This document shows positions 1-34,653 of a DNA stretch of 34,653 nucleotides, piece by piece; within the stretch, counting starts at the first letter, position 1, and each line of letters opens with the position of its first letter. Position numbers and translations under genes: made by a program. The stretch is from positions 1-34,653 of the IMG/VR virus record IMGVR_UViG_3300050821_001648; one strand, 5' to 3'. Under the pieces are notes generated by a model. The model ran no database searches. It was not told the origin of the DNA and saw only the letters and a list, made by a program, of their open reading frames with translations. The DNA is from a virus.

Positions 1-705
1 GGCCAGAGCCCATACCTCGACTTTGGCGCTATCATGTTCAAGCGCCCTATCAGCAAAGACAACAACGCGGAATATATACCTTCAAAATCAGGGGTATTGG
101 GATGCGGCTTCCAGTGCGGCCCAAGTACCTTTAACCTCAAGTTCCTTGGCAACGCAGACTTGGAAACCTCTGAGTTGGTAGTTGAGACTTACCGCAAGGA
201 GTGGGCGCCGAAGGTGCCGCCGCTCTGGTACGCGCTCCACCGGGAGAGTTTGAAAGCGGTCGAGAATGTTAAGGCTACCGAAGCTTATGGCATTGTCTTC
301 AAACCGGAAGGTGAATGGCTGACGGCGACGCTGCCGAACCAGTGGCAGAAGCTTTGGTACTATGCGCCGCGCATAGGTATCGACCGTTTTGGCGAGCCCT
401 GCTGGCAGTCGATGCAGTCGAAGCAGGGCAAGTGGATACCCGTCGATATGTACGGTGGCCTTGAGACCGAGAACGTGGTCCAGGCGCTCGCCCGTGGGCT
501 CATGTGCGCCGCCATGTTGCGCCTTGAAGCTGCCGGCTTCCCGGTTGTGCTGACGGTTCATGACGAGATCGTTTGTGAAGTTCCAGAGGACTTGACAGAC
601 CTGAAAACATTTGAGACTATCATGGCTCAGCCGACGGCTTGGTCCGAGGCTATGGGCATACCGATCGCAGTGGAGGCGTGGGCCGGAGGGCGCTACAAAA
701 AATAA
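1..705 (+). CDS. DNA polymerase family A, C-terminal part (partial at left edge)
   Basis: The reading frame is open from base 1, so the true start lies outside the window and the first ATG at 34 is internal. The C-terminal palm and fingers of a phage family A DNA polymerase (T7 gp5/Pol I superfamily) can be seen. A motif B-like segment, SKSGVLGCGFQCG, lies near nt 85-125 and matches the phage pattern K-x3-LGxGxxxG. The catalytic motif C, VHDE, is encoded at nt 556-567. A WLTATLPNQWQKLWYYAP stretch, typical of phage polymerases, lies between them. Motif A and any 3'-5' exonuclease domain would be upstream. It presumably copies the phage genome. It leads the plus-strand replication/lysis block and is followed after 20 nt by the next gene. 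The family assignment is firm. Confidence 0.93.
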   Translation, partial: GQSPYLDFGAIMFKRPISKDNNAEYIPSKSGVLGCGFQCGPSTFNLKFLGNADLETSELVVETYRKEWAPKVPPLWYALHRESLKAVENVKATEAYGIVFKPEGEWLTATLPNQWQKLWYYAPRIGIDRFGEPCWQSMQSKQGKWIPVDMYGGLETENVVQALARGLMCAAMLRLEAAGFPVVLTVHDEIVCEVPEDLTDLKTFETIMAQPTAWSEAMGIPIAVEAWAGGRYKK

Positions 706-725
706 TGCCAGCATAGGAGTTAAGA

Positions 726-908
726 GTGGAACCAGATATCGAAAGTAAGGATTGTCCGACGTGCAATGGTTCAGGCGAATGTCCTGACTGCCACGGGTCG
801 GGCTGCGATACATGTCCGCATTGCGGCGGTGAAACTCTGGACTGCGACCGCTGTTCAGGGAGTGGCTGTTGCGATGATTGCGACGGCTCAGGCGAGGTCG
901 ATGAATAA
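726..908 (+). CDS. small cysteine-rich protein with DnaJ-type CxxCxGxG zinc-finger motifs
   Basis: A 60-residue protein starting at GTG 726, behind an AGGAG ribosome site at about 715-719. Almost the whole protein is made of cysteine pairs: CPTCNGSGEC, CPDCHGSGC, CPHCGGETLDC, CDRCSGSGC and CDDCDGSGE. Four have the CxxCxGxG form of the DnaJ/Hsp40 cysteine-rich domain, which binds two zinc ions. No J domain or substrate-binding domain is present, so it is not a chaperone of the usual kind. A zinc-binding adaptor or nucleic-acid-binding role is inference only. Its last codons (Glu-stop) are supplied by the first copy of a 22-bp direct repeat described separately. Confidence 0.8.
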   Translation: MEPDIESKDCPTCNGSGECPDCHGSGCDTCPHCGGETLDCDRCSGSGCCDDCDGSGEVDE

Positions 909-922
909 CCGAGCGCGAGGTA
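901..922 (+). repeat. 22-bp direct repeat, copy 1
   Basis: Identical over 22 bp to 1194-1215. It begins ATGAATAACCGAGCGCG. Here it supplies the final Glu-stop of the cysteine-rich gene and, about 7 nt before the next ATG at 929, a GCGAGG ribosome-site-like stretch. It also reads as the first seven codons (MNNRARG) of the downstream nuclease, out of place. Confidence 0.9.
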
Positions 923-928
923 CAAGAA

Positions 929-1201
929 ATGATACGAGTGACCGTAGAACTCTTGTCTGCTAATACGTTAGAAACGACCGAGCTTGCTCGAATGTATATT
1001 TGCAACGAGGGCGGATCACATACCCGTGGTGACTATGGGGTATATGTTCTCCGAGGCCGAAGTGCAGAGCAGCTTGACCGCTCCTGGCACCAGCAGAGTT
1101 ATACGCATACGGGCAAGGTCACTGGACATGCTCGACTTTCTGAGCATATCTGGAACCTTGTCGGGAAGGCGCTCAACGCGGCGGGCTACAAGCATGAATA
1201 A
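929..1201 (+). CDS. hypothetical protein between two copies of a direct repeat
   Basis: A 90-residue protein of no recognised family. It has an N-terminal beta-like stretch (MIRVTVELLSANTLETTELARMY) and a helical C terminus (LSEHIWNLVGKALNAAGYKHE). The first half is moderately acidic and the middle contains RGDYGVYVLRGRSAEQL. The start ATG 929 follows a GCGAGG stretch contributed by the repeat. Its last residues, His-Glu-stop, lie inside the second repeat copy, so it overlaps the following nuclease gene by 8 nt. The arrangement suggests an inserted cassette gene. Function unknown. Confidence 0.75.
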   Translation: MIRVTVELLSANTLETTELARMYICNEGGSHTRGDYGVYVLRGRSAEQLDRSWHQQSYTHTGKVTGHARLSEHIWNLVGKALNAAGYKHE

Positions 1202-1215
1202 CCGAGCGCGAGGTA
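1194..1215 (+). repeat. 22-bp direct repeat, copy 2
   Basis: Identical to 901-922. This copy contains the real start codon of the nuclease gene (ATG 1194, MNNRARG) and the stop codon of the preceding small gene. The two copies are 293 bp apart and enclose exactly one gene. Confidence 0.9.
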
Positions 1216-1544
1216 TCCGTGGCGAGCTTGAGTTCCGCAACTTCCTGCGCGAGCACGGGTTCGAGGCGCGGCGCGGCCAGCAGTTCGCGGGCGGCGGCGA
1301 CAGCCCTGATGTCGTCCATGACGTGCCAAAATGTCACTTCGAGGTCAAACGTACCAATGCCCTTCGTATTCGGGAAGCTCTGGAACAGGCTCACCGAGAC
1401 GCAGCGCCAGGAGATACGCCAGTGGTGGCGTGGCGACGTGACGCTGACCCCGGCAAGAAAGCGCCGCCGTGGGTAGCCATCCTCGACATGGATGATTATT
1501 TGCTCTTAGTACGCGAGCTAAACGTTCTGAAAGGTCTGCTCTAG
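1194..1544 (+). CDS. PD-(D/E)XK nuclease, Holliday junction resolvase-like
   Basis: A 116-residue protein. The frame is open further upstream, but ATG 1194 is preferred because the conserved fold starts at once (RGELEFRNFLREHGFEARRG) and an earlier start would run far into the preceding gene. The PD-(D/E)XK core is clear: Glu11/Glu13 in helix 1, a glycine-rich turn, Asp39 (SPDVV), then Glu50-Val-Lys52. This order matches archaeal HJR-type resolvases and the small resolvase-like nucleases of many podoviruses. The likely role is cleaving branched DNA during replication or before packaging. The stop TAG shares one base with the GTG start of the next gene, suggesting coupled translation. Residues through the core are intact. 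Confidence 0.82.
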   Translation: MNNRARGIRGELEFRNFLREHGFEARRGQQFAGGGDSPDVVHDVPKCHFEVKRTNALRIREALEQAHRDAAPGDTPVVAWRRDADPGKKAPPWVAILDMDDYLLLVRELNVLKGLL

Positions 1545-2662
1545 TGGCAACGCAACGGATCGGTGAAAGCCGAGAAGACTTCCTTGAGCGTGAACGCCAA
1601 CGGTGGCACGCGCGGAAGCGTGTTGTAAATTCCGCTACCGGAGCGGAAAGTACGACATGGGTGCCCGAGCGGGAGGGTTATGAGCCACTGATTGGGGGCC
1701 AACTTGCTCGGCGTTCAACTCTGGTGGATGACGAAGGGAAGGTCGTTCAGCAATGGGTGATCGAGAAGCCCGAGGAAAAGGCGCGGCAGGCCGCGCTCGA
1801 AGCGGTCCTTGCTGCGTTTAAACAGGACCACGTACCGTTCCCGCCGATCCCGGCGCCGATGCCCGATGTCTTCGAGGGGAAAGACCTTCTGACTGGATAC
1901 CCCATCGGGGATCATCACATGGGGATGCTGGCTTGGTGGCGCGAAGTCGGGCAGAGCTACGACCTGGACATCGGCGAGACCTTGCTGCTACAAGCCGTTG
2001 ACCATCTGGTTGAACGCAGCGAGCCGGCACGATACGCCCTGGTGGCGTCGCTTGGTGACTTCTTCCATTACGACAGCATGAACTCCGTGACGCCCGAGCA
2101 CGGGAACATCCTTGACGCTGATGGCCGCGCCGCCAAGATGGTGCGAGCCGGTGCCCGAGCCCTGATGCGAACGATCGAGCGCGCCGCGGAGAAGCACCAG
2201 TTCGTCCACGTCATATGCGAGGGAGGCAATCATGACCCATATTCAACTATATGGTTAATGGAGCTTCTGCGTATCCGCTATGAGAACAACCCGCGGATCA
2301 CGATCGACAACAACCCGAGCGCCTTCCATTACTACCGTTTCGGCGCCAACCTGATCGGCACCCATCACGGTGACAAGACCAAGCTCGACAAGCTGCCGCT
2401 GATCATGGCAACGGATCGCTCGGCTGATTGGGGCGAGACGACGCACCGGGTCTGGTGGACAGGTCATACCCACGACCATGCTCGCTACCCATACACGGGC
2501 TGCGATGTCGAAGTCTTTCCGATCCTGCCACCGCCAGACGCCTATGCACATTCGCATGGCTGGCGTAGCAAGCAGAAGATGATGTCGATCGTCTTCCATC
2601 GCGAAGACGGCGAGGTCTCGCGGTACACGTTCAAGCCATCAATGCTTGGAGGCCAGAAATGA
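1544..2662 (+). CDS. calcineurin-like metallophosphoesterase
   Basis: A 372-residue protein with a GTG start overlapping the previous stop by one base. After about 110 residues without recognisable motifs (charged, coiled near the N terminus) comes a complete metallophosphoesterase signature: IGDHH at 121-125, GD at 171-172, GNHD at 228-231, HHGD at 274-277 and GHTHDH at 307-312. These residues bind the two metal ions in phosphodiesterases of the Mre11/lambda-phosphatase superfamily. Phage proteins of this architecture are usually annotated only as DNA repair exonuclease-like or phosphoesterase. Position among replication genes favours a nucleic acid or nucleotide substrate, but this is inference. 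Confidence 0.87.
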   Translation: MATQRIGESREDFLERERQRWHARKRVVNSATGAESTTWVPEREGYEPLIGGQLARRSTLVDDEGKVVQQWVIEKPEEKARQAALEAVLAAFKQDHVPFPPIPAPMPDVFEGKDLLTGYPIGDHHMGMLAWWREVGQSYDLDIGETLLLQAVDHLVERSEPARYALVASLGDFFHYDSMNSVTPEHGNILDADGRAAKMVRAGARALMRTIERAAEKHQFVHVICEGGNHDPYSTIWLMELLRIRYENNPRITIDNNPSAFHYYRFGANLIGTHHGDKTKLDKLPLIMATDRSADWGETTHRVWWTGHTHDHARYPYTGCDVEVFPILPPPDAYAHSHGWRSKQKMMSIVFHREDGEVSRYTFKPSMLGGQK

Positions 2663-2757
2663 CGTATCTTGCAGTAGGTTTTGGGTCCTGGTGCGGATTT
2701 CTATTAGGCGCGGGGGTCATGCTTGTTCTCTGTGCTTGGTCGGGCAGAAAGAGATGA
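2659..2757 (+). CDS. tiny single-span membrane protein
   Basis: A 32-codon frame that overlaps the previous gene by 4 nt (ATGA at 2659) and the next gene by another ATGA (2754-2757). The product is one hydrophobic segment (roughly residues 4-26, rich in Gly, Leu, Val) ending in a basic tail, SGRKR, as expected for an inner-membrane protein with a cytoplasmic C terminus. The perfect double overlap within a tightly coupled operon is the main evidence that it is expressed. Function unknown. Confidence 0.6.
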   Translation: MTYLAVGFGSWCGFLLGAGVMLVLCAWSGRKR

Positions 2758-3200
2758 AAATCTACCTCGTGGGGTCTCTGAAGGACCCTGATTTTCCCGA
2801 CGTAGCTGAACGGCTGCGCGAGGAAGGTCATGAAGTCTTCGACGATTGGCGCGGCGGTGGCCACGATGGCGATCACCGATGGCGCATGTACGAGATAACC
2901 GAGCGCGGCCGGAACTATGTCAAGGCTCTGGCGGCGCCGTTCGCGACCAACAATTTCGAGTTCGACAAGAAGCATCTCGATTGGTGTGAGGTCGCTATTG
3001 CTGTCTGCAAGGAAGGCAAGTTACCCGGCCGCAGTTCGGTCGCCGAGCTTACCTATGTGCGCTGGGGCCGGGGTCGGCCGACCTATATCCTGCTCAACGG
3101 CGAACCCGAGGAATGGGACCTGATGTTGCCCTTGACAGCACACGGGTTCTTTTATACGATCGATGAACTGATCGAGCAGTTGAAAGAGGATGCGAAATGA
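2754..3200 (+). CDS. nucleoside 2-deoxyribosyltransferase-like protein
   Basis: A 148-residue protein. ATG 2754 is chosen over an upstream start at 2646 because the fold begins with MKIYLVGSLKDP and the 5' part of the longer frame overlaps other genes. The N-terminal beta strand plus GSL loop, a helix (FPDVAERLREEGHEVFDDW), an acidic middle (FDKKHLDWCEVAIAV) and the SSVAELTYVRWGRGRPTYILL segment fit the Rossmann-like nucleoside 2-deoxyribosyltransferase superfamily, where the glutamate in the last helix is the usual nucleophile. It may salvage or exchange bases on deoxynucleosides for phage DNA synthesis. The exact substrate cannot be read from the sequence. Confidence 0.7.
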   Translation: MKIYLVGSLKDPDFPDVAERLREEGHEVFDDWRGGGHDGDHRWRMYEITERGRNYVKALAAPFATNNFEFDKKHLDWCEVAIAVCKEGKLPGRSSVAELTYVRWGRGRPTYILLNGEPEEWDLMLPLTAHGFFYTIDELIEQLKEDAK

Positions 3201-3565
3201 GCCCTGATGAAACGTTCAACCCGGTCACGCGGCCGAAGCACTACGTCGCAAAGAACGGCCTCGAAGCGATTGATTGCATTCAGGCGTTCGCCGGCCAGAA
3301 CTATCTTCGCGGCACGGCTCTGAAGTACCTGCTTCGTGCTGGCAACAAGGACGATTTGAAGCAGGATTTGGAGAAGGCGGTCTGGTACATTCAGCGGGAG
3401 ATTGCAGGGTTGAAGGCTTCTCGCCGCCCCGGCTTCGATGTCATTGCCGACCATCAAGATGAACGGCCTAAGACCACGGCGTTCAGCCCTTGCTCCGACT
3501 GCCGCTCGCCATCCAGTTGCGAGTTCGAGGGCGCTTGTCTCGGGCATAGACCTCCCCATCTATGA
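3197..3565 (+). CDS. DUF3310 family protein (T7 gp1.7-like)
   Basis: A 122-residue protein starting in an ATGA overlap with the previous gene. The N-terminal 75 residues carry the DUF3310 signature: RPKHYVAKNGLEAIDCIQAF, then YLRGTALKYLLRAGNKD, then DLEKAVWYIQREI. This family includes T7 gp1.7, reported as a nucleotide kinase. The C-terminal 45 residues are not part of the family and contain three cysteines (PCSDCRSPSSCEFEGAC), perhaps a small metal site. Nucleotide metabolism is the reasonable expectation given the deoxyribosyltransferase-like neighbour. Confidence 0.82.
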   Translation: MSPDETFNPVTRPKHYVAKNGLEAIDCIQAFAGQNYLRGTALKYLLRAGNKDDLKQDLEKAVWYIQREIAGLKASRRPGFDVIADHQDERPKTTAFSPCSDCRSPSSCEFEGACLGHRPPHL

Positions 3566-3568
3566 GGT

Positions 3569-3796
3569 ATGGACGCCGTAAGCTCGTTTGACTGGATCAG
3601 GTGGGTAGACGTGCCGGTGCTCATCGGCATGGCCGCGTGGCTCATGCGCCATGCTATTTATGATCATCAGGTCGAGGTCGAGATCAAGTCCAAGATCGCC
3701 AACCTTGAGGGCGCCGTGGAAGGGCTCGAAGGCATTCAAACGCTTCTTCTCAAAAAGGAACTAGGAGTTCAGGATGACGGATGTAACGCAGACTGA
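3569..3796 (+). CDS. small membrane protein with coiled coil, lysis-region
   Basis: A 75-residue protein with one predicted membrane span (about residues 12-27, VDVPVLIGMAAWLM) followed by a heptad-like region (VEVEIKSKIANLEGAVEGLEGIQTLLLKKEL). It overlaps the 5' end of the holin candidate by 23 nt. The GAGG before ATG 3569 is very close to the start, so initiation may depend on coupling to the upstream gene. Topology and position recall i-spanins or holin partners, but a spanin would normally have a longer periplasmic coiled coil. The role in lysis is inference. Confidence 0.65.
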   Translation: MDAVSSFDWIRWVDVPVLIGMAAWLMRHAIYDHQVEVEIKSKIANLEGAVEGLEGIQTLLLKKELGVQDDGCNAD

Positions 3797-4073
3797 TCCC
3801 GTAAACGACGCGGCGGAAGTCGCACTGTTGCGACAGCAACTCGCGGCCCTGCAAGCCCAGGTCGATAAGCCCGGTGTGCTGGCTGTGACCGGATCGTGGC
3901 TGGCCAAGTGGCATCCAGTGATCCTCGGTGCCGCTATGGCGACGGTGCCGCCGCTGCTCAACTACCTTGGCACTGTGCCCTGGGAGACCCTTGGCGTCTC
4001 GCCGTCAGCCGCGGCGATCATCGGTGTGGTGATCGTTACCCTGCGCTCGACGACCTTGGCAGTGCAGAAGTGA
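3774..4073 (+). CDS. holin candidate (two membrane spans)
   Basis: A 99-residue protein with a good AGGAG site 7 nt before ATG 3774. An N-terminal helical region (about 12-31, EVALLRQQLAALQAQV) is followed by two hydrophobic segments, near 47-66 and 79-94, ending in a short tail with TLRSTTLAVQK. Small size, two spans and a position immediately before the endolysin candidate, whose GTG start overlaps its stop, fit a class II holin that would open the inner membrane. No holin family motif was recognised, so the call rests on topology and context. Confidence 0.7.
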   Translation: MTDVTQTDPVNDAAEVALLRQQLAALQAQVDKPGVLAVTGSWLAKWHPVILGAAMATVPPLLNYLGTVPWETLGVSPSAAAIIGVVIVTLRSTTLAVQK

Positions 4074-4699
4074 CGGTCGCTCCGCTCGTCTATCCGGCAC
4101 AGGGCTACGACTGCTATGCAGGAACCCTAGCGCCGGCCACGCTTGCCAAGTCCTTCTCTGGTGGCGCCAAGTTTGTCGTCCATTACTACGGCGGCAGCCT
4201 GTCAAAGGACCTGACGGCCGCGAGCCTGAAGGCGACGACCGATGCCGGCATGTGGTGTGGCGCGGTCTATGAAGCTGGCGGCGATAGCGTACTGGCCTTT
4301 GGCAACGTTTATGGCAAGTTCGATGCCGCGAAGGCGCTCGCTCAAGCCAAGGCAGCCGGCCAACCGCTCGGCTCGGCGATCTACTTCGCGGTGGATTTCG
4401 GGCCGCTCGCGGCGCAGATCGAGCAGTTCATCGTGCCATACTTCCAAGCGCTCGCGCCGGTCGTGCGCGTCGAGGGCTACAAGGTCGGCGCTTATGCCTG
4501 CGGATCGGTGCTGACGGCGCTTGACACGCTGAAGCTGATCGACTATACGTGGCTCGCGGGTGCTATGGGATGGCCGGGAAGCCGGGGATACCAGGGCGCC
4601 AACATGGTACAGGGATCGTCGCCCAAGGACATTTACGGGCTGGGGTTCCAGGTCGATCCCGACACCGCCTATAGCGAGGCCGGGCTGTTTCATCTTTAA
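4070..4699 (+). CDS. endolysin candidate, DUF1906/glycoside hydrolase-like domain
   Basis: A 209-residue protein. GTG 4070 (overlap GTGA with the holin stop) is taken as start because conserved sequence begins just after it and longer frames cover the holin gene. The features fit the DUF1906 (Rv2525c-like, GH25-related TIM-barrel) family: GYDCYAG at 12-18, VVHYYGG, VYEAGGD around 67-72, YFAVDFGP at 105-112, VGAYACGSVL at 139-148 and YTWLAGAMGW. Acidic residues at Asp14, Glu68 and Asp109 sit at the ends of predicted strands, as in GH25-like active sites. No signal peptide is seen, so export would need the holin. Muramidase action is inferred from family and context. Confidence 0.78.
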   Translation: MTVAPLVYPAQGYDCYAGTLAPATLAKSFSGGAKFVVHYYGGSLSKDLTAASLKATTDAGMWCGAVYEAGGDSVLAFGNVYGKFDAAKALAQAKAAGQPLGSAIYFAVDFGPLAAQIEQFIVPYFQALAPVVRVEGYKVGAYACGSVLTALDTLKLIDYTWLAGAMGWPGSRGYQGANMVQGSSPKDIYGLGFQVDPDTAYSEAGLFHL

Positions 4700-4709
4700 G
4701 GAGGATCAG

Positions 4710-5102
4710 ATGCTTACCAAACTGCTTTCGAGTGTCGCTATTGCCGCCATGCTCGCCGCCTGTAACCCTTCGACCGACCCGGTGCTGAAGCTCGCGGCCA
4801 GCGATCTGCAAACCGCAACGGCGGTGGCGAATAGCCCCAATGTTCCGGCTACCGCCGCGGCGCCCAATGCCGTGGACCCGCAGGGCTACGCCTGCTGGGG
4901 TTCGCTGACGCCGGCTGTTGCCGCGCTTCAGAGTGGCACCCAGGTCGGGCTCGCCACGATGGTCGAGGTTGCGCGTGTCGCGATTATCCAGGTTCGCAGC
5001 AAAGGCTCGTGCGCGGGTCTGGCGGCGCCTCTCCTGTCGCAGCTTGCGCTTATCCCCGGCGCCGGCAATGCTATCGCTATGGCGGCGGCGAGCGTCCAGT
5101 GA
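4710..5102 (+). CDS. lipoprotein of unknown function, lysis region
   Basis: A 130-residue protein with the strongest ribosome site of the block (AAGGAGGA at 4698-4705, before ATG 4710). Residues 1-18 form a lipoprotein signal peptide with lipobox LAAC and acylated Cys18. The mature part is Ala-rich, has two cysteines (GYACWG and GSCAG) and ends in a hydrophobic stretch (LIPGAGNAIAMAAASVQ). Outer-membrane lipoproteins next to holin/endolysin genes are often o-spanins, but this one is longer and not proline-rich, so that is only one possibility. Its stop overlaps the next GTG start. Confidence 0.75.
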   Translation: MLTKLLSSVAIAAMLAACNPSTDPVLKLAASDLQTATAVANSPNVPATAAAPNAVDPQGYACWGSLTPAVAALQSGTQVGLATMVEVARVAIIQVRSKGSCAGLAAPLLSQLALIPGAGNAIAMAAASVQ

Positions 5103-5437
5103 GCGGACTTCTTGCTGTCGCCCTGGCTGCACTTCTGTTGCAGCCAGTCGGCGAGATTAAAGCGGGCGACGAGGGAGCCGTACCGTTTGCGTGCCACACT
5201 GCCGAAGACATCACGAACTTCGGTATCCTCGTGGACAACCGCGTGGACGGAACGGCCCTTATCAGCGCGGGCAACAGTTTGATCCTCGCTGGCCGGTGTG
5301 TGTACTTTCCGGTTCCCGAGCCGATTGAGTTCGAGGAAATCGTCCCGGCGCCTGACCTGTCGGAGCATGAGGTCTGGAAGGCCAAGATGCCGGATGGGTC
5401 CGAGTGGTTTATGCTGCATAAGGCGGCACAAACCTGA
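5099..5437 (+). CDS. secreted or periplasmic protein of unknown function
   Basis: A 112-residue protein from GTG 5099 (GTGA overlap with the lipoprotein gene). Residues 1-22 look like a cleavable signal peptide (SGLLAVALAALLLQPVGEIKA). Two cysteines (FACHTAED and GRCVYF) could form a disulfide in the periplasm. The rest is a mixed alpha/beta domain with an acidic segment (EPIEFEEIVPAPDLSEHE) and a C-terminal WKAKMPDGSEWFMLHKA. No family was recognised. The frame is open further upstream, but that part covers the lipoprotein gene. Confidence 0.7.
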   Translation: MSGLLAVALAALLLQPVGEIKAGDEGAVPFACHTAEDITNFGILVDNRVDGTALISAGNSLILAGRCVYFPVPEPIEFEEIVPAPDLSEHEVWKAKMPDGSEWFMLHKAAQT

Positions 5438-5922
5438 TGCCTGAGATCGAGTTCAGTTACGTCACTGAACCCGGAGTGGGGGCCGGCGTGATCCGCTGGT
5501 TCACCCACTCCGACTTCAGCCATGCCGAGGTTATCCTGCCTCGAAATAGCGGCCGATACGGCTCTCGAAGCGATCGGTGGCCGGGAGTAAGACGGCGAAC
5601 TTTGTACTACGCCACGTTCTCAAAAGACTGGCGCGTCATTGTGCCGGTAACGGCTGAGCAGGAAAAAGCATTTTATCATTTTCTTTATGAGCAATACGGA
5701 AAACCCTATGACAAGCTCGGGCTATTCTCGTCCTTCCTGTTTGACCGCCGGGTCTCCTGGCGCTCGGACCAAGCGTGGTGGTGCAGCGAACTTACAGCCG
5801 CGGCCAAGGAATATGCGGGCATTGTGAAATTCCACACGCCGGCCAGTCGGATCACGCCGAATGATGACTTCCTTGTCACGGCGGCGATCCCTGGTGCGCG
5901 CATTGCGAGGGTGATCCCTTGA
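5437..5922 (+). CDS. YiiX/NlpC-P60-like papain-fold cysteine hydrolase
   Basis: A 161-residue protein with ATG overlapping the previous stop by one base. The pattern is that of circularly permuted NlpC/P60 (YiiX/YebB-like) enzymes: His29 in FSHAEVIL, then KPYDKLG, then the nucleophile Cys116 in AWWCSELTAAA. No signal peptide is seen. Such phage proteins are sometimes additional peptidoglycan or amide hydrolases, and sometimes act on lipid or protein substrates. With the DUF1906 gene four genes upstream, the block encodes two unrelated candidate hydrolases. The fold call is good; the substrate is open. Confidence 0.75.
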   Translation: MPEIEFSYVTEPGVGAGVIRWFTHSDFSHAEVILPRNSGRYGSRSDRWPGVRRRTLYYATFSKDWRVIVPVTAEQEKAFYHFLYEQYGKPYDKLGLFSSFLFDRRVSWRSDQAWWCSELTAAAKEYAGIVKFHTPASRITPNDDFLVTAAIPGARIARVIP

Positions 5923-6077
5923 CTGAGGACGAGCTTTCCGAAGCTATTGGTATCCTCGCGCGTTGGAAGCACCGCAAGGAACTGAAGCTAATTGCGTCGG
6001 AAATCTACTGGCTAAAGGTTCGGCTTGAAGACCTCGGCATTGTCTTGAACCGAGAGCCCGCCCCTCGTGTCGCCTGA
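5919..6077 (+). CDS. small helical protein, TTG start
   Basis: A 52-residue frame starting at TTG 5919 in a TTGA overlap with the previous stop. The product (TEDELSEAIGILARWKHRK, then IASEIYWLKVRLEDLG) is a continuous charged helix of coiled-coil character. It overlaps the next small gene by 11 nt. Evidence for expression is the overlap architecture and the protein-like composition. No family recognised. Confidence 0.55.
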   Translation: MTEDELSEAIGILARWKHRKELKLIASEIYWLKVRLEDLGIVLNREPAPRVA

Positions 6078-6216
6078 CGAAGCCTATCAGCCCGTTGAGT
6101 GGGTTTACCGGCATGGCACCGAGCTACTGGTGTTCATCGTACTGGTCGCCGCGGTCTTCGTGGCGTTGCTTGGGCTTGCTGCCGGCATTGACGATAAGCG
6201 AAAGCCACCGTACTAG
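6067..6216 (+). CDS. small single-span membrane protein
   Basis: A 49-residue frame from GTG 6067, last of the plus-strand block. It has a short acidic N terminus, one long hydrophobic segment (about residues 19-40, LLVFIVLVAAVFVALLGLAAG) and a basic C-terminal tail (DDKRKPPY). Its stop TAG lies in the CTAG tetranucleotide 6213-6216 that is also the stop of the converging gene. It could be a second holin, an antiholin or a spanin-type subunit; nothing in the sequence decides. Confidence 0.55.
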   Translation: MSPDEAYQPVEWVYRHGTELLVFIVLVAAVFVALLGLAAGIDDKRKPPY

Positions 6217-6497
6217 ACTGGCGCGGCGTTAGCGGTTACGCCATAGCTTGTAAGAGTTGTATGGAGCGCGGTCTGCTGTGTCTGCAAGGCGCCGGTGATA
6301 TCGGCGAGTAGCTGCGGAGAGGGCGAGGTTATCGTTACCGTGACCGGCGCGCTTCCCGCAGCGCCCGCAACTGGCGTGACCCCGATAGAAACAGAGAGTG
6401 AGACTTGCGGACTTGCAGCATTTACCAAGGCAGTAGCAACCGAGTTAAGCTGCGCCAAAGTAGCAGCCGCAGCCGGGATGTTAGTTTGAGAAGTCAT
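6213..6497 (-). CDS. small tail-region protein of unknown function
   Basis: A 94-residue protein at the distal (3') end of the minus-strand structural operon. It is rich in Ala, Thr, Ser and Val. It has an N-terminal helix (AAAATLAQLNSVATALVNAAS), a beta-like centre (VSLSVSIGVTPVAG and SAPVTVTITS) and a C-terminal helix (QLLADITGALQTQQTALHTTLTSYG). The start overlaps the stop of the fibre gene by 4 nt. A small fibre-associated or chaperone role is possible from position only. It is not recognised as a known family. Confidence 0.65.
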   Translation of the reverse strand: MTSQTNIPAAAATLAQLNSVATALVNAASPQVSLSVSIGVTPVAGAAGSAPVTVTITSPSPQLLADITGALQTQQTALHTTLTSYGVTANAAPV

Positions 6498-7588
6498 CTG
6501 GCTCTCCTAGCTCCGATAAAACCATAGCCCCCGACCGTAGCCGCAACGCCGGTAAAGGTGGTGTTGGCCACGAGATAAACTGTCGTGGTAGAAGAAAGAC
6601 TGAGACGAGTTGTTCCAACCGGGAAACACGAGCCGTCGCCCGTGATTAGGTTCACCGGAACCGCAATGTACGCCCCGCCTCCTGGTGCGGTAGGGAGTGT
6701 CCCTGTCGTTGTGCTGACGCCAGCTTGGCATATAGTCTGTGCCGCGGTTCCGTTAGGGCTGAAGGCTACGGTCGCGTTTACATCCCAATCACCGGCCGTC
6801 AAGGAAATCGACGTGATATTTGCCGAGGCTCCGCTGGTTAATGATACTGCGGCGCCGACGAGAACGGTGGAGGATACATATTCGCCAATACACCCGGCAG
6901 CGGAGTTGTCGTTTGTAGAAGACGCAAGGTAGTTAATTGTGCCTGTTAAAGACCCAACGATAGCCCCTCCGATATTAAGCCAGTTAGAAGTACTTGATAG
7001 TGGCGTATCTACGGCGTTTGATGTGCCTATAAGAATGTTATTTGATCCAGTGGTTAAAGTAACACTAGCTACGGTGGACCCAATTGCAACATTATTTGAT
7101 CCTCCGTTTAAAACACCCAAACAACCGCCGCCAATAGCCGTATTATTATTTCCAGTGCTATTGCTGCTAAGTGTCCCCCGGCCTATACCCATGTTGTTAT
7201 TGCCAGCAGTATTGTTTCTAAGAGCCTGGTCTCCTAAAGCTGCATTTACAATTCCGGTTAGGTTATTTTGTAATGTCTGCCGTCCGATAGCAACATTCTG
7301 CTGTCCTGTAGTATTATTTTGTAAAGCATTAACGCCGAAAGCGCAGTTATCTATTCCTGTCGTATTGCTCACTAACACACTGGTCCCAATGCCTGTGTTG
7401 TTTATGCCGGTAGTATTGAGAGATAAAACATTTGATCCGAACGCAGTATTATTTTTACCAATGGTGAGAGCAAGGGTTCCTGTCCCTACCGCAGTATTTC
7501 CCGTACCAGGGGAAGCTGGCGGGAGTCTAGTGCGTTGGACATCTCTGCGCCCAGTTCGACTGCCGATATTGGGATCGAAGTCGCCCAT
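6494..7588 (-). CDS. tail fibre/adhesin with YadA-like head repeats
   Basis: A 364-residue protein. Residues about 29-190 form tandem repeats of 14-17 residues with consensus NTAIGxxALxxNTTGxN (for example NNTAFGSNVLSLNTTG and QQNVAIGRQTLQNNLTG). This is the pattern of YadA/Hia head domains, which fold as trimeric left-handed beta-rolls. The C-terminal 130 residues carry a receptor-binding-type beta domain seen in many phage fibres, with LTAGDWDVNATV, TTRLSLSSTTTVYLVAN and a GARRAR end. It therefore looks like a trimeric host-recognition fibre or tip. The repeat region is clearly poorer in G+C than its neighbours, suggesting horizontal replacement of the receptor-binding gene. Confidence 0.82.
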   Translation of the reverse strand: MGDFDPNIGSRTGRRDVQRTRLPPASPGTGNTAVGTGTLALTIGKNNTAFGSNVLSLNTTGINNTGIGTSVLVSNTTGIDNCAFGVNALQNNTTGQQNVAIGRQTLQNNLTGIVNAALGDQALRNNTAGNNNMGIGRGTLSSNSTGNNNTAIGGGCLGVLNGGSNNVAIGSTVASVTLTTGSNNILIGTSNAVDTPLSSTSNWLNIGGAIVGSLTGTINYLASSTNDNSAAGCIGEYVSSTVLVGAAVSLTSGASANITSISLTAGDWDVNATVAFSPNGTAAQTICQAGVSTTTGTLPTAPGGGAYIAVPVNLITGDGSCFPVGTTRLSLSSTTTVYLVANTTFTGVAATVGGYGFIGARRAR

Positions 7589-7589
7589 G

Positions 7590-8015
7590 TTAGAAGTCTG
7601 CGGCGATGACGTGGATCGTGATCAGCTTGGCTGCTGTCACAGTCGTCAGCGCTGAAAAGGTTAGCGTGTCCCCCGAGATCAGGTAGAGATACGGATTGCC
7701 GTCGTTGTCAACCGGCATACCGACGAGCAAGACGGGATCGAGGAAGTTCACGGCAGCGGTGCCGGCGACAAAACCCGCGCTAAGCGGAACGGTTTTGGTC
7801 ATAATCGGATAGCTCGTGCCGCCATTGGTGATCGACATCTGAACATCGCGTGCCGACGTATCTGACGATGCGATAATGACGCCGATGATTTTGGACCCAT
7901 TGGCGCCGGCCGTGTAGCCGGTCTTCTGGTTCTGAGCGTCAGCCGGCGCGATCTGAACCCGGTTGATTTGGGGCTGCTTGGGGAATGTCGGGACCGTGTT
8001 TTGGGTAAAAGCCAT
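7590..8015 (-). CDS. phage structural protein, unknown role
   Basis: A 141-residue protein between the collagen-like and adhesin genes. Predominantly beta: KIIGVIIASSDTSARDVQMSITNGG, then DPVLLVGMPVDNDGNPYLYLISGDTLTFSALTTVTAAKLITIHVIA. No catalytic motif, signal peptide or membrane span. It resembles small beta-sandwich proteins often found beside phage fibres or as decoration proteins, but no family was identified. The start overlaps the preceding stop (TGATG). Confidence 0.65.
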   Translation of the reverse strand: MAFTQNTVPTFPKQPQINRVQIAPADAQNQKTGYTAGANGSKIIGVIIASSDTSARDVQMSITNGGTSYPIMTKTVPLSAGFVAGTAAVNFLDPVLLVGMPVDNDGNPYLYLISGDTLTFSALTTVTAAKLITIHVIAADF

Positions 8016-8647
8016 CAGATGCCTCCAAGAACTGCTTGTCTATATAGGGGGTCGAAGATCGGGATGCTACCTGTGAACTTCGCATCAATGCAGACGAGAA
8101 GTTCCATGCCGTTCGTGAACGGGTTCGTCGTGGACGCAGCCACTTCGGTCACGGCGAACGTGTAATAGGTTCCGTTGTCCACGATCGAAGTCAAGTTGAA
8201 GACTATGTAGACAGTCGGAACGTCTTTCTTGACCAGCCGGATTTGCCCAACGAGAACACTCGTCAATAGCGATTGGTTGTTGTTGCCTAGGTGATCTGTG
8301 TAGCTGATCTGGATATGGGTCGCTGCGTTCTGTGTCGCGCTGTCTAAGGACACGTTGCCCGAGCCGGGGTCGCCACTCGTGCTGGTGCTGAACAGATAAT
8401 CCGTGGTATTCGCACCGCCGAATGCACCCGTTGGTCCTGTCGAGCCAGTGGCTCCCGTGGCTCCCGTGGCTCCCGTGGCTCCCGTAGCGCCGGTCGCGCC
8501 AGTAGTTCCCGCTGGCCCTGTTGATCCTGTTGATCCTGTTGGTCCGGTCGAGCCAGTGGCTCCGGTCGGCCCGTTGATGCCTTTCGTCGCGAACCAATGC
8601 TTGCCGTGAGCGAGCCGGCTACCGGGGGTCGGCGTGAAGTCGGCCAT
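8015..8647 (-). CDS. collagen-like tail fibre protein
   Basis: A 210-residue protein. Residues 23-76 are about 18 uninterrupted Gly-X-Y triplets, mostly GAT, GST and GPT, which should form a trimeric collagen-like stalk. It is preceded by a short N-terminal region ([18 protein letters not shown]) and followed by a globular domain of about 130 residues (from [13 protein letters not shown] to the end) with alternating beta strands. Phage collagen-like proteins usually act as fibre stalks. The gene lies between two other fibre-type genes. The triplet DNA contains exact 9-bp tandem repeats, so length variation by slippage is plausible. Confidence 0.85.
8450..8485 (-). repeat. 9-bp tandem repeat (4 copies) inside collagen-like gene
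   Basis: Four perfect tandem copies of GGCTCCCGT on the plus strand (ACGGGAGCC on the coding strand). A second short array with unit TGTTGATCC lies at 8519-8545 (two exact copies and one with a single change). Both keep the Gly-X-Y frame. Confidence 0.9.
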
Positions 8648-9939
8648 CAGACGCCTCCCATGAAGGCATGATGTTCTGGCACGGCTGAGCCGGCGAACGC
8701 CGCGAACCAGCCGTTCACCGGATCACGGTAGAGAACGGAGCCGGGAGTGTTGCCGAAGATCAAGTCGAAGGCTGCGCTCGACGCCGCGGCGCCCTGTGCG
8801 ATCCAGTGGCCGTCGTCGAGAGCCGGCGTCGTGTTCGGGGTCGAGCCGCCATCCACGCAGTCGCCGACCGTAGACCAGAAGGCGTCGCTGTCATTGCTGG
8901 TGATCACCGAGCCCGAAAGGTCCGACGTGATATGCTTGTAGAACACGCCGCCATCCACGCTACCGCCGTGCGGGATGGCGATCTGCGTGTACCCTGGAAC
9001 CGTTCCGAGTGACCAGCCGCCGCCATGAGCCGAGGACATCTCAGTGAAGATCACGATGCCATCGCCTGAGCCGATAGACGTGCTCACTGTAACCGTCGGC
9101 GACGTGTTCGATTGGTTGCTTCCAGTAGCCGGCAGCGCAGCATTGGTATCGAACGGCGCCACCAAGGAAGCCGCGCCGTGAAGCCCAAAAGCGGTCAGCG
9201 CGGTGTTATTTGTGGCGTTGAGATTGACCGTGATTGTGTCGCCTGACAACGTGCCCGTGGACTTGGCCCACCAGACTTCCGTGTCGCTGTAGCCATTGGC
9301 GCCGGGGAAGCCCGGCGTGAACTGGAATTGCTTGCGAAGGTGCCAAGTCAGGCCGGCGCCATCGGTGATGCTGGTCACGCTTGGCGATCCCGTAAAGCTG
9401 ACGGCCTGTACGACGACAACGATGATGTCGTTGGCGTTGCTTGTAGTCAGCGTAACCGTCGGTGCTGACGAGTTGGCGTAGTTGCTAGCCGAGCCATCAA
9501 GTGTGATGATGTTGGATGGCGCGCTCACCGCTGCGTAGTTGAGGTAGGCCGAGCCGTCGAAGGTCACGACATCGAACGGGCTGTAGGCGTTCGATCCGCT
9601 CCATGCGCCGCGGTTGTTGAAGGTTGGATTGGGGACACTGGCCCAAGCTACGTTTGCCGCCGGCCCTTGGGTCTCAAGGAACTGCCCGCTAGTGCCCGGT
9701 GAAAGCACTGTCCACACGGTCGCGTTGCGGTAGAGGATGTCACCCTGTGCACTGCCGAACACTGCGTCGAGTGCCGCCGACGAGATTGTGCCGGGCAGCG
9801 GTAGGCCACCACGCTGAAGGATCGCGTTAGAGATGGCGTCGAGCGAAATTTGCTGTGCCGGTCCACCCTTGCCGGCCAGCCGGCCGATCAGGACGTTGGC
9901 GGGGAGGTCTTGCCGTACACCACGGACACGGTTCGGCAT
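8647..9939 (-). CDS. tail fibre-like protein with carbohydrate-binding-like module
   Basis: A 430-residue protein. The N terminus ([33 protein letters not shown]) and the following [31 protein letters not shown] are typical of phage fibre attachment and repeat segments. A second copy of that segment type is near the C terminus ([23 protein letters not shown]). Around residues 107-137 is a chitin-binding-like pattern ([24 protein letters not shown]). The middle (about 150-380) is a beta-rich domain with Thr/Ser-rich strands. The start overlaps the stop of the upstream small gene (ATGA). Role: adsorption apparatus, inferred from motifs and position. Confidence 0.75.
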
Positions 9940-10079
9940 CAGCGCCTCTTATACCAGAGACGCCGCCAGGGCCACCAGAGCCGCATCCTGTCGAGCCGCA
10001 TGGCCATGAAGGCACCAGTGCGCCCCATCAGCAGGAGGGCTACGATAAGACCGATGAATTTGCGCTTAACGACGTTCAC
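9939..10079 (-). CDS. small basic membrane protein
   Basis: A 46-residue frame from GTG at 10079, overlapping the end of the large virion gene by 14 nt and the fibre gene by 3 nt (ATGA). It starts with a short basic stretch (NVVKRKF), then a hydrophobic segment (IGLIVALLLMGRTGAFMAM) and a strongly basic, Trp-rich tail (RLDRMRLWWPWRRLWYKRR). The gapless overlap with both neighbours is the main evidence. Function unknown; the tail would favour the cytoplasmic side of a membrane. Confidence 0.5.
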   Translation of the reverse strand: MNVVKRKFIGLIVALLLMGRTGAFMAMRLDRMRLWWPWRRLWYKRR

Positions 10080-13000
10080 GAGGATGCCTTGTCGCTTTGT
10101 CGAATTGATATGGCGACGAGGGCTTCGGAGTGCTATAGTGTGGTGGCGCGGGATAGACTGGTTTCGGTATGCCTACGGGCTCGGCAAGGTCTTTGTCCTG
10201 CTTGTATGCCTTGTACTGCTCCTTCCACTGCTCGATCGCCCTACCGTGTTCAAGCTGCTTCTGCAAGTTCGCCTCGTCTGAGACGGCGCGCGGTTGGGTA
10301 GTGACGCCGGACCAGCGATCCACATAGCCGAGGTTCGTGCCGCGCTTAGCATTGCTGGATTGGTTCAGGAAGATCGGGCCGCCCTCCTTGACCAAACTGC
10401 TGAGCCAATCCGACGCCGACTTGCCATTCCAGATTGCCCCCGCGGTGTCGCTGATCATACGGGCGGCGGGGTTCAGCTTACCGGCGCCGTACTTGAACGG
10501 CAGTGCGAGCACGTCGGTCACGCTATTGGCGTTCCGCAGCAGAGAGTAGGCCCGCGTGATTTCCTTGATCGGCGACGGTATCTGGGCTTCTTCCGGCTGA
10601 CCGTCCGGCAGCGAACCGCCGGTTAGCGGCGCGGCCCTCAGCAAGTTCTCCGCGGCGATCAACGTGCCGGTTTTCATAAACTGATAGGCAGTGGATTGGA
10701 TCGCCGACATGGCAATGACGCCCATGAGCCAGCGCATCTTGGTACTGAACACGCTCCCGTGCGACAGGTCTTGCAGCGCCCCTCCGAAGGCCGCTAGCGT
10801 GCCGTATTCCCATCCGACGGACACGAGGGTCAGGTTGGCAATCTGCTTGACGATCCGCGGGCCGAAGTAGTTGTCCTGCACCAGTTCACCGAAGCGATAG
10901 TCCATGAGCCGATGAAGCTGCTGACCATAAGCTTGGATTTCCTCGGGCAGCGCGTGAAGGTGCGTGCCGAGCCAGCCTTCCATTTCATCGGCCCAAGCCG
11001 CGGCCTTGACCTTGGGGATGGCGTAATCGAACAGCGGCGACGAGAGTGTGTGCATGACCTGACCAAACTCATGCGCGGCGGCGCCAAGCATCCGGCCGGG
11101 GGTCAGCGCCGCCCGCATGGCTGGTGTCTCCAAGGCTGAGCCCAGAACGTGCTCAAAGTCCGCGGCCAGGACGTTGCCGAGGCCATTCTGTTGCCAGGCG
11201 GTGAACAGGTTCTTGGTGCCCGACAGGAACATTTCCTGACCCCGGCTCATCATCCGGCCACCTGTATCAGTGAAGATGCGAGCCAAGCGTTCTTCCATCG
11301 GCGTCACGTCAGTCCCGCGCAGCAGGTAGGCATCGGTGAGGCGGGCACCCTTGCGTAGCTGCGTCGCCACCTTGGGGAGCACCATAGCGCCCAGGCCGAT
11401 GTCCTGTAGGGCCTTGTTGACCTGGGCGAGCCCAATGGTAGCGTCCTTGGCTCCGTATCCTGTAAGGGCTCCCAGGCCGTTGGCGAAGCTGCTGGCGCCG
11501 ACCTCAGTAGCGATGTTGACGGCATGGAACCCACTGAGCCCGAGACCGAGGCCGAGCAAGGAGTTCGAGGCGTACAGAAGCTTGTCATAGACAGCGCCAG
11601 GGTTGACCTCGATCGGGCCGACCTGGAATGAGGGCCAGTCGTAGACGCCCTTGCCCACCCAATTGTTGTAAATCTTGGCCGCGCCCGGCGAGCCGTACAG
11701 GCGCTCGGGCATGACCCGCGCCTCACCCGATTTAGGATCAACCCATGACCGGATGCGCTGCGCCATCTGGCCTTTGAGCGGAATGTCCTGAGTACCATCA
11801 GCAGCTTTAGTCGCATAGTAGAGATACTTGTCCGCAATGCCACGGTCGATCACCCGCTTGGCGGCAATGAAATCCCTCATGCTAGCATAATAATGGAGCA
11901 TGTTGTCGATAGGATCGAGTACCTTGGGTTCGAGCCCGCGCATGATGCCATCAAAGTAGGTGGGGATCGAGCGCTTGTTGAGACTGGCCCCCGACCCTTG
12001 CCGGCCGACACCGAACAAGGCGTCGAACATAGGGTTACGTTTCCACAAATGGCGGTAATAGTCGTTGACATAGCTTGCCATGTCGGGAAACTGGTTCTCG
12101 ATCATAAACCGCATCTGCTGGTACTGGACCCGAAGCTGGTCGGCAACATCGTAGAGCGGAGATGTTGGGGCTAGCCGACCGCCACCGGGGCGCATCTCAA
12201 CATGATCGATCAAGGTCTGGATCGCGTCCGGCTTAGGCAACTGAAGGGGCGGGATTAAGGGATTGATTGGGCTAGGTCCACCGCCTGTGGCGGCAGCTTT
12301 GAGGGCTGCTTGCTCCTTGGCATAGGCATTAACCTGTTTGATGTACTCCTTGTGCGCGGGCATGAGCGGATTTATCACTTTGCGCAGATGCTCGATCGCG
12401 TCTGAGGCCAATGCTTTGTCGCGTCGAGCCTGTCCGGTTTCCTTGATGATCGCGGTTGCTTCGAGAGCCTTGGTCGTCTGCTTCAGTTTCCACGCAGCCT
12501 GTTCGGCCGGCGTCATAAAGTGCTCGCGGTAGAGCGCGCCTGTCACTTTGCCAAGCAGCCCAACGCCAGCGAAGCCAACGTCTTTCCCGACTTTGAGCGC
12601 GGGGTTGAACCAGGACATCGCGTTGCCCATACCGGCGCCGCCGTGGCCGATCATCTCCAAGGTCGTCGGGCTGAAGACCGCGGTGTCCCGGCGGAAAGCG
12701 TCGATCGCTTTCTGGATGTCGGGGAGACCAGTCATCTCGACGGCTTCGCCCGCCGCCTGCTTTGGCGTCTTGGGAGGCGGCGTGCCCATCCATACGACAC
12801 CGCCGCCCATGTCCTTCACGCCGGGCGCCAAGTCCTCGTGGGTCAGCAACTCATACGGCGGGGGCGGATTGGGTGCCCGCGTCAGTGCGTCGCGGAAGTC
12901 GGGATTAGTCTGGGTCAGGTTGTAGATGTCGCGGATATTGGCACCGCTGTTCTTCCACATATCGTACATGTTCTGACGGATCACCGGGGCGACTTTGGCC

Positions 13001-13746
13001 GGCTCCGTGGCGCCAGTGTCCTGCGCAATGCCGAGGGAGTAATCGACGAGCGCCTTGGGATCAGGATAGGAGAGCTTAACATCGCCGCTCCATAGCGGCG
13101 GCACCGACTTATCGCCAGGGTGGATGTTCTGCCAGTTGGCTTCGCGTTGAGCGGCGAAAGCGTTGGCCTCATTCATCGTGCCAAAGGTCGGGAACTTGAG
13201 CCCGCTACGCTCGGCCATCTCGGCAGCTTGATCTTCGTCGAGAACGTGGGGCTCGCCGCCAAGCAGCCATAGTGTAGGCACGACGGTCGGCTTGCCGTTC
13301 ACTTCTGTCGTCGTGGTAACTTCGTTTGACCAGCTACCGTCGGGGTTCGATACATACTCCCCTGGCGCCATCGGCCGGGTCACACCAGTCGTCGGCATCT
13401 CGGGATCAATGTTGTGGGCGAGCCCTTGCATCCGGGTCTCGAAGTTTGGCATCCCGAGATGCTGATCAACTTCCTGCTGGCTGTAGCCGGCCCGCGCCGC
13501 GGTGTCCTGGGCGGTGGCGAGATGCTGATCAATCTCAGGCCACGAGTAGCCCATCGCCCGCGCGCCGGTCATGCTGTCGAGCGCAGCGCCACCGCCGGCC
13601 AGTAAGACCCCCGCTGCGGACGGCGGTGGCTGGGGAACTTCGTCGGGGGTTACATCGACATCAGGTAGCGTGACCTGCGGAATAGCCCCAAGGCTATCAG
13701 AACCGCCGGGAACGATAGGCTGCGGACTATCAATAGGATCAGCCAT
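10066..13746 (-). CDS. large internal virion/ejection protein
   Basis: A 1226-residue protein, the longest in the window. Near the N terminus are two copies of a GYSxxEhDQHL motif (66-76 GYSWPEIDQHL and 87-97 GYSQQEVDQHL), then a proline-rich segment and a small domain with SGLKFPTFGTMNEANAFAAQREANWQ (about 181-206), a pattern seen in large phage virion proteins. The long remainder is mostly helical, with hydrophobic stretches encoded near 11560 (LLGLGLGLSGFHAVNIATEV) and 10720. Size and position after the tail genes fit the T7 gp16-type core protein that enters the host envelope during DNA ejection. No lytic transglycosylase motif was found in it. The 5' end overlaps the next gene upstream by 8 nt. 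Confidence 0.72.
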   Translation of the reverse strand: MADPIDSPQPIVPGGSDSLGAIPQVTLPDVDVTPDEVPQPPPSAAGVLLAGGGAALDSMTGARAMGYSWPEIDQHLATAQDTAARAGYSQQEVDQHLGMPNFETRMQGLAHNIDPEMPTTGVTRPMAPGEYVSNPDGSWSNEVTTTTEVNGKPTVVPTLWLLGGEPHVLDEDQAAEMAERSGLKFPTFGTMNEANAFAAQREANWQNIHPGDKSVPPLWSGDVKLSYPDPKALVDYSLGIAQDTGATEPAKVAPVIRQNMYDMWKNSGANIRDIYNLTQTNPDFRDALTRAPNPPPPYELLTHEDLAPGVKDMGGGVVWMGTPPPKTPKQAAGEAVEMTGLPDIQKAIDAFRRDTAVFSPTTLEMIGHGGAGMGNAMSWFNPALKVGKDVGFAGVGLLGKVTGALYREHFMTPAEQAAWKLKQTTKALEATAIIKETGQARRDKALASDAIEHLRKVINPLMPAHKEYIKQVNAYAKEQAALKAAATGGGPSPINPLIPPLQLPKPDAIQTLIDHVEMRPGGGRLAPTSPLYDVADQLRVQYQQMRFMIENQFPDMASYVNDYYRHLWKRNPMFDALFGVGRQGSGASLNKRSIPTYFDGIMRGLEPKVLDPIDNMLHYYASMRDFIAAKRVIDRGIADKYLYYATKAADGTQDIPLKGQMAQRIRSWVDPKSGEARVMPERLYGSPGAAKIYNNWVGKGVYDWPSFQVGPIEVNPGAVYDKLLYASNSLLGLGLGLSGFHAVNIATEVGASSFANGLGALTGYGAKDATIGLAQVNKALQDIGLGAMVLPKVATQLRKGARLTDAYLLRGTDVTPMEERLARIFTDTGGRMMSRGQEMFLSGTKNLFTAWQQNGLGNVLAADFEHVLGSALETPAMRAALTPGRMLGAAAHEFGQVMHTLSSPLFDYAIPKVKAAAWADEMEGWLGTHLHALPEEIQAYGQQLHRLMDYRFGELVQDNYFGPRIVKQIANLTLVSVGWEYGTLAAFGGALQDLSHGSVFSTKMRWLMGVIAMSAIQSTAYQFMKTGTLIAAENLLRAAPLTGGSLPDGQPEEAQIPSPIKEITRAYSLLRNANSVTDVLALPFKYGAGKLNPAARMISDTAGAIWNGKSASDWLSSLVKEGGPIFLNQSSNAKRGTNLGYVDRWSGVTTQPRAVSDEANLQKQLEHGRAIEQWKEQYKAYKQDKDLAEPVGIPKPVYPAPPHYSTPKPSSPYQFDKATRHPRERR

Positions 13747-15199
13747 TCTTGGTCTGCTCCGCTAGCTTCCGCTGGAAGAAGTTGCCCGACGCCGGGGCGA
13801 TCGGCTGCGCGTTCTCATTGCGCAGGTTCTCTAACCGGCGCATCTTCTCGTCAAGCTCGGGTGTATTGCCAGCGAAAATCTCACCGAGAGAAGGGCGTTG
13901 CGGGCCAAGGCCATTAGGTTGTATTTCGTTCTCATCAGGATGCCCCCGGCGAAAACGAAGCATTTCCATATCACCAGATACATCGGGAGCGCTAGACACA
14001 CCAGGGCGCAACTCACCACCCTCAGTAGCCAAAGGGGGTTTTCCTTCCGGTAAGTAGGCGCCTACTCCTTGACCCGCGAAGGCCAACGGAGCCACAGCGT
14101 CCTCGTGCGTAGGGCGGAAGTTGTCCAGTGACATGCCATTGAACAGATAGTTGTCGCTCGTCGGGTTTAGCCCCGCGGCGCCAGTACGCCGATAAGATGG
14201 CAGCAGCCAATTAACAAAACGAGAATAGGCAGCAGTGCCGGCCGGCGTATCGCTCGGCGCGATTGTATCATGGGCCCGATCAAGCAGCCCCTTGAGTTGG
14301 CCGACAGCGGCAATACCATCGGGCGTCCGTTGCAAGTTCATGCCGTGGAGCATCACCGCGTCAACATATCGCAGGTTGCTGCCAACATGATCCATTATGT
14401 CGCCATGCTCGACCGGCACGTTGGGGTCCGCGATAGCCGAGAGTGCCTGCCTTACCGTGTTGGGGTTGGAGGCAGCAACATCGCCTGCGCTTGACAGCTT
14501 GCCGAACGCGGTGAATAGCGCTTGCTTGTCGTCGGGGTTGATAGTGTTGTTCCGCACAAGACTTTGCAGATAGTCTTGGGGGTATACCACTCCCTCAGTT
14601 CGAGGATCAAGGAGTGAGCTACCGAAGTGGAAAGCGGCGACGCCAGAAGCTCGCTGCTGGTCCACAGTTGCCTGTCGAACAGCAGCGGCAGTGTCGGCAG
14701 TCCTGGCAGCTTGCATGGTATCAACATAGGAGCCAAGGACTTTATCGTCTCCTTCGTTGAGATAGGGGCTGAGCGTACCGATGAGCCCATGAGCCAGGTC
14801 CCCGTGGAGATCAGCCATTCGCGTAATCGCAGCATGTGCAATCTCCGTCTGAACGTGGCTAGTGATCTGCCCGTGAGCATCAGTGCCGGCATCGGGGTCC
14901 ATGCCCGTCGAGGCCAGTACCGAGCCCACCAGTTTCGGTGCGAGCCCGAGAGCAAGCTGATGCGAGGTCGGATCGTCCTGCACCATGCCGACAAGATTGC
15001 TCTTGACGGTAGCAAGGTTGTTGACGAACTGCTGGCCCGCCGCAGCGTTGGCGTCAACGATCGCGGTCGCGTTAGCGTGCTGCTGGATGTCGGTGAGGAC
15101 ATCACCCGCGACATCCTTGCCCTCGTCCGTCTGATAGGCGTCATGAACCTGTTGCAATACCGGCGAGAGCGTATCGTCCTGGGGAACTGGATCAGCCAT
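13739..15199 (-). CDS. internal virion protein (helical)
   Basis: A 486-residue, mainly helical, acidic protein beginning MADPVPQDDTLSPVLQQVHDAYQTDEGKDVAGDVL. It is rich in Ala, Asp, Gln and Thr, has no membrane span or catalytic motif, and ends in a charged region (PELDEKMRRLENLRNENAQP). It lies between the 281-residue protein and the giant virion protein, the place of T7 gp15 in the ejectosome order gp14-gp15-gp16. That positional analogy, not similarity of sequence, is the basis of the call. The N-terminal MADP is shared with the downstream protein, which may reflect common ancestry of the 5' ends or chance. Confidence 0.65.
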   Translation of the reverse strand: MADPVPQDDTLSPVLQQVHDAYQTDEGKDVAGDVLTDIQQHANATAIVDANAAAGQQFVNNLATVKSNLVGMVQDDPTSHQLALGLAPKLVGSVLASTGMDPDAGTDAHGQITSHVQTEIAHAAITRMADLHGDLAHGLIGTLSPYLNEGDDKVLGSYVDTMQAARTADTAAAVRQATVDQQRASGVAAFHFGSSLLDPRTEGVVYPQDYLQSLVRNNTINPDDKQALFTAFGKLSSAGDVAASNPNTVRQALSAIADPNVPVEHGDIMDHVGSNLRYVDAVMLHGMNLQRTPDGIAAVGQLKGLLDRAHDTIAPSDTPAGTAAYSRFVNWLLPSYRRTGAAGLNPTSDNYLFNGMSLDNFRPTHEDAVAPLAFAGQGVGAYLPEGKPPLATEGGELRPGVSSAPDVSGDMEMLRFRRGHPDENEIQPNGLGPQRPSLGEIFAGNTPELDEKMRRLENLRNENAQPIAPASGNFFQRKLAEQTKNG

Positions 15200-16044
15200 T
15201 AGAAGTTATCCACTATGTCGCTCATGCCGGGATAAACCACCGGAGGCGGTTGTGTAGGCGCGGGAGGAATGCCCACCACTTCGCCAGCCTGTGATGTCGG
15301 CCATTGAGTTGCGTTAAGCCCCGGCGGCAGCGTGTCCGAAGTCGGCGAACCAATGTTAGAATACGGATCATATTGGGCCGCCCCCGCTTGCCCTGGCTGC
15401 TCGTGCGTATCGCCAATCGTGGCATGTTCGATAGCCGGCACTGGTCCAATCTGGTCGGAGCCCGGCAAGTTGAACGAAGCCGAAAAACCGATGTCCGATT
15501 TGTTCCTGTCCGGCGCGTCGAAAGCAGAGCCCATGTTGAACCCTGCCGCTGCCGCGTCTTTGTCGCTGACATCAGGGTTCGGCTCGATCCCGGTCTTGCC
15601 GGTATCGACTTGGTAGTTGTTCCGCATCTGGCGGTTAGCCTGAAGCTGCTCATTGACCACCGGCGACTGCGAGCGCACTGTGTCGCGGGCGAGCCGGCTC
15701 AAGCGAGCAGCGCCGTTACTCAATTCATTCAGGCGGCCATAGTTAGGCTCGTTGCCACCGGCGCCAAGCTGGAACATGTCCTTGAGGCTGCGACCACCGA
15801 TCTTGACCCCGGCAGTGCTGCCTTCGGCCTTGGCTTCGAGCCCTTGCAAGCGGGCGAACGCTGTCTGTTGCTGCCCAAGCTCGCGTTCCTCGGTTGCCTG
15901 AAGGTCCGCAACTTTACGGATCGCGCCCGCGGCCTGGGTCGCGAACGGACCAATGCGTCGGGCAGCCTGCTCCGCGGCCGAGTAGCCCGTATTAGAAGGC
16001 GTCAGTTTCAGGTCTTTGGCATCGAACTCAGCGATCTTTGCCAT
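15199..16044 (-). CDS. virion protein, unknown role (ejection module)
   Basis: A 281-residue protein. The ATG at 16044 overlaps the upstream stop as TGATG and is preferred to the GTG one codon earlier. The N-terminal half is helical (YSAAEQAARRIGPFATQAAGAIRKVADLQATEERELGQQQTAFARLQGLEAKAEG). The C-terminal half is low in predicted helices and rich in Pro, Gly, Asp and Asn, ending in a proline-rich tail (PPAPTQPPPVVYPG). No known domain. It is flanked by other internal virion candidates and probably belongs to the same assembly. Confidence 0.6.
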   Translation of the reverse strand: MAKIAEFDAKDLKLTPSNTGYSAAEQAARRIGPFATQAAGAIRKVADLQATEERELGQQQTAFARLQGLEAKAEGSTAGVKIGGRSLKDMFQLGAGGNEPNYGRLNELSNGAARLSRLARDTVRSQSPVVNEQLQANRQMRNNYQVDTGKTGIEPNPDVSDKDAAAAGFNMGSAFDAPDRNKSDIGFSASFNLPGSDQIGPVPAIEHATIGDTHEQPGQAGAAQYDPYSNIGSPTSDTLPPGLNATQWPTSQAGEVVGIPPAPTQPPPVVYPGMSDIVDNF

Positions 16045-16712
16045 CACTGGCCCTTCCCGATTACCGGCGGCGCGGCCGGCGTAGTGACTGCCGGTGCGCT
16101 AATATTTGGGATGCCCGGCACGTTCGCACCAGCCCCCGGTATCATGTTGAGGTAGCCGCTCGTCGCCGCGGCATTCGCGGTATCGAGAGCGGCTACTTGG
16201 CCCGCCACGTTTGACTGGATACCTTCGGTTGCTGCCGCGGATTTCGCCGCTGTTGCTTCGGCCGCGCTCGCTGCCGCCTGCTGGAAATAGCCGCCGGCCT
16301 CGATCGAAGCGTTGGTCCCGATAACCTGACCCTGCAAGAGACCTTGTTGCAGGCTCGATCGCGCGAGGTCCACCGCGGAACCGCTGTTGGCGAACCCCGC
16401 CGCGGAGATGCCAGCCGACTGCGCACCCAAAGTCTTCATCAGGTTGCGCGTATTCTGGTACTCCTGAAGCTGTCCGCTCACCTGGGCGAGTTGTGCGTTC
16501 TGAGCGCTGATGTCCCCGGCGATACCATACTGGCCGGCTTCAGCCGTGGCGCCGGCAGCCTCGACATTCAACGCAGCCGCTTCACCCTTCGCGCTCGTGG
16601 CAGCCGCGGTCTCTCCGTACAGGGCATTGAGTAGGCCACTCTCGGCTAGGATCGTGCTCTGCGTGCCCGTGCTCGCCGCCGGCTTGTTGATGCCTCCGTA
16701 AAAGATTGCCAT
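16044..16712 (-). CDS. alanine-rich internal virion protein (gp14-like by position)
   Basis: A 222-residue protein in which Ala, Gly, Ser and Gln dominate. Long helices cover residues about 20-170 (for example ISAQNAQLAQVSGQLQEYQNTRNLMKTLGAQSAGISAAGF and then AASAAEATAAKSAAATEGIQ). It includes the phrase AGFANSGSAVDLARSSLQQG, common in small podovirus internal virion proteins. The end is proline-rich. T7 gp14 has a similar length, and the gene order after the nozzle fits. Likely role: part of the ejectosome that reaches the outer membrane; inferred. Confidence 0.65.
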   Translation of the reverse strand: MAIFYGGINKPAASTGTQSTILAESGLLNALYGETAAATSAKGEAAALNVEAAGATAEAGQYGIAGDISAQNAQLAQVSGQLQEYQNTRNLMKTLGAQSAGISAAGFANSGSAVDLARSSLQQGLLQGQVIGTNASIEAGGYFQQAAASAAEATAAKSAAATEGIQSNVAGQVAALDTANAAATSGYLNMIPGAGANVPGIPNISAPAVTTPAAPPVIGKGQ

Positions 16713-17341
16713 TAGGAGCGCTCGTGAGTTTCAATGTAGGCCGTCAAGGACATCATGATAAATGGGTATGGCCCTGGAATAGACCAGCACAACATCCCAT
16801 CGAAATCATCGGCGTCCTGCACCGTACCGTAGACCACACCGTTGAACAAATAGTTGCTTTGGAGGCTGGTCTGGTCATTGAACTTCAGCGGCGCCGGCTG
16901 GGCCGTCCCGAGGTTTGTGCCAAAGCTCACGCCCTGCGAGCTTGCCAGCAACGCACTGTAAGACCAAACGCGGCGCAGCTTGCCCGTAGCACCACCGGCC
17001 GGGCTCTTGGTTGCAGCCTCCGAATTGGGGCGCAAGACTTGTCCATAGGCCAGGAACAAGAAGCCGATCGTCACCGGCACATAGACTGTCGCAATGCCGC
17101 CGCCATTCACCTGGACCGTGACCTGGGTTGTCGCGTCTCCATAGGTCGTCCGGTCATACGGGCCGACATCGATCGATTGCAGGTACTCGCCAGTCAGCAT
17201 CGAATTGCTGCTCAACGGCACCGTGATCGAACCAGTCGGAGACACCAGGAACGAGCCACAGTCGAGACCACCAATGACGGCCTCGACGTATTGGTTGGCC
17301 ATATGGCTTAGACCAGTGAATACAATATCAGTCGTCGCCAC
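16712..17341 (-). CDS. nozzle C-terminal domains encoded as a separate gene
   Basis: A 209-residue protein. Residues about 8-43 (FTGLSHMANQYVEAVIGGLDCG and then SPTGSITVPL) match the pattern F-x-GL-x-HL-x-G-x-x-V-x-V-x-x-DG that lies inside tail tube/nozzle proteins of podoviruses. The second half (GATGKLRRVWSYSALLASSQGVSFGT, then DDFDGMLCWSIPGPYPFIMMSLTAYIET) matches the C-terminal beta domain of the same proteins. It sits 12 nt after the nozzle gene on the same strand. The simplest reading is that the nozzle is made from two polypeptides here. The residue patterns are from memory of the family; no alignment was run. Confidence 0.65.
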   Translation of the reverse strand: MATTDIVFTGLSHMANQYVEAVIGGLDCGSFLVSPTGSITVPLSSNSMLTGEYLQSIDVGPYDRTTYGDATTQVTVQVNGGGIATVYVPVTIGFLFLAYGQVLRPNSEAATKSPAGGATGKLRRVWSYSALLASSQGVSFGTNLGTAQPAPLKFNDQTSLQSNYLFNGVVYGTVQDADDFDGMLCWSIPGPYPFIMMSLTAYIETHERS

Positions 17342-17353
17342 GGCTCGCCTCCG

Positions 17354-20300
17354 CTAAGGAAACGAGAGAGGGCTTTGGGTCAATCCGCCGCCCAGCCCGG
17401 TGTTGAAGTTTATCAGACCCGACGTGGTGTCAAGCTCGGTGAGATATTGGCCAGTCGCATTGTTGAGCACGAACTGGCCCGGCCCTCCCGACAGATACAC
17501 CCACGGTTTCGCACTAAACGGGGTACTGCCATCAGTGCCAAGGGGGATCGGCCCCCAACTGCCGGTGATCGTATCCTTCTCGTGGAACTTATTGCGGTTC
17601 GTCGCACTGGTCCAGTCGATGTAGACCCCCGGCTTGATCCACAGTTCCGCGACGCTGCCTGTGTAACCCGTAGCTTGCCCGAGCGAAGTCGGCACCGGAT
17701 AGTTGCTCGGGCCTCCCGCGCCGGTCACAGTCGTCAGCGTCGTGTTGATCGTGTAGCTGCTGCCGACGTACTCGGCCTCATAAATCTGCTGCGGTGTCGC
17801 ATTCGGGTGAAACGTCAAGAAGCCGGCAGGATCGATCACCAGCGCCGGCCCCTCGAAGAACGGTTTGCCAGCATAAATTTTCCTGAGCGCCGCCAAAGCA
17901 CTCGCCGTCACGAGTTCGGCTATGGGCGGCACGATAATGGTCTGTGGGGGACCAGCAACCTGCTTCGTAGTGATATTGTAGAGCGGTGCCTGGACAAATG
18001 CGCCACCAATACCCCACACCGCCATGCCATTGTCTTTGAGCTTGTCGGTCTGGCTGCTAAAAGGCCACATACTGCCGTTGTTGCCGACCGTACCGCTGTT
18101 GACATTGTTGAGGACAACGGTATCATTGACCGCCATAGTCACAGTGATCGTGCCATCGCCGATGCTCTTGGCCGAGATCATCACATGCGACCATTGAAGC
18201 CCGGTGCTTGCGACCGCGCCTTGGACAAACGCGCCGCCCGATGGATAATTGAGAGTGCTGACCGATGACGCTGCCAGGACGTTGTTCGAGCCCGTATAGC
18301 TGATCCCCTGGTTCAACCCAAAGGCCGGGGCACCACCGAGGATCGAACTGGTGATGCCTGTGCCGACTTCGGAGAAGGCAAGTTCAGGGCTCGACAGCAA
18401 CGCTCCTTGCTGCTGGCCATTGACACCGGGGTCAAGCGTGCCGATCCATACACTCAAGGATAGCGAGGTCTGGTCTGCGCGTCCACTCGACAGCGGCCAC
18501 GGGGGCAGGTTATAGAGGATCGTCGAGCCGGGAAAGAAGGCTGCCTTGTTCTTCACGCCCAGCAGGAGCGTACCGCCAGCCGGCGGGCTCTGGCCCAGCG
18601 AAATACTTTGGAACTGTGTGAGCAACGGCGGCGCCGCGGCAGTCGTAGTATCAGACCCGTGGATGGCGCCGGTCGTGGAAAAGCCCGACGGATTGCCGCC
18701 ACCGCAGTCGTAGCCCGAGTTGCCAGGGCCGGGGCCAGCGGCCTGATCAACCTGCCACGCCTGTAGGATAGACCCACTAGGATCGAATGGCGGGTTCATA
18801 ACTTCGATGTAGTAGTTCGTGATCGCCGCTGAGTTCGGGATGTTGCTCGGCGGATTGTTGGTCACGAGGAATAGCCGTTCAAGCAGCCCGTTCTTGCCCG
18901 GCACCGAGCACATGCTAGTGAAGACCCGGTTGCCGCCGTGCACATTCCAATGCCAGCCTTGACACTCAGGCGGCGTCTGGACGAACCGCGAGAAGCGCCT
19001 ATAGGTGCAGCCTGTTAGCAACCCGTTATTCATCAGAGCCCATACGATCGGCACAGGTTCCTCAGTGTACTCAAGGCGCGCGACCCCACTAACGGTCAGG
19101 TGCTTGGCAAACTCATTCAGGTGGCGCCCGCTGAATTTCTGCGAGAAGGCATCGTCCAGATACTCCATCACCCGCCGGCCGCTCTTTTGTGCAAAGATCA
19201 CAGCCATACCGGCGCGAGCAACTTCAATGTTCAGAGAACCGTAGCGCGTGACCTCGTGGGCCTGAATAGAAGTCGGGGTAATAGGGTCTCCAAGTGCCGA
19301 AGCCGCAACTAGGGTTTCGCCGCTGAGCGTACCCATCAAGACGCCTTGCGCGTCACCGATCATCCACTGGATTTGGTTAAGGCCCTTCGAGTTCAGGACT
19401 TCGCTGATCCCGCTGCTGTCCAGTACATTCCCGTTCGGGTCCGTCGGAGAGAAGGTCGCAATGTTGGTTCCAATGATCTGGCTGACGCCATTGCTCGTCG
19501 TTGTATCGAAGCGGTTCAGAACGCAGCCAGCAAGCCACAAGCGCCCTTCGTAGTAAATGCCACATGTCGGATACCCCGTCGTGCCGCTGTAGACGCCAAG
19601 TTGCCATTCGGCCGCAGTCATGCCATTGGCACTTTGCAGGACCATGTTCGGGATAGTCGTGTCGAATGTGAACGTGACGTGAGTGCTGTTGGTAAACGCC
19701 GTGATCTTACCCCAGGCCCAGGAACCCGCGGTCGGAGCCGGCGCCCATACCACTGTCGCCACGCCACCAATCGTCGCCGCTTGACCCGGTGCCGCGCCAG
19801 CGGGCACGCTTGCAATGGCCACCCACCACGCACCCGTACTGTCGGTGACAGTCTGACCAGCAGTGTAAGTCGAGCTTGAGTTGTACAAGGCCGGCTGTGT
19901 GAAAATGCGCATCGCCCGGCCAACGTCGGTCGAGGCGAAAACCGCGGAGCCCGCGGTAGCTGTTACAGCACCCGTAAGCGCCGACAAGGTAAGGGTCTGC
20001 GACTGCGGGTCCAGATACGGCCCATCGACCATATTAAGCGCGGCAAAGGAGAAGACCGGATCAGCGGTAAGCGTCCCCTGCGTAGTAATCTGGACTTGCT
20101 GCGGCGCCACGTTCGAGCACAGAATGATGCTGTCAACCTCGGCCTGAACCGCGCGAAGCGATTGGATTTGTGATGGCCCTCCGGTGTACGGCGTGTTGAA
20201 CTTCTTGACCCGAATAAGCTGCGCGCCGACAAGGTTCGTGCTGGCGGTCTCAGTGACCGCGCCAGTAAAGAACGCCGAAAGGCTGACGAGTTGAACGCCG

Positions 20301-20803
20301 CCCGACACGCTCTGCGTCGAGATCGTGCAAATCTGGTTCCGCAGACCCAACTCATCCGATTGCGGAAACGGATAGGGCGAACCCGAGGCATCGGGGAACA
20401 CCACCATAACTTCATCGCCAACAACCCAGCCAGGATTGCCACTCAGCGTGAAGATGCTGCTGCTGACGCTCTCGACCGTCTGCGCATCGTTGGTGAAGAC
20501 CAGGGACGATTGGGTCAGGAACCGGAGGGTGCCATTGGCCGCGCCCGGCGGGCTGGTAAACTCCATCGCGAAAGAGCAGGTCTCGGAGCCGGCGAAAGGC
20601 AGAAGGTTCGCGTAGTTGCCACCGTGCGTCGGCACGATGAACTCAGTGCCCGACCGCGAAGTCCAGGCGCCTTCCTCGACCGGAAAACCGTTGAGGCTCG
20701 TGGTCAGCGCGGTCGAGTAATGCGGATCGTCACTACGCCCCTGCGCATACGGTCCCCACTCGCCGCCGAGGAAATTCGTTTGGTCGATCGATGCTTTAGG
20801 CAT
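17354..20803 (-). CDS. tail nozzle/tubular protein B-like with C-terminal lectin-like domain
   Basis: A 1149-residue protein. The N terminus has the classic podovirus nozzle signature (NFLGGEWGPYAQGRSDDPHY, then a GAWTSRSGTEFI stretch). The middle carries VARAGMAVIFAQKSGRRVMEYLDD and PIVWALMNNGLLTGCTYRR, also found in nozzle proteins. Around residues 305-345 lies a chitin-binding-like module (YNSSSTYTAGQTVTDSTGAWW). From about 735 to the end is a concanavalin A/LamG-like beta domain (SLSLSVWIGTLDP, SHVMISAKS, then AELWIKPGVYIDWTSATNRNKF and LGTDGSTPFSAKPWVYLSGG). T7 gp12 is about 800 residues, so this is long, yet its expected C-terminal domains are in the next gene. Role: distal tail tube and surface binding. 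Confidence 0.8.
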   Translation of the reverse strand: MPKASIDQTNFLGGEWGPYAQGRSDDPHYSTALTTSLNGFPVEEGAWTSRSGTEFIVPTHGGNYANLLPFAGSETCSFAMEFTSPPGAANGTLRFLTQSSLVFTNDAQTVESVSSSIFTLSGNPGWVVGDEVMVVFPDASGSPYPFPQSDELGLRNQICTISTQSVSGGVQLVSLSAFFTGAVTETASTNLVGAQLIRVKKFNTPYTGGPSQIQSLRAVQAEVDSIILCSNVAPQQVQITTQGTLTADPVFSFAALNMVDGPYLDPQSQTLTLSALTGAVTATAGSAVFASTDVGRAMRIFTQPALYNSSSTYTAGQTVTDSTGAWWVAIASVPAGAAPGQAATIGGVATVVWAPAPTAGSWAWGKITAFTNSTHVTFTFDTTIPNMVLQSANGMTAAEWQLGVYSGTTGYPTCGIYYEGRLWLAGCVLNRFDTTTSNGVSQIIGTNIATFSPTDPNGNVLDSSGISEVLNSKGLNQIQWMIGDAQGVLMGTLSGETLVAASALGDPITPTSIQAHEVTRYGSLNIEVARAGMAVIFAQKSGRRVMEYLDDAFSQKFSGRHLNEFAKHLTVSGVARLEYTEEPVPIVWALMNNGLLTGCTYRRFSRFVQTPPECQGWHWNVHGGNRVFTSMCSVPGKNGLLERLFLVTNNPPSNIPNSAAITNYYIEVMNPPFDPSGSILQAWQVDQAAGPGPGNSGYDCGGGNPSGFSTTGAIHGSDTTTAAAPPLLTQFQSISLGQSPPAGGTLLLGVKNKAAFFPGSTILYNLPPWPLSSGRADQTSLSLSVWIGTLDPGVNGQQQGALLSSPELAFSEVGTGITSSILGGAPAFGLNQGISYTGSNNVLAASSVSTLNYPSGGAFVQGAVASTGLQWSHVMISAKSIGDGTITVTMAVNDTVVLNNVNSGTVGNNGSMWPFSSQTDKLKDNGMAVWGIGGAFVQAPLYNITTKQVAGPPQTIIVPPIAELVTASALAALRKIYAGKPFFEGPALVIDPAGFLTFHPNATPQQIYEAEYVGSSYTINTTLTTVTGAGGPSNYPVPTSLGQATGYTGSVAELWIKPGVYIDWTSATNRNKFHEKDTITGSWGPIPLGTDGSTPFSAKPWVYLSGGPGQFVLNNATGQYLTELDTTSGLINFNTGLGGGLTQSPLSFP

Positions 20804-22219
20804 CTACAATCTCACGCGCACGAATTCTTCGAGCACCTGATTTGGAGTACCCTGAAGGATTGCGTCCACCCGGATCGCCTCACCCGTCACCCGGTTGTAG
20901 CGATCCTGAAGCTTGGTCGCATTCTTGCCTTGGGTCAACGGCTCATCCATCTGCTGCGCCATGAGGATCGCGAGGCACTGGCAGAACTTCGGGTGCATCC
21001 GGGTCACGTCCGCGATGTCGGCCACGAACGGAATGTCCCACGGGCCTTGTCCCCAAGACGTAAAATACTCATCGTAGTAAGCGAAGTCCTTGGGATAACT
21101 ACCGACGAAAGCCCCGAGCCACGGGTGCTTGTTCTTCTGCTCGAAATCGTCGCTGGGCCGCAGCCAGCCGAAGGGCAGCCGGAACAGGTTCAAGGTCGAA
21201 CTGTCGTTCAGATAGCCCGAGTTTGCTGGCCAGAGCACAGTCAGTTGCGCGATCGTGCCGCCTACTGAGGTCCATGCCGGGTCGCCCGAAAACGGGACTT
21301 GCGCCGGGAAGGTGCTCGGGTTCGACGAGCCATTGTTGTTCGTCAGCGACAACCAGATACCGACACCGCCATTGAAGGCCGACCAGATGAACGGCCCGAG
21401 CGGGGAATTGAGCCCTTGGCTCGTGGACGAGCCCCACAGGGACCAATCCGCAGGCGAAGTGTCCGGCTCGTTGCCGACATTGCTGTTGACGATCGAGATA
21501 TAATATTGCGTGTTCCCGGTCACGAGGCTCGTATACGAAACGATATTGCCAATCGCATAGGTCGTGCCCGAAGCATAGGTTCCCTGTGGCGCCGGGGCCG
21601 GCGTCCCAACAGTGGGCAGTGAGGTATTCTCCGGGGGAACCCACACTGCCCACCACTGCCCGACAGTCGCGCTCGGGTTATGGTTGTGATTGCCCGCGGC
21701 CAGGGACACGTAGAAGATGCCGCCAGAATTGACAATCGTTGTGTTAGCGTAGGTCGCGCTGCTCAGCCAGCTTTCTGGCACAAGGACAACTTCGCCGGCC
21801 GCATAGCTCGCTTGGTTGTCGAACACGTCACAGGTCAACGGGCCGAAGTAGTGAGACCACGAAGACGTGATGTCCGGCTTCTCGTTGAGCGATGAGGGGT
21901 TCTGCATGATCCACGGGTAGTTCGCGCTGTTGGCATAGGTGCCACCCGCGTACATGGCCACTTGGCCATTAGTGTAGGTCGTGACCGCCGACCATGTAGG
22001 TGGCGTCCAGATTTGCGTCGAACGGGTTATTCCACGAACCCGCGCGCGTCGGATCGAAAAAGCCCAGGTGTGGCGCGAAAGCTCGTCGAGGCGCATCGTA
22101 TCATAGCACAGATCGCTGTTAACCGCAAGCTGCGCTACATCAGTGAAAGTCGCGATCTTCGGCTGGCCGAGAAGCTGCCCCGCTTCGTTCGCTACGTCGA
22201 TTGGAGACTGATAGGGCAT
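20804..22219 (-). CDS. tail adaptor (T7 gp11/tail tubular A-like) with inserted binding modules
   Basis: A 471-residue protein. Residues 1-68 (SPIDVANEAGQLLGQPKIATFTD, then DELSRHTWAFSIRRARV) and about 345-471 (FRLPFGWLRPSDD, then FAYYDEYFTSWG and FCQCLAILMAQQMDEPLTQ) are the two halves of the adaptor that attaches the tail to the portal. Between them, residues about 73-320 hold four repeated segments of CBM5/12 style: aromatic residue, then YxxGxxVxYxGxxY, then a terminal Trp (73-121, 136-193, 212-262, 273-318). T7 gp11 is only about 196 residues long. The stop is one base before the nozzle start codon, consistent with joint expression. Confidence 0.8.
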   Translation of the reverse strand: MPYQSPIDVANEAGQLLGQPKIATFTDVAQLAVNSDLCYDTMRLDELSRHTWAFSIRRARVRGITRSTQIWTPPTWSAVTTYTNGQVAMYAGGTYANSANYPWIMQNPSSLNEKPDITSSWSHYFGPLTCDVFDNQASYAAGEVVLVPESWLSSATYANTTIVNSGGIFYVSLAAGNHNHNPSATVGQWWAVWVPPENTSLPTVGTPAPAPQGTYASGTTYAIGNIVSYTSLVTGNTQYYISIVNSNVGNEPDTSPADWSLWGSSTSQGLNSPLGPFIWSAFNGGVGIWLSLTNNNGSSNPSTFPAQVPFSGDPAWTSVGGTIAQLTVLWPANSGYLNDSSTLNLFRLPFGWLRPSDDFEQKNKHPWLGAFVGSYPKDFAYYDEYFTSWGQGPWDIPFVADIADVTRMHPKFCQCLAILMAQQMDEPLTQGKNATKLQDRYNRVTGEAIRVDAILQGTPNQVLEEFVRVRL

Positions 22220-22231
22220 TCCAACCCTACC

Positions 22232-22537
22232 TTACGCCGTCGGGCGATACGGAACCTTGATGACGAACCCTTGCACGTCGCCGGTCGCCGTGAAAATAAT
22301 CTCGTAGGTGCCGGGGGGAAGGTCAACCATCGTGAACCCCGCGGCCGTCACAGCCGCGATAAAGGGCTGATAGGTCGAGCCATCGGGCATCAGAATTTCC
22401 AACGTGGTAGACGTGCTCGGCGCCGACGTGCCAAACACGTATTTACCGCCAAGCAACGTGAAAGGGCCGACGGTGTTCGCCGTGCGAGCGCCGGTATAAG
22501 TGACCCCATCCTTCCAATCGTTCGACACAAACGCCAT
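22232..22537 (-). CDS. small beta-rich structural protein
   Basis: A 101-residue protein with beta-like segments: VGPFTLLGGKYVFGTS, TTLEILMPDGSTYQPF, then MVDLPPGTYEIIFTATGDVQGFVIKV. This layout (ligand-free beta barrel with a PPGxYxh turn) is common in small phage head decoration or tail-completion proteins near the adaptor. No family assigned. The start overlaps the upstream gene stop by one base. Confidence 0.65.
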   Translation of the reverse strand: MAFVSNDWKDGVTYTGARTANTVGPFTLLGGKYVFGTSAPSTSTTLEILMPDGSTYQPFIAAVTAAGFTMVDLPPGTYEIIFTATGDVQGFVIKVPYRPTA

Positions 22538-22866
22538 CAGGCTGATCCACTTCGCTTGTACCGCTGGGTCACGCGGACGTTCCTGACATCATTGACCGTC
22601 GTGAAATTGTAAGTGCCGCCACCGGCAGGAACCACGAAGTCAAAGTATCCGCTTTCGAGCATGGTGATGATAGCCGTACTCGTCCCGCTGACCACCGACT
22701 GAAGCTGAACCTGATCGCTGGAATTGTTCAGGTCCGCCAGTTCGAGCGAGATTGTGTAGAGACCCTGTTCCGCCCAGGTAAAATTCGGGGTCGTCTGCCC
22801 GGCCTTGAGGCCAGTGAACGAGACGTGAGCGGTGCCTTCCGGCGCCGGAAAGGTGTTTGGCGTCAT
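22537..22866 (-). CDS. small beta-rich protein of unknown function
   Basis: A 109-residue protein, beta-rich: AHVSFTGLKAGQ, YTISLELADLNNSSDQVQLQSVV, then SGYFDFVVPAGGGTYNFTTVNDVRNVRVTQRYKR. It shares general style with the following 101-residue protein (short beta sandwich, Gly/Thr rich), so both may be decoration or connector proteins. It overlaps its upstream neighbour by 4 nt. Not recognised. Confidence 0.62.
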   Translation of the reverse strand: MTPNTFPAPEGTAHVSFTGLKAGQTTPNFTWAEQGLYTISLELADLNNSSDQVQLQSVVSGTSTAIITMLESGYFDFVVPAGGGTYNFTTVNDVRNVRVTQRYKRSGSA

Positions 22867-23069
22867 TCGTGCGGCCCTTTAACCTTGTGCCACACGTAAC
22901 CGACAGGCTGCGGGCCACCAGTGAAGTTCGGGTCTTTGACCCGCTCGAAGATCGAGCCGGCGTCGTCAAGCACGAAGATGCCCCCGTGCGGCGTCGGCGC
23001 GATGCCAACGACATGCGGCTGAACAACCATAACCGGGTCTTCCGAGACACTACCGGGTTTCAAGGCCAT
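22863..23069 (-). CDS. small hypothetical protein
   Basis: A 68-residue protein: an extended N terminus (MALKPGSVSEDPVMVVQPHVVGIAP) and a beta-like rest containing GGIFVLDDAGSIFERVKDP and PVGYVWHKVKGPHE. No membrane span, cysteine motif or known domain. It overlaps the upstream coiled-coil gene by 20 nt and the next by 4 nt. Its place in the head-tail joining cluster is the only functional hint. Confidence 0.6.
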   Translation of the reverse strand: MALKPGSVSEDPVMVVQPHVVGIAPTPHGGIFVLDDAGSIFERVKDPNFTGGPQPVGYVWHKVKGPHE

Positions 23070-23226
23070 TCAGCTTCTCCAAGATCATGTCAACCTTGCG
23101 CTCGACGTGTTCGAGGCGATCGACCTTTTTGGCCATGTCCTCAACGAGATCGAACAACGCAGCGTTGGATATAGTGCGCGCTGCCCGTCTTTGAAAGGGG
23201 CCAATGGCTTCAATCTCGGCACTCAT
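23050..23226 (-). CDS. small coiled-coil protein
   Basis: A 58-residue frame, ATG at 23226 in an ATGA overlap with the upstream gene, stop within the next gene. The C-terminal half is a charged heptad-like helix (DLVEDMAKKVDRLEHVERKVDMILEKLNGL), suggesting an oligomeric coiled coil. Supported by overlap architecture and composition only. Confidence 0.62.
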   Translation of the reverse strand: MSAEIEAIGPFQRRAARTISNAALFDLVEDMAKKVDRLEHVERKVDMILEKLNGLETR

Positions 23227-23399
23227 TTCTTGTGCATCTTGCTAAGGGTGAGCGCAAGACGCGCCTGCTTGCCGGTGCGGCCAGAGGCGCCTTTCTCCTT
23301 TTCCGCATAGGCGTGGGTAGACATGCCGGCAGCTTTTGCCTTGGCCTTAAAGGCTCCTGGCCTCTTGATGGCGCTAGCAATCCGATGCTTCGCAGCCAT
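23223..23399 (-). CDS. small basic phage protein (conserved type)
   Basis: A 58-residue, strongly basic protein from ATG 23399. The sequence around IKRPGAFKAKAKAAGMSTHAYAEKEKG and ending KQARLALTLSKMHKK resembles a small conserved protein found near capsid genes of many tailed phages (pattern KPGALxxKAKAxGMSxxxFAxxxxxxxGxxGxQARLALTL). Function unknown; nucleic-acid contact is possible because of its charge. The stop overlaps the start of the coiled-coil gene. Confidence 0.72.
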   Translation of the reverse strand: MAAKHRIASAIKRPGAFKAKAKAAGMSTHAYAEKEKGASGRTGKQARLALTLSKMHKK

Positions 23400-23410
23400 A
23401 GCGAAGCACC

Positions 23411-23650
23411 TTAGTTCGGGCCGGTCGGCAGCGGGATATTGGTGCCGTTGCCGTCAGTGCCGCCTTGCTGGTAGTACCGCCAGAACTTATCGAGCGCCTT
23501 CAGCACTTCGGCACGGTCAGGCGCATAGGTGCCATTGCCAACCCGAAGTTCGATGATGTCAGTCGCGGTGCTCGACGTGCCAGAGTTGTCCGGGTCTTGC
23601 GAAAACTTGGACGCATCCGACGTGATCGACACGTAGTAGGTCGCGGTCAT
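23411..23650 (-). CDS. small structural-region protein
   Basis: A 79-residue protein with a strong ribosome site (AAGGAGT) before ATG 23650. It begins with a beta strand (TATYYVSITSDAS), has a Ser/Thr-rich middle, then a helix (DRAEVLKALDKFWRYYQQGG). It has no known motif. Located directly after the two capsid-associated proteins, it may be a head-completion or connector component. Confidence 0.65.
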   Translation of the reverse strand: MTATYYVSITSDASKFSQDPDNSGTSSTATDIIELRVGNGTYAPDRAEVLKALDKFWRYYQQGGTDGNGTNIPLPTGPN

Positions 23651-23660
23651 GGATTACTCC

Positions 23661-24317
23661 TTACGGACGCCACTCGGCCCACTTGACGCTCTGCGCCCAC
23701 AGGTTCGTCGATTGCGTCGTGCTGGACACGATATTCATCGCACCACCCGGCGCCAGGACGAACGTGCCCCGCGGAATGTAAAGACCGCTTGAGCCCTGCA
23801 ATACGCCGGCCGTGGTCTGGATGAACACCGGGAGCCATTGCAGGAACGTCATGGCCGCGATGGTCGAGCCATACGACGCCTTGCCGAGAGCTGTCAGGCC
23901 GTTGCCGTTGATCAGCGTGTTGCGAACGGTAGCCGCGTTGCCAACGGTCGTCGGAGGCGCCCCATACTCGACACCGATCACGCCGACGACATCGGTAGCG
24001 GTCAGCGGCAGCACGAGGATTTCGAGGATTTCCATGTTGATGCCGGAACCCACCGGGTTGTAGAACATGAAACCCGACGTGGTGCCGCCCGGCGCCAAGA
24101 TGGTTCGACCCGTGGCGTCGTTGGCATTCGCGACGAATACGTTGCCGCGTGCCGTCCCGGTGTAGAAGGCGTCATGGACACCTGAAGTCAGGCTATCGCC
24201 CTGCCGCCCCACGGATAGGGGCGCAAGGCCAGTGTCCTGAATTTGGTTCGCGACCGGGTTCTGAACCACCGCTGCCGGGTTCATGCCCGGCAGAAGGTAA
24301 GGGGATTGAACAGCCAT
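23661..24317 (-). CDS. virion structural protein near capsid gene
   Basis: A 218-residue, beta-rich, neutral protein (MAVQSPYLLPGMNPAAVVQNPV, later GTTSGFMFYNPVGSGINMEILEILVLPLTATDVVGVIGVEYG). No signal peptide or catalytic motif. The pairing with the similar-sized preceding gene product, and the phrase order (symmetry of hydrophobic strands, then an LYIPRGTFVLAPGG turn), suggest a capsid surface or vertex protein. The family is not identified. Confidence 0.65.
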   Translation of the reverse strand: MAVQSPYLLPGMNPAAVVQNPVANQIQDTGLAPLSVGRQGDSLTSGVHDAFYTGTARGNVFVANANDATGRTILAPGGTTSGFMFYNPVGSGINMEILEILVLPLTATDVVGVIGVEYGAPPTTVGNAATVRNTLINGNGLTALGKASYGSTIAAMTFLQWLPVFIQTTAGVLQGSSGLYIPRGTFVLAPGGAMNIVSSTTQSTNLWAQSVKWAEWRP

Positions 24318-24326
24318 GTTTGCTCC

Positions 24327-24998
24327 TTACGCGGCGGCGTTCGAGAACGTGCAGCGCAGTCCGATATTCACCGCGGACGTATTGACGCCAGTAGTCGTCT
24401 CGAAATAGGTGATGTCGAAGAACCCGAACGGGTCCGACGCGCACGAGGTAAAGGCACCGGGGCTCGCGCCCGAAGTCGCCTTGCCGAGCCCGCCGATGCC
24501 GCCCGCGCTGAGCGCCTGCCACATGGGCTTCACGCTGGCCGACGGCACGTAGAAACCATCGGTCACACTGTTGCCGGTGTAGTTCTGGAAGGTGATGTCT
24601 GTCCAGAGACCAACGTAGCTGGTGATCGCCGCGTTGTAGAAGAAACACGACTGCGACACGATCGAAGGCGCAGCGCCGGTCAGGGCATAGGTGCTCTGAA
24701 GTGCAGCCGGGGTGCCATCGGCAGTGTCCGAAAAACACAGACCGATCGCGCCGGTCAGCGAGGTCGAAGGCGCCGTATCCAGGCAGATTTCGAGCTTGTG
24801 GATAATCGCGTTCGACGGGATGCGGATCAGCGGCAGGAAGTTGGTCGTCGGCATGTTGATAGGCGCAACACCGAAAGCGGTCAGCACCATCGCATTGCAC
24901 GAACCCCCCTGGCCGGCAGTCGTGCGGACTGCCGGGGTAGCTTCCAGGTTGGTGATGACCGTCGAGCGGCCGGAAGCGGGAACTACGGTATAAGCCAT
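24327..24998 (-). CDS. virion structural protein near capsid gene
   Basis: A 223-residue protein immediately downstream of the major capsid gene. It contains FLPLIRIPSNAIIHKLEICLD, a segment common in phage capsid-associated structural proteins where residues after IPSNA continue as a strand. Then come IGLCFSDTADGTPAAL, ALTGAAPSIVSQSCFFYN and FGFFDITYFETTTGVNTSAVNIGLRC. Several cysteines may be structural. Probably expressed with the capsid protein; decoration role inferred. Confidence 0.68.
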   Translation of the reverse strand: MAYTVVPASGRSTVITNLEATPAVRTTAGQGGSCNAMVLTAFGVAPINMPTTNFLPLIRIPSNAIIHKLEICLDTAPSTSLTGAIGLCFSDTADGTPAALQSTYALTGAAPSIVSQSCFFYNAAITSYVGLWTDITFQNYTGNSVTDGFYVPSASVKPMWQALSAGGIGGLGKATSGASPGAFTSCASDPFGFFDITYFETTTGVNTSAVNIGLRCTFSNAAA

Positions 24999-25009
24999 GC
25001 TGCTCTCCC

Positions 25010-25969
25010 TTACGGCGCCGTCGGATCGCTGCCGGTCGTGTCAGCAGCATTGATGCAGATGACCTTGCCAAGCTGGGTGCGCGTGGCACCCGCCGAGATC
25101 ATGCTGTACAACTGCCACGGCTGCGAGGTCAGGTCGATACGATTGTCCACGCGGGTCGTCATGTCGCGCCACAGGCCGAGATACATGCCGGACTTGACCC
25201 ACAGGGGGCACGCACGTAGGTTCGCGCCGTTGATGCTGGACGACAGCCGCTCCGAAACCACGACGGACGCGCCGCCGATACGCTCGATGCGGCCTTCCGT
25301 GACCACCGGGGTCTCGTTGTAGTCGTGCGAGATCATTTCGATCTGCTTCTTCAGGTCCGCATGTTGCTGCGAGCCCATGAGCAGAGTGCATTCCTCGCCG
25401 TCTTCGAGCGCCTGATAGTGCTCAAGGATGCGCATGGCCTCGACCACCTTCGGGTAGGTCATGCCCGTGCTCGACGCGGCGCCGAACGCCGAGGCCACCA
25501 GATAGGTGTTCGCGGTGTCAGTGCCGAGGCCAGGGAAACTCTCGGTCTGGTAGGACGAACTGTCAACACCAGTCGTGGCCGCGCCAAAGTAGGCAGCGAT
25601 CACGAGGTCGTCGAAGAAGCGGTTGCCCGCGGCAACCACGGCCTGATTGATGCCCCCCTTCGGATCGACGATCGTGCGCAGTTCGTCGAACGTATCGACC
25701 GGCACCGCGACATCGCGATCATTCGGGAAGACCCACCGACGGGTGTAATTCGGAAGCTGGAACTCGATCGGCGAGTAACGGCCAGCCGGCTGCTTGAACT
25801 CAAGGACACCGATCTGCTGGACCGGAGACGCGGCCTTGCCAACGTGCATACCGGAACTGATCCGGCTGCGGACCTTCGAGACCTTCTGCTGAAGGAGCAA
25901 TTCCAACAGGGTCGTGTACTGCACAGTAAGCAGTTCGACCTCGTAGGGGTTGTTGCCAATTGAAGTCAT
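25010..25969 (-). CDS. major capsid protein
   Basis: A 319-residue protein with a GAGGA ribosome site close to ATG 25969. Features of a phage capsid protein of the HK97-fold podovirus type include an N-terminal helix (EVELLTVQYTTLLELLLQQKVSKVRSRISSG), the RRWVFPNDRDVAVPVDTFDELRTIVDPKGGINQAVVAAGNRFFDDLVIAAYFGAATTG stretch, and ALEDGEECTLLMGSQQHADLKKQIE. It ends with the strand-rich RIDLTSQPWQLYSMISAGATRTQLGKVI segment. Its place, two genes after the scaffold with a 140-bp leader of its own, supports high expression. About 320 residues is a typical length for podovirus capsid proteins. Confidence 0.88.
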   Translation of the reverse strand: MTSIGNNPYEVELLTVQYTTLLELLLQQKVSKVRSRISSGMHVGKAASPVQQIGVLEFKQPAGRYSPIEFQLPNYTRRWVFPNDRDVAVPVDTFDELRTIVDPKGGINQAVVAAGNRFFDDLVIAAYFGAATTGVDSSSYQTESFPGLGTDTANTYLVASAFGAASSTGMTYPKVVEAMRILEHYQALEDGEECTLLMGSQQHADLKKQIEMISHDYNETPVVTEGRIERIGGASVVVSERLSSSINGANLRACPLWVKSGMYLGLWRDMTTRVDNRIDLTSQPWQLYSMISAGATRTQLGKVICINAADTTGSDPTAP

Positions 25970-26132
25970 AGCGTCCTCACGCGGTTAAACAGAACAAGGG
26001 TGCATCCGAGGCGGATGGCCTTATCCTCGCGAGAGGGGGCCGGCTAGTCGGGGCTCGTTGCTTGTCGGCCGAAACCGGGCGAGAGCGGTGCTTGGGCTAT
26101 GAGATGGTTTCAGGTTTTGGAAATGTCAAGGG
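25970..26132 (-). promoter_or_regulatory. leader/possible promoter region of the major capsid gene
   Basis: The only sizeable gap inside the structural operon (about 140 bp without a gene). On the minus strand a perfect TTGACA occurs at 26132-26127, overlapping the end of the upstream gene, but the best -10 candidates 17-21 nt downstream are weak (TCATAG or CATCTC). A short stem-loop, CATCCG-AGG-CGGATG, lies at 26003-26017. A boost of capsid transcription or a stabilised 5' leader is plausible; the evidence is sequence only. Confidence 0.4.
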
Positions 26133-26487
26133 GAATTTCACTCCCCTCGACGCCAGTATAGTCCGTACCGATGTCCAACTCGCGCTTCTGCCGCAGATTA
26201 TCTCGACGGAAAGCGAAGATCGCGGCATTGGTCTCGCCAAGCTCGCGCTGGTTCATGATATTGACGACGATCTGGTCATCCGTGCCAGAGTTGCGGAGCA
26301 GCAGGTTCTTGGCCACGCGCAGGGCTCGGAAGTTCTTGTTCGTCGGTACCGTTGTCGAGGCATAATCCGGGTCCTTCAGTTCCTCGGCAATCTCTCCCCA
26401 CTCCCGAGCCGTGACCCAGGCTGTAGACGAGATATCGGCGAGGATACCTGAGACCCGGAGCCAGCGCTTAATGTGGTCTGTAGCCAC
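26110..26487 (-). CDS. hypothetical protein between scaffold and capsid genes
   Basis: A 125-residue, helical, mildly basic protein (DHIKRWLRVSGILADISSTAWVTAREWGEIAEELKDP, then FRALRVAKNLLLRNSGTDDQIVVNIMNQRELGE and AAIFAFRRDNLRQKREL). It starts 2 nt after the scaffold stop on the same strand. No recognised family. Genes in this place often encode capsid cofactors or additional scaffolding factors, but there is no direct sign of that. Confidence 0.62.
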   Translation of the reverse strand: MATDHIKRWLRVSGILADISSTAWVTAREWGEIAEELKDPDYASTTVPTNKNFRALRVAKNLLLRNSGTDDQIVVNIMNQRELGETNAAIFAFRRDNLRQKRELDIGTDYTGVEGSEIPLDISKT

Positions 26488-26489
26488 CG

Positions 26490-27296
26490 TTAAGCAACTT
26501 TCGGAGCCTCAAAGACCCCGTTCGGGTTTTCCTTGGTGCGGCCGAAATTATCCGGCGCCTTCTGGAAGCCGCCCGGTGCCGCGGCGTCAGTGATGATTGC
26601 CCGCGACACGTCTTCGAGTTCCTTGAGCGCCGTAACATCACCGTCCATGATCTTCTTGGCGAAGGCCGCATCGCCCATCAGGGCATTGCGCTTGGTCAGC
26701 GCTGCTTCGCGGCTCATCGGGGTCGTCTGCATCTGCCCGCCTCCTGCCAGCAACGGCGCCTCGCCCATGCGGGAACCGAGAGTATGGCCGAACTCCATCG
26801 CCTTGTCAACACCCATCGCACCGACCAGGGCATCCACGGTCTCCTTCGGCAGCGCCAACTTCTCGAAGGCGTTGGCGGCAACCGCGGTGTTGGCCTCGTA
26901 CTTGTCGCCCCAGGTCGTCTTCAGCCGCGCCGTAGCCTGTTCGGTCGCTTCGCGCGCCGCGGTCTGCTGGGCAGTTTCCTCGGCGTGGCCACTAGCAAAC
27001 AGTCGCGTAGCGAGTTCGCGTGCCGTGGCCGGCGGCAGCTTCAAGTCCGTCGCGATCTGGCGCACCATCGCCACCGCGTCGGGATCAGGATCGCCGTCGC
27101 CATACTTGATGCCGTCGAAACTGTATTCAGTCGGGTTCCGCGCGCTCAGGATCGTGTCTGGCGACGGACGGGACTTCTCCAAGTTCTGGTAGGACTTGAA
27201 GATCGCCTGCGCCGCGTTGTCGCCGTCAAGCCGATCCCAGCCCTTCGCGACAAGTGCTGCGCGGGTATCGTTGTCAAGAGTGTCGTGCCACGCCAT
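26490..27296 (-). CDS. capsid scaffolding protein
   Basis: A 268-residue protein. ATG 27296 shares bases with the upstream stop (TGATG) and is preferred to a GTG one codon before. The N terminus (MAWHDTLDNDTRAALVAKGWDRLDGDNAAQAIFKSYQNLEKSRP) is typical of podovirus gp9-like scaffolds, which commonly start with a segment containing KGWxD and SYxNLEK. The rest is almost wholly helical and acidic, with a run rich in Ala, Glu and Gln (HAEETAQQTAAREATEQATARLKTTWG). It directs assembly of the capsid protein encoded two genes downstream. Confidence 0.85.
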   Translation of the reverse strand: MAWHDTLDNDTRAALVAKGWDRLDGDNAAQAIFKSYQNLEKSRPSPDTILSARNPTEYSFDGIKYGDGDPDPDAVAMVRQIATDLKLPPATARELATRLFASGHAEETAQQTAAREATEQATARLKTTWGDKYEANTAVAANAFEKLALPKETVDALVGAMGVDKAMEFGHTLGSRMGEAPLLAGGGQMQTTPMSREAALTKRNALMGDAAFAKKIMDGDVTALKELEDVSRAIITDAAAPGGFQKAPDNFGRTKENPNGVFEAPKVA

Positions 27297-27580
27297 CACT
27301 GGTCTCCATCAGTTCGTCGCACGATCGACTGACCGCGCCAAAGGGTGAACAACTCGTCTTCTGAGAGATGAAGATGCTGGGCGATACGCAACCACACGTC
27401 TCGTCGGCCAGCAGCCCGCCCCTGCAAGAACAAGTCTCCTTCAACTGGTGCCGGCTCGGTAGCATGACAGAACTCCGCAAGGTCTTGCCAGACCTCATCG
27501 GGGACACGGAGATAACATCGTCGAAGGTGGAGGATATCGACACTGTGGCCGAGCCTACTCAGAAACTTCGGGATTGGCAA
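27296..27580 (-). CDS. small hypothetical protein upstream of scaffold
   Basis: A 94-residue protein (PIPKFLSRLGHSVDILHLRRCYLRVPDEVWQDLAEFCHATEPAPVEGD and then a helical tail with WLRIAQHLHLSEDELFTLWRG). Slightly acidic, His-rich, no known motif. The end overlaps the scaffold gene start by one base and the beginning overlaps the preceding gene by 26 nt. Role unknown. Confidence 0.62.
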   Translation of the reverse strand: MPIPKFLSRLGHSVDILHLRRCYLRVPDEVWQDLAEFCHATEPAPVEGDLFLQGRAAGRRDVWLRIAQHLHLSEDELFTLWRGQSIVRRTDGDQ

Positions 27581-27782
27581 CGGCCAACTCCATCGGTTGA
27601 TAAAGCGCGCAGGCGCGTTCCGCCCGCTTCAGGCCGGGGCGCAAAAGCTGGATTTGCATCTGCGGGCCCTGCGGCGTCATCACCGGCACCATCATCGGCG
27701 TCGGCGGCGCGCCGTAGCACGTCACCGCGGTCAGGTCTTCCTTGACCGCCTCGGTGAACCGGCAGGTTCCGCAACGGGCCAT
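27555..27782 (-). CDS. small cysteine-containing protein
   Basis: A 75-residue protein from ATG 27782 (a much longer frame exists but overlaps the upstream gene, so this start is chosen). It begins MARCGTCRFTEAVKEDLTAVTCYG, with Cys4, Cys7 and Cys22 and a further Cys near 59, a spacing that could bind zinc. Similar short MxxCxxC proteins occur in phage head regions. No function assigned. Confidence 0.68.
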   Translation of the reverse strand: MARCGTCRFTEAVKEDLTAVTCYGAPPTPMMVPVMTPQGPQMQIQLLRPGLKRAERACALYQPMELAVANPEVSE

Positions 27783-28207
27783 CAGCCGATCCACTCGCCA
27801 GTCCAGAGCGCCTTGGCGACCATGATGGAGTTGCCGCGCTCGATATTGCTCTGGCGCTCGCCCTTGACGGCGCCGACCTTGCCCTGCGAAACGAGACCCT
27901 TTGGGGTCATCACAAAGCTTTCCTCGCGCTCCACGCCGGCTCGGTACAACTGCCCCTTGGGCGGCACCTGGGCGCGCATCCCGCCGGCAAGCGGGTCCTT
28001 GTGGAAATTGAGCAGCATCACGCCCTTGTGGCTCTCGTACCACTCGCGGCCGAGCGTCACTGCCGCGGTCTCCTGCGGTCCCGTCAACGGCTCAGTCTTC
28101 TTGCCTTGCTGGGGGATGTTTCGGGCCGAGATGAAGACCCGTTGTTCTTCTGGCTTCTCAATGAACTCGATCAGGAAGCCCCCGATCTTTTCCTCAAACG
28201 TATTCAC
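27782..28207 (-). CDS. small protein after the portal gene
   Basis: A 141-residue protein from GTG 28207, with an AGAGGA stretch upstream. Mixed alpha/beta: FEEKIGGFLIEFIEKPEEQRVFISARNIP, GREWYESHKGVMLLNFHKDP and then a region with RAGVEREESFVMTPKGLVSQGKVGAVKGE. It ends with a helix containing MVAKALWTGEWIG. No recognised domain. It follows the portal gene by 65 nt and has its own possible promoter. Confidence 0.62.
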   Translation of the reverse strand: MNTFEEKIGGFLIEFIEKPEEQRVFISARNIPQQGKKTEPLTGPQETAAVTLGREWYESHKGVMLLNFHKDPLAGGMRAQVPPKGQLYRAGVEREESFVMTPKGLVSQGKVGAVKGERQSNIERGNSIMVAKALWTGEWIG

Positions 28208-28242
28208 AGGCAGTTGTCCTCTCGGGCTGCGGTTCTAACCTA

Positions 28243-28269
28243 AGTGTACCTCTGGTACGGGAAAGTCAA
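28243..28269 (-). promoter_or_regulatory. possible promoter with internal palindrome
   Basis: On the minus strand, TTGACT (28269-28264) and TACACT (28248-28243) are 15 nt apart, a short but usable spacing for a sigma70-type promoter driving the genes from 28207. A palindrome, GTACC-TCT-GGTAC, lies at 28246-28258 between and partly over the -10 box. It could be a regulator site. Weak evidence. Confidence 0.35.
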
Positions 28270-28272
28270 GAG

Positions 28273-30081
28273 CTATTGGGCTCCGGGTTGGCCGAATGCC
28301 CGGCCGCCTGGGGCTGACTGCCCAGGCATCATAGGCATCGAACCCGTCGGTAGCCCCGACAATGCGCCGCCAGTATTGCCGCCTGTAGCCGCTTTCGTCT
28401 GGATCGCCTGGGCCTTGATGATCGCCGCCTTGCCTGGAAGTTCCTTGACTTGGTTCTCGCGCTCCGCAGCCTGGGCGCGGCCCTTGCGCTTTATCGCGAC
28501 CTTCTTCGGATCGGCCATCCATTCCGTCGGCACGAACCGCGCCTCGGCCATAGCGGGGAAGGCCACGTCAAAATCAAAGACATCCATGATCGAAGCGTCG
28601 CCAGTCTGCTGAGCCACGTTCTCGGCGAACTCAACTGTTTCCATGAAGCCCTGAATGCTCTGGCCCATCGCCGCCCGCGCCAGGGGGCCGCACCATACCG
28701 ACTGTGTATGGAACTCACCCTTGGCTTCCTTGAGCACCGGGGGCATCTCAGGCAGCAGCCGCAGGTCCGCGGCCACGTCAAGCTCACGTTCAATCATCGG
28801 CCCGAGGTATTCGCTGTACTGCCGCCCGAGCGGCGCCAGGAACATGCCACGCATATTGGCCTTGGCAACCGCTTGTCGCACCGTATCCTGGTTGCCGCCC
28901 TTGGTATCCTGAAACAGATCATTGAACAGGCTCACCAGGAAGGCGTCATCGACCGATACCTTGCTGGCCGCAAGCATTTCCTGCGTTACCTGGATCGTGC
29001 CGGTGTCAAGCGGCTGAGCCAACTTCGCGCCCTGGCCCGACAAGCCGCCGTAATTGAAAGCGTTGGGCTCGGTCTTGAGACTGACGAGGCCGTCATCGGC
29101 GATCAGATACGCCGGCTCTGCCGCCTTGTGCCCCTGGCGCAAAAACATCGCCTTCTCGGAGTTCAAGGTCTTCAGTTCCGGCAACACCATTTGCGCCGGG
29201 CCGCGGCCGTATTCTTCCTCCGGGGCCATGAGATAGGCGCCGCACGACCAAGGGAAGGTCCGATATCCGCCTTGCTCCATGATGCAGTAGCCGGCGACAC
29301 AGACGTAGACGCTAATCCACGGCTTCCCCTTCACCGGATGGAAAACCTGCATCGGATCGTACTCGGTATTGGGGAGCACGAATTGCAAGAAATCCCACAT
29401 GGTGTTATTGTCGCTCTTTTCGAGCGCCGCCTTGAGCACCACGGGCAGCTTGGTCGGCCATTTGCCGTAAGCCTGTCGTGCCGTCCAGCGGAAATGCCGG
29501 ACATAGCCATTTGGCCGGCCCTGATAGTTCCGCAGAACGTACATCTCGCCCGGTGAGGTACTGACATACCGCAAACCGCGGTGCGTCGGGCCGGGGTTGC
29601 TATCAAAAGCGTCGATATACATGCCCATGTTGCCGAAAACGCCGAGTTGCTGCCAGTTTTGCTGGTTTTGGCCGGTAAAATTGGCCCAACTGTCGTAACG
29701 GAGGTCCCACAGGGCCTTGGTTTTGGCCGCGTAATACTCGCGGACCTTGCGATCATTCCAAAGTTCGGGGTTCGAGCATTTCAAGTAAGACCAAAGCTGC
29801 GTCGCGGGCGAGACGATCGTGTCGCAGATCGCCATGAAGCGGTGGGAAGCGATCGAGCCCGCGGTGTCGATCTGAAATTCACTGTACTTTACGCCGGGGG
29901 CGCGATTATGACCGAAGGTGAAGGAGTTGCGATACTCGGGCCAGCACAGGGCGGCGCTTTCTTCCCACATTACTTCAAACTGGACCCTTCTGGTCCTCGC
30001 GGTACTAAAAAGGAGCATGAGCCATGCTACATATTTAGTCTCGTCGTCTGTCGATCCTACATAATTCAGGTCGTAAGACAT
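28273..30081 (-). CDS. portal (head-tail connector) protein
   Basis: A 602-residue protein, downstream of the terminase and nuclease genes and upstream of the scaffold: the usual portal place. Conserved-looking stretches are ARTRRVQFEVMWEESAALCWPEYRN near the N terminus, IDTAGSIASHRFMAICDTIVSPATQLW, GNMGMYIDAFD, RYVSTSPGEMYVLRN and GYRTFPWSCGAYLMAPEEEYGRGPAQMVLPELKTLN, the last being typical of the podovirus portal family. The C-terminal 60 residues are a basic helix followed by a Gly/Pro/Ala-rich tail. T7 gp8 has a similar size. The stop is followed 65 nt later by the next gene. Confidence 0.88.
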   Translation of the reverse strand: MSYDLNYVGSTDDETKYVAWLMLLFSTARTRRVQFEVMWEESAALCWPEYRNSFTFGHNRAPGVKYSEFQIDTAGSIASHRFMAICDTIVSPATQLWSYLKCSNPELWNDRKVREYYAAKTKALWDLRYDSWANFTGQNQQNWQQLGVFGNMGMYIDAFDSNPGPTHRGLRYVSTSPGEMYVLRNYQGRPNGYVRHFRWTARQAYGKWPTKLPVVLKAALEKSDNNTMWDFLQFVLPNTEYDPMQVFHPVKGKPWISVYVCVAGYCIMEQGGYRTFPWSCGAYLMAPEEEYGRGPAQMVLPELKTLNSEKAMFLRQGHKAAEPAYLIADDGLVSLKTEPNAFNYGGLSGQGAKLAQPLDTGTIQVTQEMLAASKVSVDDAFLVSLFNDLFQDTKGGNQDTVRQAVAKANMRGMFLAPLGRQYSEYLGPMIERELDVAADLRLLPEMPPVLKEAKGEFHTQSVWCGPLARAAMGQSIQGFMETVEFAENVAQQTGDASIMDVFDFDVAFPAMAEARFVPTEWMADPKKVAIKRKGRAQAAERENQVKELPGKAAIIKAQAIQTKAATGGNTGGALSGLPTGSMPMMPGQSAPGGRAFGQPGAQ

Positions 30082-30503
30082 CAGCGGAGACCATGTAAAT
30101 CTAGGTAAGCGATAATAGCTTCATGGATTGGCCGCTCGTGATAGCCAACGCCTGTGTTGCAGCCAACACACAGTAACCCGCGAACCTCGCCCGTCTCGTG
30201 ATTATGGTCAACGGATAGATTTCGACCCGGCGAAGGCGGCTGGTTGCAGATTGCGCACACCCCTCCTTGAGCCTGAAACATGGCGTCATAATCCTCAGGC
30301 GTAATCCCGTATTTTAGGCGTAACTGAGTTCGGCGGGCGCGCGCCTTAGCTTCTGTCGGATGCACTCTCGCCCAATGCCTCGCTGCGGCGCGGTCTTTAT
30401 CTCGGTTTTCCTCGCGCCAATCGCGGGTTGCCTGACGTTGCCTCTCAGCAAAATCAGGATCAGAAGCCCGTTTAGCCGCCATCCAGCGCTTGTGCCCTTT
30501 CAT
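30081..30503 (-). CDS. recombination endonuclease VII-like HNH nuclease
   Basis: A 140-residue protein. After a highly charged helical region (residues 1-62) comes the endonuclease VII domain: KYGITPEDYDAMFQAQGG, zinc cysteines C83/C86 and C112/C115, and the DHNH active site at 99-102, with LCVGCNTGVG. T4 gp49, the founder of the family, resolves branched DNA for packaging. Free-standing HNH/EndoVII genes near terminase are also sometimes mobile homing genes. Here it overlaps the portal start by one base and the upstream gene by 4 nt, so it is built into the operon. It may assist DNA packaging; inferred. Confidence 0.85.
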   Translation of the reverse strand: MKGHKRWMAAKRASDPDFAERQRQATRDWREENRDKDRAAARHWARVHPTEAKARARRTQLRLKYGITPEDYDAMFQAQGGVCAICNQPPSPGRNLSVDHNHETGEVRGLLCVGCNTGVGYHERPIHEAIIAYLDLHGLR

Positions 30504-30637
30504 TTCTTCTTCCCTTGGGCGCGTCTAGCTACAGAAAGCGCAATGGCGACCGCCTGCTTATGCGGGCGGCCGGCTGCCTGCTCGGTCTTGATGTTCTTGC
30601 CTACCGACGCCTTCGAGCCGGACTTGTCAAGTGGCAT
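30500..30637 (-). CDS. small basic conserved-type protein
   Basis: A 45-residue protein from ATG 30637 behind a GGAGGG ribosome site. It is rich in Lys and Ala, with KNIKTEQAAGRPHKQAVAIALSVARRAQGKKK, close to a pattern (KNIxxxxxxGRPxKQAxAIALSxA) found in many small phage and plasmid-like proteins. It ends in an ATGA overlap with the nuclease gene. Function unknown. Confidence 0.72.
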   Translation of the reverse strand: MPLDKSGSKASVGKNIKTEQAAGRPHKQAVAIALSVARRAQGKKK

Positions 30638-30752
30638 CTACCCTCCGAAAACTGATGCCGGCCGAGGTTACACACCCCGCCACAGTCCCGTCGGGACGCA
30701 TCCCGAAACCACAGTCAGACACCGGCTTGGGAAATATTGTTGCGCGGCCGGT
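30638..30752 (-). promoter_or_regulatory. noncoding gap after the large terminase gene
   Basis: A 115-bp gap without a protein-like frame. It holds two alternative stem-loops, GTCCCG-T-CGGGAC (30685-30697) and TCGGGA-CGCA-TCCCGA (30691-30706), and AATATTGTTGCG (30733-30744), which also occurs in the operator array at 33038-33049. No clear T-tract follows the stems, so this looks more like a control or attenuating site than an efficient terminator. Confidence 0.4.
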
Positions 30753-32252
30753 CTAACGCAAGGGCTTACCGGACCAAGGATTGATTATTGCGCCCGACAT
30801 CTCCCGGCGAGGCATTCCTTTCACATTCGGCCCGAGCGGCACCACCTTGGCGAACCGCCGCGCCATCCACCAGATGCGCGTCGCCGACATGAGGTCGTCG
30901 TTGACCTTGACGATCTTGCCCGTCGGGTCCCGGTGGTACATGCGATACTCGGACATCCACTGCGTCATCTGCATGGAGGTCTTGAACCGACCTTCGTGCA
31001 TTGCCGTGTCGAGGTCGAGGACGCCCGCCTCGGTCGAATAGCCGCCCGTTGTGAACTGCGCGTGCTCCAACAGCATCTTCAGCCCGTGGCTCCGGTAGAT
31101 TTGCGCGATCGGCTCGCCCGACATGTCCGCGACATTGCCATCGTGGGGCCATGCCACCGGAACGTTCGCCCCAATCCGCTTCATGGCCTCGGCGTGGAGC
31201 GTCGGGGAACCCTCCATCATCTTGACCTCGGCCAACAGATGCGCCGTATCGAGGTCTCGGTCCCAGGCGCCGAGCACCGCGGCGAAGGGGTGACTGGTGT
31301 TCGAGCCAGAGTGGGTGAAGTCCACCGCCCACAGCAGCGGCCAGTGAGCCGGGAGACGCAACTGGCCCTCGCGGAACTCGATACCAATGTTCCAGTGAGG
31401 TTCAAGAAGCTGATCGTCGGGGGTCGTGAACACACGCCCGCCGGCCAGATGCGGCGATCCTTCGCGCCGCGCCGGCCACTCGTGCCGCGGGTACGCGCTC
31501 AGGGTGCGCTCGATCATCTCAGGCGTCATGTGGCCGGCATCGGCAAGGGCCATCTGCACGTAGATACGAGCCTTGGCGAACTCCGGGTTCGGCTCAAGGT
31601 AGAGCTTGACGACCTCGGAATGCCCGAATAGGGGCGTGAAGGTCATCCACGAGATGCCGCCCGTGGTGATAAGACGGGCCTGCCCCTCGGTGTAAAGCTC
31701 TAGCGGGGGTTCCTCGTCGAACCAAATTCCGTGAAGGGTATCGCCTTGCCATATTCGGCGATCCTGCTCGTAGGATTTAAATCCAAGGTGGCTAACGCCT
31801 CCTGATACGTGACGAAGGTGAGCGGTGTCAAAAGCGTTTGCAGCGGATCGTGAAGCAGAAGGGTGCCCGATAATTGCCTCTTTGGGGAGAAATCCCGTCC
31901 CCATGAGATCATCCACGCCGGGCGGTCCAAAGAGCTTCGTTTGCGCGACATCTCGGACAAGGATACCCGACGGCCCCGCAGCCCACATTTTGACAGGACC
32001 GCTATTCTGGTCAAATCTCTTTCCCTTCCAGTTGTCAGGGTACACTCCGGTAAGGTGGCGAGATAGCTCAAACGCTCCCGTGTCAGATTTGCCAACACGA
32101 TTACCGGCGATAAGCAGACGCTCATTGAACTGAGAGCCATAATCCATGAACTCCTGCTGTTTTGGATAGGGATGGAAGTAGCGCCAAGCCTCGAACTGAC
32201 GCCGCTCGGTTGCCAGCTTGAGAAAGTCGTAAATTTCGTCGATGCTAGGCAA
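30753..32252 (-). CDS. terL: terminase large subunit
   Basis: A 499-residue protein. The ATPase core is visible: Walker A AGNRVGKS (residues 49-56), a downstream motif VKMWAAGPSG, and Walker B-type GIWFDEEPP with Asp179/Glu180. The nuclease half contains VDFTHSGSNTSHPFAAVLGAWDRD and a WPHDGNVADMSGEPIAQIY segment, as in podovirus terminases. The protein packages DNA through the portal. It overlaps the small-subunit gene by 8 nt. Length is in the usual range for podovirus large terminases. Confidence 0.93.
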   Translation of the reverse strand: MPSIDEIYDFLKLATERRQFEAWRYFHPYPKQQEFMDYGSQFNERLLIAGNRVGKSDTGAFELSRHLTGVYPDNWKGKRFDQNSGPVKMWAAGPSGILVRDVAQTKLFGPPGVDDLMGTGFLPKEAIIGHPSASRSAANAFDTAHLRHVSGGVSHLGFKSYEQDRRIWQGDTLHGIWFDEEPPLELYTEGQARLITTGGISWMTFTPLFGHSEVVKLYLEPNPEFAKARIYVQMALADAGHMTPEMIERTLSAYPRHEWPARREGSPHLAGGRVFTTPDDQLLEPHWNIGIEFREGQLRLPAHWPLLWAVDFTHSGSNTSHPFAAVLGAWDRDLDTAHLLAEVKMMEGSPTLHAEAMKRIGANVPVAWPHDGNVADMSGEPIAQIYRSHGLKMLLEHAQFTTGGYSTEAGVLDLDTAMHEGRFKTSMQMTQWMSEYRMYHRDPTGKIVKVNDDLMSATRIWWMARRFAKVVPLGPNVKGMPRREMSGAIINPWSGKPLR

Positions 32253-32799
32253 GGGACGCTAGGTCCTGTGCCGCCTGTTCATCAACTTCCTCGAAGTCGG
32301 CGTCGATCGGCTTCTCGCCGTCATAGCCTATCAGCCGCGCCGGGTCAAGGTTCAGCGCCCGCGCCATCACTTTGATCTGTTCCAGTTTTTCGGCTTGGGT
32401 CACTTCCACCTTCACATTCACATTTAGGATACGCTCGACGGCCGCGCTGACGCCGCCATCATCCCGCGCCATCTTGATCGCTTTGAAGTGGTCTGCGTGC
32501 TGGGGATTGTCCAGTACCGCCGCGAGAGCGCTGTGGGCCTTGGGCAGCAAAAGGACTGTTCGCCGCTTAGCTTCCTCACGGATGGCAGCGCTGATATCTT
32601 GCCTGATCACTAGCCGATGAGCGTGCTGTGTCAGCGCGTTACGGGTTGGAGCCCGGTAGCCCGCTTGGTCCGCTGCCTTTGTGATGCCCTTGGCGTTGGC
32701 GTTGAATAGGTTCATCACGAACATCTGTTCCTGGGCGGTCAGACGGTTCATGCAGGGGCCGAGAGCGGCGTGGCTGACGAGTTCTGTTTTTCTGATCAT
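32245..32799 (-). CDS. terS: terminase small subunit
   Basis: A 184-residue protein directly before the large subunit. The N-terminal half is a helix-turn-helix-like DNA-binding region (LTAQEQMFVMNLFNANAKGITKAADQAGYRAPTRNALTQHAHRLVIRQDISAAIRE), a pattern seen in small terminases. The middle is helical and the C-terminal end is acidic (EKPIDADFEEVDEQAAQDLASLA), suitable for contacting the large subunit. ATG 32799 is preceded by an AGG near the right distance; a second ATG 48 nt downstream is less well placed. It presumably recognises the packaging start site, perhaps in the adjacent repeat region. Confidence 0.85.
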   Translation of the reverse strand: MIRKTELVSHAALGPCMNRLTAQEQMFVMNLFNANAKGITKAADQAGYRAPTRNALTQHAHRLVIRQDISAAIREEAKRRTVLLLPKAHSALAAVLDNPQHADHFKAIKMARDDGGVSAAVERILNVNVKVEVTQAEKLEQIKVMARALNLDPARLIGYDGEKPIDADFEEVDEQAAQDLASLA

Positions 32800-32845
32800 G
32801 GTGCCTATCTTACGTCTTGCGGTCTATGTTGCGATCTTAGAGGGC

Positions 32846-32873
32846 TAAATAAGATCGTAAGATGGTATTTCAA
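32846..32873 (-). promoter_or_regulatory. possible promoter of the terminase/structural operon
   Basis: On the minus strand TTGAAA (32873-32868) and TATTTA (32851-32846) are 16 nt apart, about 50 nt before the small terminase start codon. One copy of the 18-bp repeat (32849-32866) fills the spacer, so a protein binding the repeat would block or position polymerase. The -10 match is weak. Confidence 0.4.
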
Positions 32874-32910
32874 GAACTTTTTTCGTAAGAAGATAAGATC
32901 GTAAGATGGT
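32849..32910 (+). repeat. two copies of an 18-bp direct repeat plus degenerate copies
   Basis: ATAAGATCGTAAGATGGT occurs exactly at 32849-32866 and 32893-32910, 44 bp apart. Inside each copy AAGAT occurs twice, 8 bp apart. A related CGTAAGAA lies at 32884-32891, an inverted ATCTTACG at 32807-32814, and GATCTTA at 32833-32839. Together they make an iteron-like cluster directly upstream of the small terminase gene. Confidence 0.85.
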
Positions 32911-32972
32911 TTTCTGAGTAAGGTTCGTGTGGGAAAAGTGAGGTATCACGTCCGAGCCGACACGACAGGGGA

Positions 32973-32992
32973 CCCCACCCCTCCCCCACCCC
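32973..32992 (-). other. G-run motif with G-quadruplex potential
   Basis: The plus strand has runs CCCC-A-CCCC-T-CCCCC-A-CCCC. The minus strand therefore carries four guanine runs of 4, 5, 4 and 4 separated by single bases, which fits the compact parallel quadruplex rule. It lies in the noncoding region upstream of the small terminase gene, about 174 nt before its start codon. Confidence 0.75.
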
Positions 32993-33002
32993 TGGTCTCT
33001 AA

Positions 33003-33062
33003 CGCAACATTATTGCGTGGATCGGCCGATGTCGCGCAATATTGTTGCGTAATTATGTTGCG
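33003..33062 (+). promoter_or_regulatory. array of three CGCAA-N5-TTGCG operator-like sites
   Basis: Near-palindromic 15-bp sites lie at 33003-33017 (CGCAACATTATTGCG), 33035-33049 (CGCAATATTGTTGCG) and 33048-33062 (CGTAATTATGTTGCG, one arm changed). The first two also form a longer inverted repeat with each other. They are immediately upstream of a TTGACA -35 box at 33076, so binding there could activate or repress the plus-strand promoter. AATATTGTTGCG from the second site recurs at 30733. Confidence 0.7.
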
Positions 33063-33075
33063 TGATCGAATTAGC

Positions 33076-33103
33076 TTGACATGACAGCCAGAGCGGATAG
33101 CAT
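33076..33103 (+). promoter_or_regulatory. sigma70-type promoter for the 33132 gene
   Basis: Consensus -35 TTGACA at 33076-33081, 16 nt spacer, -10 TAGCAT at 33098-33103. Transcription would start near 33110, about 20 nt before the ATG at 33132. An alternative -10, TATGGT at 33106-33111, is 24 nt from the -35 box and less likely. Confidence 0.55.
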
Positions 33104-33131
33104 GTTATGGTCAACCAACGGGAGCTTAGAT

Positions 33132-33731
33132 ATGACCATGATCGCTTTCGCCGCTTTCGCCGCCACGCTTGTCGGATTAGCTGGCTTTGCGTTAGGAATT
33201 CCCGCCGTGGTGATCGTAATGGGATGCGGCAGTATGCTCGTGTGCTGTCTTGCGCTTGCGGCGATACCGCTCGCGTGCGATGGCAAGCCTTGCCGCTCCA
33301 TCTTCGGCGCCAAGCACGACGGGCTCGCAGCTATCAGCAACCCAGCTTGGCTTTTCGATCAATGCGAACGAGCTTGGCATTGCTCTGATCATGCCGAAGA
33401 TGAAATCGTGCATATCCTGCAATCCGTGCCATCGCTAGGGCCGGCTAAAGCTGGTTTCTGCGCCCAAATGATCTATGGCATATCGGGATGTCTCGACACC
33501 CATAACCTACAGCGCTTCGGCATACGTGAGCGCGAGTTCCGTGGCGCCGAGGCAAAATACAAGCCCGCGACCGTGTGCGCCAAGATCGCCAGCTACAATG
33601 ACCTTTGCCGTAAGCTCGGTGGGACCGCTCACTTGTGGGACAGTTGGTGCGAGTATGTCGCGCACCGCGGCACCGCAGGCACCTTTGAGGCGAATAGCGT
33701 TTCCGCTCTACATCTCGCGCCCTTAAACTGA
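33132..33731 (+). CDS. membrane-anchored protein with helix-hairpin-helix/glycosylase-like domain
   Basis: A 199-residue protein. ATG 33132 (after GGGAG at 33120-33124) is preferred to ATG 33081, which lies on the -35 box. Residues about 4-47 make two hydrophobic spans (AFAAFAATLVGLAGFALGIPAVVIVMGCGSMLVCCLALAAIPLA). From about 85 onward is a different domain: LQSVPSLGPAKAGFCAQMIYGISGCLDTHNLQRFG, matching the PGLGxxKAGFxxQ...CLDTHN pattern of phage HhH-type proteins that resemble DNA glycosylases, and ending with HLWDSWCEYVAHRG and VSALHLAPLN. In that family the Asp in CLDTHN is the expected active-site residue. Fusion of this domain to a membrane anchor is unusual. Function not known. Confidence 0.68.
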   Translation: MTMIAFAAFAATLVGLAGFALGIPAVVIVMGCGSMLVCCLALAAIPLACDGKPCRSIFGAKHDGLAAISNPAWLFDQCERAWHCSDHAEDEIVHILQSVPSLGPAKAGFCAQMIYGISGCLDTHNLQRFGIREREFRGAEAKYKPATVCAKIASYNDLCRKLGGTAHLWDSWCEYVAHRGTAGTFEANSVSALHLAPLN

Positions 33732-33732
33732 G

Positions 33733-33772
33733 AGAGCCAAGCATAGAGGTTATGCGTCCCTTGCTTGGCTCT
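33733..33772 (+). terminator. stem-loop terminator after the HhH-like gene
   Basis: A perfect 11-bp inverted repeat, AGAGCCAAGCA (33733-33743) and TGCTTGGCTCT (33762-33772), with an 18-nt loop, starts 2 nt after the stop codon. It is followed by GCTCTTGATTTCTG, only weakly T-rich, so termination may be partial. Confidence 0.65.
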
Positions 33773-33783
33773 GCTCTTGATTT

Positions 33784-33866
33784 CTGAGGGTCTTGTTATT
33801 ATGTCAGGGAGGGACGGCCACCAGCCGGAAGGCCAACCCCCCTTGACATTATAACTAGACCCTCAG
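33784..33866. terminator. long inverted repeat in convergent spacer (bidirectional terminator candidate)
   Basis: Arms 33784-33810 and 33840-33866 pair over 27 nt with three mismatches (outer part CTGAGGGTCT/AGACCCTCAG). The inside (33811-33839) contains a further GGCC...GGCC hairpin. It lies between the 3' ends of the converging genes 33132-33731 and 33884-34255, the expected place for a terminator that works on both strands. It is long for a simple terminator and could also be a protein-binding or recombination site. Confidence 0.6.
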
Positions 33867-33883
33867 ACCGTGTGTTACGTCCG

Positions 33884-34255
33884 TTACATTTTAAGGTGGG
33901 ATTTGATCGCTTCCACGTCTTCTCGCAGAGCCGCGATTTGATCGGCCAGCGTAAGGGACGCAACAGCCGGTTGCCAGAACTTTGGTCCTGATTGCGGCTG
34001 ACGCCACATGTTAGGCCGCGTCGAAACCTGCCGCCCGTACAGCATCCGTGCCTTGGCTTCCCCTTTGAAAACATAGGGAAAATCCGTGTTCCCCAGGGTT
34101 GTCAGGTGCTTATACATCTGGCGCTCAAGCTCGGGCTTACCCTGTCCCACGCCAAGAGAGCGGGCGATTTCCTGTGTCGTGAACGTCCTGGCCGGGTCTT
34201 CGTCGCACATGCCAATTACGGCATCCGCCACATAGTCTAAGCTAATTGTGTCCAT
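33884..34255 (-). CDS. winged-helix-like transcriptional regulator candidate
   Basis: A 123-residue protein. The start at 34255 (MDTISLDYVADAVIG) is preferred to the ATG at 34306, which lies in the promoter and would add residues of poor quality. Residues about 22-70 (ARTFTTQEIARSLGVGQGKPELERQMYKHLTTLGNTDFPYVFKGEAKARMLYGR) fit a helix-turn-helix with a wing. The C-terminal 25 residues are a coiled coil (LADQIAALREDVEAIKSHLK) suited to dimerisation. The gene is preceded by TACCCTA-type palindromes. Autoregulated repressor or activator is the working idea; the gene family is not identified. Confidence 0.65.
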   Translation of the reverse strand: MDTISLDYVADAVIGMCDEDPARTFTTQEIARSLGVGQGKPELERQMYKHLTTLGNTDFPYVFKGEAKARMLYGRQVSTRPNMWRQPQSGPKFWQPAVASLTLADQIAALREDVEAIKSHLKM

Positions 34256-34275
34256 ATTACACCCTATTGTAGAGA

Positions 34276-34292
34276 TAGGGTACAGTACCCTA
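34276..34292. promoter_or_regulatory. palindromic operator TAGGGTAC-A-GTACCCTA
   Basis: A perfect 8+1+8 palindrome about 20 nt before the regulator start codon. Related half-sites occur at 34258-34266 (ACACCCTAT), which pairs with ATAGGGT at 34275-34281, and at 34309-34316 (ATACCCTA) over the -10 box of the regulator promoter. It is a likely binding site for the regulator encoded next to it. Confidence 0.7.
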
Positions 34293-34305
34293 CCTATCGC
34301 TACCA

Positions 34306-34334
34306 CATATACCCTAGCGACGCTTATAAATCAA
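34306..34334 (-). promoter_or_regulatory. promoter of the regulator gene
   Basis: On the minus strand TTGATT (34334-34329), 17 nt spacer, TATATG (34311-34306). Transcription would begin near 34299, just upstream of the palindrome, so a protein bound there could block it. Confidence 0.6.
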
Positions 34335-34337
34335 GGC

Positions 34338-34367
34338 TTGACACCGCTCATCAAACCATGCTACTGG
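34338..34367 (+). promoter_or_regulatory. promoter of the hexapeptide-repeat gene
   Basis: Consensus -35 TTGACA at 34338-34343 followed after 18 nt by a weak -10, TACTGG (34362-34367). The -35 box is 3 bp from the -35 box of the opposite promoter, a tight divergent pair. An AGGAG ribosome site follows at 34384-34388 before ATG 34396. Confidence 0.45.
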
Positions 34368-34395
34368 CTCGAACGGTTCAAATAGGAGACCACGA

Positions 34396-34653
34396 ATGAC
34401 CGATCAAATCACATTCGACTTTCAGGACGGCAACGGGCCGGTTCCGGCCCACCAGCATTTCAATGGTGGTGGATGGGTGGCCGATACCGCTTGGGTGTCC
34501 GGCAACGCTTGGGTGTCCGGCAACGCTCGGGTGTATGGCAACGCTCGGGTGGCCGATACCGCTTGGGTGTCCGGCAACGCTTGGGTGTCCGGCGACGCTC
34601 AGGTGTCCGGCAACGCTCGGGTGTATGGCAACGCTCGGGTGGCCGATACCGCT
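34396..34653 (+). CDS. hexapeptide-repeat protein, partial at right edge
   Basis: A frame of at least 86 codons, starting MTDQITFDFQDGNG and open at the window end. From about residue 27 it is made of tandem hexapeptides of the form [WRQ]V[SYA][GD][NDT]A, for example WVADTA, WVSGNA, RVYGNA. This periodicity fits a left-handed beta-helix, in which each turn is three hexapeptides. Such repeats occur in phage and bacterial surface or acyltransferase-like proteins. The function here is not clear because only the 5' part is seen. It is the first gene after the divergent regulator promoter. Confidence 0.75.
   Translation, partial: MTDQITFDFQDGNGPVPAHQHFNGGGWVADTAWVSGNAWVSGNARVYGNARVADTAWVSGNAWVSGDAQVSGNARVYGNARVADTA
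34477..34653 (+). repeat. 18-bp tandem repeat with 72/90-bp higher-order blocks
   Basis: Units of 18 bp (six codons) with core GTGTCCGGCAACGCT or GTGTATGGCAACGCT. The variant GTGGCCGATACCGCT recurs at 34477, 34549 and 34639, giving super-repeats of 72 and 90 bp (four or five units). All differences are multiples of 18, so the frame is kept. Confidence 0.9.

Follow-up and report, generated by a model that had tools for sequence, protein, structure and literature searches.

A conserved two-part element and phage-specific repeats upstream of a podovirus small terminase gene resemble a packaging-start region

The stretch analyzed here, hereafter the window, is the whole virus record (G000), 34,653 bp long. 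Its minus strand carries a podovirus-type late module comprising TerS, TerL, endonuclease VII, portal and major capsid protein, while matches to DNA polymerase A, RusA and an exonuclease lie on the plus strand at the left end. The ends of the window do not overlap and comparable relatives measure 39–48 kb, so it is probably incomplete. No nucleotide similarity to positions 32100–33300 was found among 50,697 phage records. The features of the terminase region discussed below are as follows.

30753–32252, minus strand: terL, large terminase of P22 type, assigned by homology
32245–32799, minus strand: terS, small terminase (184 aa), assigned by homology, synteny and predicted fold
32805–32820, minus strand: inverted degenerate repeat copy, GCAAGACG-TAAGATAG, read from the sequence and separated by 5 bp from the start codon of terS
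32826–32839, minus strand: inverted degenerate repeat copy, TAAGATCG-CAACAT, two mismatches to the 14-bp core TAAGATCGTAAGAT
32846–32851, minus strand: putative −10 of terS, TATTTA, 16 bp from TTGAAA, not significant alone
32849–32866, plus strand: 18-bp repeat copy 1, ATAAGATCGTAAGATGGT, exact, filling the −35/−10 spacer of the putative terS promoter
32868–32873, minus strand: putative −35 of terS, TTGAAA, at +125 from box 1, not significant alone
32886–32899, plus strand: overlapping degenerate direct copy, TAAGAAGA-TAAGAT, three mismatches to the 14-bp core TAAGATCGTAAGAT
32893–32910, plus strand: 18-bp repeat copy 2, ATAAGATCGTAAGATGGT, exact, upstream of the putative −35
32926–32937, minus strand: box 2, degenerate, TTTTCCCACACG, some 70 bp past box 1; in relatives it reads TTTCGCGG or CACGCGG
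32984–33000, minus strand: box 1, AGAGACCAGGGGTGGGG (AAAAGACC-GGGG), the conserved core element
33002–33018, no strand assigned: palindrome ACGCAACATTATTGCGT, beyond box 1
33035–33050, no strand assigned: second palindrome of like kind, CGCAATATTGTTGCGT, from the repeat scan
33054–33064, no strand assigned: TTATGTTGCGT, third copy of the TTGCGT half-site, from the sequence and the repeat scan

A gene for recombination endonuclease VII (PF02945; 30081–30503) lies between the terL and portal genes. The TerL end, endonuclease VII and portal are identical in L009, a 4,369-bp contig from another metagenome, and the phage was therefore present in more than one sample. L009 is the sole near-identical contig; it begins inside terL and stops short of the repeat region.

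The gene beside the repeats had been called a small terminase in a preliminary description made from the letters alone, and this identification was borne out. By single sequence it is weak: the protein matches the PHROG terminase small subunit at an E-value of 4.6e-4, a Pfam search with the window's own TerS returned no match, and neither did a single-sequence search of IMG/VR and phage records, so relatives were reached through TerL and the major capsid protein (MCP). By context it is firm. A homologous frame lies upstream of TerL in relatives found via the major capsid protein, a profile built from eight TerS proteins matches 75 of 80 TerL loci (collected via TerL, not TerS), and six of the eight aligned relatives match PF03592 (Terminase_2; best 1.8e-10). 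An AlphaFold model from 49 sequences (mean pLDDT 85, pTM 0.57) has the SF6 G1P DNA-binding domain as its top PDB matches (4zc3 and 2cmp; probability 1.00, TM by target 0.85 and 0.82) and PaP3 TerS (6w7t) as its third; Foldseek probabilities were 0.99–1.00 and E-values weak, from 0.06 at best to 0.3. Homology, synteny and modeled structure thus agree on a small terminase with a predicted fold of the SF6/PaP3 type.

Both exact 18-bp copies described earlier as lying 44 bp apart are present, the figure being the distance from start to start with 26 bp between the copies, and the three degenerate or inverted copies said to occur within about 100 bp are likewise found, at 32805–32820, 32826–32839 and 32886–32899. 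The true repeat unit is an 8-bp word, TAAGATCG or TAAGATGG, arranged as tandem pairs, two of them perfect and two inverted and degenerate, with a third overlapping octamer in addition. Six of the eight TAAGAT/ATCTTA hexamers in all 34,653 bp of the window fall within the 101 bp from 32807 to 32907, the densest cluster of any hexamer in the window; 40 whole-window shuffles gave at most four copies of any hexamer per 110 bp. At up to three mismatches the core TAAGATCGTAAGAT has five matches in the window, four of them inside the cluster. Shuffled sequences averaged 1.03 and none of 100 reached five; the shuffles were first-order and ignore relatedness. The repeats are real and beyond chance. That they arose by chance and serve no function is scarcely credible; the 18-mer has no counterpart in relatives, which would suit that reading, but such clustering was reached in none of the 40 and none of the 100 shuffles.

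A search for the repeats in related phages, proposed in the preliminary description, came back empty: the 17-mer ATAAGATCGTAAGATGG stands upstream of no other terS in IMG/VR. Its four matches there belong to one homologous coding stretch in an unrelated AT-rich phage group and were rejected as counterparts of the repeats. The window's 18-mer is private to its contig in IMG/VR, and the repeats are not the conserved part of this region. Relatives have other repeats at the same place. The closest TerL relative (L062; 59%) has TGTAAC repeats instead, and others have GCTAAC (L059), TGCGAA (L133), CGCAATAA (L088) or AGAGCAG (L118). Over-represented words (p up to 0.01) occurred in 16 of 39 regions upstream of terS and in 2 of 74 controls, the latter being coding DNA, which repeats less.

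What is conserved lies 70–90 bp further upstream. There, many relatives carry before terS an element consisting of AAAAGACCGGGG (box 1), a gap of about 70 bp, and then TTTCGCGGC or CACGCGGC (box 2). In the window AGACCNGGGG occurs once, at box 1. Across 75 terS loci, which include near-identical and repeated contigs, 34 have exact AGACCGGGG upstream of terS in the terS sense and none has it on the opposite strand; allowing up to one mismatch raises the count to 46. The remaining 29 loci comprise 13 with at most 208 bp of upstream sequence and 16 in which at least 300 bp is present and box 1 is absent. Box 1 was also seen upstream of terL in MW202898 and in Rhizobium phage RHph_N3_2, the latter having GTGACCGGGGTGGGG 1.2 kb upstream of the terL match.

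Conservation of box 1 within the 46 profile sequences is by construction, because these rows were chosen by a box-1 seed; the spacing of box 2 and the scans with TTAGAGACCNGGGGTGGGG and GAAAAGACCGGGGTGGG are independent of that seed. Unbiased scans of IMG/VR gave three matches to TTAGAGACCNGGGGTGGGG, all three upstream of a terS homologue, and 17 contigs with GAAAAGACCGGGGTGGG. In 15 of the 17, representing 11 of 13 distinct sequences, the pattern immediately precedes terS-terL. All 15 of these terS-linked contigs have CGCG 71–75 bp from the start of the pattern, at exactly 73 bp in 12. The other two (L189 and L190), which have neither terS, terL nor box 2, were set aside. When the 46 sequences are aligned at box 1, the second box, TTTCGCGG or CACGCGGC, appears at +70 to +79, with 33 CGCG-type matches in that interval over the 46 sequences, box 2 having played no part in row selection. 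A spacing of about 70 bp is near seven helical turns.

Several other matches were rejected. The scan of the genome collection with TTAGAGACCNGGGGTGGGG gave two matches, one (L061, Methylorubrum) where a transporter-type frame begins and no terminase is present, and one (L060, Sessilibacter) in which terminase queries had no match; both were taken as chance. A box-like GCAGACCGGGGGTGG in L002 and L003 was dropped, there being no terS of this type beside TerL. An Rfam search for an RNA element returned nothing, and RNAalifold found no pairs and no consensus RNA structure in the element, which therefore has the look of a signal in DNA. The reading of an intrinsic bend is weak: A/T tracts are more frequent at +70 to +140 than in the other bins, but their number there, 22 of 46, is close to the 18.1 expected from local composition. 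Directly after box 1, on the minus strand at 32970–32993, GGGGTGGGGGAGGGGTGGGG has four G-runs with one-base loops and is a strong G-quadruplex candidate, only partly retained in most relatives.

The far side of box 1 carries phage-specific sequence of its own kind. CGCAACA/TGTTGCG words are enriched beyond box 1 (22 observed against 3.6 expected, in 14 of 42 phages), and the ACGCAA..TTGCGT palindromes of the window at 33002–33064 belong to this type. The inverted octamer copy at 32826–32839 contains ATGTTGCG, which is also found in these palindromes. In one relative (L122), a regular 60-bp array of alternating GCAAC and GTTGC words, spaced about 10 bp apart, lies some 40–100 bp beyond box 1.

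Iterons of a replication origin, bound by a phage initiator, would offer another account of such an arrangement. The region is intergenic between divergent operons, contains tandem repeats and is AT-richer than its surroundings. However, no initiator gene was recognized among the frames tested, no sharp GC skew switch occurs at the region, and box 1 is oriented with terS and linked to terS-terL in 15 of the 17 unbiased matches; an origin is accordingly very unlikely.

The cluster also overlaps the putative terS promoter. The earlier statement that one repeat copy lies in the spacer of this promoter is literally true for TTGAAA-16 bp-TATTTA on the minus strand, but the promoter itself is weak: it scores 8 of 12, which 67% of shuffles equal, and a promoter scan of the window did not call it. 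In relatives with a good promoter the −35 lies mostly at about +102 to +135 from box 1. Enrichment of CTTGACA between box 2 and terS (12 observed against 0.9 expected, in 12 of 46 sequences) indicates a sigma-70-type promoter. Four relatives (L059, L081, L088 and L106) have palindromes or repeats that cover the terS promoter and the sequence immediately before it, and the octamers of the window hold the same places around its weak TTGAAA-16-TATTTA.

This position makes a plain operator a serious rival explanation. The octamers would then bind a dedicated repressor or activator, encoded by the phage, that acts on the late terS promoter and has no role in packaging, and the bipartite element would be a separate signal. 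Operators typically contain tandem octamers of this sort. In the window the spacer is occupied by copy 1, copy 2 is found upstream of the −35, and the inverted copies cover the leader to within 5 bp of the start; GCTAAC or CTTAGC palindromes lie upstream of and over the −10 in L059, L081 and L088; and the region is divergent, with terS running leftward and a plus-strand frame at 33081/33107 rightward. Because the repeats overlap the putative promoter and the palindromes or direct repeats of relatives do likewise, the operator, listed as an alternative in the preliminary description, is supported by the anatomy at least equally, even though the window's own promoter scores no better than shuffles. 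Against it, Pfam recognizes no regulator in ten early or flanking frames, the small gene at 33884–34306 has no homologue in the relatives searched, and the adjacency of the cluster to a conserved element is left unexplained. We regard an operator for another regulator as possible, if on balance doubtful. A separate cluster of CCCTA/TAGGG words at 34258–34320, upstream of the small minus-strand gene at 33884–34306, is perhaps the operator of that gene.

Among known packaging sites, the closest in layout is that of the Bacillus phage SPP1. The SPP1 pac overlaps the terS promoters and the start of the gene, and TerS binds the flanks while TerL cuts between them, as described in passages of PMC6316719. 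In SPP1 the operator role and the packaging role fall on one site. Passages of PMC4737164 describe three sets of direct repeats in this pac, one of which, boxA, is missing in the close relative SF6, and a DNA-binding domain of SF6 TerS with little preference for the pac repeats; repeats in a pac therefore need not be TerS sites. The present region shares with SPP1 and SF6 direct repeats that change from one close relative to the next and TerS relatives of the PF03592 type, and the solved structure nearest to the modeled TerS is the DNA-binding domain of SF6 G1P. Its repeats, at 32805–32910, reach to within 5 bp of the terS start and would also lie over the terS promoter, as in SPP1, if the weak putative promoter is genuine. 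It differs in that the window is from a podovirus with a P22-type TerL whereas SPP1 is a Gram-positive siphovirus, and in that the bipartite GACCGGGG...CGCGGC core does not feature in the available passages describing SPP1. The SPP1 cut sequence, CTATTGCGGC (PMC5615212), is likewise not near the region: at up to two mismatches the window has 49 matches where 39.3 are expected, and the interval 32554–33252 contains none of them. The likeness to the SPP1 pac is thus one of anatomy, and we do not claim membership of the SPP1 type.

Other systems are more distant. The pac of P1 has hexanucleotide repeats on either side of the cut; short repeats flanking a core beside a small packaging gene are common to both, but the repeats differ. 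The large terminase is of P22 type, yet the window lacks the P22 pac sequence: the 22-bp AGAGAAGATTTATCTGAAGTCG had 0 matches at up to three mismatches. The P22 pac sits inside the P22 terS gene, according to passages of PMC9611059. Podoviruses of the PaP3/LUZ24 type (Bruynoghevirus) have a related TerS (32% over 115 residues to the L049 relative; fold 6w7t), but lack box 1 in the stretches read. Their ends are direct terminal repeats or disputed cos ends (PMC8540360). The record of phage Delta, annotated with a 182-bp terminal repeat, starts at a sequence matching PaP3 position 867, not the claimed cos at position 1 (L142 with L183).

A fixed cos or short-terminal-repeat site, with the core as cutting site and the octamers as cosB-like anchoring sites, would also place such features beside terS. 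In lambda the order is cosN, cosB R-sites and Nu1, which the sequence of core, repeats and terS recalls. Contig ends are more frequent in the interval 900–1500 bp upstream of TerL, with 18 of 69 at risk, than they are elsewhere; nine were read by eye as falling within about −41 to +68 of box 1; and box 2 is similar to the 20-mer 'cos', itself disputed, of PaP3, a phage with a related TerS. These ends are nevertheless scattered and not confined to a single base, and assemblies can break at GC-rich hairpins. About 10 of 19 contigs compared end in an exact terminal overlap of 99–127 bp and three more share an inner repeat of this size, so that these are circular assemblies opened at varied places; six show neither overlap nor inner repeat, including the window and G022, the latter sharing no more than a few words. 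Circular assemblies fit headful packaging better than fixed ends, a pattern compatible with headful packaging and no proof of it. The TerL is of P22 type, which is usually headful, the TerS of the window matched a fold class other than that of lambda, and PaP3 lacks box 1 in the stretches read. We consider fixed ends unlikely.

That the repeats may be the binding site of the small terminase had been suggested by analogy with cosB/pac sites, which often lie beside its gene. The 18-bp repeats are not conserved, and that part of the suggestion loses ground; what sustains it is the conserved, sense-oriented, fixed-spacing element upstream of terS, which fits a packaging start. A fixed core with changing repeats is matched in SPP1/SF6, and on that ground we propose the core as the start, the octamers as promoter-overlapping sites and the palindromes as the other arm. 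We tentatively favor, with a confidence somewhat short of even, the reading that the repeats are the terS-proximal arm of an SPP1-like pac region, with TerS as the most likely ligand and the core as packaging start.

The mechanism we hypothesize is as follows. The bipartite core of box 1 and box 2 probably marks where the terminase starts packaging, and phage-specific sites flank it, namely the ACGCAA..TTGCGT palindromes beyond box 1 and the TAAGATCG octamers between box 2 and terS, the latter being predicted protein-binding sites over the terS promoter and leader. We infer that TerS is the likeliest ligand of the octamers and that cleavage would occur near the core. Binding would nucleate the packaging complex, and TerS on the octamers would also occlude the terS promoter, leading to autorepression of the terS operon. 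A terminase reportedly represses its own synthesis, to go by the title of a study in the reference list of an SPP1 paper (PMC6316719). As the same binding would both nucleate packaging and block the promoter, packaging and late-operon expression would regulate each other.

Taken more broadly, a large, mostly uncultivated podovirus lineage with P22-type TerL may share a packaging-start signal, GACCGGGG and CGCG[G/C] about 70 bp apart, with fast-changing flanking repeat arms; we put this forward as a tentative generalization that could well fail. The phage packaging literature was searched by the element's sequence and by terms, at the level of listings and passages, and did not yield the element, which is undescribed in this sense of being absent from the literature searched. 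If the proposal is true, control of the terS promoter diversifies jointly with packaging specificity, and the cutting core remains unchanged. How small terminases locate the packaging site is called unclear and controversial in passages of a 2022 review (PMC9611059). A two-part signal of fixed spacing upstream of diverse terS genes offers a defined substrate for binding and cleavage tests and a natural comparison of a fixed core with phage-specific repeats, and it permits prediction of pac from sequence alone in metagenomic phages. The repeats alone are an ordinary finding; the adjoining conserved element raises their interest.

Two further repeat tracts lie elsewhere in the window. An open frame at 34396–34653, running off the end, consists of 18-bp DNA repeats, also recovered by the repeat scan of the window, and encodes a YdcK-type beta-solenoid (PF18836). 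Nine-base tandem repeats (GTGGCTCCC) occupy 8439–8563 within a minus-strand frame at 8015–8647.

Follow-up and report, generated by a model that had tools for sequence, protein, structure and literature searches.

A putative small regulator gene, operator-like repeats and divergent promoter-like sites at the early/late gene junction of a podovirus-like phage genome

The window analysed here (the whole stretch of DNA, 34,653 bases) is an IMG/VR virus record and, judging by its gene content, a partial podovirus-like phage genome. Late genes are read leftward and early/replication genes rightward, with the divergence between the groups at 34255-34396. Besides the terminase large subunit, the minus strand encodes an endonuclease VII, a head-tail connector, a major head protein and tail genes; at the left edge the plus strand carries the C-terminal part of a family A DNA polymerase, and it further encodes a RusA-like resolvase and an exonuclease and has an endolysin-like gene. 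Both edges of the window are truncated genes, the right edge lying inside an 18/72-bp tandem repeat. A segment that contains part of the early region, and would link the cut right-hand gene to the left-edge DNA polymerase, is therefore probably missing. The closest known terminases (approximately 41% identical) came from Rhizobium phages, which suggests an alphaproteobacterial host. Known phages showed no DNA similarity to the locus or to 25 kb of the window. The features of the locus are as follows:

30756-32252, minus strand: terminase large subunit gene
33132-33728: ORF199, a member of an unnamed viral family
33783-33866: long, near-perfect hairpin (-55.5 kcal/mol, z -9.4)
33884-34255, minus strand: P0001, putative regulator of 123 amino acids, adjoining the repeat cluster
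34260-34266, plus strand: half-site CACCCTA (1 mismatch), overlapping the P0001 Shine-Dalgarno region (AGGGTG, minus strand)
34276-34292: perfect 17-bp palindrome TAGGGTACAGTACCCTA, at roughly +7 to +23 in the transcript predicted for the leftward promoter
34306-34335, minus strand: leftward promoter-like site, CTTGAT-N17-GTATAT (34335-34307) or TTGATT-N17-TATATG (34334-34306)
34310-34316, plus strand: TACCCTA, an exact half-site that lies between the -35 and -10 boxes of the leftward promoter, with a 2-bp contact with the -10 box
34337-34366, plus strand: rightward promoter-like site, CTTGACA with a weak -10 box, CTACTG
34396-34653, plus strand: start of the right-hand gene, encoding a YdcK-like beta-solenoid repeat protein, cut by the contig end

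The YdcK-like gene is served by an AGGAG ribosome-binding site at 34384. Its near-identical 18/72-bp repeats occupy 34475-34653, and the end of the contig within them is likely to be an assembly break. On the other side of the locus, the hairpin (about 82 nt) lies between the convergent ORF199 and P0001 genes, 18 bp beyond the P0001 stop codon. It exceeds an ordinary terminator in length and is a probable bidirectional terminator between the two genes. ORF199 had no match in Pfam or NCBIfam; its family, carried by nine IMG/VR contigs, displays the motifs GLGxVKAxFxAQ, CxDxHN and WDSWCEYVA. A second divergent gap (32800-33075), between the terminase small subunit gene and ORF199, contains two more repeat families: ATAAGATCGTAAGATGGT-TT, found in two copies (32849 and 32893), and CGCAAYATTRTTGCGT palindromes at 33003 and 33035, directly upstream of a TTGACA/TAGCAT promoter-like site.

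Comparisons of P0001 with Pfam, PHROGs and NCBIfam returned no family at a meaningful score. No relative was found by tblastn in phages or plasmids, nor in IMG/VR or GTDB contigs using a short exact pattern search, which could miss distant relatives. The AlphaFold2 single-sequence model (mean pLDDT 61.7) contained helices at residues 6-19, 27-34 and 41-56 and a C-terminal helix at 103-120. Block means were 70-84 over residues 1-50 and the three helices reached 65-84; residues 57-82 were unreliable and the wing region was below 50. Foldseek searches of the PDB and viral folds with this model gave nothing significant. A second fold aligner matched P0001 to the winged-helix proteins 3k69, SloR, ScaR and LexA over 53-57 residues with Z scores of 4-6, a weak and generic level that the aligner itself warns is common. 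The sequence-only reading had proposed a winged-helix-like protein with a C-terminal coiled coil; the model does show an N-terminus of winged-helix-like form and a helix at the C-terminus, albeit with low confidence and with neighbours at Z 4-6. "Winged-helix-like" is thus a fair lead from the model, short of an identification.

The repeats adjoining P0001 had been described as a perfect 17-bp palindrome accompanied by three further half-sites. The palindrome was confirmed, as were an exact half-site at 34310-34316 and a second one, at 34260-34266, that differs at one position, but the third half-site was not found: beyond these, the gap held no copy of TACCCTA with one mismatch or fewer. The half-site placed over the -10 box does overlap TATATG (34311-34306), but by 2 bp only, and the CACCCTA copy may simply be the ribosome-binding site of P0001. 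Exact TACCCTA occurs three times in the whole 34.6-kb window, and all three copies fall within 41 bp. Palindromes of the 8+1+8 type were seen twice in the window, against 1.4 expected per shuffled window. When only the 140-bp gap was shuffled, such a palindrome arose in 8 of 2,000 shuffles, and a palindrome together with a third exact heptamer copy in 1 of 20,000. The repeat cluster is non-random, beyond what chance would give. The palindrome pattern was absent from all other IMG/VR contigs, and a literature search for a TACCCTA operator, judged by titles and abstracts, returned nothing relevant.

The gap also contains consensus matches on both strands, in line with the divergent promoter-like region proposed earlier. 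The two -35 boxes, TTGATT (34334-34329, minus strand) and TTGACA (34338-34343, plus strand), are 3 bp apart as described. A first scan with the E. coli consensus reported no promoter at the divergent region. The sigma-70 consensus of Sinorhizobium meliloti is CTTGAC-N17-CTATAT (PMC2573895). The leftward site matched 8 of 12 positions of the E. coli consensus and 10 of 12 of the rhizobial one, the latter having been chosen after the sequence was seen and on the strength of the inferred host. Only 8 sites in the whole window reached 10/12 with the rhizobial consensus, and the leftward score was attained in 3% of shuffles of the region. The rightward site, CTTGAC with CTACTG, scored 9/12 with the rhizobial consensus; in a looser E. 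coli-type scan it also scored 9/12, with TTGACA matching at 6 of 6 positions and the -10 box at only 3 of 6. Two rhizobial-consensus sites at 9/12 or better were found in 7% of shuffles. On these matches, the alphaproteobacterial sigma-70 consensus appears to describe both putative promoters better than that of E. coli does. With transcript starts set about 7 nt beyond each -10 box, leftward transcription would begin near 34299 and rightward transcription near 34373.

All operator-like sites lie on the regulator side (34260-34316), at about -17 to +39 of the predicted leftward start, where they overlap only the promoter, start and leader of the leftward transcript. Since the sites are all on the regulator's own side, the best reading is that P0001 binds the TACCCTA sites and negatively autoregulates its own gene, a proposal to which we give an even chance. 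The leftward promoter would make P0001, which would most likely dimerise via its C-terminal helix. The dimer would bind the palindrome and flanking half-sites, at about -17 to +39 relative to the P0001 transcript start, and would block RNA polymerase, turning its own transcription off. Only one polymerase would fit the promoter pair at a time, because the -35 boxes are 3 bp apart and the footprints would overlap; repression of leftward transcription could then open the way for the rightward early promoter. The sites, their non-random clustering and the gene order are observed, and from them we infer P0001 as the ligand, its dimerisation, the repression and the effect of polymerase competition on the right-hand gene. 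The sequence-only reading had gone further, to an autoregulated switch controlling the right-hand genes, which the analysis does not support. The geometry suits the negative autoregulation, but the rightward promoter (34337-34366) is overlapped by no site: the sites are at least 57 bp upstream of the predicted rightward start, the nearest site centre being about 60 bp upstream. Control of the right-hand genes is possible, but could act only at a distance or through RNA polymerase competition. Counted in favour of autoregulation were the tight site cluster and its placement on the leftward promoter side, the 10/12 leftward match, the winged-helix-like arrangement and C-terminal helix modelled for the adjacent gene's product, the genome layout, with late genes on the minus strand (terminase, connector and capsid) and early genes on the plus strand (polymerase, RusA and exonuclease), and the direction change beside the ORF199 homologue that is kept in a related contig, L024. 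Counted against it were the lack of a sequence relative for P0001 and of a homologous operator in IMG/VR, the wing pLDDT below 50, the generic fold matches, the coincidence of one half-site with the Shine-Dalgarno region and the weak rightward -10 box.

The arrangement resembles the immunity-type regions of lambda and P22 in having a small HTH-type gene and repeated operators between divergent promoters at an early-gene junction; the divergent promoters are represented here, at the sequence level, by consensus matches on both strands. Unlike a lambda-type switch, in which operators lie over both promoters, the sites described here fall on the leftward one only. P0001 has no CI or Cro homology in Pfam, PHROGs or NCBIfam, and no integrase or cro-like gene was seen in the partial genome. 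The first gene on the other side is the YdcK-like solenoid gene, cut by the contig end. Winged-helix autorepressors (LexA, DtxR/MntR and Rrf2-like proteins), whose folds are among the aligner's matches, offer another comparison. P0001 would share with them a three-helix winged-helix-like N-terminus, as modelled, and a palindromic site over its own promoter and leader, with a half-site between the leftward -35 and -10 boxes. However, the structural match is of low confidence (Z 4-6) and comes without sequence similarity, and the operator sequence differs.

Several other explanations were weighed against autoregulation by P0001. The operators could serve another regulator, be it a host protein or a CI-like protein whose gene lies in the missing phage segment, and P0001 would then be merely a regulated gene. 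The contig indeed lacks the segment that would join its two truncated end genes, the right-hand gene and the DNA polymerase gene, and the repeat families of the neighbouring divergent gap are different ones to which no binder is assigned. Nevertheless, P0001 adjoins the sites and, as modelled, looks like a DNA-binding protein, and a small HTH gene beside its own operator is the usual arrangement; we regard a different regulator as unlikely. The palindrome might also act as RNA, a leader hairpin and pairing with the Shine-Dalgarno region being exclusive folds that control translation or mRNA stability. The predicted P0001 leader can form a 10-bp palindrome hairpin (-15.0 kcal/mol) or an alternative fold in which the 3' arm pairs with the Shine-Dalgarno region (-9.9 kcal/mol), and the 104-nt fragment was more stable than all 200 shuffles (z -2.7). 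The palindrome hairpin would form first and is the stronger, so that translation of P0001 would be open by default. However, the shorter 60-nt leader was not unusual (z -1.2), such alternative folds come with any inverted repeat array and an Rfam search matched no family. In addition, the predicted transcript starts downstream of the half-site at 34310-34316, leaving it out of the RNA; it cannot act there, which favours a DNA operator. We consider control by the leader distinctly unlikely. That the repeats are functionless, a chance arrangement beside an ordinary promoter, would agree with the expectation of about one 8+1+8 palindrome per window and with a pattern unmatched in the rest of IMG/VR, but is very improbable given how rarely shuffling of the 140-bp gap recreated the palindrome with its third copy.

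A further alternative came from the comparison with relatives, which were sought via the terminase, the head-tail connector, the terminase small subunit, ORF199 and the YdcK-like proteins. Among these, a syntenic stretch was obtained from L024 alone (a 46.6-kb contig), in which order and orientation are kept and identities with the window are 43% for the terminase, 39% for the head-tail connector and 58% for the ORF199 homologue. L010, a fragment of 4.4 kb, stops short of the locus, although those of its proteins that were tested are 100% identical, and the ORFs beside the ORF199 homologues of L025-L032 included no P0001-like gene. In L024 the slot beside the ORF199 homologue is occupied by a gene for a Prim-Pol/AAA protein of 620 amino acids (8798-10657), leftward as is P0001. 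The next rightward ORF starts 55 bp beyond the start of this gene, which possibly encodes a C-terminal winged helix. The repeat array could accordingly be read as an iteron-like replication origin and P0001 as the protein that binds it, a relative of the C-terminal domain of a primase-polymerase/helicase. The slot and strand are shared, and the last 95 residues of the L024 protein are 32% identical to P0001 when aligned with gaps, with a shuffle p of about 0.001; the resemblance is a lead. In a wider comparison the similarity was not significant: the score of 75 was only one of the highest few from 8,037 windows, and unrelated windows scored up to 83. Moreover, BLASTP did not detect it, adding the L024 sequence to the P0001 fold alignment brought no gain in model confidence, and P0001 lacks the Prim-Pol and AAA domains. 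The array itself has only four sites, unevenly spaced, with no strong AT-rich stretch, and we consider an origin improbable. It is less probable still, to the point of being a highly speculative idea, that P0001 is a domain split from a replicative primase-polymerase/helicase, now a stand-alone regulator in the same slot with former origin repeats as its operators.

Collectively, the region is most likely an ordinary phage control region, an autoregulated small DNA-binding protein encoded beside divergent promoters being commonplace in phages. If negative autoregulation by P0001 holds true, a candidate operator would be at hand for an orphan regulator from a podovirus lineage of which little is known, and the back-to-back promoter pair is small and would be suited to reporter use.
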